A model generated the notes under the pieces. It did no database searches. It had not been told where the DNA came from and was given only the letters and a program-made list of their open reading frames with translations. From the NCBI GenBank assembly GCA_017549335.1, contig JAFYVB010000029.1:1-64000 (forward strand): 64,000 nt of DNA, written 5' to 3'. Both the position numbers and the translations under genes were made by a program. The stretch is from Clostridia bacterium (GTDB lineage Bacteria > Bacillota > Clostridia > Christensenellales > Aristaeellaceae). This document shows, one piece after another, positions 1 through 64,000 of this stretch (positions are counted from its first letter, which is position 1; each line of letters opens with the position of its first letter).

Positions 1-67
1 GGTCAACGTGACCGATGGTGCCGATGTTTACATGAGGCTTGCTGCGCTCAAATTTTGCCTTTGCCAT
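1..67 (-). CDS. tuf: Elongation factor Tu, N-terminal fragment (cut by window edge)
   Basis: Only the first 22 codons lie in the window. They read [20 protein letters not shown] and then VD, which is the characteristic start of EF-Tu, ending just before the P-loop. EF-Tu is the GTPase that carries aminoacyl-tRNA to the ribosome. The ATG at 65-67 is preceded by a strong GGGAGGAATT ribosome binding site. The gene lies 40 bases downstream of tRNA-Gly on the same strand and probably shares its promoter. The identification is secure even from this fragment because the N-terminus is nearly invariant. Confidence 0.96.
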
Positions 68-107
68 GGTGAATTCCTCCCAACAAAAATGAAGTGTGAT
101 ATTCGTA

Positions 108-181
108 TGGATCGGGTGATGGGAATCGAACCCACGTGATCAGCTTGGGAAGCTGGAGTTCTGCCATTGAACTACACCCGC
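108..181 (-). tRNA. tRNA-Gly (anticodon CCC)
   Basis: On the minus strand a cloverleaf starts GCGGGTG at 181 and contains the D-arm TAGTTCAATGGCAGAAC, anticodon loop TTCCCAA (anticodon CCC, reading GGG) and T-arm GGGTTCGATTCCC. It ends CACCCG-A-T-CCA with an encoded CCA. Six acceptor pairs are perfect, but position 1 (G) faces A at position 72, which is unusual. It is followed directly by tuf, as tRNAs precede tufB in some other bacteria. Confidence 0.95.
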
Positions 182-214
182 ACAGCATGCAGACTCATCA
201 AGTCTAACATGCTT

Positions 215-243
215 ATTTTACCCGTATCGGCAGCAAATGTCAA
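215..243 (-). promoter_or_regulatory. Sigma-A promoter for tRNA-Gly/tuf
   Basis: Reading the minus strand, TTGACA (238-243) and TAAAAT (215-220) are separated by exactly 17 bases. The predicted start lies about 25 bases before the mature tRNA 5' end. No other promoter-like sequence lies between the tRNA and tuf, so a joint transcript is likely. Confidence 0.8.
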
Positions 244-310
244 CCGTTCCAGGGAATATTTCGGAAATATCCTTACCGATCCGGCCTTTTTTATACTGCC
301 TCTGCACGGA

Positions 311-967
311 TTATTCATCCTGTGATTTATCTTCGAGAAAATGCATCAGTTTTCTCTTCACGCGCTGCAATGCATTATCGATGGATTTGACATGACGATC
401 CAGCATCAGAGCAATTTCCTGATAACTTTTTCCGTCCAGGAATGCTTCCAGCACCTGCTTTTCGAAGTCGGAAAGCAATGTGTCGATCTGCTTTTGAATA
501 TTGTCCATGCCCTCCTTGCTGATAAAGAGATCCTCCGGGTTGGTAACTCTGCCTTCAATCACATCAAGCAGCGTACGGTCGGACTCTTCATCATACAAGG
601 GCTTATTCAGCGATACATAGCTGTTAAGCGGCACATGTTTTTGGCGCGTAGCCGTTTTAATGGCTGTAATGATCTGACGCTTCACGCACAGCTCAGCGAA
701 GGCTCGGAAGGACGTTTGTTTATCCGCTTTATAATCGCGGATCGCTTTATACAATCCGATCATGCCTTCCTGCACAATATCCTCATGATCTGCGCCAATC
801 AGGAAATAGCTTCTCGCTTTTGCGCGCACGAAATTCTTGTACTTGTCAAGCAGGAAAACAAGCGCCTGCCCATCCCCCGTCTGTGCTTGCAAAGCCACTT
901 CATCATCAGGCATCACAGCGTAATGCTGCAGCTCATTGGTGTCGATGCCATCATAGCTATCCGGCAT
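311..967 (-). CDS. sigH: RNA polymerase sporulation sigma factor SigH (Spo0H)
   Basis: A 218-residue sigma-70 family protein. It shows region 2 (HEDIVQEGMIGLYKAIRDY, then TSFRAFAELCVKRQIITAI) and a C-terminal region 4 helix-turn-helix (KSYQEIALMLDRHVKSIDNAL). SigH drives the transition to stationary phase and early sporulation genes, including Spo0A phosphorelay functions. The frame is open further upstream into rlmB, but the ATG at 965-967 is chosen because AAAGGAGA sits just before it and the protein then starts MPDSYDGIDTNEL like its relatives. The length matches B. subtilis SigH (218). The gene is the last of the AraC-mrnC-thyX-rlmB-sigH run. An imperfect inverted repeat follows at about 255-274, but it has no T-run. 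Confidence 0.95.
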   Translation of the reverse strand: MPDSYDGIDTNELQHYAVMPDDEVALQAQTGDGQALVFLLDKYKNFVRAKARSYFLIGADHEDIVQEGMIGLYKAIRDYKADKQTSFRAFAELCVKRQIITAIKTATRQKHVPLNSYVSLNKPLYDEESDRTLLDVIEGRVTNPEDLFISKEGMDNIQKQIDTLLSDFEKQVLEAFLDGKSYQEIALMLDRHVKSIDNALQRVKRKLMHFLEDKSQDE

Positions 968-981
968 AGACCAGTCTCCTT

Positions 982-2007
982 TTAATCTCTGGCAGCGGCC
1001 GCAGCATACATCAAAATACCGGCCGCAACAGAGGCATTGAGTGATTCCATCGCAGGATTCTTCATGGGAATGGAAACAATATGATCGCATTGTTCGCGGA
1101 CAAGACGGCTAATGCCATCGCCTTCGGAACCGATCACAATGGCACAGGCACCGGAGAAATTCACCTTGCGGTAGTCTTCTCCGTCCGCATCAGCACCGTA
1201 AAGCCAGATGCCCTTGCTCTGCAGACGCTTAATCTCGTTGGTAAGATTAACAACGCGGGCAACCTTGATGTGCTCAACACCGCCGGCAGAGGCCTTAACC
1301 GCAGCAGGGGTAAGACCCACAGCACGGCGTTCAGGAACAATCACGCCATGAGCGCCCACAGCAGCGGCGGTTCTGATCACAGCACCCAGATTATGAGGAT
1401 CGGTCACGCCGTCCAGAATAATCAGGAAGGGGGCTTCGCCGCGCTGGGCAGCCACTTCCAGCATATCGTCCACGTCAGCGTACTGATAGGCGGAAGCAAA
1501 AGCGATCATGCCCTGATGGTTCTTGGCGATCTCGTCCAGTCGAATGCGTTCCACCATCTGCACGGGCACATGCACTTCATGAGCCATGGCAACGATCTCG
1601 CGGGCCGTGCCGGACAGATCGCCCTTTGCAACCATGAGCTTTTCAATATCCCGGCCGGATTTCAGCGCTTCGCGAATAGGATTGCGACCGGTAAGAATGT
1701 TGTCGACAACCTCTTCTTCCACTACGGCAGGCTTCACAGCGGGAGCCGGCTTGGGAGGACGGCGATCAGCCTGAGGACGGGGAGCGTTTTTCTTGAAATC
1801 GGGCTTGCGACCGAATTCTTTTTTCTCATATGAACCGTGATATCCGCCGCGTTCATCCTTGCGGTACATATCAGGCTTGGCATTACGTGCCTTGTTGTTG
1901 CGGGGGCCGTTGCGGTAATCCGTTCCTTCGTCAGACTTCCAAGCATCCGCGCGCATATGATCGGCACGGGTAGTGCGCTTTTTCTTCACATCATCAAAGT
2001 AAGCCAT
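982..2007 (-). CDS. rlmB: 23S rRNA (guanosine-2'-O-)-methyltransferase RlmB (TrmH/SPOUT family)
   Basis: The SPOUT methyltransferase that methylates the 2'-O of a guanosine in the peptidyl-transferase region of 23S rRNA (G2251 in E. coli). Residues about 104-175 form the substrate-binding domain beginning GRNPIREAL. The knotted catalytic domain follows, with DPHNLGAVIRTA, IVIGSEGDGISRLV and SLNASVAAGILMY, the three SpoU motifs. The first 100 residues are a basic, low-complexity, probably disordered extension rich in K, R, N and P, longer than in most relatives (usually near 250 residues in total). The start is supported by GAGGT ahead of ATG. It is 14 bases upstream of sigH, as in other Bacillota. 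Confidence 0.93.
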   Translation of the reverse strand: MAYFDDVKKKRTTRADHMRADAWKSDEGTDYRNGPRNNKARNAKPDMYRKDERGGYHGSYEKKEFGRKPDFKKNAPRPQADRRPPKPAPAVKPAVVEEEVVDNILTGRNPIREALKSGRDIEKLMVAKGDLSGTAREIVAMAHEVHVPVQMVERIRLDEIAKNHQGMIAFASAYQYADVDDMLEVAAQRGEAPFLIILDGVTDPHNLGAVIRTAAAVGAHGVIVPERRAVGLTPAAVKASAGGVEHIKVARVVNLTNEIKRLQSKGIWLYGADADGEDYRKVNFSGACAIVIGSEGDGISRLVREQCDHIVSIPMKNPAMESLNASVAAGILMYAAAAARD

Positions 2008-2027
2008 TTTCTTTAACCTCTTTATGT

Positions 2028-2750
2028 TTATTTACGGTAGTACGCTTTCATTTCCACTGCTTTTCCGCAGGTCTTTTCGCCTTCCGGGCATATACCGCGT
2101 ACGCATCCCGGTCCCGCTTTCTCAAAAAGCACAGGCGCAGTTTCCTTACACAGACGCAGCATCTCGTTTGCAAGCGCTCTGATCTCCCACTGGGCACGCG
2201 AACAGCAGCGCAGTTCAAAGAAGTGGAGCAGTTCCCGGGTATTCATCGTCAGTACAAGACGCGTTTCGCAGGCATTGGGAAGAACGAATCTTGCATCTTC
2301 ATTACTGCTTTCGCCCTTTGCGCCCAGCGCCTGCTGCCACTCGATATACCATTGCTGCATCTGCAGCATCTGGCTATTGTATTTTTCCACTGTCTCATCG
2401 CCCAAAGCTCTGATAGCAGGCGGCACGATATAGGCAAAGTTTTCTCCTGCCAGAGAAACGTAGCGCTGGCTCTGCACACTGAAGGAAGCGATGCGATGAC
2501 GGGTAAGCTGCGCCAGAAGGACACGGCTCACACCTTCAATGGCAAAGGTAAAGGACGCATGCTCAAGCACAGACAGGTGTTTGGATTCCATGATTTTTTC
2601 AAGGAACGCCGTCTGATCCTGAGCATTGATCTTATCCCGAAGAGCCATTACGTCAGCCTTTGCATAACATAGCTTGGCAGCTAAAGCGCAGATCTGTTCA
2701 GGATTGGGCGTCGATGCCAGCAGTTCGACATGAAGCTTCTTTTCAGGCAT
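2028..2750 (-). CDS. thyX: FAD-dependent thymidylate synthase ThyX
   Basis: Flavin-dependent thymidylate synthase, 240 residues, which makes dTMP from dUMP with methylenetetrahydrofolate and NAD(P)H. The signature RHRxxSxxxxSxR is present as RHRIASFSVQSQR at about residues 86-98. Other typical segments are SVLEHASFTF and NTRELLHFFELRCCSRAQWEIR. ThyX normally works as a homotetramer with FAD. The 5' end overlaps mrnC by 8 bases, so the two are translationally coupled; AAAGGAG lies before the ATG. No thyA is present in the window, so this may be the only thymidylate synthase, but that cannot be judged from 64 kb. Confidence 0.96.
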   Translation of the reverse strand: MPEKKLHVELLASTPNPEQICALAAKLCYAKADVMALRDKINAQDQTAFLEKIMESKHLSVLEHASFTFAIEGVSRVLLAQLTRHRIASFSVQSQRYVSLAGENFAYIVPPAIRALGDETVEKYNSQMLQMQQWYIEWQQALGAKGESSNEDARFVLPNACETRLVLTMNTRELLHFFELRCCSRAQWEIRALANEMLRLCKETAPVLFEKAGPGCVRGICPEGEKTCGKAVEMKAYYRK

Positions 2751-3144
2751 TGCTTTTCTCCTTTATCAAGCTTAATTCGTAAAGCAGCTGCGCGCGCCGC
2801 ATTTGTCCCGTCAGATATAAATACCCCATCAGCGCCTCGTATCCCGTAGCATCCAGATACTCCTCCCGAGAGGCTGCATGCGGCACATTGTGACCGAGAT
2901 GCGCATTTCTTGCACGCCGGACTACGTCCGCTTCATCTTCATCAAGCAAATGCTTTACAGATTCAAGAGCCGCCGCCTGCGCACGGGCATTGACGATCTT
3001 TGTGGCACAGGTATGCATATCCTTGACCTTGATATCCCGAAACATCAGATTGGTACGCGTCAGCAAATCACAAACCGTATCGCCCATGAAGGCAAGCTGT
3101 AAAGCAGAAAGGCGCTTTGCAGCCTCTTTGGTCATCAGCGGCAT
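2743..3144 (-). CDS. mrnC: Mini-ribonuclease III (MrnC)
   Basis: A 133-residue protein that is a stand-alone RNase III catalytic domain without a double-stranded RNA-binding domain. The opening SALQLAFMGDTVCDLLTR holds the conserved glycine and aspartate of the RNase III core; ATGYEALMGYLYLTG near residues 101-115 corresponds to the second acidic site. Mini-III dimers process the termini of 23S rRNA precursors in Bacillota. In B. subtilis the gene sits between cysS and rlmB. Here cysS is missing and an AraC regulator gene lies 9 bases upstream. AAGGAAAAG precedes the ATG. Confidence 0.93.
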   Translation of the reverse strand: MPLMTKEAAKRLSALQLAFMGDTVCDLLTRTNLMFRDIKVKDMHTCATKIVNARAQAAALESVKHLLDEDEADVVRRARNAHLGHNVPHAASREEYLDATGYEALMGYLYLTGQMRRAQLLYELSLIKEKSNA

Positions 3145-3153
3145 ATCTTTTCC

Positions 3154-4029
3154 TTACTTCTGCGCAGTTTTGCTGTATGCAGAGGGGCTCATACCCACAA
3201 TGTTTTTGAAGGTTTTGGAGAAATGATACGGGTCGCTCATGCCGACCTCCGCGCCTGCGTGACGAACAGTTGAACCGTTTTTAAGCAAGGTCTTGGCGCG
3301 TTCCATCTTGCAGAAAAGCTGATAGCTTTGCGGTGGCATACCCACCTCGGATACAAAGCGCTTACGGAAGGTTTCCACAGGCATACGACTGATCGCAGCC
3401 ATCTGTGCCAGCGTAAAGCTGTCACGATACTGATTTTTTCGCATCGCATCCACAACGCGGGCAATCTCATGAGAAAGAACGGCATCCATGGCCACCGGTT
3501 GGCCGGAATGGGAGGCAAGCATGGCCCACAGGAGCTGCTGCAGCTGCGCACTGGAAGCGTCCTGCGAAGCAGCAATGCGTACAACAGCCTGCACAATATG
3601 CCGTGCAAGATTAAGCTGAGAAGGCAACGCCCCCTGATTGATGGTTCTGTGGGGCAAAGCGCCCATCCGCTGAAGGAAAGCGCTGCTGAGCGGGCCATCA
3701 ACCATCAGCCAAAGAGCCCGCGCTTCCTGAAGCACGTTTACGGAAACGCCGCAGGTGACCGGAGGCAGCATGCAGCATTCGCCGTTATGCAAGGCAAACA
3801 CATCTTCTCCGCATTCAATCTCGACCTGTCCGTTTTCGACAGCAAACCAAACCCAGCAATCGCTGTCATTCATGCGATATTGACCGGTCGGCAGCATGAC
3901 CGTACCGGCAGCCGAAATCCACACGCCGCTGGCGCGGGCCAGTTCATCCGGCGTATGGGAACCTTCTACATACAAAGGCTGAGATAATTCATCTTCTCTG
4001 ATTGGCACGAGAAGCTGAGATACAGGCAT
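3154..4029 (-). CDS. AraC-family transcriptional regulator
   Basis: A 291-residue regulator with an N-terminal cupin-like sensor domain (residues about 20-150, with the phrase DCWVWFAVENGQVEIECG) and a C-terminal AraC double helix-turn-helix (about 185-288). Recognisable AraC segments are FTLAQMAAISRMPVETFRKRFVSE and the end GAEVGMSDPYHFSKTFKNIVGMSPSAY. The ligand is unknown; a sugar is the usual guess for this architecture. It is the first gene of a run with mrnC, thyX, rlmB and sigH, only 9 bases before mrnC, an unusual partner for those housekeeping genes. GGGAGGGGATAGGT precedes the ATG. Confidence 0.88.
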   Translation of the reverse strand: MPVSQLLVPIREDELSQPLYVEGSHTPDELARASGVWISAAGTVMLPTGQYRMNDSDCWVWFAVENGQVEIECGEDVFALHNGECCMLPPVTCGVSVNVLQEARALWLMVDGPLSSAFLQRMGALPHRTINQGALPSQLNLARHIVQAVVRIAASQDASSAQLQQLLWAMLASHSGQPVAMDAVLSHEIARVVDAMRKNQYRDSFTLAQMAAISRMPVETFRKRFVSEVGMPPQSYQLFCKMERAKTLLKNGSTVRHAGAEVGMSDPYHFSKTFKNIVGMSPSAYSKTAQK

Positions 4030-4064
4030 ACCTATCCCCTCCCTATAACTCTTACCGATACAGT

Positions 4065-4093
4065 ATTTTACAGCCCAAATCCCACATTGTCAA
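4065..4093 (-). promoter_or_regulatory. Sigma-A promoter for the AraC-mrnC-thyX-rlmB-sigH run
   Basis: On the minus strand TTGACA (4088-4093) and TAAAAT (4065-4070) are separated by 17 bases, giving a start some 30 bases before the AraC-family ATG. The rest of the 238-base divergent gap (4030-4267) is AT-rich. It includes a TATAAT at 4229-4234 on the plus strand, which may belong to the radical SAM operon, but I see no good -35 partner for it. Confidence 0.75.
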
Positions 4094-4267
4094 TATCGGA
4101 TTGCCATTTTTTACATGGAAATTATACATAGCCGCCAAGCGAAATATACAACATTTTGTGTTTATTGCAATTTTGTTACAATTATTAAAGTATATATAGC
4201 GATGGACAACCCCTGTGTTTTATGGTATTATAATAAATTGAAATAATATGTATTGGAGGCTATGCTT

Positions 4268-6118
4268 GTGAAAGAGTTTTCTGAAAGCAAGCTTGAAAAA
4301 ATACTGGATACGGCGCTTAAACCCGCCCGCTATACCGGCGGCGAAATGAATGCCGTTATCAAGCCTTTTGACAGTGCTGATGTTACCTTTGCCTTCTGTT
4401 TCCCGGACGCTTATGAAGTAGGCATGTCGCATCTGGGAATCAAGATCCTTTACCATATCATCAACAAGCAGCCTTGGGCGCTGTGCGAACGCGTTTATAC
4501 CCCCTGGCCCGATATGGCCGATGCACTGCGCCGTGAAAACCTGCCGCTGTTCTCCATCGAATCGCGTACTCCCGTGCGCAGGTTCGATATTCTCGGCTTC
4601 ACGCTTCAGTATGAAATGTGTTATACCAACATTCTTGAAGTGCTGGATCTGTCGGATATTCCGCTGCGCAGCTGCGACCGCACAGAAGAAGACCCCATCA
4701 TCATGGCCGGCGGCCCCTGTGCCTATAATCCCGAACCTTTGGCGCCTTTCATCGACGTTTTCCAGATCGGCGACGGCGAGGAGATGATGCTGGAGGCCAT
4801 CGAATGCGTACGCAAATGCAAGGCGGAAAAAGCTTCCCGCCTTGAAACGCTGCGTGCACTGGCGAAGATCGAGGGCATTTATGTTCCCGCCTTCTATGAA
4901 GCAACCTACAACGAGGACGGTACGCTCAAGGCTTTCACTCCCATTGACAATGCCGCAAGCCCCATCGTCCGCAAACGCATCGTCCGGGATCTGGACAAGG
5001 CCGATTATCCCGATTCTTTCATCGTTCCTTATACCGAGGCCATTCAGGATCGTTCCGTTCTTGAAATCATGCGCGGCTGCACCAAGGGATGCCGTTTCTG
5101 TCAGGCCGGCATGCTCTACCGTCCCGTACGTGAACGCAGCCTGGAAACCCTTTTAAAGCAGGCCGACAATCTGGTCAATTCCACCGGTTACGAAGAAATC
5201 TCGCTTTCTTCCCTTTCCAGTGGCGACTATTCGCACCTGTCCGAGCTTTGCTGTGCATTGACCGAGCGCTATGCGGATAAAAAGGTCAGCCTGTCTCTGC
5301 CTTCCATGCGTCTTGACAGTGTCGTTAAGCAGTCTCTCGAAGAAATGCAGAAAGTCCGCAAGGCCGGTCTTACGCTGGCTCCCGAAGCGGGTACGCAGCG
5401 TCTGCGCGACGTAATCAACAAAGGCGTAACGGAAGAAGATCTTGTTCGCGCCGTAACCGACGCCTTCCAAAGCGGCTGGAGCACCGTAAAGCTCTATTTC
5501 ATGATCGGCCTTCCCACCGAAACCGACGCCGATCTTGAAGGCATCGGTCACGTTGCCAAGCAAGTTATGAACTGCTACTTCACCGTCCCCAAGAGCCAGC
5601 GCGCCAGAGGCCTTCGTGTAACGGCCAGCGCCTCCACCTTTGTTCCCAAGGCCTTTACGCCCTTCCAGTGGCAGGGGCAGGATCCGCTGGATACGATCCG
5701 TGAAAAACAGCACAAGCTAAAAGACATCCTCTATGCCGTCAAGGGCGTTAACTTCAACTGGCACGACCCCGAACTGAGTATGCTGGAAGCCTGCTTTGCC
5801 CGCGGCGACCGCCGCTTGGCTGATGTATTGCTGGCTGCCTGGAAAAACGGCTGCCGCATGGACGGCTGGAGTGAATTCACCAATTTCGAAGGCTGGACGA
5901 AAGCCTTTGAGGACTGCGGCGTTGATCCCGCGTTCTATGCCAACCGCGAACGCGGCGAAAACGAACTTCTTCCCTGGGATTTTATCGATGCCGGTGTTAC
6001 CCGCGCCTTCCTGTGGCGTGAGTGGCAGCGCGCACAGAAAGCCGAGGTCACACCCGATTGCCGCAAGGGCTGCCAGGGCTGCGGACTTCAGCGTTTTGAG
6101 GGGGTATGCCGCAAATGA
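4268..6118 (+). CDS. B12-binding-like radical SAM protein (TIGR03960 type)
   Basis: A 616-residue protein with an N-terminal B12-binding-like Rossmann domain (AFCFPDAYEVGMSHLGI) and a radical SAM barrel with the cluster motif CTKGCRFC near residue 272. Its C-terminus ends in the cysteine cluster CRKGCQGCGLQ. This matches the family that is almost always next to a TIGR03936 protein and RNase E/G in Clostridia. Its reaction is not established as far as I know; an RNA- or ribosome-linked role is inferred from neighbours only. GTG at 4268 is preferred because GGAGG sits 8 bases before it. An ATG at 4262 is only 2 bases from that site. Confidence 0.88.
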   Translation: MKEFSESKLEKILDTALKPARYTGGEMNAVIKPFDSADVTFAFCFPDAYEVGMSHLGIKILYHIINKQPWALCERVYTPWPDMADALRRENLPLFSIESRTPVRRFDILGFTLQYEMCYTNILEVLDLSDIPLRSCDRTEEDPIIMAGGPCAYNPEPLAPFIDVFQIGDGEEMMLEAIECVRKCKAEKASRLETLRALAKIEGIYVPAFYEATYNEDGTLKAFTPIDNAASPIVRKRIVRDLDKADYPDSFIVPYTEAIQDRSVLEIMRGCTKGCRFCQAGMLYRPVRERSLETLLKQADNLVNSTGYEEISLSSLSSGDYSHLSELCCALTERYADKKVSLSLPSMRLDSVVKQSLEEMQKVRKAGLTLAPEAGTQRLRDVINKGVTEEDLVRAVTDAFQSGWSTVKLYFMIGLPTETDADLEGIGHVAKQVMNCYFTVPKSQRARGLRVTASASTFVPKAFTPFQWQGQDPLDTIREKQHKLKDILYAVKGVNFNWHDPELSMLEACFARGDRRLADVLLAAWKNGCRMDGWSEFTNFEGWTKAFEDCGVDPAFYANRERGENELLPWDFIDAGVTRAFLWREWQRAQKAEVTPDCRKGCQGCGLQRFEGVCRK

Positions 6119-6774
6119 AAATGCTGGTCGTATTCGAAAAACATCCGCGCATCCGTCATATCGGTCACCTTGACCTGATGCGCGCCATGCAGCGCGCACT
6201 GCGCCGCAGCGGGCTGCCCGTCAAGTTTTCTCAAGGCTTTAACCCGCATCTTCTGATCACCTTTGCCGCCCCCTTATCTGTGGGCATGCCGGGCAAACAT
6301 GAGATCATGGAGATTCCTCTTGCCGCAGAAGTGAGCGAAAGCGAATTTCTCACAAAGCTCAACGCTGCCCTTCCGCCCGAGCTGAACTGTCTTTCCGCCC
6401 GCGGTGTGGAAGATAAGCATCCAGCCTCCATGGCTTCGCTGTACGCAGCGGAGTACGAAATCAAAATTGCTCCCGAAGGCGCCGCGCTCTGCGATGCCGT
6501 TGCCTCCTTTATGGCGCAGGAAACCATTATGGCGCTGCGAAAAACGAAGTCCGGCGAAAAGCTGATCGATATCAAGCCCTTGATCTATAAGCTTGAAGTC
6601 ACTTCCCCCGCCACCCTTCGCTGCACGCTTGCACTCAGCGAAGCAGCCACCTGCAAGTGCGATCTGCTGCTGGATGCCCTTTGCGCTCATGCAGGCATTG
6701 AAGATCGTCCCCACACGCTGTCGATCCGTCTTCAGATGTACGGCAAGGACTTTATTCCCCTTGAATTGTTATGA
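6115..6774 (+). CDS. TIGR03936-type radical SAM-associated protein
   Basis: A 219-residue DUF2344-type protein opening with KMLVVFEKHPRIRHIGHLDL and RRSGLPVKFSQGFNPH. These are the hallmarks of the partner protein that follows TIGR03960 radical SAM enzymes and is fused to them in some genomes. The function is unknown. The ATG at 6115 overlaps the upstream stop codon (ATGA) and lies 10 bases after GAGGGGG. The ATG at 6106 is too close to that site. The 3' end overlaps rng by 4 bases. These overlaps imply equimolar, coupled synthesis with the radical SAM protein. Confidence 0.85.
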   Translation: MKMLVVFEKHPRIRHIGHLDLMRAMQRALRRSGLPVKFSQGFNPHLLITFAAPLSVGMPGKHEIMEIPLAAEVSESEFLTKLNAALPPELNCLSARGVEDKHPASMASLYAAEYEIKIAPEGAALCDAVASFMAQETIMALRKTKSGEKLIDIKPLIYKLEVTSPATLRCTLALSEAATCKCDLLLDALCAHAGIEDRPHTLSIRLQMYGKDFIPLELL

Positions 6775-7940
6775 GTATTCTTTTAGTTCAAAAGGAAGAG
6801 AACAGCGTAAAGGCTGCTGTTATCCGCGACAACAGGCTGTATGCCTATCACGCGCAGCAAAATGCGGGCGCAATTTGCGAAGAGCAGATCTATTCCGCCG
6901 TTGTTGATCGCATGGTAAAGGGCATCAACGCCGCTTTCGTCAAGCTTCCGCAGGGCGAATTCGGCTTTTTGCCCTTTGATAAGCAGAAAACGCCGCTTCG
7001 TTCGGGCGAGCGTGTGCTCGTTCAGGTCAAGCGCCCCCCCAACAATGCCAAAAAAGCTTTTATGACGCTTGATATAGCCGTTTCGGGCCAGTACTTGATT
7101 TTACTGCCCACAGGCGGCGGCATTTCCGTTTCCAAGCGTATTGAGGACGAAGACAACCGCAAAAGCCTCCGCCTGATCGGTAAAAAGCTGAAGCCTTCCG
7201 CCTTTGGCATCATCATGCGAAGCGAAGCCTTGGACGTTCCGGAGGAAGTCCTGGCCGAAGAAAAGGATGTGCTCCTTGCCCGCTGGCAGGAAATCTCAAA
7301 GAAAGCTAATTTGTGCTCCGCTCCCGCATTGATCTGGGATGGCGAAGACGCCGTTTCAAAGCTGCTCCGCGAGGAAAAGAATCAGCTTGATTACATTCTC
7401 ACAAATGCGCCCGAGCTTTTGCCCCGGGATCTTCCTTTTACCGTCCGTCAGGCGGACGACCCGTTCCTGCTGCACAATGTAGACCACAAGCTCAAGCGCT
7501 CCTGCCAGCGAACCGTCCTGATGAAAAGCGGCGCCAATCTTGTGATCGACCGATGTGAAGCCATGACGGTCATCGACGTCAACAGCGCCATGTCAGGCGG
7601 CGGCAGAAACATTGCAGATACCGCTGAAAAGATCAATACCGAGGCCGCGAAAGAGATTGCAAGACTTCTTCGTCTCCTCCGAGTCGGCGGCATGATCGTT
7701 ATTGACTTTATCGATATGACAGATGACGCCGCAAGAGAGCGCCTCATTTCCTATATGAAAGAGCTTTTGCAGGACGATCCGCAGAAAACCGTTGTTTACG
7801 GCATCACACAGCTCGGCCTGATGGAAATGACGCGCAGACGCGCCGATACACCGCTTCCGGAGCTGCCCGGCGAAATTTGTCCCCATTGCTGCGGAAGCGG
7901 CATACTCTTTGAAAGCGAGGAAGAAACGCTTGATGCGTGA
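6771..7940 (+). CDS. rng: Ribonuclease E/G family endoribonuclease
   Basis: A 389-residue RNase G-like enzyme. An S1-like RNA-binding part (GINAAFVKLPQGEFGFLPF) is followed by an RNase H-like region and the DNase I-like catalytic core. The two metal-binding aspartates are D269 in MTVIDVNS and D312 in MIVIDFIDM, the same 43-residue spacing as D303/D346 in E. coli RNase E. The zinc-link motif CPHCCGSG lies near residue 370. It lacks the long C-terminal scaffold of RNase E and is shorter than E. coli RNase G. It probably cuts single-stranded AU-rich RNA and matures rRNA. It overlaps both neighbours, by 4 and 8 bases. Confidence 0.93.
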   Translation: MSILLVQKEENSVKAAVIRDNRLYAYHAQQNAGAICEEQIYSAVVDRMVKGINAAFVKLPQGEFGFLPFDKQKTPLRSGERVLVQVKRPPNNAKKAFMTLDIAVSGQYLILLPTGGGISVSKRIEDEDNRKSLRLIGKKLKPSAFGIIMRSEALDVPEEVLAEEKDVLLARWQEISKKANLCSAPALIWDGEDAVSKLLREEKNQLDYILTNAPELLPRDLPFTVRQADDPFLLHNVDHKLKRSCQRTVLMKSGANLVIDRCEAMTVIDVNSAMSGGGRNIADTAEKINTEAAKEIARLLRLLRVGGMIVIDFIDMTDDAARERLISYMKELLQDDPQKTVVYGITQLGLMEMTRRRADTPLPELPGEICPHCCGSGILFESEEETLDA

Positions 7941-9339
7941 AGAAATCAGGAAAATTTCTCAGGAGGAAATGCTCCTCCAGCAATCATTTGCGCAGAAAGT
8001 TAAAGATCATCCCAATCGTCCCCAAACCTACTATATCGTTACCTACGGCTGTCAGATGAATGCCCATGACAGCGAAAAGCTGGCCGGCATGCTTCGTCAG
8101 ATGGGTCTTACTCCCGCCGCCGATCGCCGCGAAGCAGACTTTGTTTTGCACAACACCTGCTGCATCCGCGATAATGCCGAAAGAAAAGCGCTGGGCAATG
8201 TTACATGGCTGAAGGAAGTCAAAAAAGACCGTCCGGGCATGCTCATCGGCGTGTGCGGCTGCATGATCCAGCAGCCCGTCATGGCCGAAAAGCTTCTTAA
8301 GCAGTATCCTTTCATCGATATCGCTTTCGGCACGGGCAATCTTTACCGCTTGCCCGAGTATCTCTATGAGGCACTGACGCAAAAAGAGAGGATCATCCGC
8401 GTAGACGCAAACGCCAGCACTCTTTTTGAAGGCCTTCCCGTCTGCCGTGAAAATTCCCTTAAAAGCTATATCACCGTCATGTACGGTTGCAACAATTTCT
8501 GCTCCTACTGCATCGTTCCTTATGTGCGCGGCAGAGAGCGTTCCCGTGCCGCCGATGACATTGTTCGCGAAGCGGAATCTCTCGTGGCTGCCGGAGCCAA
8601 AGAAATCATGCTGCTGGGTCAGAACGTAAACAGCTACGGTACCGACAGCGAAAACGGCGTTTCCTTTGCGCAGCTTCTGCGCCGCGTATCAAAGACAGGC
8701 ATCGAACGCATTCGCTTTATGACCTCCCATCCCAAGGATCTGTCCGATGCCTTGATCGATGAGATGGCGGTAAATCCCGTGATCGCGCCGCACCTGCATC
8801 TGCCTGTTCAGGCAGGCTCCAACCGCATCCTGCAAATGATGAACCGCCGCTATACCCGCGAGCATTACCTTGAAAAGGTGCGCAAACTTCGCAGCGCGAT
8901 CCCTCATCTGGGCCTCACCACCGATCTGATCGTAGCATTTCCCGGTGAAACCGAGGAGGAATTCCTTGAAACGGTTTCCCTGGTGGAAGAAGTCCGCTAT
9001 GACAGCGCCTATACTTTCATCTACAGCCCCCGCAAAGGCACTCGTGCCGCGGAAATGCCCGGACGCATCGATCCCGAAGTCGCAAGCGAGCGGATCGAAC
9101 GGTTGATCGCCGTGCAGGAAAGAATCACCGGCGAAATATTAAGCGGCATGAATGGTCAGACTGTTCATGTACTGGTTGAAGGCACGTCCCGCCGCCGCGC
9201 CACTCAGCTGACCGGCAAAAGCGAGCGCAATATCAACGTTAATTTTAACGGCAGCGAATGTGATATCGGAAAAATCATTCCCGTGCGCATCACCGGCGCC
9301 GGCAGCAATACGCTGCGCGGCGAAAAAGAGGAGGAATAA
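7933..9339 (+). CDS. miaB: tRNA-2-methylthio-N6-(dimethylallyl)adenosine synthase MiaB
   Basis: A 468-residue radical SAM methylthiotransferase that adds the 2-methylthio group to i6A37 of tRNAs reading UNN codons. The N-terminal UPF0004 domain has the auxiliary-cluster cysteines C40 (TYGCQMN), C76 or C77 (NTCCIRD) and C110 (CGCMIQ). The radical SAM motif is C186-C190-C193 (YGCNNFCSYC). A C-terminal TRAM domain closes the protein. ATG at 7933 is chosen over an in-frame TTG at 7909 because GAGGAAG lies 9 bases before it. It overlaps rng by 8 bases. Its substrate is made by miaA, which is encoded in the same operon. Confidence 0.96.
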   Translation: MREEIRKISQEEMLLQQSFAQKVKDHPNRPQTYYIVTYGCQMNAHDSEKLAGMLRQMGLTPAADRREADFVLHNTCCIRDNAERKALGNVTWLKEVKKDRPGMLIGVCGCMIQQPVMAEKLLKQYPFIDIAFGTGNLYRLPEYLYEALTQKERIIRVDANASTLFEGLPVCRENSLKSYITVMYGCNNFCSYCIVPYVRGRERSRAADDIVREAESLVAAGAKEIMLLGQNVNSYGTDSENGVSFAQLLRRVSKTGIERIRFMTSHPKDLSDALIDEMAVNPVIAPHLHLPVQAGSNRILQMMNRRYTREHYLEKVRKLRSAIPHLGLTTDLIVAFPGETEEEFLETVSLVEEVRYDSAYTFIYSPRKGTRAAEMPGRIDPEVASERIERLIAVQERITGEILSGMNGQTVHVLVEGTSRRRATQLTGKSERNINVNFNGSECDIGKIIPVRITGAGSNTLRGEKEEE

Positions 9340-9342
9340 TTT

Positions 9343-9768
9343 ATGTTTCATATGCCCCGTACTATTTATGATAAAGCAGCTGAGCTTGGTCGCCTGATGG
9401 CCGAAAGCGAGATCTTTCTTACCCTGAAAAAAGCTGAAGAAGAGGGACAGAATGACCCCGAGCTTTCCAAATGTATCAGCGCTTATCTTGAGAAGCGTGA
9501 GCGCATGGAAGAAGAAACCATGAAGGATGAAAAAGACTTTGACCTGATCGCCGCCCTTGCCCGAGAAATCGATGAAGAGAACCAGTTGATGAAAACCATT
9601 CCCGCTTATCAGAGGATTCAGGAAGCGAAAGCGGAATATAACAACCTCATGAGCGGCATCAACGATATTCTTTACGCCATGCTCTATCCTGATGTATCCT
9701 GCTCCTGCTCGGGCAACTGCGCCACCTGCGGCGGATGCTCCTCTCCCAAGACTGACGCCGAAGACTAA
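9343..9768 (+). CDS. YlbF/YmcA (RicF/RicA) family protein with cysteine-rich tail
   Basis: A 141-residue, mostly helical and highly charged protein of the YlbF/YmcA family, ending in a cysteine-rich tail with seven cysteines (CSCSGNCATCGGCSS at about residues 118-132). In B. subtilis, RicA, RicF and RicT form a complex that binds iron-sulfur clusters and helps RNase Y mature mRNAs and supports Spo0A activation. RicA (YmcA) is encoded beside miaB and mutSL there, as here. The tail suggests cluster binding in this protein too. Whether it is the RicA or RicF equivalent cannot be decided by eye. GAGGAGGAA lies before the ATG. Confidence 0.82.
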   Translation: MFHMPRTIYDKAAELGRLMAESEIFLTLKKAEEEGQNDPELSKCISAYLEKRERMEEETMKDEKDFDLIAALAREIDEENQLMKTIPAYQRIQEAKAEYNNLMSGINDILYAMLYPDVSCSCSGNCATCGGCSSPKTDAED

Positions 9769-9795
9769 CCTTTACCGAACAAAGGAGAATTGTTC

Positions 9796-12405
9796 ATGGC
9801 ACGCCCTGCAATCAAAAGCGTCACCCCCATGATGCAGCAATACCTCACCATGAAAGAAGAACACCCGGACGAGCTTCTTTTCTATCGGTTGGGCGATTTT
9901 TATGAAATGTTCTTTGATGACGCCCTTACCGCGAGCCGCGAGCTTGAATTAACGCTTACCGGCCGTGATTGCGGGCTGGAAGAACGCGCGCCCATGTGCG
10001 GCGTTCCGCATCATGCCGTTGATACCTATATCACCCGTTTGGTCGAAAAAGGCTACCGAGTCGCCATTTGCGAACAGATGGAGGATCCCTCTGTCGCCAA
10101 GGGCATTGTTAAGCGTGCCATTACGCGTATTGTTACCCCAGGCACCATTACCGATCAATCTGCGCTTTCCGAGCGCAAAAACAATTATCTGACCGCGGTG
10201 TGCATCGAAGGGAAGCGCGCCGGCATTGCTTATGTGGATATTACCACGGGCGAATTTTTCGCCACACAGCTTTCAAATGCCGAGCGTGAATTAAGAGGTG
10301 CGCTTGCGTCTATCGCTCCGGGCGAGATTATCACCAACAATGCCCCTGTCGTTTCTCTCGTTTGCAATGCGCCTCAGGGCAGCTGCCCCCAAACTGCTTT
10401 CCAGGGCTCCCGCGCCACCGAGCTGCTCTTAAAGCATTTCGGCGTTGCTTCACTGACAGCGCTGGGCTTTGACAATACACTGCTGCCCGCTGCCCATGCC
10501 GCAGGCGCACTAATGCGCTACATCGCCGATACACAGATGACTTCCATGAGTCATATGACGACGATCCGTATCCAAACCACAGAACAGACCATGCCTCTTG
10601 ACGCTCCCACCCGCAGGAATCTTGAGCTGACCGAGGGGCTCAGCAGCCGCTCTGTTCGCGGCAGCCTTCTTTGGCTCCTTGACAAAACGGCTACCGCCAT
10701 GGGCGGACGCATGCTTCGCCGCTGGATTGAACAGCCGCTGCTCGCCAAAGACGCCATCGAAAAACGCCTTCAGGCTGTATCGACGCTGCACGGAAGCCAT
10801 GTATTGTCTGAGCGGCTGTATGAAATTCTCGGCAATGTATACGACATGGAGCGCATTCTCTCCAAGGTTTCCTATGGAACACTCAATGCCCGTGACTGTC
10901 TGGCGCTTTTGCGCTCTCTCAATCAGGTTCCTCCGCTGATGGAATTGCTGTCAGGAGACGAATACAAGCCCGTTGTGGATATGTTAGGCGCCATCGATCC
11001 CCTGCAGGACCTGACTACGCTGCTTTTCGAGGCCATCAATCCGGAGGCACCCTTACTGATTACCGACGGCGATGTAATCAAAAAAGGCTACAACGCCCGG
11101 CTTGATGAACTCCGCGACGCATCGCAGCTTGGTAAAACATGGATCAATGAGCTTGAACAGCGTGAACGTGAAGAAACAGGCATCAAGAATCTGAAAATCA
11201 GTTTCAATCGTGTATTCGGCTACTATATCGAAGTCACGAAATCCTATTACACACTGGTTCCGCTGCGTTATCAGCGCCGCCAGACCCTGGCTTCCTCCGA
11301 GCGCTATACCACGGATGAATTGAGAGAGCTTGAAAACAAGATCATGGGCGCACAGGATCAAAGCGCAAAACTGGAGCTTGAGCTGTTCTCTGCTGTGCGC
11401 GATCGCGTACGTGCAGCCATCCCACAGCTTCAAGCCACTGCAACAGCGCTGAAAACGCTGGATGCTCTGCTTTCTCTTGCCCGCGTCGCTATCGAAAGCA
11501 ACTATGTATGCCCCGTCATTTCGGAAAGCGGCGATCTTGTCATACGCGACGGTCGCCATCCTGTCGTGGAAAAAACCATGTCGGACGGTATGTTCGTACC
11601 CAACGACACCGAAATGAACATTGATGAAAAGCGCATGCAGATCATTACCGGTCCCAACATGGCCGGTAAAAGTACCTATATGCGCCAGGTCGCGCTCATC
11701 GTACTGATGGCGCACATCGGTTCTTTTGTTCCGGCACGCGAAGCCATGATTCCCCTTGTGGACAATGTGTTCACGCGCATCGGTGCGTCGGATGACCTTG
11801 CAGGAGGCCAATCCACTTTCATGGTGGAAATGAGTGAAACGGCCTACATCCTTCGCAATGCCACCAACCGTTCGCTGGTTATTCTGGATGAAATCGGCCG
11901 CGGCACCAGCACCTTTGACGGTTTGAGCATTGCCTGGTCCACCGTTGAATACCTCTGTGATCAGAACAAATGCGGTGCAAAGACGCTGTTTGCCACCCAT
12001 TATCATGAGCTTTCCGAACTGGAAGGCGTTTTGAACGGCGTTACCAACTACCAGATCTCCGTAAAAGAACACGGTGAAGAGGTTATTTTCCTGCGCAAGA
12101 TCGTCCGCGGCGGCGCCGATAAGAGCTTCGGCGTGTATGTAGCCCGCCTTGCCGGTGTTCCCCACAGCGTGGTTGCCAGAGCACAGGAGATCGAGGCACG
12201 CCTTGAAGCCAACAACATCACACAAAATACCATCGGCAAGAACATCCTCGAAAAAGGAAAAAAGAAGAATCAGCAGCAGGATCTTTTCGAATACGGCAAG
12301 ACCGAACTGATTGAGGAACTGGGAAATCTCGACGTGCTTTCCATGTCTCCCATCAATGCGCTCAACACGCTCTTCCTGCTGCGGGAAAAGGCCCGCAAAC
12401 TTTGA
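9796..12405 (+). CDS. mutS: DNA mismatch repair protein MutS
   Basis: An 869-residue MutS1 that detects base mismatches and small loops. The N-terminal mismatch-binding domain carries GDFYEMFFDDA (the F-x-E motif that stacks on the mismatch). The C-terminal ABC-type ATPase has Walker A GPNMAGKST near residue 620, the signature GQSTFMVEM, Walker B VILDEIGRGTSTFDG and the switch histidine in FATHYHEL. The length is normal for MutS1. ATG at 9796 is preferred over TTG at 9790 because AAAGGAGA is 8 bases upstream. mutL follows after 15 bases, so the two form an operon. Confidence 0.97.
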   Translation: MARPAIKSVTPMMQQYLTMKEEHPDELLFYRLGDFYEMFFDDALTASRELELTLTGRDCGLEERAPMCGVPHHAVDTYITRLVEKGYRVAICEQMEDPSVAKGIVKRAITRIVTPGTITDQSALSERKNNYLTAVCIEGKRAGIAYVDITTGEFFATQLSNAERELRGALASIAPGEIITNNAPVVSLVCNAPQGSCPQTAFQGSRATELLLKHFGVASLTALGFDNTLLPAAHAAGALMRYIADTQMTSMSHMTTIRIQTTEQTMPLDAPTRRNLELTEGLSSRSVRGSLLWLLDKTATAMGGRMLRRWIEQPLLAKDAIEKRLQAVSTLHGSHVLSERLYEILGNVYDMERILSKVSYGTLNARDCLALLRSLNQVPPLMELLSGDEYKPVVDMLGAIDPLQDLTTLLFEAINPEAPLLITDGDVIKKGYNARLDELRDASQLGKTWINELEQREREETGIKNLKISFNRVFGYYIEVTKSYYTLVPLRYQRRQTLASSERYTTDELRELENKIMGAQDQSAKLELELFSAVRDRVRAAIPQLQATATALKTLDALLSLARVAIESNYVCPVISESGDLVIRDGRHPVVEKTMSDGMFVPNDTEMNIDEKRMQIITGPNMAGKSTYMRQVALIVLMAHIGSFVPAREAMIPLVDNVFTRIGASDDLAGGQSTFMVEMSETAYILRNATNRSLVILDEIGRGTSTFDGLSIAWSTVEYLCDQNKCGAKTLFATHYHELSELEGVLNGVTNYQISVKEHGEEVIFLRKIVRGGADKSFGVYVARLAGVPHSVVARAQEIEARLEANNITQNTIGKNILEKGKKKNQQQDLFEYGKTELIEELGNLDVLSMSPINALNTLFLLREKARKL

Positions 12406-12420
12406 TATTAAGGAGGCACT

Positions 12421-14466
12421 ATGTCCCTTAAACACATCCGTCAGCTGCCCCAGGACATCATCGGACAAATCGCCGCAGGCGAAGTTGTCGAGCGTCCTGC
12501 CGCAGCCATCAAGGAACTGGTCGAAAACAGCATGGACGCAGGAGCCACCGCCATTACCGTGGAAATCCGCGACGGAGGGCTTACCTCTTTCCGTGTGGTC
12601 GATAACGGAAGCGGCATTCACCCCGGTGATATCCGCCTTGCCTTCGAACGCCATGCCACCAGCAAAATTTCGGCTGCAGAGGATCTGTATAACGTGAAGA
12701 CGCTGGGCTTCCGCGGTGAAGCTCTCGCTTCGATTGCCGCTGTATCCAAGTTGACCTGCACCACGCGTACAAAAGATGCGGAATTCGGTCTTTCTGTGCA
12801 GAACAACGGTGGCGTTATCACAGAAATCAAAGAAGCCGCCTGCCCCGAAGGAACTGCTTTTACGATAAAAGAGCTGTTTTACAACGCGCCTGTGCGCCGT
12901 AAGTTTCTGAAAAAGCCTTCTACGGAAACCGGCTACATTTCCGATCTGATGATGCGCTTTATCCTTTCGCATCCCCAGATCTCTTTCCGTTACATCGCAG
13001 ACGGAAAAACGGTGTATTTCAGCGCCGGCGACGGCAAGCTGGAAAGCGCTGTAATGAGCATTTACGGCCTGCAGGCCCTTGGAAAGCTTCGCCGCATATC
13101 GGGACGAATGAACGGGCTTTTGCTGGAAGGTTTTGTGGGGATCGGTGAACTGGCACGCGGCAACCGTACGCACCAGACATATATTCTCAACGGCCGCATG
13201 ATCAAAAGCAATCTGCTGACAGCATCCCTTGAAGAAGCCTGTCGTCAGCAGGTGATGATCGGACGTTTTCCCATCTGCATTCTGCACCTGACCATGCCCT
13301 TCGAATCCGTGGACGTCAACGTGCATCCCAACAAGTGGGAGGTGCGTTTCCAGAATGAATTCGCCATCCGCGAAGCAGTTGCCACGCTGATTCGCGAGGC
13401 ATTGCAGGAAAAAACCACCCTTGACAGAGCTGCAAAGCTGTTTGATGAAACAGTCAAACCCGTTTCGTCCGTAACTGTTACCCCTGCCGCTCAAATTGCC
13501 GTTTCAAAACCTGAGCCTCTCGCCAAGAACATCCAAAGTTCTGCTAATAACAAACCCGATTCTACTTTCGGCAATACCGTCGTTCATTCCGCAAAACCCG
13601 TTATTCCCCAAATTTCCCATACGGAACCCACGGGCAAGACCATACATACTCTGCCGCTTACTTCTTCCGCAGCACCTGTACAGCCCGTTCTTCGCAGCAC
13701 GCCCGATGCTGTCATGGTTCCCAAACGCGATACCATCCCGGTATCGCAGCTTCCTCTTGTTCCCACGAGCGCTCCGTCCGTCGCACCCGCAGTGATTGAA
13801 AAGGCCACGCCTTCTGTCAAGCCTGTTCCCTCTTATATCGAAGAAGAGGTTCAGCAAATATCCGAAGAAAAAGTGGATGCGGCCTTCTCGCAGCTGCCCG
13901 TACGCATGATCGGCGTTGTCTTTAATACCTATATCATCCTCGAATGCAATGACCGTATGCTTCTTTGTGATCAGCATGCAGTTCATGAACGTTTGCTCTT
14001 TGAACAAATGCTCAAGGCTTGCGAAGGTGACGCCGCTTCTCAGGGACTTCTCGCTCCCGCCCTCATCACACTGGCACATAAGGAATACGAGGTCTTCCTC
14101 GAAGAGCAGCACGCGCTAAAAGCCGCAGGTTTTGAGGCCGAAGACTTCGGCGACCGTACTGTCCAGCTGCGTGCCGTTCCCATGGTTTTGGGAAGCGCAA
14201 AAAGCATCGACGCTTTCCGTGATGCACTGGACGATCTCGCGGACGGCAGACTGCTTTCCGACCAGAAGCGAACGGAGCGAATTATCCAAATGGCTTGTAA
14301 GCACGCCATCAAAGGCGGCGAAAAGCTGCCGGAAGAAGGCCTGTTTGAGCTGGTCCGCCGCATGATCACCGATAATGTAACGCCCACCTGCCCTCACGGA
14401 AGACCTTTGATCGTTGAAGTAACGCACCGTGAGCTTGACAAACGCTTCCGCAGGATTCAGAATTGA
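12421..14466 (+). CDS. mutL: DNA mismatch repair endonuclease MutL
   Basis: A 681-residue MutL. The N-terminal GHKL ATPase has ENSMDAGA, DNGSGI and GFRGEAL. A proline-, threonine- and valine-rich linker spans roughly residues 345-485. The C-terminal dimerisation domain carries the endonuclease motif DQHAVHERLLFE (DQHAxxExxxxE) near residue 518 and the zinc-site segment CPHGRP near 657. It should therefore nick DNA itself, as expected in bacteria without MutH. AAGGAGG precedes the ATG. The gene ends 2 bases before the preferred miaA start. Confidence 0.97.
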   Translation: MSLKHIRQLPQDIIGQIAAGEVVERPAAAIKELVENSMDAGATAITVEIRDGGLTSFRVVDNGSGIHPGDIRLAFERHATSKISAAEDLYNVKTLGFRGEALASIAAVSKLTCTTRTKDAEFGLSVQNNGGVITEIKEAACPEGTAFTIKELFYNAPVRRKFLKKPSTETGYISDLMMRFILSHPQISFRYIADGKTVYFSAGDGKLESAVMSIYGLQALGKLRRISGRMNGLLLEGFVGIGELARGNRTHQTYILNGRMIKSNLLTASLEEACRQQVMIGRFPICILHLTMPFESVDVNVHPNKWEVRFQNEFAIREAVATLIREALQEKTTLDRAAKLFDETVKPVSSVTVTPAAQIAVSKPEPLAKNIQSSANNKPDSTFGNTVVHSAKPVIPQISHTEPTGKTIHTLPLTSSAAPVQPVLRSTPDAVMVPKRDTIPVSQLPLVPTSAPSVAPAVIEKATPSVKPVPSYIEEEVQQISEEKVDAAFSQLPVRMIGVVFNTYIILECNDRMLLCDQHAVHERLLFEQMLKACEGDAASQGLLAPALITLAHKEYEVFLEEQHALKAAGFEAEDFGDRTVQLRAVPMVLGSAKSIDAFRDALDDLADGRLLSDQKRTERIIQMACKHAIKGGEKLPEEGLFELVRRMITDNVTPTCPHGRPLIVEVTHRELDKRFRRIQN

Positions 14467-14468
14467 CA

Positions 14469-15404
14469 ATGAGCATGATCAATACTTCAAAGCCGCGCAT
14501 CCTTGTTTTCACAGGGGCTACGGCAAGCGGCAAAACAGGGTTGGCTCTTCAGGTTGCCGGAAATCTTCCCTGTGAGATTGTCTGCATGGATTCCATGCAA
14601 ATCTATAAGCGCATGGATATCGGCACTGCCAAGCCCACTGCCGCAGAGCAGGCTGTTGCCCCCCATCATATGCTGGACATCATCGAGCCCGACGCTGCTT
14701 TCTCCGTTGCCGAATATGTGGACAGAACACACAAGGTGATCGCCGGTATCCTCAAAAGGGGACGCATTCCCGTGCTCGTAGGCGGCACAGGCTTGTATCT
14801 GCAGGGACTTTCCTTACCCATGAATTACGGCGGCCTGCCCAGCGATCCAGCCGTCCGGCAGGAACTCACAGCCGAAATGGAACAGCTGGGTGCGCAGCTC
14901 ATGCATGAGCGCCTTTCGATGATTGATCCGCCCACTGCTGCGCGTCTGCATCCCAATGACACCCGACGCGTTATCCGCGCGCTTGAGATCTATAGACTGA
15001 CCGGCATTCCTATGTCGCAGCATAAAACGCCAACAGACGCCGATTCGCCCTACAATTTCTCCGTTTATGCCATCGATTGGGATCGGCACATCCTGCACGA
15101 GCGAATCAATACCCGTGTTGATTTCATGATGAAAGAAGGACTCTTTGAGGAAGTCAGGGCATTGATTGCATCAGGGGTTCCCGCCACTGCACAAAGCATG
15201 CAGGGGCTTGGCTATAAAGAGCTTTTGCCCGCATTAAACAAAGAAATCTCCCTTAAAGAAGCCGTAGAACAGATCAAAACCGGCACACGTAATTACGCCC
15301 GCAGGCAGCTGATCTGGTTCCGTCGCGATCAGCGTGTTCACTGGATCGCAAGCAATCAAATCAACAATGTCGCAAATGACATTATCGCCGAATGGAAGGA
15401 CTGA
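14469..15404 (+). CDS. miaA: tRNA dimethylallyltransferase MiaA
   Basis: A 311-residue isopentenyl-tRNA transferase that adds a dimethylallyl group to N6 of A37 in tRNAs reading UNN codons, the step before MiaB. It has the P-loop GATASGKTGLA, DSMQIYKRMDIGTAKP, VGGTGLYLQGL and LGYKELLPAL, all family landmarks. ATG at 14469 is chosen. A TTG at 14463 would overlap mutL, and the ribosome binding site is weak in either case (CAGGATT), so translation may be coupled to mutL. hfq, a common neighbour of miaA, is absent here. Confidence 0.95.
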   Translation: MSMINTSKPRILVFTGATASGKTGLALQVAGNLPCEIVCMDSMQIYKRMDIGTAKPTAAEQAVAPHHMLDIIEPDAAFSVAEYVDRTHKVIAGILKRGRIPVLVGGTGLYLQGLSLPMNYGGLPSDPAVRQELTAEMEQLGAQLMHERLSMIDPPTAARLHPNDTRRVIRALEIYRLTGIPMSQHKTPTDADSPYNFSVYAIDWDRHILHERINTRVDFMMKEGLFEEVRALIASGVPATAQSMQGLGYKELLPALNKEISLKEAVEQIKTGTRNYARRQLIWFRRDQRVHWIASNQINNVANDIIAEWKD

Positions 15405-15408
15405 TACG

Positions 15409-16647
15409 ATGGATATTTTGAAGCTGATCAATCAAGCCGAAGCCGATTGTGCGCAGCAGTTTGCGCAAATCGATGAAATTGCCCTGAAGGGCACCCGCAA
15501 AGTGCTGAGTGCCTTTGCCAATCATCACGTTGCCGCCAGACACTTTTCTCCCACTACAGGCTACGGCTATGATGACGTGGGGCGCGACACGCTTGAAGCC
15601 ATTTTCTGCGACCTGTTTGCAGCGGATGCCGCCATCGTTCGCCCGCAGATTGCCTCGGGGACCCATGCGCTTTCCATGTGTCTTTTCGGACTGCTCAAAC
15701 CCGGCGATCATCTGCTGGCCGCAACGGGCATGCCCTACGATACCCTTGAATGCGTTATCGGCAAAAACGGCCAGCCTGTGGGCTCTCTTTCCGAAATGGG
15801 CGTTACTTTTGACGCTGTTCCGCTGAAGGAAGACGATTCCATCGATCTCCCTGCCGTTCTTGCCGCCATTAAGCCCGAAACCGCCGTTGTATCCCTCCAA
15901 CGCAGCCGCGGTTATGCATGGCGCGACGCGATCTTGCCTGAAGACATGAAAGCTTTGATCGACGCCGTTCACAAGCTGCGTCCCGATATTTTCATCATGG
16001 TGGATAACTGCTACGGCGCATTCGTTTGTGATACAGAGCCTACCCATTACGGCGCCGACGTTGTCGTGGGCAGCCTGATCAAAAACATCGGCGGCGGTCT
16101 TGCGCCCACCGGCGGCTATATCTGCGGTACGGCCCGCGCTATCGAACGCGTGGAAGCCCGTCTTACCGCCCCCGGCATCGGCAGAGAAGTGGGCAGTTAT
16201 GCCGCTTCTTATCAGCCCTTCTATCAGGGTCTTTTCCTTGCCCCGCACACCGTGGCGCAGGCCCTCAAAACCGCCGTGCTCTCCGCGCGTGTGTTTGAAC
16301 TGCTGGGGATGAAGTCCTCTCCAGCCTATAACGCCAAGCGTTCGGACATCATCCAGGCCATTGAAATGGGTTCTCCCGAAAGGCTGGTCGCATTCTGCTG
16401 CGGCATTCAGGCTGCTTCTCCCGTAGACAGCTTCGTTGCTCCCGAACCTTGGGAAATGCCCGGTTACAACGATCCTGTCATTATGGCCGCCGGCACTTTT
16501 GTATCCGGTGCATCCATCGAGCTTTCCGCAGACGCTCCCATGCGCGCTCCCTATATCGCCTACATGCAGGGCGCTCTTACCTATGAGCACGGTAAGCTTG
16601 CGCTGCAAACAGCCCTTGAATATATGGACAGCCGAGACACCCTTTAA
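15409..16647 (+). CDS. Methionine gamma-lyase-like PLP enzyme (aluminum resistance protein family)
   Basis: A 412-residue PLP-dependent fold-type I enzyme of the family long labelled aluminum resistance protein (PF06838). The likely PLP lysine is K225 in GSLIKNIGGG. Other segments are HVAARHFSPTTGYGYDD, RPQIASGTHAL and MVDNCYGAFV. The family is thought to act on sulfur amino acids and often lies beside miaA or hfq in Bacillota. The true substrate here is unknown. The gene begins 4 bases after miaA and is the last in the long operon, being followed by a strong terminator at 16661-16685. Confidence 0.88.
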   Translation: MDILKLINQAEADCAQQFAQIDEIALKGTRKVLSAFANHHVAARHFSPTTGYGYDDVGRDTLEAIFCDLFAADAAIVRPQIASGTHALSMCLFGLLKPGDHLLAATGMPYDTLECVIGKNGQPVGSLSEMGVTFDAVPLKEDDSIDLPAVLAAIKPETAVVSLQRSRGYAWRDAILPEDMKALIDAVHKLRPDIFIMVDNCYGAFVCDTEPTHYGADVVVGSLIKNIGGGLAPTGGYICGTARAIERVEARLTAPGIGREVGSYAASYQPFYQGLFLAPHTVAQALKTAVLSARVFELLGMKSSPAYNAKRSDIIQAIEMGSPERLVAFCCGIQAASPVDSFVAPEPWEMPGYNDPVIMAAGTFVSGASIELSADAPMRAPYIAYMQGALTYEHGKLALQTALEYMDSRDTL

Positions 16648-16660
16648 TGCAATATGACCG

Positions 16661-16685
16661 GCCCGCAGCGATGCGGGCTTTTCTT
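16661..16685 (+). terminator. Rho-independent terminator of the radical SAM-mutSL-miaA operon
   Basis: GCCCGCA (16661-16667), tetraloop GCGA and TGCGGGC (16672-16678) form a perfect 7-base-pair GC-rich hairpin followed by TTTTCTT. It ends the operon that starts near 4,250. Confidence 0.88.
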
Positions 16686-16737
16686 ATGCATACTCCTTCA
16701 CCTTTTCTCATAGGTTGATGCAAGCGGAGGTGTGCAA

Positions 16738-17382
16738 ATGGGACTTATGATCAAACGCTGCAATGAAGAATATGTGAATACACAGCGCAACGAGCTTCAG
16801 AAGAAATCATCCGGGGGTTCCTTTGGCGAAAAGCTTACAAGAAACGTGCTGATCGCCTCACTTGCTCTATGCTGCATTGTCAGCGCACGGAACATCCATG
16901 TTTCTCAGGACAAAAATGTGCTTCGCGTTTTGCAAACCGCCGTCGAAAGCGAATGGGATGACAATCTCGGCCGGCTTGTGTATGCAAACAGCACGCTTTC
17001 CGAGGCTATTTCCGTATTTGCCAACAGTTCGTCTTCTGCGCTTTATCAGCCCTGTCTTTCGCAGGTAGCGGACGTTTTCACTTCGGATGCGCCCTATATT
17101 ACCTATCACGCTGCAGACTCCGTATATACCGCGGCAGCCTGCGAAATCACAAGCGTTTCCTATCATCCCGAAACGCAGACATATTCTCTTCGTGCTCATT
17201 GTGAAAATGGCCTTGATTGCCTTTATTCAGGGCTTACATCCTGTTTTGCAGCAGAAGGCGATCCATTGCCCGCCCGCGCCCAGATCGGCATATGCAAAGA
17301 TCAGAAGCTTATTTTTGAAGTGCGCAGAAACGGTGCATCGGTGGATGCTTCCGAGTATTTTGTTTCCGAGCAGGTGCAGTGA
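16738..17382 (+). CDS. spoIVFA: SpoIVFA-like membrane protein with degenerate LytM/M23 domain
   Basis: A 214-residue protein with one transmembrane segment at about residues 36-51 (NVLIASLALCCIVSA). The extracellular end resembles a decayed M23/LytM fold: GLDCLYSGLTSC near residue 157, then AQIGI and LIFEVRRNGASVD near 190-202, the place where active enzymes have HLHFEV. The HxH zinc ligands are absent. It lies immediately upstream of spoIVFB, the arrangement of the B. subtilis SpoIVFA inhibitor/scaffold and SpoIVFB protease in the outer forespore membrane. Its identity rests on context plus this weak similarity. ATG at 16738 is 7 bases after GGAGG; the GTG at 16732 is too close. Confidence 0.65.
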   Translation: MGLMIKRCNEEYVNTQRNELQKKSSGGSFGEKLTRNVLIASLALCCIVSARNIHVSQDKNVLRVLQTAVESEWDDNLGRLVYANSTLSEAISVFANSSSSALYQPCLSQVADVFTSDAPYITYHAADSVYTAAACEITSVSYHPETQTYSLRAHCENGLDCLYSGLTSCFAAEGDPLPARAQIGICKDQKLIFEVRRNGASVDASEYFVSEQVQ

Positions 17383-18254
17383 TGCGTATCTTTCGTATTC
17401 GCAGCTGCATTGTGCGCATTCATCCGCTGTTCTTCCTTCTCATACTCGCTTTGTTCTTCGGCGCTGCGGATATCGCAGCTGCCTTTCTTTGTGTGCTGTT
17501 TCTGCACGAAAGCGCCCATTTCCTGTGCGCCGTCCTGATGCACCTTCCCATAACACAGCTTGAAATCACTCCCTTCGGCGGATGTATGCAAATTGAGCAG
17601 CTTGACGCTCTGCCGGCAGGAAAATCCATTCTTCTCAGTGCAGCAGGAGTGCTTTCCAACATTGCGTTTGCCCTTTTGGCCTTTCTCATTGCAGGCTACA
17701 ACCGCTTGTACTTCCCCTTTCTTTTATATTTTATCGTTTTTAATCTCGCCATGCTTCTGCTTAACCTCCTGCCCGTTCTGCCTCTTGACGGCGGCAGAAT
17801 ACTGCTTGCACTGCTTTCCATCCGCTTTGACCGTCGGCGGGTATTAAAGGGAGCGCTTCTCGGCGGACGTATCTTTGCAGTTTGTCTGATCGTCTTCGGT
17901 TTCATATCCGCTCTTTCGGGGCAGACGCATTTTTCCGTCGTTCTTTTGGGATTCTATTTACTCTACAGCGCTGCCATTGAAGAAAAAACAGGAGAATCCC
18001 GCTATCTGGCAGCATTTATCTCCCGGCGCGTTCGCTTTGAAAAACACAGGATCCTTCCCGAACAAACCTTCTGCGCAGCCGCATCTCTGCCGATATTTAT
18101 GCTGATCTCCCATTTAAAGCCCGGTGCGTATCATACCGTTCAGGTCTTGCAGGACGATACCCTTTCTTTTCTTGGAGTTCTTCGGGAAGAGGATATTCTC
18201 TCTGCCGTGCTTGACCGGCCTTATGCTACGCTGGGCAGCTTGCTCTCCAGCTGA
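17382..18254 (+). CDS. spoIVFB: Site-2 protease family protein SpoIVFB (M50)
   Basis: A 290-residue intramembrane metalloprotease. The zinc motif is H42-E43-S-A-H46 and the third ligand D136 lies in LLPVLPLDGGR, almost the same positions as H43, E44, H47 and D137 in B. subtilis SpoIVFB. At least five hydrophobic segments span the first 200 residues. The C-terminus (from about 230) looks like a CBS domain, which in SpoIVFB senses ATP. The enzyme releases SigK from pro-SigK in the mother cell. The ATG overlaps the upstream stop (TGATG), coupling it to the SpoIVFA-like gene. No sigK is present in the window. Confidence 0.9.
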   Translation: MRIFRIRSCIVRIHPLFFLLILALFFGAADIAAAFLCVLFLHESAHFLCAVLMHLPITQLEITPFGGCMQIEQLDALPAGKSILLSAAGVLSNIAFALLAFLIAGYNRLYFPFLLYFIVFNLAMLLLNLLPVLPLDGGRILLALLSIRFDRRRVLKGALLGGRIFAVCLIVFGFISALSGQTHFSVVLLGFYLLYSAAIEEKTGESRYLAAFISRRVRFEKHRILPEQTFCAAASLPIFMLISHLKPGAYHTVQVLQDDTLSFLGVLREEDILSAVLDRPYATLGSLLSS

Positions 18255-18256
18255 AA

Positions 18257-18268
18257 GAACATTTGTTC
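18257..18268 (+). promoter_or_regulatory. LexA (SOS) box 1 upstream of dinB
   Basis: GAAC-ATTT-GTTC is a perfect match to the Bacillota LexA/DinR core GAAC-N4-GTTC. It lies 11 bases upstream of the -35 element and just 3 bases after the spoIVFB stop codon. Confidence 0.85.
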
Positions 18269-18279
18269 TTATTTTCCAC

Positions 18280-18307
18280 TTGCTTTTCCTTCTCCATGTG
18301 TTATAAT
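18280..18307 (+). promoter_or_regulatory. Sigma-A promoter of the dinB cassette
   Basis: TTGCTT (18280-18285) and TATAAT (18302-18307) are separated by 16 bases. The expected start, near 18314, touches LexA box 2. The promoter therefore lies between two LexA boxes. Confidence 0.82.
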
Positions 18308-18314
18308 AGAAACA

Positions 18315-18326
18315 GAACAAATGTTC
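18315..18326 (+). promoter_or_regulatory. LexA (SOS) box 2 at the dinB transcription start
   Basis: GAAC-AAAT-GTTC is a second perfect GAAC-N4-GTTC palindrome, placed at the expected start of transcription where a bound repressor would block polymerase. The two box centres are 58 bases apart. Confidence 0.85.
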
Positions 18327-18343
18327 TTATTATGGAGGAAGGC

Positions 18344-19591
18344 ATGCGAACGATTCTGCACAGCGACTGCAATAATTTTTATGCTTCTGTAGAGTGCGTA
18401 TATGATCCTGCGCTGCGCGGAAAGCCCGTTGCGGTGTGCGGCGATCCCTCCGCGCGCCACGGCATCATTCTGGCAAAAAGCGATGCCGCCAAGCGCTGCG
18501 GCATAAAAACAGGTGAAGCAATCTGGGAAGCCAGGCAGAAATGTCCCGATCTTATTCTCCTCGCTCCCCATGGAGAACAATATATCCGTTTCTCGAAAAT
18601 GATACGCCGCATATACAGCGAATACACCGACCGCATCGAACCTTTTGGTCTGGATGAAAGCTGGCTGGACGTAACCAATCATCCCTTGGGAGGCGTTGAA
18701 ATTGCCTCCCGGCTGCGCAAACGCGCAAAAGAAGAACTGGGACTCACGGTATCCGTAGGCGTCAGCTTCAATAAGGTTTTCGCAAAGCTGGGCAGCGATA
18801 TGCATAAGCCCGACGCCACCACCGTGATCTCACCTGAAAATTTCAGGGACAAGATCTGGCCGCTCCCGGCAGGCGAACTGCTGTTCATCGGCCGCAGCAC
18901 GGTCAAGCGTCTTTCTCACTACGGTATTCGCACCATCGGCGATATCGCCTGCGCCAACCCCAATACCCTCCACGCCTGTCTGGGAAAAAACGGCGATATG
19001 CTTTATGCCTATGCCAACGGTCTTGACGTTGACCCCGTGATGCGCGCCGGGGAATCGAGCGACGTCAAGTCGGTCAGCAACAGTACAACACCGCCGTTTG
19101 ACGTGGACAACGAAACCGATGCACGGCGTATCCTGTATCTTCTTTCCGACAGCGTCGCTTCCCGTCTGCGCGAGCAGCAACTCTATGGACGCACCATTTC
19201 CCTGTGGGTGCGAAGCGCTGATCTTCATTCCTGCGAACGGCAGGTTTCCATTCCCACGCCCACAAACCTGTCCAAAGTCATTACACGCCATATTTTCTCT
19301 TTGCTTCAGGCAAGCTGGGATATGCGCTCTCCCTTGCGTTCGTTGGGGGTACGTGTAAGCGATCTGTCCCTGGCGCAGCAGCAATCGCCCATTCTTTCGC
19401 CCGACCCGCCTCTGCATCGGTATGAAAAAGCCGAATGCGCCATGGATGCCATCCGCAGACGCTTCGGCGTCAGCGCCATCCAGCGCGGCTGTACCATGCA
19501 GCAGCAAAGGCCGCTGCAGATCGAAGATATCCATCATAACTTTTCGGGCGCCAATATGTCCGCCATCCACGGACGCGGCGAAGGCATTTGA
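18344..19591 (+). CDS. dinB: Y-family DNA polymerase IV (DinB)
   Basis: A 415-residue translesion DNA polymerase. The catalytic acidic residues lie in LHSDCNNFYASVE (D8) and GLDESWLDVT (near residue 106). The steric-gate region is the normal NNFYASVE. A helix-hairpin-helix stretch (LSHYGIRTIGDIA) and the little-finger domain follow. It should copy past damaged bases with low fidelity. The ATG is preceded by GGAGGAAG; the frame is open further upstream but crosses the promoter, so the earlier starts are rejected. Two LexA boxes predict DNA-damage induction. Confidence 0.94.
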   Translation: MRTILHSDCNNFYASVECVYDPALRGKPVAVCGDPSARHGIILAKSDAAKRCGIKTGEAIWEARQKCPDLILLAPHGEQYIRFSKMIRRIYSEYTDRIEPFGLDESWLDVTNHPLGGVEIASRLRKRAKEELGLTVSVGVSFNKVFAKLGSDMHKPDATTVISPENFRDKIWPLPAGELLFIGRSTVKRLSHYGIRTIGDIACANPNTLHACLGKNGDMLYAYANGLDVDPVMRAGESSDVKSVSNSTTPPFDVDNETDARRILYLLSDSVASRLREQQLYGRTISLWVRSADLHSCERQVSIPTPTNLSKVITRHIFSLLQASWDMRSPLRSLGVRVSDLSLAQQQSPILSPDPPLHRYEKAECAMDAIRRRFGVSAIQRGCTMQQQRPLQIEDIHHNFSGANMSAIHGRGEGI

Positions 19592-19608
19592 TCAAAAGGA
19601 GTATGTTT

Positions 19609-19857
19609 ATGACCGTCAGAACCTATGTGCAGGTGATCGCCACCTTTAACAAAGAGGGCGTCATCACGCCCCATGCATTGACTTTTCACGGCAAGCAGTA
19701 TATCATTGATCGCGTACTGGACCGACGCGCCGCCGCCGCATCCAAAGCAGGCGGTCAGGGCATACGCTATACTGTGCGCATCGGTGAAAAACAGACGTAT
19801 ATTTTTCTTGATGAAAAACAGCGCTGGTTTGTGGAGGAAAAAGACAGTGTGCGGTAG
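19609..19857 (+). CDS. Uncharacterised 82-residue protein between dinB and the SRAP gene
   Basis: I do not recognise this protein with confidence. It starts MTVRTYVQVIATFNKEG and contains the well-ordered stretch YIIDRVLDRRAAAASKAGGQ followed by alternating beta-like segments (RYTVRIG, TYIFLDE) and the end RWFVEE. This suggests a small beta-rich fold that may bind nucleic acid or a protein partner. It resembles small conserved proteins seen beside Y-family polymerases (DUF6504-like), but this is a guess. The ATG at 19609 is 7 bases after AAAGGAG. It lies 17 bases after dinB and overlaps the SRAP gene by 11 bases, so it is very likely part of the damage-response transcript. Confidence 0.7.
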   Translation: MTVRTYVQVIATFNKEGVITPHALTFHGKQYIIDRVLDRRAAAASKAGGQGIRYTVRIGEKQTYIFLDEKQRWFVEEKDSVR

Positions 19858-20368
19858 ATATGTTTCTCCCGAAGGCACGGAGATCCGCCCCGGTGATCTT
19901 GCCCCTGTGATCACCTCTGCCGGCGCCGAAAAATTGCTTTGGGGTATTCCCTTTTCAGGTGGTAAGCTCATCATCAACGCCCGAAGCGAAACGGCAGCGG
20001 ACAAGCCCATGTTCGCCCATGCCATGCGCGCGGGAAGATGCATGATTGAAGTTTCCTCTTTCTTTGAATGGGACAAGCGCAAACAGCAGCATGTTTACAC
20101 CGCCGCGCATAAGGAAAAACTGTATCTGGCAGCCATTTATACGCTCTGCAACGACGGAAAAAAGCATTTTACCGTGCTCACCCGGGAAGCAACGGATGAC
20201 GCACAGAAGGTGCATCCGCGAATGCCCTGTTTTCTGCCCAATGCCGAATACCGCCACCTGTGGCTGAATGACAGCGAGATTGCGCCGCACCTGCTGGCAG
20301 AGCACGTCCCGCTGACAATTTCGCCCGTGCCGCGTGAAAGCGAACAAACAAGCCTTTTTGAACCTTGA
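19847..20368 (+). CDS. SRAP-domain abasic-site-processing protein (YedK/HMCES family)
   Basis: A 173-residue SOS-response-associated peptidase (SRAP) protein. Family members form a covalent thiazolidine link with abasic sites in single-stranded DNA through cysteine 2 and shield them from cleavage. The GTG at 19847 is chosen because the next codon is the essential cysteine, giving M-CGRY, and GGAGG lies upstream. Other conserved residues are visible: N in INARSET, E in SFFEWD and H in VHPRMPC. It overlaps the preceding small gene by 11 bases and should be expressed from the LexA-flanked dinB promoter. Confidence 0.92.
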   Translation: MCGRYVSPEGTEIRPGDLAPVITSAGAEKLLWGIPFSGGKLIINARSETAADKPMFAHAMRAGRCMIEVSSFFEWDKRKQQHVYTAAHKEKLYLAAIYTLCNDGKKHFTVLTREATDDAQKVHPRMPCFLPNAEYRHLWLNDSEIAPHLLAEHVPLTISPVPRESEQTSLFEP

Positions 20369-20389
20369 TTTATCCCAACGGAGGTATGT

Positions 20390-21460
20390 ATGTATTCTGC
20401 CCGTCTTGCCCGCATAACAGAAGCTATGCGTCTTTCTTCCATCAGCCAGCTGTTGGTCAGCGCTCCCGCATCCGTATTTTATCTTACAGGCAAATGGATC
20501 CACCCGGGCGAGAGAATGCTGGCCCTGTTGATCCGGGCAAACGGCGATATGCTGCTTTTTGCCAACCGTCTGTTTGCGCTTTCAGGCGCTACGGATATCC
20601 CTCTTTGCGAATATGACGATACCGATGATTGCATCAAGCTGCTGTCACAGGCGCTTCAGCCCGGTAAGATCGGCATTGACAAAACATGGCCGAGCCTTTT
20701 CACCATCCGTCTGATGGAAGCAAGAAACGATCTCACGCCCGTTGTCGGATCTCATTGCGTGGATGACGCCCGCTTGTGCAAGGATGAATCGGAGCTTCGG
20801 CTGATGCGCGAAAGCTCGCTCAAGAATGACCAAACAATGCTCGAGGTCATCAGAAAACTGCAGTGCGGCATGAAGGAAACGGACGTTGCCGCCTGTTATG
20901 AGCAAATTTCCGCTTCTTTGGGTTCAAGCCGTCCCAGTTTTTCTCCCCTGATCTGTTTTGGCAAAAACTGTGCAGAACCCCATCACGACACCGACCGCTC
21001 CGTTCTGCTCCGCGGCGACAGCGTTATTCTGGACGTGGGACTTACATGGAAGGACTATTGCAGCGATATGACCCGCACTGTCTTTATGGGAACGCCCACC
21101 GACGAGCAAAAGCGCGTTTACGATATCGTCTGCGCTGCCAACGAAGCGGGGCGCAAAACCGTCCGCCCCGGCATCCCGCTGAAGGAAGTGGACCGCGCAG
21201 CCCGTAAAGTGATTGAGGACGCGGGCTACGGCAAATATTTCATTCACAGAACGGGCCATGGTATCGGTCTTGAAGTGCATGAGTTCCCCGACGTCAGTAT
21301 GACCAGCGAGGTCATTGCCAAACCCGGTATGGTTTTCTCGGTGGAGCCGGGCATTTATCTGCCCGGAAAATTCGGTGTGCGCGTCGAAGATCTTGTCGCC
21401 GTAACGCCGGACGGCTGCGAAACGCTAAACGCCGCGCCCCGCGAACTGATCGCACTGTAA
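20390..21460 (+). CDS. Xaa-Pro aminopeptidase/dipeptidase family (M24B)
   Basis: A 356-residue metallopeptidase with an N-terminal creatinase-like domain and a C-terminal pita-bread catalytic domain. The five dimetal ligands are visible: D in ILDVGLTW, D in CSDMTRTVF, H in TGHGIGLEVHEFP, E in SVEPGIYLP and E in GVRVEDL. Such enzymes release N-terminal residues that precede proline. The ATG at 20390 is 5 bases after GGAGG. It follows the SRAP gene by 21 bases and ends at a terminator, so it may share the damage-inducible transcript, although its role is nutritional. Confidence 0.92.
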   Translation: MYSARLARITEAMRLSSISQLLVSAPASVFYLTGKWIHPGERMLALLIRANGDMLLFANRLFALSGATDIPLCEYDDTDDCIKLLSQALQPGKIGIDKTWPSLFTIRLMEARNDLTPVVGSHCVDDARLCKDESELRLMRESSLKNDQTMLEVIRKLQCGMKETDVAACYEQISASLGSSRPSFSPLICFGKNCAEPHHDTDRSVLLRGDSVILDVGLTWKDYCSDMTRTVFMGTPTDEQKRVYDIVCAANEAGRKTVRPGIPLKEVDRAARKVIEDAGYGKYFIHRTGHGIGLEVHEFPDVSMTSEVIAKPGMVFSVEPGIYLPGKFGVRVEDLVAVTPDGCETLNAAPRELIAL

Positions 21461-21464
21461 AAAT

Positions 21465-21497
21465 ACAGCCCCTCGTCATCAGGCGAAGGGCTGTTTC
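21465..21497. terminator. Bidirectional terminator between the peptidase and HD genes
   Basis: ACAGCCC (21465-21471) and GGGCTGT (21488-21494) pair across a loop that holds an inner TCG/CGA pairing, followed by TTTCTT. On the minus strand it abuts the HD gene stop codon, so it can serve both convergent genes. Confidence 0.85.
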
Positions 21498-22055
21498 TTA
21501 TTGATTCAGTTTTTTCTCGGTATCTTTCCGTATTTCGGCGCGAAGCTTTGTAAGATATTCGGAAAAGGCCACTTTATCCTCCCCATAAACCAGATTCAGT
21601 TCATACTCTTTGGGAATCCACGTGGAAAGATCGGAGATATTATGCTGAATGACAGCTTCCAGATTATCAATGGCTTTGTAAATACGCGCTTCCACGGTTT
21701 CGCGGGCATTCATCTCTTCGTAAAGATTGGCCATTTCTTCCGCGTAGGGCACGGGAAGCGTCTTCACCCATCCGTTCAGCAGTTCTTCCTCGATATGCTC
21801 GTCGGACTGCTTTTTCTCAAAAGATGGGATATCGCCCGTAAAACACTCGCCCAGATCGTGAATAATACACATCCTGATCACTTTATCCATATCCGCTTCA
21901 GGGAATTCATCGCGCATGAAAAATGCCATGAGCGTCATCATCCAGGAATGCTCCGCCACGCTTTCATGGCGTCCCTTTGCAGTATAGCAGTGTCTGGTGG
22001 TATCCTTCAGCCTTTCGGCGATCAGCAAGGCGTCAAGCAGCTTTCTGGCGTCCAT
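21498..22055 (-). CDS. HD-domain phosphohydrolase (YfbR/HDDC2-like)
   Basis: A 185-residue HD-superfamily protein. The metal ligands are seen in HESVAEHSW (residues about 30-38) and IIHDLGECFTGD (about 64-75). A further aspartate in YKAIDNLEAVIQH completes the site. This pattern matches the YfbR/HDDC2 group, which act as deoxynucleoside 5'-monophosphatases, but the substrate cannot be assigned by eye. GGGGAGG lies 7 bases before the ATG. It is a single-gene unit with its own promoter (22085-22113) and the shared terminator at its 3' end. Confidence 0.87.
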   Translation of the reverse strand: MDARKLLDALLIAERLKDTTRHCYTAKGRHESVAEHSWMMTLMAFFMRDEFPEADMDKVIRMCIIHDLGECFTGDIPSFEKKQSDEHIEEELLNGWVKTLPVPYAEEMANLYEEMNARETVEARIYKAIDNLEAVIQHNISDLSTWIPKEYELNLVYGEDKVAFSEYLTKLRAEIRKDTEKKLNQ

Positions 22056-22084
22056 GGAAAAACCTCCCCTTTCAATATTGGGCT

Positions 22085-22113
22085 ATTATACATGACGCGG
22101 GCCATATTTTCAA
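22085..22113 (-). promoter_or_regulatory. Sigma-A promoter of the HD-domain gene
   Basis: On the minus strand TTGAAA (22108-22113) and TATAAT (22085-22090) lie 17 bases apart. The start is predicted some 25 bases before the gene and just after the spoIID terminator. Confidence 0.75.
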
Positions 22114-22117
22114 GCAG

Positions 22118-22154
22118 AAAAACGCCTTGTGAAATGCAAATTTCACAAGGCGTT
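22118..22154 (-). terminator. Terminator of the methyltransferase-C39-spoIID unit
   Basis: A perfect 15-base-pair hairpin (AACGCCTTGTGAAAT, loop GCAA) is followed on the minus strand by a run of five T. It starts 4 bases after the spoIID stop codon. Confidence 0.9.
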
Positions 22155-22158
22155 CTGT

Positions 22159-23886
22159 TTAATTTTCTACAGCTTCCACGAATTTTTCCATGACGTATCC
22201 GTCCAGCACATCCGTTCGCACTCTGATCCAGCCGTCATTCAACCGTTCGCTTGCGATCAGTTCCTGACCATAGTAGAGAACACGCAGGATTTCGGAAGAA
22301 GTATTGGGTTCCTTGCGCATATTCAGCGAGGAATTAACAGCAATCTGCGTTACCTTTACCTTCCATTCCCCTGCTTTCAGTTCCTGGGATACAGGCATGA
22401 GCGTGGGACGGGGCGTAGCGGTGGCGGCAGGACCGGGCGTTGCAAGATAATCCGCCGACACGGCAGGCTGCAGCGAAGCTGAGGTATCCACCTTTTTGAG
22501 GGTGATGCCGGGATAGTAAAAACGCAGGATCTGCTCGTACGTCCAGCCGTGATTCCCCGCCATCCACTGAGCGCCGCGCTGGCTCATTCCGACACCGTGG
22601 CCGTAGCGACGGGATTCGATACAATAGGTGTTTTCCGCTTCCGTCACCGTCAGCACTTCGTTGTTGCTGCCGTTGATGCTCAGCTCAAGCCAGGGCTCGA
22701 TGCAGGAAAACACAGGCACATCGGCAGAAACGACTTCGCCCAGAGGAAGAAGCTCTCCCTTTACCGCAGGCGTGGGCGACGGAATGACCGCCTCGTTCGG
22801 AACAGCAAACAAATTCACTTCTTCCGTTTCACTTGCCGCTGCAGAGGCATTTTTGCGAACGGACACATTCAGGTCAAAGCGCATTTGCGTCATCACTTTG
22901 GATTGATATCCGCCCGACGGTGAGTGGAGACTGATTCCCTCAATACTGTCGATCCTCACGTCACCATTCTCTGTGCCGTATCCTTTTCCTTCAATCTGCT
23001 CGGAAATCTGCATCAAAAGATAATCCGTCAGCTGCGCATTATAGACCGTGCCGTTTTGTGTCTTTTTAGCGATTTCGGTACGTTTTACCACGCTTTCGTG
23101 ATTTTCAAGATCGTAGGGGTCGTCATGCATGGTGATATACCCGCCGTTTTCATCCTTGCCCCATACATTCTCGATCAGTTCCACCTGACCGCCGTTGCTG
23201 GCGGTATAGTAGCAAATCGCCATCTGACCGTTGTAATAAGCGCAGATGCCTTCGGTTTCCTTTACAGCCTTTACCGCTTCTGTGTTGGCAGCATTGAATC
23301 CGTAATACACCTGGTCGTTGGTGTTGTCCACCACGTCATAATCGCCGTCGGCTTTGATTTTTTTAAGAGCATAAGTACGCGCGGCAACCGCCTGCGCTTT
23401 CAGTGCTTCCAGCGGAAAAGAATCACTCATTTCATAGGGCACGACACCCAGCAGATACTCTTCCACCGGGATGTGCAGCACTGCCTGGAGCATACCGTTT
23501 TTGATCCTTATGTGCAAATCTCCGCTGAAAAGATTGAGGTTATTGTTAAAACGCAGACCGTTTTCCTTTTGATCTCCGGTCTCATGACGTGTCATAACGA
23601 TTTTATCGCCGCAGGACAACGCCATCCCCTCGTAGTACAGCATCAGCCTTCCCGTCGCGCTGGAGATCACCAAATCCGAACCACGCTGAAACGCAAGATC
23701 CCCGATGGTGTAGCTGCCGTCCAGCGATACCTCCAGTTTATCGGTAAGCTGCAGTTTAGTCAAAAGGACACGCACAACCGAAGATTCTGCGTGTCCCTTG
23801 ATCGGCATAAAGGCTACAATCGGCAATACCGTCAGGCACGAGAGCAAAAGTGCAATGATCCTTTGTACACAATGCTTCCTCACCAT
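22159..23886 (-). CDS. spoIID: SpoIID/LytB-domain protein with C-terminal SH3 domain
   Basis: A 575-residue exported protein. A signal/anchor segment (residues about 8-30) is followed by a stalk and the SpoIID/LytB domain from about 140, with EEYLLGVVPYEMSDSFPLEALKAQAVAARTYA (here split into EEYLLGVVPYEMSDS and LEALKAQAVAARTYAL) and the closing HGVGMSQRGAQWMA. SpoIID is the lytic transglycosylase that cuts stem-free glycan strands during engulfment. The C-terminal 70 residues form a bacterial SH3 domain (NSSLNMRKEPNTSSEIL) joined by a Pro/Thr linker. The protein is much longer than B. subtilis SpoIID (about 340), so a related LytB-type role is possible. It follows the C39-like gene by 17 bases. 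Confidence 0.85.
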   Translation of the reverse strand: MVRKHCVQRIIALLLSCLTVLPIVAFMPIKGHAESSVVRVLLTKLQLTDKLEVSLDGSYTIGDLAFQRGSDLVISSATGRLMLYYEGMALSCGDKIVMTRHETGDQKENGLRFNNNLNLFSGDLHIRIKNGMLQAVLHIPVEEYLLGVVPYEMSDSFPLEALKAQAVAARTYALKKIKADGDYDVVDNTNDQVYYGFNAANTEAVKAVKETEGICAYYNGQMAICYYTASNGGQVELIENVWGKDENGGYITMHDDPYDLENHESVVKRTEIAKKTQNGTVYNAQLTDYLLMQISEQIEGKGYGTENGDVRIDSIEGISLHSPSGGYQSKVMTQMRFDLNVSVRKNASAAASETEEVNLFAVPNEAVIPSPTPAVKGELLPLGEVVSADVPVFSCIEPWLELSINGSNNEVLTVTEAENTYCIESRRYGHGVGMSQRGAQWMAGNHGWTYEQILRFYYPGITLKKVDTSASLQPAVSADYLATPGPAATATPRPTLMPVSQELKAGEWKVKVTQIAVNSSLNMRKEPNTSSEILRVLYYGQELIASERLNDGWIRVRTDVLDGYVMEKFVEAVEN

Positions 23887-23903
23887 AATAAACCCCTTAT
23901 CCG

Positions 23904-24554
23904 TTATTCAATTGCATGAAGCAGGTTAAAATCACGAACCGTTTCGATGTTGATCCAGAACATCGCATACTGCTTGCGCTCGCCTACCACCAGACCGTTT
24001 TCGTTGGTAATAGCGGAATAGATCGCACTCTCTTCGATGACCTGGCGTACATGGCGGGTAATACGGTCATCAGCCGATTCGCTGTTGGGGTCAAGCGCCA
24101 GCACCTGCACTTCATCGCCTACCTTGCGGGCGTCGACCAGGGCAACAATATGCCCCACGCGCAAATTGCACAGCGAGGTTCCCCGATGCTCAAGCAAATG
24201 CGTTTTCAGCGTATCCAGATCATTTCGCAATCCGTCGCCGTGATACTCAAACCCGAACTCTTTTGCCCATCCTTTTTCCTGCATGGCTGCCAGCAGCATG
24301 GGGCGGTTTGTGCCCGTATTGTCGCAGCCGCCGTTTTCCATGGAAAACGCCGCCAGTTGATCAGGGGAAAATTCCTTTCCCGTTAGCCACTGACCGCAGT
24401 AGCAAGCAGAAAAGATACCGCAGCCCGCGTCGAAAAGCGTTTCCCGTTTGGGTTCGGCACAGTCATACAAATGCGTCCACAGACGACTGCGCTGATTCAG
24501 AACCGTAATCTCTTTGCCCTCATACTGAAGATAGCTTTTCTTTCCGGTAATCAT
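23904..24554 (-). CDS. Papain-like C39-type putative cysteine peptidase
   Basis: A 216-residue protein with no signal peptide. The segment DAGCGIFSACYCGQWLTG near residue 43 matches the catalytic-cysteine region of C39-like proteins, where a GC pair follows a hydrophobic strand. VGHIVALVDAR near residue 133 offers the histidine, and ALDPNSESAD offers the Asp/Asn that completes a papain-type triad. The substrate is unknown. The gene overlaps the methyltransferase stop codon (ATGA) and precedes spoIID by 17 bases, so a role in envelope or spore-wall maturation is possible but unproven. GGAGGG precedes the ATG. Confidence 0.68.
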   Translation of the reverse strand: MITGKKSYLQYEGKEITVLNQRSRLWTHLYDCAEPKRETLFDAGCGIFSACYCGQWLTGKEFSPDQLAAFSMENGGCDNTGTNRPMLLAAMQEKGWAKEFGFEYHGDGLRNDLDTLKTHLLEHRGTSLCNLRVGHIVALVDARKVGDEVQVLALDPNSESADDRITRHVRQVIEESAIYSAITNENGLVVGERKQYAMFWINIETVRDFNLLHAIE

Positions 24555-25150
24555 GCATTTCCCTCCTTATAAGGCTTAAATCCCATGGCAATTCCCGTTA
24601 AAGGGCCGGCAATACGCCAGGAAACGTCTTTCAACCCTGCATTCTCCATCCATTGTAGCAGCTGGGTGTGACGGATATGGGCGTCATCGCATGCGCCCAC
24701 AAGCGATCCCAACGCAGAAAACACCTCAGGTAAACCGCGAAGAGCGATCAGCAGCTGTCCGCCGGGCTTGAGAACACGCATGACCTCCCGCAAAAACTCG
24801 CCGTTTTCCTGTACTTCTTCTTCGTTTTTCATTTGATAAAAAACGACGTTAAAGGCTTCCGCCCGCCACGGAATATCTTCCTTACGGGCAGAAAAAACTT
24901 CTGCGTCAGGAAGCATGGCACGGATCCCCCGTGCCGTTTCGGCATCGGAAGATACGCCGCAAGCTCTCAGGCTGAAACGCCTTGTGAGGTAGTGAAGCAA
25001 TTTCCCGTCCTGGCAGGACAGATCCAGTATATGATCGTAATCGTCCACGATTGCCCACTGCGCCAGCGCTCTGGATGTGCCGTGCAGATATACATTGCGA
25101 TCGCGCGCAATAACGCCAAGCAGCGATCTGTCCTGTACACGTTCGAGCAT
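24551..25150 (-). CDS. Class I SAM-dependent methyltransferase
   Basis: A 199-residue Rossmann-fold methyltransferase. Motif I is ILDLSCQDGKLLHYL (residues about 42-56), where the usual second glycine is replaced. The acidic residue of motif II follows as VSSDAE, and the post-motif segment is MRVLKPGGQLLIALRG. It resembles the UbiE/MenG-like Methyltransf_11 group. The substrate is unknown. GGAGG lies before the ATG. A TATAAT at 25199-25204 (minus) overlaps the base of the preceding terminator hairpin and may provide its promoter. Confidence 0.8.
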   Translation of the reverse strand: MLERVQDRSLLGVIARDRNVYLHGTSRALAQWAIVDDYDHILDLSCQDGKLLHYLTRRFSLRACGVSSDAETARGIRAMLPDAEVFSARKEDIPWRAEAFNVVFYQMKNEEEVQENGEFLREVMRVLKPGGQLLIALRGLPEVFSALGSLVGACDDAHIRHTQLLQWMENAGLKDVSWRIAGPLTGIAMGFKPYKEGNA

Positions 25151-25165
25151 TTCGTTTCCTCCTAC

Positions 25166-25203
25166 AAAAAAATAACCACTTTGTCCGACAACAAAGTGAT
25201 TAT
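25166..25203 (-). terminator. Terminator of upp-queG-like unit
   Basis: On the minus strand ATAATCACTTTGT and ACAAAGTGGTTAT form a stem with one mismatch and the loop TGTCGG, followed by seven T. A TATAAT (25199-25204) overlaps the first arm, so a promoter for the downstream methyltransferase may be built into this terminator. Confidence 0.82.
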
Positions 25204-25246
25204 ATCACAATTCCGAAATAATTGCACTATATTTCGTAATATTTTT

Positions 25247-27200
<1,954 letters not shown>

Positions 27201-27217
27201 ACTACAAGGAGGCTATT

Positions 27218-28393
27218 ATGACGCAGACCCCTCGTTTTGCCAAGCGTATGGATGGCATCACCGGCAGTGCCATCCGTGAACTTTTCAAAATCACTGCCCG
27301 CCCCGGCGTTATTTCCTTCGGCGGCGGTAACCCCTCCCCCGCCGCACTGCCCGATGAGATCGTCGCGGATATCTCCCGCGAGCTCGTGGCCGGCAACGGC
27401 AAAGTGCTTTTGCAGTACGGCATGACCGAAGGTCTGCCCGCCCTGCGCGAAAGTCTTGTTCCCTACATCGAAAAGGAATTCGGCGTCAAAACCACCGCCG
27501 ATCAGATTCTGCCCGTCACCGGTTCCACGCAGGCTTTCAACCTGCTGATGGATGCCTATACCGATCCCGGTGATGTGATCCTCACCGAAGATCCCACCTT
27601 CCTGGGTGCTACGCAGGCGATGGCTCTGCATCAGCTGAAAATCGTCCCCGTGGAATGTGACGATGAAGGTCTGAAGACAGACGCGCTGGAAGAAGCCATT
27701 CTCAAGTATCATCCCAGGATGCTCTATACCATCCCCACCTTCCAGAACCCCACCGGCGTCACCATGCCTTTGGAACGCCGCAAGAAGATCGCCGAGCTGG
27801 CCGAAAAGTACGATCTGCTGGTAGCCGAGGACGATCCCTATCGTTCCCTGCGCTATACCGGTGAAAGCCTGCCCACCATCAAATCCTTTGACAAGTCCGG
27901 CAAGGTGGTGCTGATGGGCAGCTTCTCCAAGGTCATCTCCCCCGGTCTGCGCGTAGCCTTCATGGTTTGCGAGCCCGTGCTGCTGCGCAAGTGCACCATC
28001 TGCAAGCAGTCCGACGACCTGCACACCGCCAACCTCAACCAGGCCATCGTAGATGCCTATCTCCGCCGCGATCTGCTGACCCCGCACATTGAAAACATCA
28101 GCAAGAACTATCGCGCCCAGATGGAAGAAATGCTCTCCTGCCTCAAGAATGTCCGCGGCATTGAGCATTACACCAAGCCCGAAGGCGGTCTGTTCATCTT
28201 CTGCTATCTGAAGGAAGGCGTAAATGCCACCGATATGCTGATGAAGGCTGTTGAAAAGGGCGTTGCCTACGTGCCCGGCACCTATTTCTACCCCAACGGC
28301 GGTCACGAAAACACCCTGCGCCTTAACTTCTCCAACTCCGATATCCCCACCATCCGGCGCGGTATGGCCCTGCTGGATGAATGTCTTAAATAA
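27218..28393 (+). CDS. PLP-dependent class I/II aminotransferase (probably aromatic)
   Basis: A 391-residue fold-type I aminotransferase resembling the MocR-type/2-aminoadipate and aromatic transaminases. Landmarks are [41 protein letters not shown], the PLP lysine K238 in [13 protein letters not shown] and a conserved arginine in NTLRLNFSN. The family alone does not fix the substrate. Control by a tyrosine T-box and position before tyrS suggest it makes or uses tyrosine (4-hydroxyphenylpyruvate/tyrosine exchange). This is inference. AAGGAGG precedes the ATG. Confidence 0.9.
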
Positions 28394-28419
28394 CTAACAA
28401 CTGTCAGGAGGAAATCCCC

Positions 28420-29643
28420 ATGCACATTCTCGATACACTCAAGGAACGCGGATTCATTGCGCAGGTCACCTTTGAAGATGACCTGTACAAGCAGCTCGAA
28501 AAGGAATCCACCCCCTTCTATGTAGGCTTTGACCCTACGGCCACCAGCCTGCACTTCGGTCACTTCATTCCGATTATCGCCATGGCTCACATGCAGCGTG
28601 CCGGCCACAAGCCCATCGCGCTGGTAGGCGGTGCCACCGCCATGATCGGCGACCCCTCGGGCAAGACCGATATGCGCAAGATGATGACCATCGAAACCAT
28701 CGACAACAACGTAGCCTGCATCAAAAAGCAGATGTCCCGCTTCATCGAGTTCGGCGATGACAAGGCGCTGATCGTAAACAACGCCGACTGGCTGCGCAAC
28801 GTGGGCTATGTTGATTTCATCCGTGATATCGGCGCTCACTTCTCCGTCAACCGTATGCTCACCGCCGAATGCTACAAGCAGCGTCTGGAACGCGGTCTGA
28901 CTTTCCTTGAATTCAACTATATGCTCATGCAGAGCTATGACTTCCTTCAGTTGTTCAAGCGCTACGGCTGCCGTCTGCAAATGGGTGGCGACGATCAGTG
29001 GAGCAATATGCTGGCCGGTGCCGACCTGATTCGCCGCAAGGAACACGAAGACGCCTACGCCTGCACCTTCAAGCTGCTGATGAACCACGAAGGCAAGAAG
29101 ATGGGCAAGACCGAAAAGGGCGCGCTGTGGCTGGATGCCAACCTGTGCTCCCCCTATGATTTCTATCAGTACTGGCGCAATGTTGATGACGCCGACGTAA
29201 AAAAGTGTCTGGCGCTGCTCACCTTCCTGCCCATGGAAGAAGTCAACCGTCTGGGCGCCCTGCAGGGCGCGGAGATCAACGATGCCAAGAAGGTGCTTGC
29301 TTACGAGTGCACCAAGCTGGTACACGGCGAAGAAGAAGCCCTCAAGGCGCAGCAGGCTGCCAGTGCGCTGTTTGGCGGCGGCGGTGCCATGCAGGATGTG
29401 CCTTCCTTCGAAGTCACCCGAGATCTGCTCTCTGCCGACGGTCGTCTGACCACGCTGCTCAACTCCTGCGGTCTTTGCACCAGCCGCGGCGAAGCCCGCA
29501 AGCTGGTTCAGCAGGGCGGCGCCACCGTGGGCGACCAGAAGATCACCGATATTGACTACGTCATCACCGCCGATATGATCGGCACCGACGGCCTGCTTCT
29601 GCGCAAGGGCAAGAAGAGCTACTGCCGTCTGCTGCTCATCTGA
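28420..29643 (+). CDS. tyrS: Tyrosyl-tRNA synthetase
   Basis: A 407-residue class I aminoacyl-tRNA synthetase charging tRNA-Tyr. The HIGH equivalent is HFGH near residue 47 and the KMSKS equivalent is KMGKT near residue 228. The tyrosine pocket shows [15 protein letters not shown] and [10 protein letters not shown]. The C-terminal S4 RNA-binding domain occupies about residues 345-407 ([17 protein letters not shown]). The KMxKT form is typical of one of the two TyrS subgroups (TyrZ-like). AGGAGG precedes the ATG. It is co-transcribed with the aminotransferase under the tyrosine T-box. Confidence 0.97.
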
Positions 29644-30281
29644 TGGCACTGACCAGCTATAAAACAATAAAACAGGCTGCAAGTGACGAATTCATCGTCA
29701 ACAAGAGCCGCTTTATAGGCTATGCCTCCCCCTGTAAAACCGAGGAGGAGGCATTAGCCTTTTTGAAGTTGATCCGTGAGAAGCATCGCGACGCCACCCA
29801 TAACTGCTACGCCTATGTCATCGGTGAAAATGCCGGCATCATGCGTTACAGCGATGACGGCGAACCCGGGGGCACAGCGGGACTTCCCATGATGGAAGTA
29901 CTGAAAAAGCGGGAGGTGGTAAACTGCTGCGTGGTCGTTACGCGCTACTTCGGTGGTATCCTCCTTGGTGCAGGCGGACTTGTCCGCGCCTACTCGCAGG
30001 GCTGCGCCGTTGCACTGGATGCCGCGCAGGTATCGGTGATGGAACTGACCCAGCGGTATCTGTTCGATATTCCCTACCCCATGTGGGATAAATTCAATTA
30101 TGCGCTGCAGTCTCTCCCCGTGATCCTCGAAAGCGCCGATTATCAGGCGTCGGTGGAAGCGTCCATCCTTGTGCGTGAAAAGGATGCGGAAAGCTTCCTT
30201 AAAACCATTACAACGCTGATGGACGGAAGAGAGGATTATCTTCTGACAGATGAGGAATTCTATCCATGGCCTGAAGCATGA
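29643..30281 (+). CDS. yigZ: YigZ/IMPACT family protein
   Basis: A 212-residue UPF0029-type protein. The conserved N-terminal domain reads KSRFIGYASP, DATHNCYAYVIG, RYSDDGEPGGTAG and VVVTRYFGGILLGAGGLVRAYS; the smaller C-terminal ferredoxin-like domain follows. The fold resembles ribosomal protein and EF-G domains, and eukaryotic IMPACT inhibits GCN2, so a translation-related role is suspected, but the bacterial function is not settled. The ATG overlaps the tyrS stop (TGATG), and a terminator follows at once. Confidence 0.92.
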   Translation: MALTSYKTIKQAASDEFIVNKSRFIGYASPCKTEEEALAFLKLIREKHRDATHNCYAYVIGENAGIMRYSDDGEPGGTAGLPMMEVLKKREVVNCCVVVTRYFGGILLGAGGLVRAYSQGCAVALDAAQVSVMELTQRYLFDIPYPMWDKFNYALQSLPVILESADYQASVEASILVREKDAESFLKTITTLMDGREDYLLTDEEFYPWPEA

Positions 30282-30282
30282 A

Positions 30283-30310
30283 AAAAGCTCCGGAGTGATC
30301 CGGAGCTTTT
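30283..30310. terminator. Bidirectional terminator between yigZ and the HAD phosphatase gene
   Basis: A perfect 12-base-pair hairpin AAAAGCTCCGGA/TCCGGAGCTTTT with a GTGA loop. A-rich and T-rich ends on both sides allow it to stop both converging transcripts. Confidence 0.9.
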
Positions 30311-30315
30311 TATAT

Positions 30316-31137
30316 TTACAGCACAAACTTTTCAATCGCTTTGGCTACGCCGTCATTTTCATTGGTATCCGTCACGTAATCGGCGCAGGCTTTCACATCT
30401 TCGGGAGCGTTTCCCATAGCAACGCCAAGTCCTGCAGCCTGCAGCATGGGCACGTCGTTGAAATAATCTCCCAGCGTCATCACTTCGTCCATTTGAATAC
30501 CGTGCATAGCCGCCAGTCGTTCAACACCCGAGCATTTGTTGACGCCTTCTCCCATGATCTCAAAGCAGTTTCTGCCGGAGGTCGTCACATAAATGCCTTC
30601 AATTTTTTCAAGATCACAAGCGAGCTTCCCGTAGATATCATCAGGCAGTCGTCCCACATAGAATTTCAGCGCATTACCCTCCGCCGCCGTTTTAGCAATA
30701 TCTTTGACATCACTGCTGAAGCCAAGGCCGTAATTCTCCGTCAAAACAGGATGGTTCCAAAAGGTTTTCAAGTGCGTCGTTCCTTCACGGCTCGCGGTAA
30801 TCAGCCCGGGAGCAAAAACGCAATAGTATATCCCGTATTCCTGCAAAAGAGCGTTGACCGTCAAAGCAGTTTCTGCGGGAATAGGAAAGGCATCAGTGAT
30901 CTTCTTTTCGTTGTCATCCCATATACTGGCGCCGTTTGCACCGATTACGGGACAACCGATGCCCGCCTCATGCATTTTCATAGCGCCAAACTGAGAAAAC
31001 CGTCCCGAACACACGGCAAATATAACGCCCTTTTGCTGTGCCGCTTTGATGGCTGCGGCATTGCGGCTTGCAATCTTCAGTTCTTTGTTAAGAAGCGTTC
31101 CGTCCATGTCGGAAGCGATCAGCCGAACGTCTGGCAT
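30316..31137 (-). CDS. Cof-type HAD-superfamily phosphatase
   Basis: A 273-residue member of HAD subfamily IIB. Motif I is SDMDGTLLN (nucleophile aspartate near residue 10), motif II is VCSGRF, motif III includes NKCSGVERLAAMHGI with its lysine, and motif IV is GDYFNDVPML. Such enzymes hydrolyse sugar phosphates, pyridoxal phosphate or FMN; the substrate here cannot be told. It is the last gene of the spmA-spmB-rluA run, 16 bases after the pseudouridine synthase gene. GGGAGGAT precedes the ATG. Confidence 0.92.
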   Translation of the reverse strand: MPDVRLIASDMDGTLLNKELKIASRNAAAIKAAQQKGVIFAVCSGRFSQFGAMKMHEAGIGCPVIGANGASIWDDNEKKITDAFPIPAETALTVNALLQEYGIYYCVFAPGLITASREGTTHLKTFWNHPVLTENYGLGFSSDVKDIAKTAAEGNALKFYVGRLPDDIYGKLACDLEKIEGIYVTTSGRNCFEIMGEGVNKCSGVERLAAMHGIQMDEVMTLGDYFNDVPMLQAAGLGVAMGNAPEDVKACADYVTDTNENDGVAKAIEKFVL

Positions 31138-31153
31138 CTTTGGTATCCTCCCA

Positions 31154-32005
31154 TTATTCGAAAGGCGCTTTGATCTTAATCTCCACTCCGTCAGCGGACG
31201 GAAGCTTTCCGCAGGTATCGATCTTCAGCCGTACGGCACAGAGCATCAGTTTATCGCAGCCGTACTGCTTATTGAATTCGCGGTCGCCGTAAACGTCATC
31301 CCCCAGCAGAGGATGTCCCAGATGCGCCATGTGCGCCCTGATCTGGTGGGTTCTGCCTGTATGCAAAAGCACGCGCAGCAGCGTTTTATCCCCTGCTCGC
31401 AAAACAGCGTACTCCGTTACGATCTTCTTTGAATCCTTTGATTCTCTCTCCGAAACGCGCACCCGTCCGCGCTGGGCATCTTTTTGCAAATAGGCCGTTT
31501 TTACAGCGGAAGCAGGCTTGGGCGTGCCATGCACAATGCAGCGGTATTCTTTCTCCCCTGAATGCAGGGAAAACATTTCTTTCAGCGCTACTTCTGCCAT
31601 ATCGTTTTTGGCCAGCACGATCAAGCCGCTGGTGGCGTTGTCAAGGCGATGACACATCCGCGGGACAAAATCACCCTTGGCATACAGTTTCGCCCAGTCA
31701 AGCACCGTCATGCTGTTATAGCGATCAATATCCGTACTGACGCCCGCAGGCTTGTTGAGAACAAGAACGTCTTCATTCTCATATTCCACGGGAATCTTCA
31801 TTTCAAAAGGTGTAAAAATGCATATCTCCGCGCCGGCGTCAACAGGCTCGTCCTTGGAAATGCGCACCCCTTCCATTTTTACGTCGCGCTTTTTGAAAGC
31901 GTCGCGCAACGCAGAAGGCGAAAGCAGCGGAAAAGCACGCTGCACATAGCGCCAAGCAGTCATTTCGCCCATATTTTCAGGCACCGTTACAGAGTATTTA
32001 AACAC
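31154..32005 (-). CDS. RluA-family pseudouridine synthase
   Basis: A 283-residue pseudouridine synthase. An S4-like N-terminal domain ([18 protein letters not shown]) is followed by the catalytic domain with [18 protein letters not shown], which contains the HRLDxxTSG motif and the catalytic aspartate. The motifs [21 protein letters not shown] and LMLCAVRL are also family typical. The target (23S rRNA or tRNA position) cannot be assigned. The start is a GTG at 32003-32005, supported by GGAGGGAAGAGC. It lies 46 bases after spmB. Confidence 0.92.
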
Positions 32006-32051
32006 GCTCTTCCCTCCTTTTCCCTACCATTATACCGTATCTGTCAAGCCG

Positions 32052-32540
32052 TCATCTGAAAAAGAATCCCGCAGCAATGCATCCCGCAACCCAGGCAATC
32101 AGCGATACGGGAATAATATATCTGCTGTCCCTTACCTCGGCAGCGCCCAGATACAAGGCGCAGGTGTAAAACACTGTTTCACCCGATCCCATCATGGTGC
32201 TTGCCAGCAGCCCCGTACGGCTGTCGGCTCCGTACTGCGCCAAAGTATCGGACAAAACCGCCAGTGCCGCAGAGCCTGAAAACGGCCTGATCAGCAAAAG
32301 CGGCGTTACGCCTTCCGTCAAGCCAAGAAAACCCATGGCAGGGCTCATCAGACCGTACAGTTTTTCAAGAAAACCGCTGTCGCGCATCACATGAATGGCC
32401 ACCAGCATCGACGCAAGATAAGGCAAAATATGCACTGCCGTTTCAAGCCCCTCTTTCGCTCCGGATGCAAAAGCCTCATATATGTTCACTTTACAAATGT
32501 AACCCGCCGCCACAGCAAACGCCAGCACCCAGAGGATCAT
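32052..32540 (-). CDS. spmB: Spore maturation protein SpmB
   Basis: A 162-residue integral membrane protein of the nucleoside recognition/Gate family. It shows four or more hydrophobic segments and the family phrases LETAVHILPYLASMLVAIHVMR, LIRPFSGSAALAVLSDTL (split here) and ASTMMGSGETVFYTCALYLGA. SpmA and SpmB are needed for normal dehydration of the spore core in B. subtilis and Clostridium. The ATG overlaps the spmA stop (ATGA). Confidence 0.93.
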   Translation of the reverse strand: MILWVLAFAVAAGYICKVNIYEAFASGAKEGLETAVHILPYLASMLVAIHVMRDSGFLEKLYGLMSPAMGFLGLTEGVTPLLLIRPFSGSAALAVLSDTLAQYGADSRTGLLASTMMGSGETVFYTCALYLGAAEVRDSRYIIPVSLIAWVAGCIAAGFFFR

Positions 32541-33106
32541 CGGCTTTTCCTCCGTTCACACAGTTTGCATAGAACGATGCCAACAATACACGAAACGCTT
32601 GTGGAAATCAGCGTTGGGAAAACAACAGCCAAAGCTTTTTTGCTTCCTGCCGCGTAACGCATAGCAACCACCGTGGCGGGAAAAAGCTCGATGGCCGTTG
32701 AATTGAGCACCAGCAAAAGGCAAAGTGCCGCCGGTGCGCTTGCACGTTTATCCGGATTGAGCAGCTTTGACGCCTTCAGTCCCATGGGCGTTGCCGCATT
32801 GCCCATTCCAAACATATTGGCGGACAGATTCATTGTAACAGCACCAAGAGCTTCATCGCTGATTTCACTTCCAAAAAGCTTTCTCAGCGGCTTTTTGAGC
32901 AGCCCCACAGCAGCTCCCGTCGCCCCGGCTCTTTCAAGGATCTGTGTAATCCCACCGAAAAACATAAAAGCTCCGCACAGTTCAAGCACTGTCTCCAGCG
33001 CTTCTCCCCCTGCTGCCAAAGCGCTTTCCGCCGCCTCTGCAACATTGCAATTTATCACGGCATACGTAAATCCTGCAAATATCATCACAAAAAACGCTCT
33101 GTTCAT
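32537..33106 (-). CDS. spmA: Spore maturation protein SpmA
   Basis: A 189-residue polytopic membrane protein, partner of SpmB. It contains the Gate-family segments FGGITQILERAG, VTMNLSANMFGMGNAATPMGLKA (split here) and LLLVLNSTAIELFPATVVAMR. MNRAFF at 33106 is taken as the start because AAAGGTGATGGA sits before it; an upstream ATG at 33121 has no ribosome binding site. The four-gene unit spmA-spmB-rluA-HAD runs to the terminator at 30283-30310. Its promoter should lie in 33107-33160, but I see no clear sigma-A element; a sporulation sigma factor is likely. Confidence 0.93.
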   Translation of the reverse strand: MNRAFFVMIFAGFTYAVINCNVAEAAESALAAGGEALETVLELCGAFMFFGGITQILERAGATGAAVGLLKKPLRKLFGSEISDEALGAVTMNLSANMFGMGNAATPMGLKASKLLNPDKRASAPAALCLLLVLNSTAIELFPATVVAMRYAAGSKKALAVVFPTLISTSVSCIVGIVLCKLCERRKSR

Positions 33107-33160
33107 TCCATCACCTTTCATTTCTAAATGAAAATATTTTGTAAACAGAATAAAATATTA

Positions 33161-33189
33161 TTGACATCCTTGCAACGATGTCATACAAT
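33161..33189 (+). promoter_or_regulatory. Sigma-A promoter of the AbrB-like gene
   Basis: TTGACA (33161-33166) and TACAAT (33184-33189) are 17 bases apart within an AT-rich divergent region. Confidence 0.82.
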
Positions 33190-33237
33190 ACAATTACTTA
33201 CAATCCAATGTCCTGATTTTGCAAAGGAGGCCTGTAT

Positions 33238-33483
33238 ATGAAATCTACCGGCGTCGTCCGTAAACTGGATGAGCTTGGACGTATTGTCCTTCCTATCGAG
33301 TTGAGACGAACTCTCGACATTTCTGTACGCGATACGTTGGAAATCTTTGTAGAGGATGACAAGATCATTCTCAAAAAGTATCACCCCGCCTGTATTTTCT
33401 GCAGTGATGCCCGTAACGTAAGGCCCTTCATGGGGAAGCTGGTTTGCAGCAACTGCCTTGAGCATCTTAAGTCACGCACCTGA
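33238..33483 (+). CDS. AbrB-family transition-state regulator
   Basis: An 81-residue protein whose first 50 residues are the swapped-hairpin DNA-binding domain of AbrB/Abh/SpoVT: MKSTGVVRKLDELGRIVLPI, RRTLDISVRDTLEIFVEDD, IILKKY. The C-terminal part has four cysteines (C-x2-C and C-x2-C: CIFC and CSNC), which is common in clostridial AbrB proteins and could bind a metal. AbrB proteins repress stationary-phase and sporulation genes during growth. AAAGGAGG precedes the ATG. It is a single-gene unit ended by the hairpin at 33564-33600. Confidence 0.93.
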   Translation: MKSTGVVRKLDELGRIVLPIELRRTLDISVRDTLEIFVEDDKIILKKYHPACIFCSDARNVRPFMGKLVCSNCLEHLKSRT

Positions 33484-33563
33484 TTTCCGTTCCATATCTA
33501 TGGCTCTGAACAGGCTTGTATGCATCTAAGCAGATCAAAACAACATTAGTCCGCTCAATTAAC

Positions 33564-33600
33564 AAGCCCTCCGTCCGACTAAGTCGAACGGAGGGCTTTT
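33564..33600. terminator. Terminator between the AbrB-like gene and the ctsR operon
   Basis: AAGCCCTCCGTCCGAC and TCGAACGGAGGGCTT pair with a short loop and are followed by TTTT. It probably stops the converging ctsR-clpC-GNAT transcript as well. Confidence 0.88.
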
Positions 33601-33613
33601 CCTGTGCCAATAA

Positions 33614-34054
33614 CTATTTTGACATACGGATCAGGTATTCTGTTGTGTCTTCTTCAAGCTTTTTTTCGTTTGTTCTTCTGAATCCATGCCTCTGATAGAA
33701 AGCGATGGCCCGCTCATTCTTATCAAGCGCCCACAAACGATTTGCGCCGCAAACGTCCGTGGCGAAACGCAGCAATTTTTCGCCGATGCCTCTTCCCTGC
33801 AGCGCAGGCTCGACAAACAGCTTTTCAATCTCTTGCCGGTCCACGCGAACAAAGCCTTTGACGACGCCGTCGTCATATACCCAGGTGTTTGCAAGGTATT
33901 TCCTGCATTCTTCTATTTGCTTCAAAACCTGCAGTTCGCCGAAATAGAATGCATCGTTTTGAAAGATGGGATAAAAGCCGAGGCGGTAATTGAATATCTC
34001 GATCTCTGCGATTCTGGACAGATCCTCGTCCTTTGCGCATCTTATGTTCTTCAT
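33614..34054 (-). CDS. GNAT-family N-acetyltransferase
   Basis: A 146-residue acyl-CoA-dependent acetyltransferase. The acetyl-CoA-binding segment is EPALQGRGIGEKLLRFA (Q/R-x-x-G-x-G) and the closing motif is NERAIAFYQRHGFRRT. The substrate is unknown. The start at 34052-34054 is supported by GAGGGGGAG; the longer frame would overlap clpC. It lies 16 bases downstream of clpC and is probably part of the heat-shock transcript, an uncommon addition to that operon. Confidence 0.87.
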   Translation of the reverse strand: MKNIRCAKDEDLSRIAEIEIFNYRLGFYPIFQNDAFYFGELQVLKQIEECRKYLANTWVYDDGVVKGFVRVDRQEIEKLFVEPALQGRGIGEKLLRFATDVCGANRLWALDKNERAIAFYQRHGFRRTNEKKLEEDTTEYLIRMSK

Positions 34055-34070
34055 ACGCCGGCTCCCCCTC

Positions 34071-36494
34071 TCAGTCACAGATCTTTTCAAATTCCAGCCG
34101 ATCATCCACCGTTTTTGCCCGCACCTTGTCGCCGATTTTCAGATTGCCTGCAATGATTTCCTCGCTCAAAGCATCCTCCACCATCCGCTGAATGGCGCGG
34201 CGAAGGGGTCTTGCACCGAAATGCGCATCATAACCTGCCTTGGAAAGGCATTTGACCACATCCGCATCGTATTCAAGGCGGATACCCAAGCCCTCCAGCC
34301 GTTTGCACATCTGCTTGAGCATAAGTCCCGCAATTTCATGAATCTCAGCTTCAGTCAGCGCATGGAATACCATGATCTCATCCACGCGGTTGAGGAATTC
34401 GGGACGGAAAACGCGCTTGAGCTCTTCCAGAACACGCATTTTCATGCTTTCATAATCAGCTGCGCCCTTGGCGCCGCCAAAGCCCATCACGCGGCCTTCG
34501 TTCGCCGCATGAGCACCTGCATTGCTGGTCATAACGATGATGCAGTTGCGGAAGCTAACGACACGCCCCAGATTATCGGTGAGCCTTCCGTCATCGAGAA
34601 TCTGCAAAAGCATATTGAATACATCGGGATGGGCTTTTTCAATCTCATCAAAGAGCACCACGCTGTAGGGCTTGCGGCGAACGGCTTCGGTCAGCTGACC
34701 GCCTTCGTCATAGCCCACATAGCCCGGAGGTGCGCCGACCATGCGCGAGACCGTATGCTTTTCCATGTATTCGCTCATATCAAGGCGGATCACGGCGTTT
34801 TCATCCCCGAACATCGCTTCCCCCAAAGCACGGCAAAGCTCGGTTTTGCCAACGCCCGTGGGGCCGAGGAAGATGAACGAACCGATGGGGCGTTTGGGAT
34901 CCTGAAGACCCGCCCGGGCACGGCGAATAGCACGGGAAACGGCAGATACCGCTTCTTCCTGACCGATCACGCGCTCATGCAGGATCTTTTCAAGCTGCAT
35001 CAGCCGTTCGCTTTCCCCCTCGGTCATCTTCTTGACAGGGATCCCCGTCCACGAGGAAACCACATGCGCGATATCCTCCTGGGTGACGGTATCGCCGCTG
35101 CTCAGCTTCATCCGCTCCCACTCAGCGCGCTTTTCATCAATCTCGACACGAACGGAATGTTCATCATCACGGAGACGTGCGGCACGTTCGTAATTCTGCT
35201 GGTCAATGGCCTCCTGCTTTTCTCGCACAATACCGTCAAGCCGCAGCTGCTGCTCTTTCAGATCGGGCGGAGCGGTAAACGAATGAATGCGTACACGGGA
35301 AGCTGCTTCATCCATCAGGTCAACCGCCTTATCGGGCAGATAACGATCGGTGATGTAGCGATCGGACAGCGTGACCGCCGCCTGCAAGGCGTCATCGGTA
35401 ATACGAACACGATGATGCGCTTCATATCGATCCCGCAGACCGCGAAGAATCTCCACCGCTTCTTCCGCCGTGGGTTCGTTGACGGTCACAGGCTGGAAAC
35501 GGCGGGAAAGCGCCGCATCTTTTTCGATGTGCTTGCGGTATTCGTCCAGCGTCGTAGCGCCGATGCACTGCAGATCGCCTCTTGCCAGCGCAGGCTTTAA
35601 GATATTGGCGGCGTCCATGCTGCCTTCCCCCTTGCCGGCGCCGATAATATTCTGCAGTTCGTCAATAAAGAGAATGACGTCGCCCGCTTCCAGCACTTCA
35701 TTCATCAGATTTTTCAATCGTTCTTCAAACTCGCCGCGGAACTTGGTGCCCGCCACCAGCGCGCCTACGTCAAGGGAGATCAGCCGCTTCCCGACCAGCG
35801 TTTCGGGGATATTTCCGGCGATAATACGCTGGGCGAGACCTTCGGCTACAGCTGTTTTGCCAACGCCGGGCTCGCCGATCAAGACGGGATTATTCTTGGT
35901 GCGGCGAGAGAGGATCTGTACGATGCGCTCAATTTCCTGACTTCTTCCGATCACGGGATCCAGTTCGCCGGCCTGCGCCCGCTGCGTCAGATCGGTGCCG
36001 TATTCCTCCAGCGCCGAGTGCTCTCCGCCTTTTTTATCTTCCCCCGGTTTGTTCACCGTCTTTTCGCTGTGAAGCTTTTGCAAAACGCTTTTGCGCAGCT
36101 TTTCACGGTCGCAGCTGGGCGTTGTGAGAATACGCGCCGCCACGCCTTCGCTTTCGCTCAAAAGTGCCAGCCACAAATGTGCGCTGGTCACGTAAGGATG
36201 CCCCAGCCGCTGTGCTTCGCGGACGCTGTTTTCCAGAAGCTTTTTGGCTCTGGGCGTCAGTTCCATGGGGTTTTGCAGGCCCGTTCCCTGACCGATGAAA
36301 ATACGGATCGCAGAGCGAACGGCGTCCTCCGTCATGTTTTCGGGCAGTTCGGGAACATCATCCCTTGCCTGCGTAATGAGCGCTAACAGCATATGCTCCG
36401 TACCCACATAGGAATGTCGCATATTCTGCGCTTCCTTTTGAGCAACGGACAGCACACGCTGCGCTCTTTCGTTAAATTTTGCATAAATCGCCAT
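34071..36494 (-). CDS. clpC: ATP-dependent Clp protease ATP-binding subunit ClpC
   Basis: An 807-residue HSP100 unfoldase that feeds substrates to ClpP. The N-terminal Clp-N repeats (about 1-145) precede AAA domain 1 with Walker [10 protein letters not shown] near residue 207, a UVR-containing middle domain (about 405-470, [20 protein letters not shown]) and AAA domain 2 with Walker [11 protein letters not shown] near residue 542. The sensor [10 protein letters not shown] and the ClpP-docking region follow. It is encoded after ctsR-mcsA-mcsB and should be CtsR-repressed and heat induced. GGAGGG precedes the ATG. Confidence 0.96.
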
Positions 36495-37472
36495 TTAATT
36501 CCCTCCATTCAGAAGAAAACGTACACGCTGCGCGCGGAGCATATCGACGTTTTGCAGCTGATTCTCTTCCTGATCACAGGGCGCCTTGCCGCAGGCAAGC
36601 TCCCATAGATCCGAAAGCGCTTCTTCATCCATTTCAAAAGCATCGATCGCTGCGCCAAGCGTCAGCATCGACCACAGATGCCGCGCATCCGGGATCGTTA
36701 TTTTTCTGGCATATTTAGCGACGCCCAAAGCGCGCCAGACAGCATCATAAACCGATTCATCCGCTTTCTCACGGGCAGTCGTACGGAAGCGTTCCTCAAC
36801 AGCCGTCAGGATCTTGGCTGACTGCATCACTTCGTTTATATATTCTCCCGCATCTTTCCCCATGCAAGCCCTGTTTTCAAGTATATACATCCCGCCCGGG
36901 ATTTTCGCCTGTACGCCGCCGAAAGGACGCAGAATCACATTTTTCTGTGAAAGGGCAGCATTTGCCTTATCGCTTTGCCCTGTCATGCGCAGCATGGGCA
37001 GATGCAGCAGCGCCTGTACCGTCATTCCTTCTCCCGCATGGCAGGGATGAGCCGTAAGATAGCCGTATTCTTCATCTCTTGCAGGAATGCCCGTTTCGGA
37101 AAGGCCGGTTCGAACCGCGCTTGCCCGCTCCAGCGCCGCCTGAATATCGCTCTCATCGTATGCGGCAATCACCGCGTGATCTCCAAGTGCAGTTTGCACG
37201 CTGAGCGCTTCATCCATTCGCAAATACAAAACAGAATACGGCGCGGCAAAAGTATCGGGATGAAGCAACCCTTTTTCGGTCAGACGCCGACGGGTTTCGG
37301 CATTCAACGCGTGAGGAAGATAATAGGCGTAGGTATCTCCTGCGCGTTCCAGCGCCGCAGTGATTCTGTCCGTTGCGCGGCGGGCAACGGATTCATCGCG
37401 CTGTGCGGAGAAGGGAAGGTCGGCATAATTGAAATGAAGCCGTACGCAGGTTTGAAGCAGATAATCCTTCAT
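36495..37472 (-). CDS. mcsB: McsB-like protein of the ATP:guanido phosphotransferase family, active site apparently degenerate
   Basis: A 325-residue protein in the McsB position between mcsA and clpC. It aligns by eye with the protein-arginine kinase: VRLHFNYADLPF for the SSRIRLARNL region, YGYLTAHPCHAGEGM for the RGYLTSCPTNVGTG region, and a C-terminal DARHLWSMLTLGAAIDAF similar to the McsB end. The catalytic signatures are altered: the NEEDHIR loop reads ALGDHAV, and the GTYGEGSE loop reads PFGGVQAK, so both catalytic glutamates seem lost. It may act only as an adaptor. The ATG overlaps the mcsA stop. Confidence 0.82.
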   Translation of the reverse strand: MKDYLLQTCVRLHFNYADLPFSAQRDESVARRATDRITAALERAGDTYAYYLPHALNAETRRRLTEKGLLHPDTFAAPYSVLYLRMDEALSVQTALGDHAVIAAYDESDIQAALERASAVRTGLSETGIPARDEEYGYLTAHPCHAGEGMTVQALLHLPMLRMTGQSDKANAALSQKNVILRPFGGVQAKIPGGMYILENRACMGKDAGEYINEVMQSAKILTAVEERFRTTAREKADESVYDAVWRALGVAKYARKITIPDARHLWSMLTLGAAIDAFEMDEEALSDLWELACGKAPCDQEENQLQNVDMLRAQRVRFLLNGGN

Positions 37473-37951
37473 GCCTGCTTTTCTCCTTCCTTCTGAACAA
37501 GTGCGTTGATGGCATCGCGCAGTTCGGCCGCGCGTTCATAATTTTCCGTACTGACAGCCTGCGCAAGCTCACTGCGCATCAAATCAATGCGCTTGTGTGA
37601 TTCATCGGTCAGGCTTTCTTCTTTCACTTCCTGCGTATGCCGCTGCGTACCGCTCATCTTTTTGAAAATGTCCTCCGTCACGGGAGAAAACGCACGGTAG
37701 CAGGCTGCGCAGCCCATCCTGCCGGTTTTCTGAAGCATCTCCACCGTTGTGCCGCACAGGGGGCAAGCCTTGGCCTGATTCACCGCTTCCTCCGGCAGCG
37801 CATTGGCTATCGCCATCTGCACGCTGAGCGCATCGCCTCGGCGGATCATTTCGGCGCAGCGCAGGCAATAGCTGCGCATCACTTTTTTGCCGGAAAACAG
37901 CACCTGAAAAGAAACCTGTGCTTTATGTGAACCGCAGCTCTCACAGGTCAT
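37469..37951 (-). CDS. mcsA: McsA-like zinc-finger protein
   Basis: A 160-residue protein with four CxxC pairs (CESC, CLRC, CPLC and CAAC) arranged as two zinc fingers in the first 90 residues. A C-terminal UVR helical motif (ENYERAAELRDAINAL) matches the one that binds ClpC-type partners. McsA activates McsB and helps inactivate the CtsR repressor. The start at 37949-37951 is backed by GGGGGGAAG. The first codons overlap the ctsR end by 11 bases. Confidence 0.93.
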   Translation of the reverse strand: MTCESCGSHKAQVSFQVLFSGKKVMRSYCLRCAEMIRRGDALSVQMAIANALPEEAVNQAKACPLCGTTVEMLQKTGRMGCAACYRAFSPVTEDIFKKMSGTQRHTQEVKEESLTDESHKRIDLMRSELAQAVSTENYERAAELRDAINALVQKEGEKQA

Positions 37952-38444
37952 AGTCTTCCCCCCATTTTCCGCTTCCGGCCGGACGCTGCGCAATATTCAA
38001 AAGCATGCTGCGCAAAATGCGGGAACGCACGGCGTCTTTTACGCTTTCGGGAAGCGGAACGGAAAGAGCGGACGCCGACGTGGCGGCGATCATCAGCTCT
38101 GCATCTTCCTTGCCGATCACGCCGCGCTCATGAAGATTCAGGCACAAAAGCTGGGCTTCTCCCGCCGTAATACTTTCGCCGATGCGGTCACGAAGCAGAT
38201 ACTGCATATGCTCCTTGTCGCTTCTGACGATCCGTACGATGCGGATATATCCGCCTCCGCCTCTTTGACTACTGGTCACATAGCCGTGATCCGGGGTAAA
38301 ACGGGTGGAAAGCACATAATTGATCTGGCTGGGCGCACAGTGAAAATACTCGGCAAGCTCGTTTCTTTTCAGATCGATGCCGCTTTGCTGTTCACCGCTC
38401 ATCATTTCTTTGATAAACTGTTCGATTGCATCGCTTAAACGCAT
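37941..38444 (-). CDS. ctsR: CtsR, repressor of class III heat-shock genes
   Basis: A 167-residue winged helix-turn-helix repressor. The DNA-binding domain contains LKRNELAEYFHCAPSQINYVLSTRF and the glycine-rich wing QRGGGGYIRI with its heat-sensing glycines. The C-terminal dimer domain ends with SVKDAVRSRILRSMLLNI. CtsR represses clp and its own operon through a heptad direct repeat, which is present just upstream (38468-38484). GGAG lies about 9 bases before the ATG. Confidence 0.95.
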   Translation of the reverse strand: MRLSDAIEQFIKEMMSGEQQSGIDLKRNELAEYFHCAPSQINYVLSTRFTPDHGYVTSSQRGGGGYIRIVRIVRSDKEHMQYLLRDRIGESITAGEAQLLCLNLHERGVIGKEDAELMIAATSASALSVPLPESVKDAVRSRILRSMLLNIAQRPAGSGKWGEDYDL

Positions 38445-38467
38445 TTAAATCACTCCTGCAGTCAAAA

Positions 38468-38484
38468 ATTGACTTACTTTGACC
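38468..38484 (-). promoter_or_regulatory. CtsR operator
   Basis: On the minus strand GGTCAAA-GTA-AGTCAAT matches the CtsR direct-repeat consensus RGTCAAA-N3-RGTCAAA with one difference in the second heptad. It lies just downstream of the -10 element and should mediate autorepression. Confidence 0.85.
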
Positions 38485-38490
38485 ATTTAA

Positions 38491-38519
38491 ATCGTATCAT
38501 AATTTTCATCAAAAATCAA
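38491..38519 (-). promoter_or_regulatory. Sigma-A promoter of the ctsR operon
   Basis: On the minus strand TTGATT (38514-38519) and TACGAT (38491-38496) are 17 bases apart, followed by the CtsR operator. Confidence 0.72.
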
Positions 38520-38539
38520 CATCATTTTTTTACAGGCTA

Positions 38540-38568
38540 TTGACATATCGGAGATGTTGTGGTTTAAT
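38540..38568 (+). promoter_or_regulatory. Sigma-A promoter of the XRE-cupin/pot operon
   Basis: TTGACA (38540-38545) and TTTAAT (38563-38568) are 17 bases apart. The predicted start is near 38575, just before the twin operators. Confidence 0.82.
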
Positions 38569-38584
38569 CAATATCGTTCTAAAT

Positions 38585-38601
38585 GTTTAGTAATCCTAAA
38601 C
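38585..38601 (+). promoter_or_regulatory. Putative operator 1 (GTTTAG-N5-CTAAAC)
   Basis: GTTTAGTAATCCTAAAC is a perfect 6+6 inverted repeat with a 5-base centre, about 10 bases after the predicted transcription start. A sister site lies at 38620-38636. Confidence 0.78.
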
Positions 38602-38619
38602 TCACTTGTTCGGCTTAAA

Positions 38620-38636
38620 GTTTAGTTAAACTAAAC
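38620..38636 (+). promoter_or_regulatory. Putative operator 2 (GTTTAG-N5-CTAAAC)
   Basis: GTTTAGTTAAACTAAAC has the same 6-base arms as operator 1 with a different 5-base centre. The two centres are 35 bases apart. The site ends 22 bases before the XRE-cupin start codon. Confidence 0.78.
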
Positions 38637-38658
38637 GTCAGAAAGGAAGCATAGTGCA

Positions 38659-39204
38659 ATGAATATCGGCGAAAGACTGCGCAGGCTGCGTATGCAGCGA
38701 AACCTCACGCAGGAAGAAATGGCCGACCGCTGCGAATTGAGCAAAGGCTTCATCTCACAGGTGGAGCGCGATTTGGCTCCCCCCTCCATCGCCACGCTGA
38801 CGGATATGCTGGAATGCCTTGGCAGCGATCTGAAAACCTTCTTTTCCGCTGCAGACGAAGATGAAAAGATCGTTTTTGAACCCACGGATATGTTTGAAAA
38901 AACCGATGAAGAAAACCTTCGCGGCAGCATCGTGTGGCTGATCCCCAGCGCACAGAAAAATGAAATGGAACCCATCCTCGTCAACATCGGCCCCAACGGC
39001 GCTTCTCAGGAAATGCCGCCCCATGAAGGCGAAGAGTTCGGTTATGTGCTCTCCGGCTCTGTAATCCTCAAAATCGGGGATAAAAAGCACCGCATTAAAA
39101 CCGGCGGCAGTTTTTGCATCCATCCCACCGCGCCGCACTGCCTGATCAACAACGGCAAGCGTCCCGCAAAGGTTCTGTGGGTCTCCACCCCGCCCAGCTT
39201 CTGA
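38659..39204 (+). CDS. XRE-family regulator with cupin domain (PuuR-like), probable polyamine-transport regulator
   Basis: A 181-residue protein with an N-terminal Cro/C1-type helix-turn-helix (residues about 1-60: IGERLRRLRMQRNLTQEEMA, then SKGFISQVERD) and a C-terminal cupin fold (about 105-178: PHEGEEFGYVLSG, IHPTAPHCLINNG). This is the PuuR/HipB-cupin layout. Its gene directly precedes potABCD, so it probably senses a polyamine or related ligand and controls that operon and itself through the twin palindromes upstream. AAAGGAAG precedes the ATG. Confidence 0.9.
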   Translation: MNIGERLRRLRMQRNLTQEEMADRCELSKGFISQVERDLAPPSIATLTDMLECLGSDLKTFFSAADEDEKIVFEPTDMFEKTDEENLRGSIVWLIPSAQKNEMEPILVNIGPNGASQEMPPHEGEEFGYVLSGSVILKIGDKKHRIKTGGSFCIHPTAPHCLINNGKRPAKVLWVSTPPSF

Positions 39205-39237
39205 TTGAAATTATTACTGTACAAGGAGTGACACGCC

Positions 39238-40299
39238 ATGGAAGAATCTCCTCGCATGATTTATCTGGAGAACATTTCCAAAGAATATGACGGTGTGACC
39301 GTACTTTCCGACATCAATCTTTACATCCGCAAAAAGGAATTTGTAACGCTGCTGGGCCCCTCGGGCTGCGGCAAGACCACAACCCTTCGCATCATCGGCG
39401 GTTTTGAGTATCCCTCCACCGGTCGCGTCACTTTCGACGGCAAGGACATTACCAGCCTTCCGCCCTATAAGCGCCGCGTAAATACCGTATTCCAGAAATA
39501 TGCCCTGTTCCCCCATCTGAATGTGCGCGATAACATCGCTTTCGGTCTGAAGCTCAAGAAAATGCCCAAGAACGAAATCAACAAGCGCGTAGACAAGATG
39601 CTGGACCTGGTCAACCTGTCCGGCTACGGCAAGCGCAGCGTGGATTCCCTTTCCGGCGGTCAGCAGCAGCGCATCGCCATCGCCCGTGCGTTGGTCAACG
39701 AACCCGAAGTACTGCTCCTTGACGAACCGCTGGGCGCGCTGGACTTAAAGCTCCGCAAGGAAATGCAGCTGGAACTCAAGTCCATGCAGCAGCGTCTGGG
39801 CATCACCTTCCTGTATGTGACCCACGATCAGGAAGAAGCACTCACCATGAGCGACAACATCGTGGTCATGAACGCCGGCCGCATTCTGCAGATCGGCTCT
39901 CCCAAGACCATTTACGACGAACCCAAGAACGCCTTTGTCGCCAACTTCATCGGCGAAAGCAACATCATCCGCGGCACCATGGTGCGTGATGAGCTGGTGC
40001 ATTTCTGCGGCGTCGATTTCCCCTGTGTTGACGCAGGTTTTGGCAACGACAAGCCCGTGGACGTGGTCATCCGCCCCGAGGATATCGTCATCGTGGGCGA
40101 GGACATCGGCCAGCTTACCGGCACCGTCAAGAGCGTTCTTTTCAAGGGCGTTCATTATGAAATGATGATCGAAGCCGGCGGTTTCACCTGGAAGGTGCAT
40201 TCCACTACCATGCAGCCCGCAGGCTCCCGCGTGGGCATCAGCGTGGTTCCCTTCAACATCCACATCATGCATCCCATGAAGGAGGACGAATCCAAATGA
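39238..40299 (+). CDS. potA: Spermidine/putrescine ABC transporter ATP-binding protein PotA
   Basis: A 353-residue ABC ATPase. Walker A is GPSGCGKT at residues 40-47, the signature is SLSGGQQQR, Walker B is [11 protein letters not shown] and the switch histidine lies in VTHDQEEAL. The C-terminal TOBE domain (about 270-350) is typical of the spermidine/maltose-type importers. It energises uptake through PotB and PotC. AAGGAGTGA precedes the ATG. Its stop overlaps potB (ATGATG). Confidence 0.95.
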
Positions 40300-41282
40300 T
40301 GGATCTGCAGCTCCCCGCATGGGCAACATGGGTGATGCTGGCAGGCCTTGCCGTATTCCTTGCGATGATGATTCTCTTCATTCGCCGCAATCACGGCATG
40401 AAACGCAGCCTGTTTGCTTCTCCTTACGCCCTGTGGATGGCGATCTTTACCATTCTGCCCTGCATCCTCATCGGCTATTATGCACTGACAGATGCAAGCG
40501 GCAAATTCACGCTGGATAATTTCCGTCACTTCTGGGACAGCAACTACGCCAAGAATCAGCTGTATGCCACCATGGGCGAAGCCGCCGCGCCTTTCATCAA
40601 GCGCGGTACCGTCAACGTCGATACGCTGATTTATTCGCTGTGGATGGCTTTCCTGTGCACGGTGATCTGCCTTGTGATCGGCTATCCCGCCGCACTTTTC
40701 ATGGCAGACAGACAAATGAAGCTTGGCGCAACGCTGGTTGTCCTGTTCATCATTCCCATGTGGATGAACTTCCTCCTGCGCACCATCGCCTGGATGAGTC
40801 TGCTGGAAGATCAGGGACTGATCAACCGCGTGCTGCGCTTCCTCGGCTTTGAGGGCGTACAGCTGATGTATAATTCCGGGGCAGTGCTGCTGGGCATGGT
40901 CTATAACTTCCTGCCCTTCATGGTCTTCCCCATCTACAATTCCCTGAACAAGATGGATCCCAAGCTCCACGAAGCCGCGCAGGATCTGGGGTGCAATAAC
41001 TGGAAAACGCTGTACAAGGTCACCATGCCCCTGTCTCTGCCCGGCGTGATCAGCGGCATCACCATGGTATTCATGCCTTCCGTTACCACCTTCTTCCTGC
41101 CCCGTATTTTGGGCGGCGGCAATACCATGATGTTCGGCGACCTGATCGAAAGCAAATTCCTGACCGAAGGCAACTGGAATGTGGGCAGCGCGCTGAGCCT
41201 CATTATGATGATCCTGATCATGATCAGCCTGGGCATTCTCCGCAAGGCCGACCCCGAAGGTGAAGGAGGAAGCATGATATGA
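40296..41282 (+). CDS. potB: Spermidine/putrescine ABC transporter permease PotB
   Basis: A 328-residue permease with the EAA loop [23 protein letters not shown] (in two parts, [14 protein letters not shown] and LYKVTMPLS) that docks onto PotA. An extra hydrophobic segment at residues 9-28 ([18 protein letters not shown]) lies before the usual first helix ([19 protein letters not shown]), so the protein has one more predicted helix than E. coli PotB (about 285 residues). The function of this extension is unknown. The gene overlaps both potA and potC by 4 bases. Confidence 0.93.
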
Positions 41283-42064
41283 GCAAATTCATCCGCTTTA
41301 TCAAAAAATCCTACCTCGCCCTCATTCTTCTTTTCCTGTATCTGCCCATCGGCGTGCTGATCGTTCAGTCTTTCAACGCCGGCAAATCCCGCGCCAAGTG
41401 GGAAGGCTTTTCCCTGCACTGGTACGCCGATCTGTTTAAGGACCGTGCCATCATGGAAGCGCTGCAGGTGACTCTCGGCGTTGCCGTCATCGCCGCCATC
41501 GTTTCAACCGTTCTGGGCACGCTGGCCGCCATCGGCATCCACAGCATGAAAAAGCGTCCGCAGGCGTTTATGATGACGCTGACCAACATCCCCAACACCA
41601 TGCCCGATATCGTCACCGGTATCTCACTGATGCTGCTTTTCATCTTCACCAAAGTCGAGCGCGGTTTTGTGACCATGCTGCTGGCGCATATCACATTTGA
41701 CGTTCCCTACGTCATTTTGTCGGTACTGCCCAAGCTTAAGCAGATGAACAAGCACAGCTACGAAGCAGCGCTGGATCTGGGCGCGCCCCCCGTTTATGCC
41801 CTGTTCCATGTGATCCTGCCCGAGATCATGCCCGGCGTGATCACAGGCGCCATGCTGGCGTTTACCCTGTCGCTGGACGACTTCGTCATCAGCTATTTCA
41901 CCACCAGCCCGCTGGTGCAGAACCTCTCCACCCTCATCTATTCCGCTGCCCGCCGCGGCATTGAGCCTACGCTCAACGCACTGAGTGCGCTGATGTTCAT
42001 TGCGCTGCTCATCCTGCTTCTCATCGTCAACCGCCGTACGGCTGACAACAGCAAAAAGGCGTGA
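41279..42064 (+). CDS. potC: Spermidine/putrescine ABC transporter permease PotC
   Basis: A 261-residue permease, second half of the membrane channel. It begins with a transmembrane helix (LALILLFLYLPIGVLIVQSF) and carries the EAA loop YEAALDLGAPPVYALFHVILPEI (as YEAALDLGAPP and LFHVILPEIMPGV). The segment SLDDFVISYFTTSP is typical of PotC. The length matches E. coli PotC (264). Its ATG overlaps the potB stop codon. Confidence 0.95.
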   Translation: MSKFIRFIKKSYLALILLFLYLPIGVLIVQSFNAGKSRAKWEGFSLHWYADLFKDRAIMEALQVTLGVAVIAAIVSTVLGTLAAIGIHSMKKRPQAFMMTLTNIPNTMPDIVTGISLMLLFIFTKVERGFVTMLLAHITFDVPYVILSVLPKLKQMNKHSYEAALDLGAPPVYALFHVILPEIMPGVITGAMLAFTLSLDDFVISYFTTSPLVQNLSTLIYSAARRGIEPTLNALSALMFIALLILLLIVNRRTADNSKKA

Positions 42065-42106
42065 CGCACGATATCCCCTATTCTTTAATCAGGAGGTATA
42101 GTCACT

Positions 42107-43144
42107 ATGAAAAAGTTCCTTTCCCTTGTACTCTTGGTCATGCTGCTGATTCCTGCTTTTGCGCAGGCTGAAGGCACCGTCACCGTGTTCAACTGGCAGG
42201 ATTACATTGACGAAAGCGTAATCGAAGATTTCGAAAAGGAAACCGGCATCAAGGTAAACTACGTCCGTTTCACCACCAACGAAGACATGATGGTGCAGGT
42301 GGACGCCAACCCCGGTCATTTTGACCTGTGCTTCCCCTCCGAATACATCGTTGAGCGCATGATCAGCCAGGACATGCTCTCTGAAATCAATTATGATCAC
42401 ATCCCCAACGCCAAGTACATTCTGGAAAATCTGCAGAATTCCACTTACGATCCCGGCAATGCCCACTCCGTTCCTTATATGTGGGGTACCGTCGGCATCC
42501 TTTACAACACCAAACTGGTGAGCGATCCTGTTGATTCCTGGGGCATCCTTTGGAATCCGAAGTACATGAAGAACGTCTTCATGCTGGATTCCTACCGCGA
42601 CAGCATGGGCGTATCCCTGAAATCTCTGGGCTATTCCATGAACAGCGAAAACATCCTTGAGCTTGAAATGGCCAAAGAAAAGCTGCTGGAGCAGAAGCGC
42701 ATCGGCACTCTGAAGGCCTATCAGGTGGACGAAACCAAGGATAAGATGGTCTCCGGCGAAGCCGCGCTTGCCGTCATGTGGTCGGGCGACGCCCTGTACG
42801 CCATGGATCTGAACGAGGATTTGGCCTACGCTGTTCCCAACGAAGGCAGCAACGTGTGGGTCGACTGCATGGTCATCCCCAAGAATGCCAAGAATAAGGA
42901 AAACGCTGAAAAGTTCATCGATTTCCTTTGCCGTCCCGACATCGCCCAGCGTAACTGCGAGTACATCTGGTATTCCAGCCCCAACAGCGGCGCCATCGCG
43001 CTGATGGGCGAAGATTACATCAGCAACCCCGCCATCAATCCCTCCGAGGAAACGCTGGCGCGCTGCGAATTCTTCCGCGATATCAAGGAGCCCTATCGCT
43101 CCATCTATGTAACGCTTTTTGAAGAAGTTAAGTCCGCCAAATAA
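42107..43144 (+). CDS. potD: Extracellular polyamine-binding protein PotD
   Basis: A 345-residue periplasmic-binding-protein-type receptor. After a signal peptide (residues 1-21, ending AQA before EGTVTVFNWQDYIDES) come the family segments FDLCFPSEYIVERM, VPYMWGTVGILYNT, EAALAVMWSGDALYAM and WVDCMVIPKNAKN. It delivers spermidine or putrescine to PotBC. There is no lipobox cysteine at the cleavage site, unlike most Gram-positive binding proteins. AGGAGG precedes the ATG. Confidence 0.93.
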   Translation: MKKFLSLVLLVMLLIPAFAQAEGTVTVFNWQDYIDESVIEDFEKETGIKVNYVRFTTNEDMMVQVDANPGHFDLCFPSEYIVERMISQDMLSEINYDHIPNAKYILENLQNSTYDPGNAHSVPYMWGTVGILYNTKLVSDPVDSWGILWNPKYMKNVFMLDSYRDSMGVSLKSLGYSMNSENILELEMAKEKLLEQKRIGTLKAYQVDETKDKMVSGEAALAVMWSGDALYAMDLNEDLAYAVPNEGSNVWVDCMVIPKNAKNKENAEKFIDFLCRPDIAQRNCEYIWYSSPNSGAIALMGEDYISNPAINPSEETLARCEFFRDIKEPYRSIYVTLFEEVKSAK

Positions 43145-43164
43145 GTAAATGATTGAGGTCACGC

Positions 43165-44673
43165 ATGAAACGCATTCTGCTTATGATCTCGCTGTGTGCA
43201 ATGCTGCTCTTTATGGGCAGCGTTGCCATTTGCGAGGGAGAATACCGTACGCTGAAGGTGAATCATTACGGCACAGACGTGCAGCTGCTGAAAGAGCGGC
43301 TTAAAAAGCTGGGGTATTTTTCCTCCGGCAGCAAGATCAACAATAAATTCACCGAGGATACCGCCGATCGCATCAGGCAGTTCGAAGCCGCCTGCGGTCT
43401 TCCTGAAACCGGCATTGCCACACCCGCGCTGCAATCCCTGCTCTTTTCCGATGACGCCGTCAGCAAGAAGACCGGCAAAAGCGCTTCGGGAAACACCCCC
43501 TCTCTGCCCGATACCGCGCTTTCGGATTACCGTGACGTCCGTGAAGGTGATAACGGTGATGACGTGCTTGCTTTTAAAAAAGCGCTGTACGATCTTGGCT
43601 ATTTCACCGCAAAGGCCGAAACGGCAGCCTTTAACAGCACCATGACGAAAGCCGTCAAAGCACTGCAGAAGGACATTGGCATCGAGCAAACCGGCATTGC
43701 CACAGCCGAGCTGCAGAAGGCGCTTCTGACCGGCAGCGGTACTGTAGAGGGAAAGCCCCTCCCCACCCCCGCGCCTACGCCTACTCCCAAGCCCACTACC
43801 ACGCCGCGCCTGCCCCAAAAGGCCGTTTCGCTGCCTGATTTGAATGACGAAGGTTTCCTCAGCGATGCTTCCGCAGCGCCTTTTGTGTATGCCGACCGCG
43901 ACGACGGTCACTGGTATTACATCAGTCAGAACCTTTCCATTGAGATCGTGCGTAAATACACGCCGCGGCAGAATATCACCTGGTTTGAAACGGAAATCCG
44001 CTGCACGGCAGATTCCATGCCTCAGTCGCTGCTGGCGCAGGGAGCTAAAGAACCCGGTCATAATTTCGCCTCTCCCAAAGTCGTTGCCAATCAGTATGAC
44101 GCCATCTTCGCTATCAGCGATGACTTCTACGGACACCGCTGGTACAACAAGATCACGCAGGGTATCATCATCCGCGACAGTGAAGTAAAAAGTGATAAAA
44201 CGCTGCCCGCCAATACGAAAAAATGGCCTTATCTTGAAGTTCTCGCCCTCTTTGACGACGGCTCCCTGAAGGTCTACGAAAGTGACGAGCACACCGCCCA
44301 GGAATACCTCGCCATGGGCGTTACCGACACCTATGCCTTCGGCCCCATTCTCGTGCGTGACGGCGTGATTCCCGCTACTCTTTACGACAAATCCGTGGTC
44401 CGGTACACCGACGACGAACCGCGCATGGCCATGGGCTGCATCGAACCGTACCATTACGTCATCGTTTCCGCCAAGGGACGCACAAACGATTCCGACGGTG
44501 TTACCATGTCCTGGCTGGCAGAACGCATGAAAGCCCTGGGCTGTGAAAATGCACTGAATCTGGACGGCGGAAATACGGTAGCTCTGTACTTCATGGGCGA
44601 TGTACTCAACAAAGTGGTCAACTCCACCTCCTACCGCGATATTTCCAGCATGATCGGTTTCCCCAAGCAATAA
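43165..44673 (+). CDS. Secreted peptidoglycan-binding phosphodiester glycosidase-like (NAGPA domain) protein
   Basis: A 502-residue exported protein: signal peptide (1-25), two peptidoglycan-binding-1 repeats (about 30-85 with GTDVQLLKERLKKLGYF, and about 120-185 with GDDVLAFKKALYDLGYF), a Pro/Thr linker (TPAPTPTPKPTTTP) and a C-terminal phosphodiester glycosidase domain (about 310-500), ending with LNLDGGNTVALYFMG and NSTSYRDISSMIGF, the NAGPA/DUF2233 hallmarks. It may cut phosphodiester-linked sugars in the wall. It follows potD by 20 bases, probably as the last operon gene. The ATG at 43165 follows GAGGT. Confidence 0.87.
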   Translation: MKRILLMISLCAMLLFMGSVAICEGEYRTLKVNHYGTDVQLLKERLKKLGYFSSGSKINNKFTEDTADRIRQFEAACGLPETGIATPALQSLLFSDDAVSKKTGKSASGNTPSLPDTALSDYRDVREGDNGDDVLAFKKALYDLGYFTAKAETAAFNSTMTKAVKALQKDIGIEQTGIATAELQKALLTGSGTVEGKPLPTPAPTPTPKPTTTPRLPQKAVSLPDLNDEGFLSDASAAPFVYADRDDGHWYYISQNLSIEIVRKYTPRQNITWFETEIRCTADSMPQSLLAQGAKEPGHNFASPKVVANQYDAIFAISDDFYGHRWYNKITQGIIIRDSEVKSDKTLPANTKKWPYLEVLALFDDGSLKVYESDEHTAQEYLAMGVTDTYAFGPILVRDGVIPATLYDKSVVRYTDDEPRMAMGCIEPYHYVIVSAKGRTNDSDGVTMSWLAERMKALGCENALNLDGGNTVALYFMGDVLNKVVNSTSYRDISSMIGFPKQ

Positions 44674-44690
44674 ACATTCTCATCTTTTAC

Positions 44691-44723
44691 CGGCTGATTG
44701 TATTGACAATCAGCCGTTTTTTT
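44691..44723 (+). terminator. Terminator of the pot operon
   Basis: CGGCTGATTGT and ACAATCAGCCG form a perfect 11-base-pair stem with loop ATTG, followed by seven T. The -35 box of the next promoter lies inside the hairpin. Confidence 0.92.
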
Positions 44724-44731
44724 AATATAAT
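44703..44731 (+). promoter_or_regulatory. Sigma-A promoter of tRNA-Leu, embedded in the preceding terminator
   Basis: TTGACA (44703-44708) and TATAAT (44726-44731) are perfect consensus elements with a 17-base spacer. The -35 box is formed by the loop and the first bases of the 3' arm of the terminator hairpin. Confidence 0.88.
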
Positions 44732-44762
44732 GATATATGGCTGCTAACCCGCAAGCCAAAAT

Positions 44763-44849
44763 GCCGGTGTGATGGAATTGGCAGACGTAGTGGACTCAAA
44801 ATCCACCGCCAGCGATGGCGTGCCGGTTCGAGTCCGGCCACCGGCACCA
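44763..44849 (+). tRNA. tRNA-Leu (anticodon CAA)
   Basis: An 87-base class II tRNA with acceptor arms GCCGGTG/CACCGGC, anticodon stem-loop GTGGA-CTCAAAA-TCCAC (anticodon CAA, reading TTG), a long variable arm (GCCAGCGATGGC) and T-arm GCCGGTTCGAGTCCGGC. The discriminator is A and CCA is encoded. Confidence 0.96.
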
Positions 44850-44855
44850 CCTTAC

Positions 44856-44891
44856 CCCGCCTGCGGATCACGCAGGTGGGATTTTCTTTTT
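44856..44891 (+). terminator. Terminator after tRNA-Leu
   Basis: CCCGCCTGCG and CGCAGGTGGG form a 10-base-pair stem (one G-T pair) with loop GATCA, followed by ATTTTCTTTTT. Only 30 bases separate it from the cobW-like start codon. Confidence 0.87.
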
Positions 44892-44921
44892 GAAAAAACA
44901 ATCTGTAAGGAGACAGAAAAA

Positions 44922-46178
44922 ATGGTTAAGGTAAACATCATTTCCGGTTTTCTCGGCGCAGGCAAGACCACGCTGATCAAAAAACTGCTGTCCGGCGCCA
45001 TGAAAGGCGAAAAAGTCATCCTGCTTGAAAATGAATACGGCGAAGTCGGCGTTGACAGCGGCTTTATGAAGGATGCGGGCATCACCGTGACCGAGCTGAA
45101 CTCCGGCTGCATCTGCTGCACGCTGGCCGGCGATTTCCAGAAGGCCGTGGACGAGCTGATCGAAACCTACCACCCCGACCGTCTGCTGGTTGAGCCCACG
45201 GGCGTTGGCAAGCTGAGCGATATCCGTAAAGCCGTGGAAGACGCCAAAGAACGCCATGAGCTTGAAATCACGGGCTGTGCCACCGTTGTTGACGCAGGCC
45301 GCAGCCGCGTATATATGAAGAATTTCGGCGAATTTTTCCTCGATCAGATCAAGAGCGCCGAAACCGTGATCTTCAGCCGCACCCAGTTGCTTTCCCCCGA
45401 CCGCGTGGAAAAGAGCCGTCAGCTGGTAGCCGAGCAGAATCCCGCCGCGCGCATCATTACCACGCCCTGGGATGACATGGACGCCCAGCTCATTCTCGAT
45501 ACCATTGAGCATCCTGCTCAGCTGCTGACCATGGACGATATCGAGCATGAGCATCATCACCATCATGATCACGATGAAGAGTGCCACTGCCACGAGCACG
45601 AGCATCATCACCACCATGATCACGATGAAGAGTGCCACTGCCACGAGCATGAGCATGAGCATCATTACCACCATGATCACGATGAAGAGTGCCACTGCCA
45701 CGAGCACGAGCATCATCATCACCATGATCACGATGAAGAGTGCCACTGCCATGAGCACGAGCATGAGCATCATCACCACCATGATCACCACCATGATCAC
45801 GATGAAGAATGCCATTGCCACGAGCACGAGCATGAGCATCATCGCCATCATCATGAACATGGAGAGCATTGCTCCTGCGGCCATCACCACGGTCATGACG
45901 CCGATGAAATATTCGGCAACATCGGCGTTGAAACAGCCAAGCGCTTCACGGAAGAGGAACTGCGTTCCGCCCTTGAAAAGCTTTCCGATGAAGAGGAATA
46001 CGGCCTGATCCTTCGTGCCAAGGGCATTGTGCAGACCGAAGACAACCGCTGGCTGCACTTTGACTACGTCCCCGGCGAAAGCAACGTCCGCTACGGCGCT
46101 GCCGATTACACAGGCCGTCTTTGCGTGATCGGCACCCATCTGGACGAGCAGGCACTGCGCACGCTCTTTGGCGTGTAA
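44922..46178 (+). CDS. CobW/COG0523-family GTP-binding metallochaperone with expanded His/Cys repeat
   Basis: A 418-residue G3E GTPase. Walker A is GFLGAGKTT at residues 9-17, the metal motif CxCC is GCICCTL near residue 64, the NKxD-like region is TVIFSRTQLL, and the CobW C-terminal domain starts near 330. Between the domains (about 208-328) is a repeat of HDHDEECHCHEHEH units that could bind many divalent metal ions. The family delivers metals (zinc, cobalt, nickel or iron) to client proteins. The ATG at 44922 follows AAGGAGACAG. I see no separate promoter after the tRNA terminator. Confidence 0.92.
   Translation: MVKVNIISGFLGAGKTTLIKKLLSGAMKGEKVILLENEYGEVGVDSGFMKDAGITVTELNSGCICCTLAGDFQKAVDELIETYHPDRLLVEPTGVGKLSDIRKAVEDAKERHELEITGCATVVDAGRSRVYMKNFGEFFLDQIKSAETVIFSRTQLLSPDRVEKSRQLVAEQNPAARIITTPWDDMDAQLILDTIEHPAQLLTMDDIEHEHHHHHDHDEECHCHEHEHHHHHDHDEECHCHEHEHEHHYHHDHDEECHCHEHEHHHHHDHDEECHCHEHEHEHHHHHDHHHDHDEECHCHEHEHEHHRHHHEHGEHCSCGHHHGHDADEIFGNIGVETAKRFTEEELRSALEKLSDEEEYGLILRAKGIVQTEDNRWLHFDYVPGESNVRYGAADYTGRLCVIGTHLDEQALRTLFGV
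45546..45903 (+). repeat. In-frame tandem repeat encoding His/Asp/Glu/Cys-rich metal-binding units
   Basis: Five close copies of a unit starting CATGATCACGATGAAGA begin at 45564, 45615, 45672, 45723 and 45792. The steps are 51, 57, 51 and 69 bases, so the first four form a higher-order 108-base repeat (17 + 19 residues). The fifth copy has a 12-base insertion before it, and a degenerate unit (HCSCGHHHGHD) closes the array. All steps are multiples of three. Confidence 0.93.
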
Positions 46179-46190
46179 CAGGAGGTTCTT

Positions 46191-47144
46191 ATGCGGCTTC
46201 CCAATCAGATCGTTCCCATTTACATCGTTTCCGGCTTCCTTGACAGCGGCAAGACCACGATCATCCGCAATATGCTGGAAGACGAAGGCTTTTCCCGCGG
46301 TCAGAAAACGCTGATCGTTGTCTGCGAAGAAGGCATGGAAGAGCTGGACGAAACTGCCCTTGCCAAACAAAATGCCAAGGTGCATATCGTTGACAGCGTT
46401 GAAGAAATGACGCCCTCCCTGTTTGTGGATCTCAACAAGCAGTACAAGCCCGAGCGCGTGATCATCGAATACAACAGCGTATTCACCTTCGCCAAGCTCA
46501 ACACCATGCAGCTGCCTTCCGCCTGGGAGCTGGTTCAGGTCATCTGCACCGTTGACGCCAAAACCTATGAAAACTACATGGTCAATATGCGCCAGCTGAT
46601 GACCGATCCCATGCAGAATTCCGATCTTATCCTCTTTAACCGCTGCGAGAATGAGATGCCCATCAGCGTCTGGCGCCGTCAGATGCGGGCGCTGAACCCC
46701 AACACCACCATTCTCTTTGAGTTCACCAACGGTCACAGCGATGACGGCGTTTCCGACGAGGATCTCCCCTACGATATGAAGGCGGACGTCATTGAGATCA
46801 AGGATGAGGACTTTGGTGTATTCTATCTGGACGCCATGGAGCATCCCGACCGCTATGACCGTAAAACGCTGCGTTTCAAGGGACAGGCTTTCAAGGATCC
46901 CTCTCTGCCCAAAGATTTCGTGCGTTTTGGCCGTTATGCCATGACCTGCTGCGCCGATGATATCGCCTGCCTCGCCTTTGTGATGCGCGGTGACGTCAAG
47001 CCCGACAGCAGTAAATATTACACCCTTACCTGCCGTTCGGAATCTGTATTCAACAAAGCCCAGGATCACGATATGGTCGCTTTGATGCAGCTTGAAGTCT
47101 CTCCCGCAGCGGCTCCCAAGGATAAATACGTCACCTTCGGCTGA
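46191..47144 (+). CDS. CobW-like GTPase fused to a YcgQ/DUF1980-like C-terminus
   Basis: A 317-residue protein. The first 200 residues are a G3E GTPase with Walker A GFLDSGKTT (15-23) but no CxCC metal motif. The end, FKGQAFKDPSLPKDFVRFGR then YAMTCCADDIACLAFVMRGD, strongly resembles the C-terminal domain of the TIGR03943/YcgQ (DUF1980) proteins, with its invariant CC pair. Such proteins pair with YcgR-type permeases, which are absent here. A role in metal homeostasis with the preceding CobW protein is inferred. AGGAGG precedes the ATG, 12 bases after that gene. Confidence 0.82.
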   Translation: MRLPNQIVPIYIVSGFLDSGKTTIIRNMLEDEGFSRGQKTLIVVCEEGMEELDETALAKQNAKVHIVDSVEEMTPSLFVDLNKQYKPERVIIEYNSVFTFAKLNTMQLPSAWELVQVICTVDAKTYENYMVNMRQLMTDPMQNSDLILFNRCENEMPISVWRRQMRALNPNTTILFEFTNGHSDDGVSDEDLPYDMKADVIEIKDEDFGVFYLDAMEHPDRYDRKTLRFKGQAFKDPSLPKDFVRFGRYAMTCCADDIACLAFVMRGDVKPDSSKYYTLTCRSESVFNKAQDHDMVALMQLEVSPAAAPKDKYVTFG

Positions 47145-47170
47145 TCTTTGAAGGTTTTTGCAAAAAATAC

Positions 47171-47199
47171 TTGTATTTATCCCATTTATGTGGTATCAT
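47171..47199 (+). promoter_or_regulatory. Sigma-A promoter of secG
   Basis: TTGTAT (47171-47176) and TATCAT (47194-47199) are 17 bases apart, giving a short leader to the secG ATG at 47232. Confidence 0.7.
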
Positions 47200-47231
47200 A
47201 TCTTGCACTGATTTCTAGGAGGTTACTCACC

Positions 47232-47468
47232 ATGAATGCTTTCCAGGTTATTTTGAACATCGGCCTGATTCTCGCTTCCATCGCCATGATCATCACCGTT
47301 CTGCTCCAGAGCACCGAATCCGACGGCATGGGCGCCATCTCCGGCAACAATGACAGCTTCTTCGGCAAGAACAAGAACGCCGCTTTCGAAGCCAAGATGG
47401 CTTTGGGCACCAAGATCTCTGCCGTTGTGTTTGTTGTTTTCGCTCTGCTGATGGTCATCCTCGGCTGA
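47232..47468 (+). CDS. secG: Preprotein translocase subunit SecG
   Basis: A 78-residue membrane protein with two hydrophobic segments (residues about 4-24 and 57-77) joined by the glycine-, asparagine- and phenylalanine-rich loop typical of SecG (VLLQSTESDGMGAISGNND, then SFFGKNK). It supports SecYEG-driven protein export. The ATG at 47232 is preceded by AGGAGG; the open frame further upstream lacks a ribosome binding site. In many Bacillota secG precedes rnr and smpB, which are not here. A strong terminator follows. Confidence 0.94.
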   Translation: MNAFQVILNIGLILASIAMIITVLLQSTESDGMGAISGNNDSFFGKNKNAAFEAKMALGTKISAVVFVVFALLMVILG

Positions 47469-47497
47469 TTTGGAACATCGACATTCAAAGAACCTTT

Positions 47498-47533
47498 ATA
47501 TGCACAGCAGTTTGTTTTGCTGTGCATATTTTT
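47498..47533 (+). terminator. Terminator of secG
   Basis: ATATGCACAGCA and TGCTGTGCATAT form a perfect 12-base-pair stem with an 8-base T-rich loop, followed by TTTT. Confidence 0.9.
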
Positions 47534-47546
47534 ATGCGGAGGATAA

Positions 47547-48125
47547 ATGATTTATAAACTGCTCGCGCTTGCTCTCATGGCTGCCTTTTATGCCTGTTAT
47601 TTCGGAAAAGCAATCTCCCAACGCAAAAAAGGCGTTTCCACCATGCATCTGGGCAGCGGAAAAAGCGGCGCCGTCCGTTATGTTGAATACGGCGTTCTCT
47701 TTGCCAGTATTCTGACGCCCGTTGCGGAGCTTGTAAGTATCTTCAGCGATTCATCACTGCTCCCCTCCTGCTTCCGGTGGCTCGGCATATGCCTGGGCAC
47801 TATAGGCGTTTCACTTTTTGTTACCGCTATGCTCACCATGCGCGACAGCTGGCGCGCAGGCGTTGCCGAGACCGATCAAACCGATCTTGTCACCGGCGGC
47901 ATCTTCTCTGTCAGCCGTAATCCTGCGTTTCTGGGCTTTTATCTTCACTACGTCGGTATTCTTTTGACGTTCTTCCATCCTGTTTTGCTGATCGTCACGC
48001 TGTTTGCCGTGTGGATGTTCCATCTGCAAATTACCAAAGTCGAAGAGCCTTTCCTCCATAATGCCTTTGGCGACGATTACGCAAACTATGCAAAAAAGGT
48101 CTGCCGCTATCTCGGAAGAAGATAA
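47547..48125 (+). CDS. Isoprenylcysteine carboxyl methyltransferase (ICMT)-like membrane protein
   Basis: A 192-residue polytopic membrane methyltransferase of the ICMT/PEMT type. About five hydrophobic segments precede the SAM-binding end: DSWRAGVAETDQTDLVTGGI, FSVSRNPAFLGFYLHYVG and KVEEPFLHNAFGDDYANYAKKV. The motifs RNPxFxG and E-E-x-F-L are the family signature. The bacterial substrate is unknown and could be a lipid or small molecule. GCGGAGG precedes the ATG. It is 14 bases past the secG terminator, so it may depend on read-through or a promoter I cannot see. Confidence 0.87.
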   Translation: MIYKLLALALMAAFYACYFGKAISQRKKGVSTMHLGSGKSGAVRYVEYGVLFASILTPVAELVSIFSDSSLLPSCFRWLGICLGTIGVSLFVTAMLTMRDSWRAGVAETDQTDLVTGGIFSVSRNPAFLGFYLHYVGILLTFFHPVLLIVTLFAVWMFHLQITKVEEPFLHNAFGDDYANYAKKVCRYLGRR

Positions 48126-48138
48126 ACCGCCCCGCCCC

Positions 48139-48167
48139 TTGCACCCTTCCCCCTTTTGTGGTATAAT
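48139..48167 (+). promoter_or_regulatory. Sigma-A promoter of tRNA-Arg
   Basis: TTGCAC (48139-48144) and TATAAT (48162-48167) are 17 bases apart. The leader to the tRNA is about 86 bases and contains CCCTCGGCG (48170-48178) facing CGCC and CGAGGG near 48234-48246, a possible long-range stem. Confidence 0.75.
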
Positions 48168-48259
48168 CTCCCTCGGCGTACACCGCAGTTTCAGCAGAAC
48201 ATCGTATCTGCCCTTAATCGAAAGGTTTCAGCCGCCCTGACGAGGGTTATAACGTATTT

Positions 48260-48336
48260 GCGCCCGTAGCTCAGTAGGATAGAGCGTCCGCCTCCTAAGC
48301 GGAAGGCCGTGGGTTCGACTCCCGCCGGGCGCGCCA
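48260..48336 (+). tRNA. tRNA-Arg (anticodon CCT)
   Basis: Acceptor arms GCGCCCG/CGGGCGC, D-arm TAGCTCAGTAGGATAGAG, anticodon stem-loop TCCGC-CTCCTAA-GCGGA (anticodon CCT, reading AGG) and T-arm GTGGGTTCGACTCCCGC. The discriminator is G and CCA is encoded. Confidence 0.96.
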
Positions 48337-48375
48337 AAATGCCGTAAACAAAAAGGTTTACGGCATTTTAATTTT
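48337..48375. terminator. Terminator between tRNA-Arg and the oxidative-stress operon
   Basis: AAAATGCCGTAAAC and GTTTACGGCATTTT form a 14-base-pair stem immediately after the tRNA CCA, followed by AATTTTG. The A/T-rich ends on both sides make it suitable for the convergent minus-strand operon too. Confidence 0.88.
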
Positions 48376-48382
48376 GTTTCTT

Positions 48383-50017
48383 TTATTGTACGAGATAGTC
48401 CAAAAGCTGCCGGATATTCTTCTTGCCAAACGTGACCCGATCGTCATTGACCACCAGACACGGAACGCTCATAACGCGATAGCGTTCCTTTAGTCCTTCA
48501 AAACGAGCGATATCGTATACTTCGGCGGTCACATGGGGATTGAGCGCCGCGATGTGCTGCGCTGCCACGACCAGATCAGGGCACATGGTACAGGAGAGAG
48601 AAACAAGCACCTTCATGTGCAAAGGCTTATCCAGTGCAGAAATGGCTTGTCTCACCTCTTCATCCAAGGTTTGTCCCGGTCCGGCAGCATTGTACAACCC
48701 CAGAACAAAGGAAGTAAATTCATGTCCGCCGGGAACTCCGTGAAAGGCAAGGCCCGCAGGCGTTCCATCAGAATGGCGTACCTGTACGCAAGGAGCAATC
48801 TCCGCATTGGCATTTCGGTCAACAACGTCCACGGTCAGTTTGTCCGTCATCTCTTTAAGCGCGGTAATGTACCTTTCCAGTTCCGCAGAGGCAGAACTGC
48901 CGTCGAGGAACAGCGCAAGCTGCACAGGGCGCTCCATCCGATCAAAAACCGCAGCAAGCTGCTGACGCATTTCCGGGGTGAACATGGAGTTATCATGGGA
49001 ATCGCCCGCCTTCACCGCAGAGGGAAATTCCTTTTTCACCGGGGTCGGTTGCTTGGGTTGGATCCCGGTCTTCCGCTGCATGGCGGCAGCGTATTTCTCC
49101 AGCTCCGTGGCAGCCAGCGCACCGTCGCCGATGGCGGTCACCACCTGCCGCAGGGGCTTAATGCATACGTCACCCGCCGCGTAAACACCTTCCGCACTGG
49201 TTTTCATCGAGCCGTCAGTGCGGATATAGCCCTGCTCATTCAGCTCCACAAGGTTCTTTACCAGGTCGGTAGCCGGCTCATATCCCGCAAAGACGAACAC
49301 ACCGAAGGGCTCGCCGTTTTCACTGCGATATTCGGTCTCTTCGCCGGTTTGCTTATTCCTCCATCGGGCGTAAGTCAAACCGCTCTCACCTGAGACCTCC
49401 TCGAGCACAGAGTTGGTTATGAGGGTGATTTTCTCATGTTTGCGAGCAGGTTCTGCAGCGGCTTGCGCACAGGTAAAGTCTGCCCCTTTCATCAGAACAG
49501 TCACATGGCGCGCGAATTTGGTCAGAAAGACGCTTTCTTCCGCTGCTGCAAAACCGCCGCCTACCACAAAAACTTCCTTGCCGGTGAAAAACTCACCGTC
49601 ACAGGTGGCGCAATAGGCAACACCGCGGCCCTTATATTCCTCTTCCCCTTTGAAACCTACTGCGCGTGGACGGGCGCCGGTAGCCAGCAGCACGCCGAAG
49701 CAGCGGAAATCACCGCGTCCGGTATGAACCGTCTTTATGTCGCCGATCAGGTCAAGGCTCTTGGCTTCCGTCAGTAAAAATTCCGCGCCAAAGGCTTCCG
49801 CCTGCTGACGCATGGTTTCCGTTAACTGTTTCCCGCCGGTTTTGCCGATACCGGGATAGTTTACCACCTCGTGGGTAATGGTGATCTGCCCGCCAAACTG
49901 TTCCTTTTCCAGTACCAGCACACGATAACGGGCCCGTGCCAGATAAATGGCGGCGGTGAGCCCCGCTGGCCCGCCGCCGATGACAATGACGTCGTAGAAA
50001 TTTTTGTTATCGCTCAT
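48383..50017 (-). CDS. Thioredoxin reductase-like flavoprotein fused to a C-terminal glutaredoxin-like (AhpF-NTD-like) domain
   Basis: A 544-residue protein. Residues about 1-310 are a thioredoxin reductase module: FAD motif VIGGGPAGLTAAIYLARA, redox pair C136-A-T-C139, NAD(P) motif VVGGGFAAAEES, and GVYAAGDVCIKPLRQV. A linker leads to two thioredoxin-like folds at the C-terminus, the second with SLSCTMCPD (C476 and C479). This is the AhpF set of domains in reverse order. It probably passes electrons from NAD(P)H through the C-terminal dithiol to AhpC, encoded just upstream. ATG at 50017 overlaps the ahpC stop. Confidence 0.9.
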   Translation of the reverse strand: MSDNKNFYDVIVIGGGPAGLTAAIYLARARYRVLVLEKEQFGGQITITHEVVNYPGIGKTGGKQLTETMRQQAEAFGAEFLLTEAKSLDLIGDIKTVHTGRGDFRCFGVLLATGARPRAVGFKGEEEYKGRGVAYCATCDGEFFTGKEVFVVGGGFAAAEESVFLTKFARHVTVLMKGADFTCAQAAAEPARKHEKITLITNSVLEEVSGESGLTYARWRNKQTGEETEYRSENGEPFGVFVFAGYEPATDLVKNLVELNEQGYIRTDGSMKTSAEGVYAAGDVCIKPLRQVVTAIGDGALAATELEKYAAAMQRKTGIQPKQPTPVKKEFPSAVKAGDSHDNSMFTPEMRQQLAAVFDRMERPVQLALFLDGSSASAELERYITALKEMTDKLTVDVVDRNANAEIAPCVQVRHSDGTPAGLAFHGVPGGHEFTSFVLGLYNAAGPGQTLDEEVRQAISALDKPLHMKVLVSLSCTMCPDLVVAAQHIAALNPHVTAEVYDIARFEGLKERYRVMSVPCLVVNDDRVTFGKKNIRQLLDYLVQ

Positions 50018-50580
50018 CACAGCTGTCCCACCAGATCCAGGCTAGGCTTGAGGGTCTCCTCACCGGGCTTCCAGTTGGCGGGACACACCTGATCGCCATG
50101 GGCATGGACAAACTGGCAGGCCTGCACCTTGCGGAAAAGCTCCTCGGCATTACGGCCCACATTGCCCGCTGTAACCTCATATCCCACGATCTTGCCTTCG
50201 GGGTTGACGATAAAGGTGCCGCGTTCCGCAAGACCGTCCGATTCAATCAGCACCTGAAAGTCCCGGGAGAGATTATGGGTGGGATCCGCCAGCATGGGAT
50301 AGTTGATCTTGCGAATGCGCTCAGAGGCGTCATGCCACGCCTTATGAACGAAGTGGGTATCGGTGGACACGGCGTAGACCTCACAGCCTGCAGAACGGAA
50401 CTGCTCATATTTGTTCGCCAGATCCTCCAGCTCCGTGGGACAGACAAAGGTAAAATCGGCAGGATAGAAAAAGAACACGCTCCACTTACCGAGAATATCT
50501 TCCTTGGAAATGAACTTAAAATCATTGCCGTGGTAGGCGTAGACCTTGAAATCGGATACTTCCTTGTTGATCATAGACAT
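50017..50580 (-). CDS. ahpC: Peroxiredoxin AhpC
   Basis: A 187-residue typical 2-Cys peroxiredoxin that reduces hydrogen peroxide and organic peroxides. The peroxidatic cysteine is C47 in FTFVCPTE and the resolving cysteine is C166 in QVCPANW. Other landmarks are STDTHFVHKAWHD and RGTFIVNPEG. It is reduced by AhpF-type proteins, here the TrxR-Grx fusion encoded next. AAGGAGG precedes the ATG. Confidence 0.96.
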   Translation of the reverse strand: MSMINKEVSDFKVYAYHGNDFKFISKEDILGKWSVFFFYPADFTFVCPTELEDLANKYEQFRSAGCEVYAVSTDTHFVHKAWHDASERIRKINYPMLADPTHNLSRDFQVLIESDGLAERGTFIVNPEGKIVGYEVTAGNVGRNAEELFRKVQACQFVHAHGDQVCPANWKPGEETLKPSLDLVGQL

Positions 50581-50592
50581 GGCAAAACCTCC

Positions 50593-50967
50593 TTAATATT
50601 TCCACAAGCTGTGCTGATTGCAAAACGCATAGACATCCCGAACCTCGTCCCCTTTGCACAGGGAAAACTTGGCCTTGGGTTTATCCGTCGGCTTCAGGTG
50701 AGCATACTGGATCACATGCTCTCCCTCCAGACAGATCCACTCAATGTAGTGTTCCTCCGTCATGGGATGCTCCACAGAACCCACCGTCACATGCACCGTA
50801 TCGCCCTCCCGGCTGTACACGGGAATATGTTTTTCGCCGGACGCCTCTGTGGTGCCGGGCTCAAGGCGTCGCATCTTTTCGCCGCAGCACTTTACAGTCA
50901 GACCGGTATCCCGGATTATTGCCATGATATTACCGCAATGTCCGCACGTATAGAATTTTTGTTTCAT
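50593..50967 (-). CDS. dfx: Desulfoferrodoxin (2Fe superoxide reductase)
   Basis: A 124-residue superoxide reductase. The N-terminal desulforedoxin site is C8, C11, C27 and C28 (CGHC and CC). The catalytic iron site ligands are H47 (EKHIPV), H67 (EHPM), H73 (EEHYIEW), C116 and H119 (CNQHS). It reduces superoxide to peroxide without making oxygen, which suits an anaerobe; the peroxide then goes to AhpC encoded 12 bases downstream. The start at 50967 is supported by AAGGAGG. No clear PerR box is visible upstream. Confidence 0.96.
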   Translation of the reverse strand: MKQKFYTCGHCGNIMAIIRDTGLTVKCCGEKMRRLEPGTTEASGEKHIPVYSREGDTVHVTVGSVEHPMTEEHYIEWICLEGEHVIQYAHLKPTDKPKAKFSLCKGDEVRDVYAFCNQHSLWKY

Positions 50968-51068
50968 GCAAATCCCTCCTTCTGCGTTCATTATGTCCTG
51001 TCCAAAAATAAATAATGCACGAAGATTTGGGCATCATAGCGGGTAGCAACTGCAAGGAGTGTGCTTTG

Positions 51069-52490
51069 ATGAAAGAAGACAGGGCCTATCTGAAAGGATT
51101 CATCCCTTATGCACTGGCAGCATTGCTGATCAGTCTGGTAGGCGGATTTTCTGCTGTTCTGGGGCCTGCCTTTGTACAGGACCTAGGCATTGCTTACAAC
51201 AATACCACCTGGACAGCGCTGGCGCAGGCCACGTCCACCGCAGCCTTCGCGCCCATTTTGGGCAAGCTGGGCGATGTATTGGGACGAAAGGTTACGCTGC
51301 TGGGAGGCATCATCATCTATACTTTGGGCAATGTCCTGGCGGCACTTTCATCTTCACTTGGAGTCATGCTCATTGCCCGTTTTATCGTGGGCGTAGGCGC
51401 CGCAGCAGTGGCGCCGGTAGTTCTGTCCTACATTGTCACGGAATTTCCGCCTGCCAAAGTTGCTAAAGGGTTTTCCATGTATATGCTGATTTCCAGCGCT
51501 GCCGTGGTCTTCGGCCCTGCGCTGAGCGGTCTGATCATCAGCGCATACGGTTGGCGGGCGATGGTCTGGGTTTGCGTAGCGCTGTGCGTTATTGTGTTCA
51601 TTCCGTGCGCGCTTTCGGGGGACAAAAAGACGACGCTCCGCAAAAAGCTTGACCACTTTGACGGTTTGGGCGCAGTGCTGGTGCTGATTTTCTTCAGCCT
51701 GACGCTATGCATTCCTTCCTTCGGGCAGAACTTTGGCTGGAAATCGTCTGCCTTCCTTGTTGTGCTGGTCGCGGCGGTTATTGCATTCGTTGGACTGGTA
51801 TTGGCTGAGTGCAGGGCCGTCCACCCTATCCTCCCCGGAAGCTTTATGCGGCGCCGCGCCTTCATTCTGAGCGTTCTGGCGCTGACGCTCACCCAGGGAC
51901 TGATGCAGGCCAACATGACAAACACCATCATATTTGTAAATTACACTCAACCGACCAACGACGTGATCTCCGCTTATGCCATTTCAGTGATGTATCTGGG
52001 AATGTCTTTGGGCTCGGTTCTGCTGGGGCCTTTGGCAGACAGGTTTGAACCCCGAACGGTTCTGACCATCTCGCTGCTTTTAACGGGAATCAGCTGCGCA
52101 CTGCTGCTTCTGTTTACGGCTGATGCCTCCCTACTGCTGCTGATGGCTTCACTGGGGCTTTTGGGCTTTGGTTTGGGCGGAAACGGCACCATCTTCATGA
52201 AAGTGGCGCTGAGCGATCTCCCCGCCGACAAAGCAGGCGCAGCCACCGGAACCTACGGCCTGTTCCGTGATCTCGCCGCGCCCTTTGGCGTGGCGGTGCT
52301 GGTTCCCCTGTTTACCAACAGCATTACCGACTACACAGCGCAGGGCATAACTGAAGCGGACGCTGCTGTCCGTGCCATTCACACACTGTCAGTGATCGAA
52401 ATTATCTGTGTGGCCGCAGGCATCCTTGTAGTGCTGATGCTGCCCCGCATCCATCATGAAAGGAGACGTCATCATGCGTCTGAAAAATAA
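51069..52490 (+). CDS. Major facilitator superfamily transporter, probable 14-helix drug/proton type
   Basis: A 473-residue MFS protein. Many hydrophobic segments occur along the length, with the motif A loop GKLGDVLGRKVTLLGG near residue 62 and the motif C-like SAAVVFGPALSGLIISAYGWRAM (in parts). The length and the layout suggest the DHA2 (EmrB/QacA) group of proton-driven exporters with 14 helices. The substrate is unknown. ATG at 51069 is chosen because AAGGAG lies 9 bases upstream. It overlaps the SDR gene by 17 bases, so a substrate modified by that enzyme is possible. Confidence 0.87.
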   Translation: MKEDRAYLKGFIPYALAALLISLVGGFSAVLGPAFVQDLGIAYNNTTWTALAQATSTAAFAPILGKLGDVLGRKVTLLGGIIIYTLGNVLAALSSSLGVMLIARFIVGVGAAAVAPVVLSYIVTEFPPAKVAKGFSMYMLISSAAVVFGPALSGLIISAYGWRAMVWVCVALCVIVFIPCALSGDKKTTLRKKLDHFDGLGAVLVLIFFSLTLCIPSFGQNFGWKSSAFLVVLVAAVIAFVGLVLAECRAVHPILPGSFMRRRAFILSVLALTLTQGLMQANMTNTIIFVNYTQPTNDVISAYAISVMYLGMSLGSVLLGPLADRFEPRTVLTISLLLTGISCALLLLFTADASLLLLMASLGLLGFGLGGNGTIFMKVALSDLPADKAGAATGTYGLFRDLAAPFGVAVLVPLFTNSITDYTAQGITEADAAVRAIHTLSVIEIICVAAGILVVLMLPRIHHERRRHHASEK

Positions 52491-53271
52491 GGTGATCCTT
52501 GTAACTGCCTCTACGCGGGGCATCGGTCTTTCCATTGTAAAAGCATGCGCGAAAGAAGGCGCCATCGTCTGCATAGCAGCACGCAACCTTGAGAAAGCGC
52601 AAACCGTCGCCGATCAGCTCCATGCGGAAGGCGGACTCGTCCACTGTGTCTACAACGACGCAACCAAGCCGGAAACCTTTGTTTCCATGGTAGAAGACAC
52701 CGTGCGGAAGGCCGGGCGCATCGACGTGCTGGTGAATAACTTCGGCACCTCCGACCCCGGAAAGGACGTGGACTTCTCCCGCACCGATCCGGAGGTATTC
52801 ATGAACACCGTACAGTTGAATCTGCGCAGCGTATTCATGGCAAGTCAGGCAGCAGCGAAACATATGGCTTCGCAGGGCGGAGGCAGCATCATCAACATCT
52901 CTTCTGTCGGCGGCGCAGTGCCTGATATTTCCCAGATCGCCTACGGCACCGGCAAAGCAGCAATCAACTATCTTACCAAGCTGATTGCTGTGCATGAAGC
53001 AAAGCATCACATCCGCTGCAACGCAGTAATGCCCGGCATGACCGCAACCGAAGCGGTAACGCAGCATTTGAGTGATGATTTCAGATCTCTGTTTCTCAAA
53101 CACATCCCGCTCAGCCGAATCGGTCAGCCGGAAGAGATCGCCGCGGCTGTCGTCTATTTCGCCGGCGATGAATCCGCCTATACCACCGGACAGGTTATCA
53201 GTGTATCCGGCGGTTTTGGCCTGGCAACGCCTCTGTACGGAGAATTATCCGGAAAGGACGAGCGTCGTTGA
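52474..53271 (+). CDS. Short-chain dehydrogenase/reductase
   Basis: A 265-residue classical SDR. The nucleotide motif is TASTRGIGLS (TxxxxGxG), followed by NNFGTS, the catalytic serine in INISSVGG, and Y-x3-K in AYGTGKAA. The end AYTTGQVISVSGGFGL is typical. The basic residue after the glycine motif that would decide between NADP and NAD is seen in AARNLEKA, favouring NADP. The substrate is unknown. The start at 52474 is 7 bases after AAAGGAGA. It is translationally linked to the MFS gene and followed by a terminator. Confidence 0.92.
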   Translation: MRLKNKVILVTASTRGIGLSIVKACAKEGAIVCIAARNLEKAQTVADQLHAEGGLVHCVYNDATKPETFVSMVEDTVRKAGRIDVLVNNFGTSDPGKDVDFSRTDPEVFMNTVQLNLRSVFMASQAAAKHMASQGGGSIINISSVGGAVPDISQIAYGTGKAAINYLTKLIAVHEAKHHIRCNAVMPGMTATEAVTQHLSDDFRSLFLKHIPLSRIGQPEEIAAAVVYFAGDESAYTTGQVISVSGGFGLATPLYGELSGKDERR

Positions 53272-53312
53272 TCCGATGGCTTCCCTTGGAAAAAGTTGTG
53301 AACAAAATAAAG

Positions 53313-53357
53313 CGGTATGCAGCCCGTGCAAGGTCAAGGGCACATACCGTTTTTTTC
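53313..53357 (+). terminator. Terminator of the MFS-SDR unit
   Basis: CGGTAT (53313-53318) pairs with ATACCG (53344-53349), with an inner GTGC/GCAC pairing, followed by a run of seven T. The rest of the gap 53272-53565 contains only this hairpin and the next promoter as far as I can see. Confidence 0.82.
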
Positions 53358-53426
53358 TTGGTTAAGAAAAATAATCGCCGTTTTTCCGGAAGCAAATTAA
53401 TGTACGATAAGTTACCATATTATACA

Positions 53427-53455
53427 TTGTCTGCAGTTAAAATCTGCAGTATCAT
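53427..53455 (+). promoter_or_regulatory. Putative promoter of the glycan locus
   Basis: TTGTCT (53427-53432) and TATCAT (53450-53455) are 17 bases apart. The spacer contains two copies of CTGCAG separated by TTAAAAT (53431-53449), forming both a direct and an inverted repeat that could be an operator. Moderate support only. Confidence 0.5.
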
Positions 53456-53565
53456 TTTGATGGGTTGGTATGCCCTTTTCTCAATGAAAAAATGAGCCAA
53501 ACCCATGATTTTACTGCCGCTTTCCTTAAAATACAACAGCATTGACAGGATGGTAACGAACCGCA

Positions 53566-55509
53566 ATGGCAAAAAAAGTAGATCGCGCATTCCGACATGC
53601 CGCACTGCTATTGATTTATGATTCACTGGTGCTGACATCTATAATACTGGCACTTTCCCTGAGCGATGACGTGATTTTTTCATTTGACTGGTTTATGCCC
53701 AGCGTCATAACCGGTCTTGTCGCAATCATGGGAATGCGCTGTCTGTTCAAACTGTATAATGCAGTATGGCGCTACAGCAGTACCGCGCTCTATTTCCGTC
53801 TGCTGTTTGCAGATTTGTGCGGCGGCCTTATTTGGGCTGCAATCAATCAGTATTATTTGGATATCGTGGTGGTCTTCCTACACATTCTGTCCATCGTTGC
53901 CCTCAATACGCTGGTAACCATCGGCACAAGAATGTTCTACCAATATCTGTACGACTACAATTCAAAGGGCTCCCGGCTCGCCAATCTGCTGCGCAGAGTT
54001 GCAAAAGTATTTGGACGCCCCATTGAAATTGAGGCCAAAAACCACCGGGTCAACATCGCCATTTTGGGTGCCGGACGCGTCGGCGTCATGCTGGCGGAGG
54101 AACTGGTCAAAAACCCCTCTGCCATTTACCAGCCTTGCTGTTTTCTGGAGCACAGCAGTCAGAAAATCGGCCGCACCATAAACGACATTCCTATTCTCGA
54201 CGAATGCAAGGTCACTCAGGCCACGCTGGAGGAATACGGCATCCGGGAGGTTGTATTTGCCATTCCCGGTCTGGATCCCTCCCGCAAACAGGAGTTGTAC
54301 GAGCGCTATAAGCAAATGGGCTGCGAAATTAAGGTCTATGACTATGCAACCCCTCAGAGCGTCTCCGGCGGCAAGCGTCAGCTGCGCGAATTCAGCATTG
54401 AAGAGCTGTTGTTCCGTCAGCCCAAATCCTTTATCGAAAGCAGGACAGCCGACTACTACAAAGGCAAAACCGTGCTGATCTCTGGCGGCGGCGGTTCCAT
54501 CGGAAGCGAGCTTTGCCGCCAGGTTGCCCAAATGGCGCCCAATAAAATCATCATTCTGGACGTATACGAAAACGGCGCGTACGATATTCAGCAGGAACTG
54601 AAGAACACCTACGGCAGCGAACTGAATCTGGTTGTGGAGATCTGTTCCGTCTGTGACAGAGAACAGATTAACAAGCTGCTTGATCACCATAAACCCCAGA
54701 TCATCCTGCATGCAGCAGCCCACAAGCACGTGCCGCTGATGGAGCGCAACTGCATCGAGGCTGTCAAAAACAACGTATTCGGCACGCTGAACATGGTGGA
54801 GGCCGCGGAAGAACACGGCGTTGAAAAGTTCATCATGGTTTCCACCGACAAAGCGGTGAATCCAACCAATGTTATGGGCGCCACCAAGCGCATGTGCGAA
54901 ATGATCGTGCAAAGCAGAACTGCCGGAAAAACCGCCTTCAGCGCTACACGTTTCGGCAATGTTCTGGGATCGAACGGCAGCGTAATCCCCCTCTTCAAGC
55001 GTCAGATCGCCAACGGAGGCCCGATCACGCTGACGGATAAACGCATCATCCGTTACTTTATGACCATCCCCGAAGCCAGCCAGCTGGTGCTTACCTCGGG
55101 CGCCATGGCAAAAAGCGGCGAGCTTTTCGTTCTTGACATGGGACAGCCCGTGAAAATTCTGCAGCTGGCCGAAAACATGATCCGTCTTTCCGGCTTTGAG
55201 CCTTACAAGGATATCAATATCGTGGAAATCGGCCTGCGTCCCGGTGAGAAGCTTTACGAAGAGCTGCTGATCAAGAGCGAAACCTTGAGCAAAACCGAAA
55301 ACAGCATGATTTTCATCGAGCGCGATACACCCTGTACCGCCGGGGAAATCGCCGAAAAGCTTGAAATTCTTCAGCAGGCCATAGACACCGGCAGGAATTC
55401 CAGCGTACGCCGCGCATTGCAGCAGGTTGTTCCCACCTATAAAAATCCCGAAGAAATCAACACCCTTGCAGATCAGTCCGACGAAATGCAGCAGGTGTAT
55501 ACCGCCTGA
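53566..55509 (+). CDS. Membrane nucleotide-sugar 4,6-dehydratase (CapD/PglF/WbpM type)
   Basis: A 647-residue protein with four N-terminal membrane helices (about residues 12-130), a CoA-binding-like Rossmann domain (NIAILGAGRVGVMLAEEL near 165) and a C-terminal SDR domain with GGGGSIGSELCRQ near residue 307 and STDKAVNPTNVMGATKRM near 425, the PglF/WbpM signature. It should convert a UDP-HexNAc (probably UDP-GlcNAc) to the 4-keto-6-deoxy sugar, the first step to bacillosamine-like amino sugars. It opens the glycan locus. The aminotransferase encoded next would act on its product. Confidence 0.92.
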   Translation: MAKKVDRAFRHAALLLIYDSLVLTSIILALSLSDDVIFSFDWFMPSVITGLVAIMGMRCLFKLYNAVWRYSSTALYFRLLFADLCGGLIWAAINQYYLDIVVVFLHILSIVALNTLVTIGTRMFYQYLYDYNSKGSRLANLLRRVAKVFGRPIEIEAKNHRVNIAILGAGRVGVMLAEELVKNPSAIYQPCCFLEHSSQKIGRTINDIPILDECKVTQATLEEYGIREVVFAIPGLDPSRKQELYERYKQMGCEIKVYDYATPQSVSGGKRQLREFSIEELLFRQPKSFIESRTADYYKGKTVLISGGGGSIGSELCRQVAQMAPNKIIILDVYENGAYDIQQELKNTYGSELNLVVEICSVCDREQINKLLDHHKPQIILHAAAHKHVPLMERNCIEAVKNNVFGTLNMVEAAEEHGVEKFIMVSTDKAVNPTNVMGATKRMCEMIVQSRTAGKTAFSATRFGNVLGSNGSVIPLFKRQIANGGPITLTDKRIIRYFMTIPEASQLVLTSGAMAKSGELFVLDMGQPVKILQLAENMIRLSGFEPYKDINIVEIGLRPGEKLYEELLIKSETLSKTENSMIFIERDTPCTAGEIAEKLEILQQAIDTGRNSSVRRALQQVVPTYKNPEEINTLADQSDEMQQVYTA

Positions 55510-55541
55510 AGACACTATATGGAAGAAAGGAACTTTGAAAA

Positions 55542-56780
55542 ATGAAGCCTTTTGAAAAGAAAGTATGGCTGTCCTCCCCCACGATGCACGGGGATGAGCT
55601 GAAGTATATCACCGAAGCCTACGAAACCAACTGGATGAGCACGGTAGGTAAAAACATCAACGAAGTTGAGCGTCTTGCCTGTGAAAAGATCGGCTGCAAG
55701 TATGCTGTAGCGCTTTCCGCCGGTACCGCCGGTCTGCATCTTGCCATGAAGCTGGCCGGCATTCGTCCCGGTGATAAGGTATTCTGCTCCGACATGACCT
55801 TTGCCGCCACCGTGAATCCCATCGTCTATGAAGGTGGTGTGCCGGTATTCATCGACAGCGAACGCGACACATGGAATATGGATCCGGCCGCCCTCAAAAA
55901 GGCTTTTGAAATGTATCCCGAAGTCAAGGTCGTTGTGATCGTCAACCTGTACGGCGTACCGGCAAAGCTGGATGAGATTTGCGCCATCTGTGAAGAGCAC
56001 AACGCCGTATTGATCGAAGACGCCGCCGAATCCATGGGCGCTACCTACAAAGGTCGTCAGACCGGCACCTTCGGCGCGTACAATGTGATCTCTTTCAACG
56101 GCAACAAGATCATCACCGGTTCCTCCGGCGGTATGCTGCTGACCGATGATCTGGATGCTGCAAACTCTGTACGCAAGTGGTCCACCCAAAGCCGTGAAAA
56201 CGCCCCCTGGTACCAGCACGAAGAATTGGGTTACAATTACCGTATGAGCAACGTCATCGCCGGCGTTGTACGCGGACAGTTCCCCTATCTGGATGAGCAC
56301 ATCGCCCAGAAAAAAGCCATCTATATGCGCTATAAGGAAGGGCTGAAGGATCTGCCCGTATCCATGAATCCTTATATGGAAGACATCATGGAGCCCAATT
56401 TCTGGCTCTCCTGCCTGCTGATCGATGAAAGCGCTATGTGCAAGCAGGTGCGCAGCGACAGTGAAGCGGCCTACATCAAAGAACCCGGCAAGACCTGCCC
56501 CACCGAGATTCTGGAAAAGCTCGCCGCCTACAATGCCGAAGGCCGTCCCATCTGGAAGCCCATGCATATGCAGCCCATTTATAGGATGCATCCCTTTGTC
56601 ACCGTCCACGGCAGCGGCCGGTGTCTGAGCAATGCGTACATTAACACCGGTAAAGCCCCCTGCGTGAACGAGGATATTTTCCACCGCGGTCTGTGCCTGC
56701 CCAGCGATAACAAGATGACTCCCGAAGAGCAGGATATGATCATCGAGCTGATCCGCAGCTGCTTTGGTAATTGCAATTAA
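55542..56780 (+). CDS. DegT/DnrJ/EryC1-family sugar aminotransferase (PglE-like)
   Basis: A 412-residue PLP enzyme. It starts with KVWLSSPTMHGDELKYITEA and has EDAAESMGATYKG with its PLP-binding aspartate, then SFNGNKIITGSSGGMLL with the Schiff-base lysine K189. The end EDIFHRGLCLPSDNKMTPEEQ is typical of PglE/PseC-like 4-aminotransferases. It should add an amino group at C4 of the keto-sugar made by the preceding dehydratase. The matching acetyltransferase (PglD) is not in the window and may lie downstream. AGAAAGGAA lies before the ATG. Confidence 0.93.
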   Translation: MKPFEKKVWLSSPTMHGDELKYITEAYETNWMSTVGKNINEVERLACEKIGCKYAVALSAGTAGLHLAMKLAGIRPGDKVFCSDMTFAATVNPIVYEGGVPVFIDSERDTWNMDPAALKKAFEMYPEVKVVVIVNLYGVPAKLDEICAICEEHNAVLIEDAAESMGATYKGRQTGTFGAYNVISFNGNKIITGSSGGMLLTDDLDAANSVRKWSTQSRENAPWYQHEELGYNYRMSNVIAGVVRGQFPYLDEHIAQKKAIYMRYKEGLKDLPVSMNPYMEDIMEPNFWLSCLLIDESAMCKQVRSDSEAAYIKEPGKTCPTEILEKLAAYNAEGRPIWKPMHMQPIYRMHPFVTVHGSGRCLSNAYINTGKAPCVNEDIFHRGLCLPSDNKMTPEEQDMIIELIRSCFGNCN

Positions 56781-56804
56781 ATTCGAAAAGCGGAGGATTG
56801 TGGA

Positions 56805-57878
56805 ATGAACATCAAACGTAAACTTGATAAATTATATAAAGATTTTTATGATGTGATGCGTCGGCATTCTGCCCAAAAACGCAGAATCAAACAATTTCAA
56901 AAGCTGACTCATCCCGGCGTATTAACAAAAGAACAGGAATCCAAAGTTAAGGCCTATTTTTCTCCTTACTCCAAACTTAACATGGTATTTCATAATTTCT
57001 ACACAGAGAAAACGGGTATATTCTGTGAAGATTATATCCCCCAGGATGTGTATGTAGGATACATTGATCCGTATTTTAATGATATCCGCGCCGCTGAATA
57101 TTTGGATAATAAGTGCTATTTCGGCATGCTGTACAATCAAATTCCCCAACCGGAGACTGTCATTAAACGTATTAACAAGCTATGGCTTAATAAGAATAAC
57201 GAACCTCTCACGCAGGAACAAATCAAATCAATCTTGAATAATGAACCTGACAGCGTTTTTCTGAAGGAAGCTGTGACATCTTCCGGTGGTCATGGTGTTG
57301 TATACATAGAAAAGAGCCCCGATACGTATGCCAAGTTGATGCAAGCTGCCGAACGTATTCCCACAGACCTCATTGTACAGCGCGGCGTAGTACAACATGC
57401 AGATATCGCCAAACTTAATAATAGTTCAGTCAATACTTTGCGCATATACTCAGTTCTTGGGCTTGACGGAAATGTGACCGTTTACTCATCGGTATTGCGA
57501 ATGGGCGTCGGAAAAGCTAAAATTGACAACTATAGCTCCGGTGGTTATTCCTGCGGCATCACCAAGGAAGGTAAACTGCAGAAATTTGCATACAACAGTG
57601 CCGGCGAACGCATCGATACGCATCCTACCTCCGGTATTTGCTTTGAAGACTATGTGATTCCCTCTTACGACAAAGCCATTTCGCTGGTCAAAAAAGCCCA
57701 TCCTATCATGCCTCATTTCCGTTCCGTATGTTGGGATATTGCCATATGCGAGGATGGTACGCCCGTAATGATCGAAGCAAATTTGTGCCGCGGCGGTATT
57801 GTATCGCTGCAGTTGAACAATGGGCCAATTTACGGTGCGGATACAAAGAAAATATTGGACGAAGTTTTTCGCAAATAA
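56805..57878 (+). CDS. Sugar-transfer-associated ATP-grasp protein
   Basis: A 357-residue protein with an ATP-grasp domain of the sugar-transfer-associated kind (PF14397-like). Landmarks are FLKEAVTSSGGHGVVYIEK near residue 150, LIVQRGVVQHADIAKLN, VNTLRIYSVLG, SSGGYSCGI and MIEANLCRGG. The N-terminal 100 residues are helical and basic. The ligated substrate is unknown. The gene is visibly more AT-rich than its neighbours, with many AAA, AAT and TTA codons, which suggests separate transfer. GCGGAGG lies ahead of the ATG. Confidence 0.82.
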   Translation: MNIKRKLDKLYKDFYDVMRRHSAQKRRIKQFQKLTHPGVLTKEQESKVKAYFSPYSKLNMVFHNFYTEKTGIFCEDYIPQDVYVGYIDPYFNDIRAAEYLDNKCYFGMLYNQIPQPETVIKRINKLWLNKNNEPLTQEQIKSILNNEPDSVFLKEAVTSSGGHGVVYIEKSPDTYAKLMQAAERIPTDLIVQRGVVQHADIAKLNNSSVNTLRIYSVLGLDGNVTVYSSVLRMGVGKAKIDNYSSGGYSCGITKEGKLQKFAYNSAGERIDTHPTSGICFEDYVIPSYDKAISLVKKAHPIMPHFRSVCWDIAICEDGTPVMIEANLCRGGIVSLQLNNGPIYGADTKKILDEVFRK

Positions 57879-57935
57879 TTGAAGCCATAATATTTCCAAA
57901 AGGTCATGTCATATTGAAAGTGAGGATACCATTTC

Positions 57936-59117
57936 ATGACAAACTATGATAAGCTGCTTGAAAAAGTAAGAGCGCTGGGCATGGACTACCGCTGGGCAGG
58001 GATGTTTGTAAAGAAGCTCAGAGACGACGAAAACGCTTTCCCCGTTGCCGATGAAGAAAAGAAAAAGTGGGCGCTGGAGCGTGGCTTTTATCCCGGCCGC
58101 ATCGAACTGTACGGCCTGACGGAAGAAAACTACCGTAATTATGTGCCGGATTTCAATTATTTCATGCTCCATCCCATGAACAACCACTTCCTCAAGTGGC
58201 TGGATAAAACAACGCTGAAGTATGTGCTCAACAGCAACGGCTGTGAAGATACCATGCCCCAGTACTACGCCTACGTGGAAAACGAACTCTGCGGCGGCCG
58301 TTTCACCTACCTGATGGACTGCCCTGCGGATATTGCCCGCGATAAGGATTTCCTGTGGAATCTGCTTCAGCAGAAAAAGATTCTGGCCATGAAGCCCAAC
58401 TCCGGCACCTCCGGCGGTCTTGGTTTCATCAAGCTTGAAATGCGAAAAGAGGGGCTGTACGAAAACAACAAGCCCATCGATATGACGCGCTTTAACGAGA
58501 TCCTCGAAAGCATGCGCAACTATATCATCACCGAGTATGCCCACCAGCACCATGAGCTTGCTGCCGTATGGCCGGACAGCGAATGCACGCTGCGCGTGAT
58601 CATGTGCAAGGATCCCGCAGTGGATCGCTATGCCCCTACCACATGGAGCTGCGCTGTGTCCTATGCCCGCTTCGGCACCTCCGTCAACGGCGGCGCCAGC
58701 AATCTTTCCTCCGGCGGCGTAGGCGTTGGCTTTGATTTCGAAACCGGCAAGTACAACGATTTCTGCATTCGCTATAAGCGTTACTGCCCCGACGGAAAAT
58801 GGATGCTGGAGAAGCATCCCGATACACAGGTCGAGTGGAAAACTTCCGGCCTGCCCAACTGGCAGCTTGTACGCCGCAAGATCGACGCTCTTTGTCAGCA
58901 TATGTCCTCGCTGGATTATCTGGGACTGGATATCATCATTACCGAAGACGGCATGAAGCTTTGTGAGATCAACTCCCATCCCGCCATGGATTATGAGCAG
59001 ATCATGTGCGGTCCCACGCTGGGCAAAGAAAAAGTCCGCAAATTCTTTGAGCACAAAGGATTGTTCCGTTACGACGAAAAGGCTTTGTACGAAGCCTATG
59101 CCGCCTGTCAGGAATAA
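57936..59117 (+). CDS. Second sugar-locus ATP-grasp-like protein
   Basis: A 393-residue protein distantly related to the preceding one. The ATP-grasp segments are LAMKPNSGTSGGLGFIKLEM near residue 150, YIITEYAHQHHELAAV, CTLRVIMCKDP, SNLSSGGVGVGFDFETG and LGLDIIITEDGMKLCEINSH, which hold the metal-binding E and N. Base composition is like the rest of the window, unlike the preceding gene, so the two are not a recent duplication. The substrate is unknown. Ligation of an amino acid or other acid to a sugar or lipid precursor is conceivable. AAGTGAGGA precedes the ATG. Confidence 0.75.
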   Translation: MTNYDKLLEKVRALGMDYRWAGMFVKKLRDDENAFPVADEEKKKWALERGFYPGRIELYGLTEENYRNYVPDFNYFMLHPMNNHFLKWLDKTTLKYVLNSNGCEDTMPQYYAYVENELCGGRFTYLMDCPADIARDKDFLWNLLQQKKILAMKPNSGTSGGLGFIKLEMRKEGLYENNKPIDMTRFNEILESMRNYIITEYAHQHHELAAVWPDSECTLRVIMCKDPAVDRYAPTTWSCAVSYARFGTSVNGGASNLSSGGVGVGFDFETGKYNDFCIRYKRYCPDGKWMLEKHPDTQVEWKTSGLPNWQLVRRKIDALCQHMSSLDYLGLDIIITEDGMKLCEINSHPAMDYEQIMCGPTLGKEKVRKFFEHKGLFRYDEKALYEAYAACQE

Positions 59118-59143
59118 ATCGAGATTCAGAAAGAGTGAGCGAA

Positions 59144-59896
59144 ATGGAAAATACAACTGTAAAACAGCCGGAAATCCGCACGGATATCCCCGTCCCCCGC
59201 AATTCCCTTTACACCCGCTATATTAAGCGTCTGCTGGACATCGTGCTGAGCGGAACGGCTATTCTGGTGCTGAGCCCGGCGCTGCTGGTCATCTGCATTC
59301 TGGAGCTGATCTACCATGGCCGCCCCATTTTCTATCTTGACAAGCGTCCCGGCAAGGACGGCAAGATCTTCTGCCTTTACAAGTTCAGATCCATGAACAA
59401 CGCCTGTGACGAAAACGGCAAGCTGCTCCATCCCAGCAAGCGCATCACTCCCTTCGGCCGTTTTATCCGCCGCTTCTCCATCGATGAGCTGGGCGGTCTG
59501 TTCAATATTCTCAACGGTACCATGTCTATCATCGGCCCCCGTCCTCTGATGGTGGATTATCTGCCGCTGTACAATGAGCGCCACAAGTACCGTCACGCCG
59601 TCCGTCCCGGCCTTGCCTGCTGGGATCTGAAGAGCGACGGCAAGCTGACCGCGGCCTCCTGGACGTGGAATGCCCAGTTCGAAAATGATATCTACTATGT
59701 GGAAAACGTCAGCTTCTGGCTGGACGTGAAAATGGTTTTCAAAACCGTTCAGGTGGTTTTCTCCAAGAGCGAAATGCGTACCAATTCCGACCGCATCAAG
59801 TTTGACGGCAACAACCTGACCGAAACCAGAACCCGTTCCGAGATCCTCAAAGCTCAGGAAGCCGCCGAAAAAGCCGCTGCCCAGAAGCAGGATTGA
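59144..59896 (+). CDS. Initiating phosphosugar transferase (small monotopic, PglC-like)
   Basis: A 250-residue bacterial sugar transferase. One membrane helix (about residues 27-50, KRLLDIVLSGTAILVLSPAL) is followed by GRPIFYLDKRPGKDGKIF, CLYKFRSMN, RRFSIDELGGLFNILNGTMS and IGPRPLMVDYLP, the core of monophosphate-sugar lipid transferases. It lacks the N-terminal helices of WbaP. It should load the first sugar phosphate onto undecaprenyl phosphate. The C-terminal 25 residues are an alanine-rich charged tail. ATG at 59144 is preferred, but a GTG at 59135 cannot be excluded. Confidence 0.92.
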   Translation: MENTTVKQPEIRTDIPVPRNSLYTRYIKRLLDIVLSGTAILVLSPALLVICILELIYHGRPIFYLDKRPGKDGKIFCLYKFRSMNNACDENGKLLHPSKRITPFGRFIRRFSIDELGGLFNILNGTMSIIGPRPLMVDYLPLYNERHKYRHAVRPGLACWDLKSDGKLTAASWTWNAQFENDIYYVENVSFWLDVKMVFKTVQVVFSKSEMRTNSDRIKFDGNNLTETRTRSEILKAQEAAEKAAAQKQD

Positions 59897-59937
59897 CCCG
59901 TTTCCCCCGCATAGCGTGCATAGGAGAGTGTAAACCA

Positions 59938-61242
59938 ATGCTGAAACTAATCAAGAAAATCTTCGCGTTCGTGGATGACCGCAAGAAGGTGCTGGATCCC
60001 ATTGTCGCGGTGCTGCTGGCCTTCGTACCCTTCCTCCAGCATTACATCGGCATCGTGGATAACGCCGGCTCTACCCTGATGGCGCTCCTTGTGCCTTATC
60101 TGGGGCTTCGTGTGCTGCCCACTCTGCGCACCTTAAAGCTTCGCTCATTTGCTCTGATCTCCGGCTTGATCCTCTTCTTCCTCTACAAGCTTGTTGATCA
60201 CGGCACCTATTTTGTGGAAATCGCGCAGGTCGGCCTGATGATCTTCTATATCGTGTGTGCCATGCAGCACTGCATTGATACCAAAATGCTGAAAAAGGCC
60301 GCGATTTGCATTGCTGCGCTTGCGGGTCTGCTGCTGATCGCGCAGTATTTCTGCTATTTTGTTTTGGGTTTCCACCTGCAGCTGGTTCCCACCCCTTTGC
60401 TTTTGGAAGAATCCGAGCAGTGGATCTTGCTGGCTCAGACCGGAACACACAGCATCACCGGCGTTCAAGGCGATCTGTACAGGCCCAGCGCATTTTTCCT
60501 CGAGCCTTCGCATTTGTTCATGTACGGCTTCCCCTGCCTGTTCATCTCCCTGTTTGCCCATGAAAACAGGAAGCACAACCGGATCGCTGCCTTGTTGATC
60601 ACCGTCGGTCTGGTTCTTTCCACCTCCGGTATGGGCATTCTGGTTGCAGCCGGCGCATGGGGATTGTATCAGGGCTTGCGAAATAAAGAAGGCAATGATT
60701 TCCGTCTGAAGTATATTCCTTGTAAGGAAATGGTGTTCAGAGTATGCGCCCTTCTTGCGCTGTATGCCGTGCTGTTTATGACGGTACCTTTCATCAACGA
60801 AGGCATTTCCCGCATTTTTATCAGCGAAGCCGGCACCTCCACTGCCATTGACGGCAGAACGGAGCTTGCCATTAGAACTCTGAGAAAAATCGAAAGCACA
60901 TCGGTCATTCAAAAACTGTTCGGTAGTTCGGATACTCTTGAAGGAATCACCCACAATATGCCAGGCTATATGGCTACGGTGTATAAATACGGATTCATCG
61001 GCATTATTCTGTCCTATTCTTTCTATGCAATCGGTTTGTTCAAGCTGAATATGGCATATTTCTGGCTCTCTGCCATTCTGATCCTGACGTCCTTCTTCAG
61101 CGCTCATACCCATGGAACGTTCTTCATGCTGTTCTATGTGCTGCTGCTTGTCGAAGGACATCGCTCCTCAGGCGAAAGCTGGCTGCTTGCCGAACTGAAG
61201 TTTCTGTTCAACACCCTGTTTAAGAAACGGACTACGAAATAA
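59938..61242 (+). CDS. O-antigen ligase/polymerase-like membrane protein (Wzy-like)
   Basis: A 434-residue integral membrane protein with about ten hydrophobic segments. A large extracytoplasmic loop lies in the middle (around residues 165-190, with DLYRPSAFFLEPSHLFMYG), followed by GLVLSTSGMGILVAAGA. The RPSAFFLEPSH pattern resembles the loop of O-antigen polymerases and ligases. It probably polymerises the repeat unit or joins it to another molecule. Such proteins are poorly conserved, so the assignment rests on topology, loop motif and neighbours. The ATG at 59938 follows AGGAGAG. Confidence 0.82.
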   Translation: MLKLIKKIFAFVDDRKKVLDPIVAVLLAFVPFLQHYIGIVDNAGSTLMALLVPYLGLRVLPTLRTLKLRSFALISGLILFFLYKLVDHGTYFVEIAQVGLMIFYIVCAMQHCIDTKMLKKAAICIAALAGLLLIAQYFCYFVLGFHLQLVPTPLLLEESEQWILLAQTGTHSITGVQGDLYRPSAFFLEPSHLFMYGFPCLFISLFAHENRKHNRIAALLITVGLVLSTSGMGILVAAGAWGLYQGLRNKEGNDFRLKYIPCKEMVFRVCALLALYAVLFMTVPFINEGISRIFISEAGTSTAIDGRTELAIRTLRKIESTSVIQKLFGSSDTLEGITHNMPGYMATVYKYGFIGIILSYSFYAIGLFKLNMAYFWLSAILILTSFFSAHTHGTFFMLFYVLLLVEGHRSSGESWLLAELKFLFNTLFKKRTTK

Positions 61243-61255
61243 CGGTGAACACACA

Positions 61256-62689
61256 ATGAGTGAAAAAACACGCAGAGGAAGCACGGGATTGGCGCTGAAA
61301 GCGGGCTTCTGGTATGTGATCAGTACCTTTTTGGTAAAAGCCATCTCTTTTATCACAACGCCGATCTTTTCCCGCCTGATGGACAACACATCCTACGGTG
61401 AATTCTCAAATTACGCAAGCTGGCAGGGAACACTGCTGATCATTACCGGTGCCGAGCTTTACAACACCTTGAGCCGGGCGTATTATGACTATAAAGAGGA
61501 CTATGACAAATACGTTTCCTCTGTAGCTGTATTCAGTTGCATCCTGACAGCTTCTATATATGTAATGTTCCTGCTCTGCGGCAGCTGGCTCTACAAAATC
61601 GTTTCCATTCCGCCGCAATTTGTGCACATTATGTTTTTCACGCTGACCTTCCAATCCTGCAAACAGATCTATCTTGCAAAGGAAAGAACGCTCTATCGCT
61701 ATAAGTCCGTTGCTGCGATCTCCTTTATCAGTTTGATCGTTCCCACGCTTATTTCGGTTGTGTTGGTTATCCTCGCTCCAGCGCAGCAACGTCTTGGCGC
61801 CCGCATTTACGGCTTCTATACACCCTGGTCTGTTATCGGCTTGGTCTGCCTTATTGTCATGCTGCTTCGCGGCAGGTCCTTCCGTTGGAGCCACTGCAAA
61901 TATGCTATTACCCTTTCCCTGCCCCTGATGGTGCACTATCTTACAGCCTATTTGCTTACCTCCACCAACACCACCGTAACCAAAGGCGTATTGGGCGCTG
62001 AAACCACCGCGGTTGTCAGCATCGCCACCAGTGCTGTGAACATTCTGACCATTCTGTTCCACGCTACCTCGGGGGCGCTGACTACATGGCTGATGGATAA
62101 TCTGGAACAGAAGAAAAACGCATCCGTCCGTCGCGGTCTGCTGTTTTATGTTCTGGGGGTCTCCGCCGTTTCTCTCGGCGTGATCCTGATGGGGCCTGAA
62201 TTGATCTGGATCCTTGGCGGCAGGAAATACGCCGCTTCTCTCACCCTGCTTCCGGGCATGGTGGTTGCCGTTACCATTCAGTCTCTGACCACCGTCTTCA
62301 CGATCATTCTGACTTATCGCAAACGCGTTGCCAAAACAGCAATCTATACTGCTGTCGTGGCAGGCATCAGCATTACCGGAAAGATCCTGCTCCTCCCCGT
62401 CTTCGGTGTCGAAATTCTACCTTGGATCAACATTATCGCTTTCGGCTCACTGTTCTTTATTAACTATCTGTTGGTTAGAAAGACAGGCGACGCGCCCGTG
62501 ATCAACCTAAAGATCTTCTGTTTCTGCATCCTGTTGCTGGCGCTTCTCATCGTTTTGTCCGGTCACCTGTATGCTCACTCCCTTGTTCGCTATGCCATCA
62601 TTTGTTGTGCAGCTATTTCAGTACTGTTTGTAGCTTATAAAAAGCGCTCGCTTATTATAAAACTGCTTAAAAAGAAGCTGAAGAAATAG
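61256..62689 (+). CDS. Oligosaccharide flippase (Wzx/MurJ-Oat-like MOP superfamily)
   Basis: A 477-residue membrane protein with 12 or more predicted helices. It starts with KAGFWYVISTFLVKAISFIT and IFSRLMDNTSYGEFSNYASW, typical of polysaccharide biosynthesis flippases of the MOP superfamily. Such proteins move lipid-linked repeat units across the membrane for polymerisation. It lies 13 bases after the polymerase-like gene. The ribosome binding site (GGTGA) is weak, so coupling is likely. Confidence 0.92.
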   Translation: MSEKTRRGSTGLALKAGFWYVISTFLVKAISFITTPIFSRLMDNTSYGEFSNYASWQGTLLIITGAELYNTLSRAYYDYKEDYDKYVSSVAVFSCILTASIYVMFLLCGSWLYKIVSIPPQFVHIMFFTLTFQSCKQIYLAKERTLYRYKSVAAISFISLIVPTLISVVLVILAPAQQRLGARIYGFYTPWSVIGLVCLIVMLLRGRSFRWSHCKYAITLSLPLMVHYLTAYLLTSTNTTVTKGVLGAETTAVVSIATSAVNILTILFHATSGALTTWLMDNLEQKKNASVRRGLLFYVLGVSAVSLGVILMGPELIWILGGRKYAASLTLLPGMVVAVTIQSLTTVFTIILTYRKRVAKTAIYTAVVAGISITGKILLLPVFGVEILPWINIIAFGSLFFINYLLVRKTGDAPVINLKIFCFCILLLALLIVLSGHLYAHSLVRYAIICCAAISVLFVAYKKRSLIIKLLKKKLKK

Positions 62690-62757
62690 CAGAACCTTTC
62701 CGCAACAGGCAAACTCGTGTATCAGTAATTATTATATTTGATAGGAGAACACGCTTC

Positions 62758-63984
62758 ATGAAAGCACTTGTCCTGGCCGGCGGCCTGCCGCAGATCGAGC
62801 TGATCAACCAGCTGAAAGAACGAAACATCACCACCGTACTGTGCGACGGAAACGCTAATGCCCTCGCGCGTCCTTATGCTGATATCTTCTATCAAATCGC
62901 TATTTTTGACGTGGAAGCCGTCAAAGAAGTGGCGGTTAAGGAACAGGTCGATTTTCTGATCACCGTATGTGCCGATCAGGTGCTGCTGATCGTGGCGCAG
63001 GTGTCTGAAATGCTGGGCCTTCCCTGCTATATCGATTACCGCACCGCTCAGCTTGTTTCCGACAAAAAACACATGAAGCGTGTTTTCTGGGAAAACTCCA
63101 TTCCCACTTCCCGCTATGTGGAAATCGATCATCTGGACTGGGATCAAATCAACACGCTGAAATATCCCATGGTAGTCAAGCCCGTGGATGCTTACAGTTC
63201 AAGAGGCGTCCGCAAGGCGCTCAACAAAGAAGAGCTGGAACTGTACTTCAATGAAGCGGCCCAGATCAGCCGTACCGGCGGCGTGATCGTAGAAGAGTTC
63301 GTTTCGGGTGCTGAAATCAGCGTGGACGTGTACGTAGAAGACGGACAGGCCAAGATCCTTTGCGTATCCAACAGCGAAAAGATCAGCGATGCCGACCGCT
63401 TCATCATTTTCCGCGGCCGTTATCCCGTTGCAGCCTCGCAGGAAATCCTTGATAAAATTCAGCGCGTGGCACAGCAGATTGCCGATGCCTTCGGGCTGAA
63501 GAATTCCCCCATGCTGATCCAAATGATCAATGACGGAAAGAACGTTTCCGTGTTGGAATTCTGCGCACGTACCGGCGGCAACATGAAGTATCTGCTGATC
63601 AGAAGAACGTGCGGTTTTGACGTGGTCAAAGCTGTTATCGATCTGACCGTAGGCGAAAAGCCGCATGTGGAGCTGAAGGCGCCCGAAGCAAAGTACATCG
63701 TAAACGATTTCATTTATTGCCATCCCGGTGTGTTTGACCGTTTGGAAGGCTTTGAAGAGCTGAAAGCAGAAGGCGTGCTGACCGATTATTACGCCCTGCG
63801 TCCGCGCGGAATGCAGATCAAAGGCGTTTCCAGCAGCTCTGACCGAATCGCCGGCATGACCATCACCGCCAACAGCCTGGAAGAATTTAACCGGAAGCAT
63901 CGTCATATCGTGGATTCCGTTCGCATCCTGAACGAACAAGGCGAAGATATGATGCGTCACGACCTGCTGCCCGACCTGCTTTAA
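62758..63984 (+). CDS. ATP-grasp carboxylate-amine ligase-like protein
   Basis: A 408-residue ATP-grasp enzyme of the PurK/CarB-like group. The N-terminal pre-ATP-grasp domain (KALVLAGGLPQIELINQLKE) resembles D-Ala-ligase and biotin carboxylase folds. The ATP-binding loop is YPMVVKPVDAYSSRGVRK near residue 142; VIVEEFVSGAEISVDVYVED and VLEFCARTGGNMKY complete the active site. It could join an amino acid to a carboxylate or amino sugar in the glycan. Its substrate is unknown. AGGAGAAC precedes the ATG. The locus probably continues past the window. Confidence 0.87.
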   Translation: MKALVLAGGLPQIELINQLKERNITTVLCDGNANALARPYADIFYQIAIFDVEAVKEVAVKEQVDFLITVCADQVLLIVAQVSEMLGLPCYIDYRTAQLVSDKKHMKRVFWENSIPTSRYVEIDHLDWDQINTLKYPMVVKPVDAYSSRGVRKALNKEELELYFNEAAQISRTGGVIVEEFVSGAEISVDVYVEDGQAKILCVSNSEKISDADRFIIFRGRYPVAASQEILDKIQRVAQQIADAFGLKNSPMLIQMINDGKNVSVLEFCARTGGNMKYLLIRRTCGFDVVKAVIDLTVGEKPHVELKAPEAKYIVNDFIYCHPGVFDRLEGFEELKAEGVLTDYYALRPRGMQIKGVSSSSDRIAGMTITANSLEEFNRKHRHIVDSVRILNEQGEDMMRHDLLPDLL

Positions 63985-64000
63985 TATCCGCATATATTCA

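Follow-up and report, generated by a model that had tools for sequence, protein, structure and literature searches.

Eight genes near the end of the 64,000-nucleotide stretch of DNA analysed here (the window) appear to encode a pathway of the bacillosamine type with amide ligases of the ATP-grasp fold in place of the PglD acetyltransferase, an assignment that we hold with moderate confidence. It is built on the observed gene content, the conserved residues of the ligases, the alternation of PglD with ATP-grasp genes at related loci, the recurrence of two of the ligase genes (AG2 and AG3) together and the identity of their neighbours. The N-acyl groups of bacterial amino sugars differ widely and, to our knowledge, few enzymes have a demonstrated role in adding the rarer acids to amino sugars. 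Because PglD and ATP-grasp genes alternate at one genomic position, a concrete and testable reaction can be proposed for AG3 and, through AG3, for the PF14397 family, and Hungatella effluvii DSM 24995 is a named strain for testing the AG3 reaction. Its locus (L232) combines AG3 with dehydratase, aminotransferase, phosphoglycosyl transferase, Wzy-like and flippase genes and with an acid-metabolism cassette.

The eight-gene operon

The locus at 53566–63984 consists of eight intact open reading frames that share one orientation and are spaced −4 to 68 bases apart (Table 1); the start of the Wzy-like gene overlaps the end of the phosphoglycosyl transferase (PGT) gene by 4 bases. The Pfam matches quoted for seven of the eight proteins (all but the 449-residue protein) each lie above the family cut-off. 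These assignments bear out the first-pass annotation of three ATP-grasp proteins from at least two groups (here AG1 and AG2 in PF14397 and AG3 matching PF13535) among dehydratase, aminotransferase, PglC-like transferase, polymerase and flippase genes, the polymerase having no Pfam match. The statement that this part of the locus holds no conventional glycosyltransferase also stands, as no glycosyltransferase family in Pfam matched any of the eight proteins; a search of the contig for GT2, covering part of the ORFs in between, placed the closest match at 83944. A look past position 64,000 had been proposed to find the full locus. A LysR gene lies on the opposite strand just beyond the window (contig positions 64040–65029), so the operon stops at the window edge and its continuation past 64000 is ruled out.

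Table 1. Genes of the locus, with window coordinates and the match or basis for each assignment.
Gene product	Position	Strand	Match or basis
PglF-type membrane-anchored nucleotide-sugar 4,6-dehydratase, 647 aa	53566..55509	+	PF02719, 1e-118
PglE/LegC-type PLP aminotransferase, 412 aa	55542..56780	+	PF01041, 3e-81
AG1, PF14397 ATP-grasp, 357 aa, GC 41.8%	56805..57878	+	PF14397, 9e-37
AG2, PF14397 ATP-grasp, 393 aa	57936..59117	+	PF14397, 4e-24
PglC-like monotopic phosphoglycosyl transferase (PGT), 253 aa	59135..59896	+	PF02397, 3e-51
Wzy/O-ligase-like polytopic membrane protein, 449 aa	59893..61242	+	Position and 7 hydrophobic segments
Wzx-type flippase, 477 aa	61256..62689	+	PF01943, 2e-9
AG3, carboxylate-amine ligase-like ATP-grasp, 408 aa	62758..63984	+	PF13535, 3e-16

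The dehydratase, whose putative UDP-GlcNAc type is a family match only, is 47% identical to a homologue in genome G044 that adjoins an aminotransferase and a PF14397-type gene. The best NCBIfam match of the aminotransferase, TIGR04181, falls below the cut-off (318 versus 420 bits), and its closest solved structures are 1o61 and 4ztc. Those of the PGT are 8e37 and 8g1n, N,N'-diacetylbacillosaminyl-1-phosphate transferase, and its homologues in genomes G808 and G468 are 73–76% identical. Flippase homologues occur in G468, G720 and G808 (57–60% identity), with no AG3 match in G720 at E 1e-20. The Wzy-like label rests on gene position and on hydrophobic segments from a simple Kyte–Doolittle scan, as Pfam gave no hit for the protein at E 0.01 or better; homologues at loci L211, L212 and L109 (37–56% identity) adjoin the same type of flippase, and L109 combines aminotransferase, Wzy-like and flippase genes without AG3.

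Alternation of PglD and ATP-grasp genes

The UDP-N,N'-diacetylbacillosamine pathway comprises PglF, PglE, PglD and PglC. The present locus resembles it in placing a dehydratase, an aminotransferase and a PglC-like transferase in a single operon, but differs in carrying three ATP-grasp ligases and no detected PglD. A search of the source genome (86% complete) for the PglD_N domain (PF17836) gave no match, whereas 8 of 14 control genomes were matched, 7 of them above the cut-off.

Among 38 loci with the same aminotransferase, PglD was present in 14, an ATP-grasp in 12 and neither in 12 (some of these being cut by contig ends), and no locus had both as strong matches. The exclusion gives a one-sided Fisher P of 0.001; with a strict 150-bit cut the counts become 13, 11 and 14 (P 0.004), without three loci picked for their ATP-grasps (n = 35) they are 14, 9 and 12 (P 0.004), and with one locus per genus and state they are 13, 7 and 10 (P 0.0096), all of these P values being too small because the loci share ancestry. 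Twenty neighbour proteins were checked against Pfam. Two loci run counter to the pattern: in L117 PglD is accompanied by a PylC-like match (148 bits), and L124 has a GNAT alongside a PylC-like ATP-grasp. Both states were found within three genera. The same-genus swaps pair PglD in L118 with AG3 in L102 (the pyruvyl transferase, aminotransferase and PGT being 79, 70 and 45% identical, respectively), PglD in L126 with a PylC-like ATP-grasp in L099, and PglD in L122 with an AG3-like protein (134 bits) in L123. Of 40 loci anchored on AG3 (at least 50% identity), none has PglD above 150 bits, versus 13 of 35 in the comparison at the same threshold (P 1e-5, likewise too small given the relatedness of the loci). 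Judged from sequence, AG3-type or PylC-like ATP-grasps occupy the position of PglD, and the pattern points to AG3 as a candidate stand-in for it.

The three ATP-grasp proteins and their neighbours

Relatives of the gene set are found in other bacteria, mostly from the gut. A PGT gene lies within four genes upstream of AG3 in 28 of the 40 AG3 loci, directly upstream in 17; a DegT aminotransferase above 60 bits is present in 25 and no aminotransferase match was found within the sequence stretch examined in the other 15. At L194 AG3 lies directly 3' of the aminotransferase. Counted in these AG3-selected loci, AG2 counterparts (68–82% identical) occur in nine of the 40, with a PGT as the next gene in eight of the nine. 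The full trio recurs in two, L238 and L242, both labelled Bacteroidales/Bacteroidia, with AG1 counterparts 52% identical. Because a mixed PF14397-type alignment was too diverse for scanning, the AG3 alignment was used, and counterparts of AG2 at 68% identity or more and of AG1 at 52% come from AG3-anchored loci alone. Among 398 genomes of the phylum, AG2 at 68% identity or more was found in the source genome only.

Nine other genomes have both PF14397 and AG3 matches, no more than 5 kb apart in six. AG3 was matched in 10 of 44 PF14397-positive genomes (threshold E 1e-15) versus 2 of 36 others, a weak association (P 0.056). The co-occurrence of the trio that was to be sought in other genomes holds for L238 and L242 and not as a rule. 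The trio does not behave as a fixed unit: G468, with an AG3 counterpart 74% identical, is absent from the 44 PF14397-positive genomes, and AG1, which has a low GC content, is perhaps newer.

AG1 and AG2 score 127.2 and 85.6 bits against PF14397 (ATPgrasp_ST; cut-off 31.4). Their identity is just 19%, which rules out a recent duplication. In an alignment of 10 sequences Lys103, Asp311, Glu324 and Asn326 (AG1 numbering) are invariant and Lys155 is present in at least 90%; in one of 32 sequences Lys91, Lys153, Asp332, Glu344 and Asn346 (AG2 numbering) are invariant. We take these conserved positions to be the nucleotide and metal ligands of the ATP-grasp fold. Single-sequence searches with AG1 and AG2 found no relative of known structure even at E 1, and profile searches against solved structures gave marginal matches only (best E 0.0022). 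AG1 as a single-protein query gave no match in the genome contigs, and plasmid searches with AG1 and AG2 returned only relatives of 20–35% identity, among which an AG1-like gene shares a Lactococcus garvieae plasmid cluster with a UDP-glucose dehydrogenase-like gene.

This last neighbour bears on the possibility that the group modified by the ligases is a carboxyl on a sugar. AG1 and AG2, and perhaps AG3, would then couple an amino acid or an amino alcohol to a uronic acid through an amide bond, in the manner of the TupA-like ATP-grasp domain of Cj1438. A UDP-glucose dehydrogenase-like gene also lies 5' of the AG1/AG2 pair in L238, and Cj1438C is reported to amidate glucuronic acid (PMC11800379). 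We nevertheless regard this explanation as unlikely, because none of the eight genes of the window encodes a nucleotide-sugar dehydrogenase and the placement of AG3 in the PglD position implies an amine acceptor.

AG3 is matched by several further ATP-grasp models, with PF15632, LAL_C2 (25.3 versus 29.4 bits) and PF18130 below their cut-offs, and its solved relatives are 4dim, 3vot and PylC (4ffl). It resembles the L-amino acid ligase BL00235, PylC and PDB entry 4dim in sequence, but differs from them in falling under the LAL_C2 cut-off and in lying within a glycan operon. The match to the L-amino acid ligase 3vot (1e-15), together with marginal matches of the PF14397-type profile A3 to D-Ala ligase, RimK-type and tubulin ligases, would also suit enzymes of the L-amino acid ligase or RimK-like type that synthesize dipeptides or peptides destined for somewhere other than the glycan, or enzymes that modify the carrier protein. 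PF14397 paralogues do exist outside recognised glycan loci: within our own reference set, no glycan gene was recognised near the paralogue on contig C15. Homologues scattered without glycan genes, named in the first-pass annotation as evidence against a glycan role, were thus found in part, for the wider PF14397 family and this paralogue. AG2 and AG3 orthologues, however, mostly lie beside PGT, flippase, aminotransferase or sugar genes, and a peptide synthetase role is less probable than action on a uronic acid. Least probable is acetylation of the 4-amino group by an unlinked enzyme, with the ATP-grasps later esterifying or otherwise modifying another position, for which the incomplete genome and the 12 aminotransferase loci with neither gene nearby leave room, but against which stand the missing PglD_N match and the occurrence of both states within three genera.

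Relatives of the gene set often lie beside genes with an apparent capacity for producing an acid or taking one up. A DctM permease, as in the source genome, or at least three of seven genes of an unusual acid-metabolism cassette were found at 25 of the 40 AG3 loci; the other 15, including L238 and L242, have neither. The cassette holds PrpD, a C–C lyase, a phosphonopyruvate-decarboxylase-like enzyme, an Fe–S hydratase and a conserved 297-residue protein without a Pfam match, which occurs in only 2 of 12 AG3-positive genomes versus 1 of 68 others (P 0.057). The frequency of these neighbours does not favour amino acids, and suggests an organic acid, as the AG3 substrate. The earlier proposal of stepwise acylation with amino acids or other acids, perhaps on the 4-amino group, gains from the ATP-grasps in the PglD position, the missing PglD_N match and the recurring trio; its amino-acid part is not favoured for AG3. 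Opine dehydrogenase-family genes adjoin PF14397-type genes in some relatives, which suggests that amino-acid-derived acids may be used there.

Comparison with known systems and a proposed pathway

ATP-grasp genes for amino-sugar decoration have been reported or predicted before, and the present locus is a variant. In Clostridium difficile type B flagellin glycosylation, the peptidylamido sugar is reported to be missing from the PF13535 ATP-grasp mutant and from two further mutants (PMC5207246, PMC5207245). That gene set (CDR20291_0244–0247) likewise combines a PF13535 ATP-grasp with an amino-sugar aminotransferase, but follows a dTDP-Fuc3N route with a FemAB-like acyltransferase, a cyclodeaminase-like enzyme and glycosyltransferases, and is described in the text consulted with one ATP-grasp and no PF14397; Pfam searches found neither the FemAB-like nor the cyclodeaminase-like family among the eight genes here. 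In the Campylobacter jejuni capsule system, the amidoligase domain of Cj1438 is also an ATP-grasp amide ligase acting on a surface glycan, but it is TupA-like and has the glucuronic acid carboxyl as substrate (PMC11800379). O-antigen amino sugars that bear amino acids, alanopine, malic acid or hydroxy acids as N-acyl groups are the kind of product expected here; the text consulted on them names no ligase genes and concerns other genera (PMC10609480, PMC3210612). Compared with Wzx/Wzy-dependent glycans, the locus has the flippase but no repeat-unit glycosyltransferases among its eight genes. In the open-licence literature we found nothing on 'sugar-transfer associated ATP-grasp', nothing pairing ATP-grasp with phosphoglycosyl transferase or bacillosamine, and nothing linking phosphonopyruvate decarboxylase with MmgE.

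In the proposed bacillosamine-type pathway, the dehydratase and aminotransferase would produce a UDP-4-amino-4,6-dideoxy sugar, and AG3 would turn a small carboxylic acid into its acyl phosphate for coupling to the sugar amino group. The acid would be imported in this genome, perhaps by the neighbouring DctM permease, whereas other genomes would synthesize it with the linked enzyme cassette. More acyl or aminoacyl units may be added by AG2 and, in this locus, by AG1 too. Undecaprenyl phosphate would then receive the acylated sugar phosphate through the PglC-like enzyme; the flippase would export the lipid-linked acylated sugar and the Wzy-like protein would polymerize or transfer it. We infer each of these reactions, as well as the order of ligation, the acid, the DctM link and the target.

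One sugar, an operon without glycosyltransferases and three ligases could also indicate a repeat unit with just one amino sugar, to the amino group of which a hydroxy acid (or a chain of acids) is ligated, the acid forming part of the polymer backbone. The Wzy-like enzyme would link the next sugar to the acid, giving a sugar–acid copolymer built by ATP-grasps rather than glycosyltransferases, with the AG3 acid supplied by DctM or by an undescribed pathway formed by the cassette enzymes. We consider this elaboration unlikely; an O-antigen with amide-linked, O-glycosylated malic acid is on record (PMC3210612).

The operon and its surroundings

The genome (2.09 Mb, 41 contigs, 86% complete) carries the operon on contig 27 (155152 bases), whose bases 1-64000 make up the window and where the eight genes named in the first-pass annotation are all intact, closely spaced and on the + strand. 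AG1 and AG2 are PF14397 ATP-grasps, AG3 is a carboxylate-amine ligase-like ATP-grasp and PGT is a PglC-like phosphoglycosyl transferase. The GC content of AG1 is 41.8%, compared with 49–54% in the seven other operon genes.

Coordinates of the operon, its downstream neighbours and the acid cassette
Feature	Location	Strand	Assignment or context
Dehydratase	53566-55509	+	Pfam
Aminotransferase	55542-56780	+	Pfam
AG1	56805-57878	+	Pfam
AG2	57936-59117	+	Pfam
PGT	59135-59896	+	Pfam
Wzy-like	59893-61242	+	no Pfam assignment, the sole such case among the eight
Flippase	61256-62689	+	Pfam
AG3	62758-63984	+	Pfam
LysR gene	contig 64040-65029	opposite to operon	first gene after the operon
DctM-family permease	contig 65136-66497		PF06808; after the LysR gene
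Cassette	L232:11285-18299		Hungatella effluvii DSM 24995; likewise in many of L229-L283

Inspection of the contig past 64,000, as that annotation had proposed, showed that the operon stops at the window edge, with the opposite-strand LysR gene next. Downstream of the DctM permease are two Wzy_C proteins, a 622-residue protein without a Pfam match, rmlA- and rmlB-like ORFs (named from sequence reading, with no family search) and a polysaccharide deacetylase. A GT2 family search of the genome found 14 matches; the one closest to the operon on contig 27 is at 83944. A very long repetitive surface-protein ORF with a hydrophobic tail at its end, as judged by reading, extends from C27:75814 to about 82842 (L002, L003); its terminal PQTGD-like motif is presumably a sorting signal. 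Preceding the operon (51015–53271) are an MFS-type transporter (sequence reading) and a 7alpha-hydroxysteroid dehydrogenase (NF049979, above cut-off), homologs of which (59 and 57% identical, respectively) lie near a Wzy-like and flippase pair in L212.

PglD or an ATP-grasp beside the aminotransferase

The PglE/LegC-type aminotransferase was detected in 30 of 391 class genomes (E 1e-150 or better) and 8 of 398 phylum genomes (E 1e-110), its own genome being counted in both; the 30 class and five phylum loci fetched, together with the window, L042 and L194, form a set of 38. A frequent gene order is aminotransferase, PGT, X and glycosyltransferases, with X in most loci tested (Pfam, 20 proteins) being either PglD (PF17836), the N-acetyltransferase of the UDP-N,N'-diacetylbacillosamine pathway, or a PylC-like ATP-grasp (PF21360 and PF02655). 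An AG3 ortholog occupies position X in L102, and AG3 directly follows the aminotransferase in L194.

Using profiles from the identified X proteins, PglD was assigned to 14 of the 38 loci, an ATP-grasp to 12 and neither to 12, with no locus strong for both (P = 0.001); these assignments score L130 as PglD at 93 bits, L123 as AG3-like at 134 bits, L124 as ATP-grasp even though it comes third after PGT, L117 as PglD in spite of a 148-bit PylC-like match 3 kb away, and L103 (PylC-like, 104 bits) and L125 (PglD, 39 bits) as neither. The corresponding counts are 13/11/14 at a strict 150-bit cut (P = 0.004), 14/9/12 without the three ATP-grasp-selected loci (P = 0.004) and 13/7/10 with one locus per genus and state (P = 0.0096). 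Both states occur within three genera (L118/L102, L126/L099 and L122/L123). Between L118 and L102 the two preceding genes are 79 and 86% identical and the aminotransferase 70%, while PGT is only 45% identical, as if the transferase changes along with the acyl group.

Scanning genome contigs with an alignment of AG3 sequences yielded 64 loci, 40 at ≥50% identity and 23 below; L285, for which no AG3 identity was obtained, is outside the counts, and at least five (L225, L243, L260, L262 and L278) come from genomes already sampled. The loci are mainly from MAGs labelled as Clostridia families or Bacteroidales, many of ruminant gut origin, and the 40 include a Planctomycetia MAG, a Kiritimatiellae MAG and the strain H. 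effluvii DSM 24995 (L232). Neighbours were labelled by profile or BLAST thresholds on mechanically called ORFs in mostly fragmented genomes. PGT lies within four genes upstream of AG3 in 28 of the 40 loci (directly in 17), a DegT aminotransferase (>60 bits) is present in 25 and rmlA in nine. PglD above 150 bits was found in none (top score 46), whereas 13 of the 35 aminotransferase loci pass this threshold (P = 1e-5; the loci are related, the two sets share contig L102/L260 and some loci are truncated at contig ends).

The acid

DctM accompanies AG3 in 17 of the 40 loci, and three or more of the seven cassette genes do so in 11 (both in 3, either in 25, neither in 15; raw counts). This proximity in 25 loci suggests that the AG3 substrate would be an organic acid, either made or imported. 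The 23 distant loci have the cassette in 14 cases and DctM in none. The LysR and DctM pair (C27:64040–66497) adjoins or neighbours glycan genes in several families (L211, L109, L194, L222, L243 and L251), among which DctM is 70–85% identical.

The L232 cassette encodes MmgE/PrpD, an aldo-keto reductase, a phosphonopyruvate decarboxylase-like TPP enzyme (TIGR03297, 413 bits; cut-off 312.5), a 300-residue protein, a C-C_Bond_Lyase (PF15617) and Fe-S fumarase beta and alpha. Neither Pfam (E 0.001) nor NCBIfam (E 1e-20) gave a match for the 300-residue protein, and no solved structure is related to it (best E 0.09); it is 297–300 residues long and 64–89% identical in 23 other aligned loci. A search at E 1e-30 placed it in three of the 80 class genomes, two of them among the 12 AG3-positive and one among the 68 others, and did not find it in the window genome.

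Companion ligases and precedents

Among 80 class genomes, AG3 (E 1e-20) was found in 10 of the 44 with PF14397 and in 2 of the 36 without it (P = 0.056), the two gene types being ≤5 kb apart in six of the nine genomes, besides its own, that have both. The ATP-grasp trio, for which the first-pass annotation had proposed a search in other genomes, is complete in L238 (labelled Bacteroidales) and L242 (labelled Bacteroidia). AG2 (68–82% identity) lies in nine of the 40 AG3 loci, and in eight of these it is followed directly by PGT. Across 398 phylum genomes AG2 reaches this level in its own genome alone (next best 37%). Both L238 and L242 have the order AG1 (52% identity), AG2, PGT, Wzy-like, a gene of acetyltransferase type (which Pfam classes as hexapeptide in L238) and AG3, with neither DctM nor three cassette genes within the available stretch.

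AG3 and AG2 also occur in L231, L240, L244 and L247, with four or five PF14397-type genes in all (profile >100 bits) and an octopine-dehydrogenase-family gene (BLAST; Pfam for L231). Opine dehydrogenase-family genes adjoin PF14397-type genes in L170 and L206 (Pfam-confirmed). Such octopine/nopaline dehydrogenase-family neighbours (L170, L206 and L231) are a possible source of opine acids. L042 (G044), with aminotransferase and dehydratase 62 and 47% identical to those of the window, carries on one strand two PF14397-type genes (one Pfam-confirmed), an AlaDh_PNT protein, PGA_cap and a Mur ligase, which could be a route to a sugar-peptide polymer.

Published work describes an amide-linked taurinyl-Ala-Gly on Fuc3N of C. 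difficile type B flagellin (PMC5207245), loss of the sugar bearing it in a PF13535 ATP-grasp mutant (PMC5207246), proposed successive action of linked ATP-grasp peptide ligases, including for O-antigen and teichuronopeptides (PMC4431377), amidation of glucuronic acid by the TupA-like domain of Cj1438 (PMC11800379), and amino sugars with N-linked amino acids, alanopine, malic and hydroxy acids (PMC10609480, PMC3210612). Given these ATP-grasp and N-acyl precedents, the kind of system is already known; PglD replacement, the ATP-grasp trio and the acid cassette were not found in the available portions of the open-licence literature searched. All statements on chemistry made here, the acid included, are inferred.

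A 751-residue ORF in L165 (G305) is a fused double ligase, with a pair of PF14397 matches in the same reading frame. A PF14397-type paralog of ∼340 residues (G000:C15:8717-9325, L051; also L053, L178 and L182) has no glycan neighbour recognised with the reference set used; in L178 a class III aminotransferase lies upstream of it.
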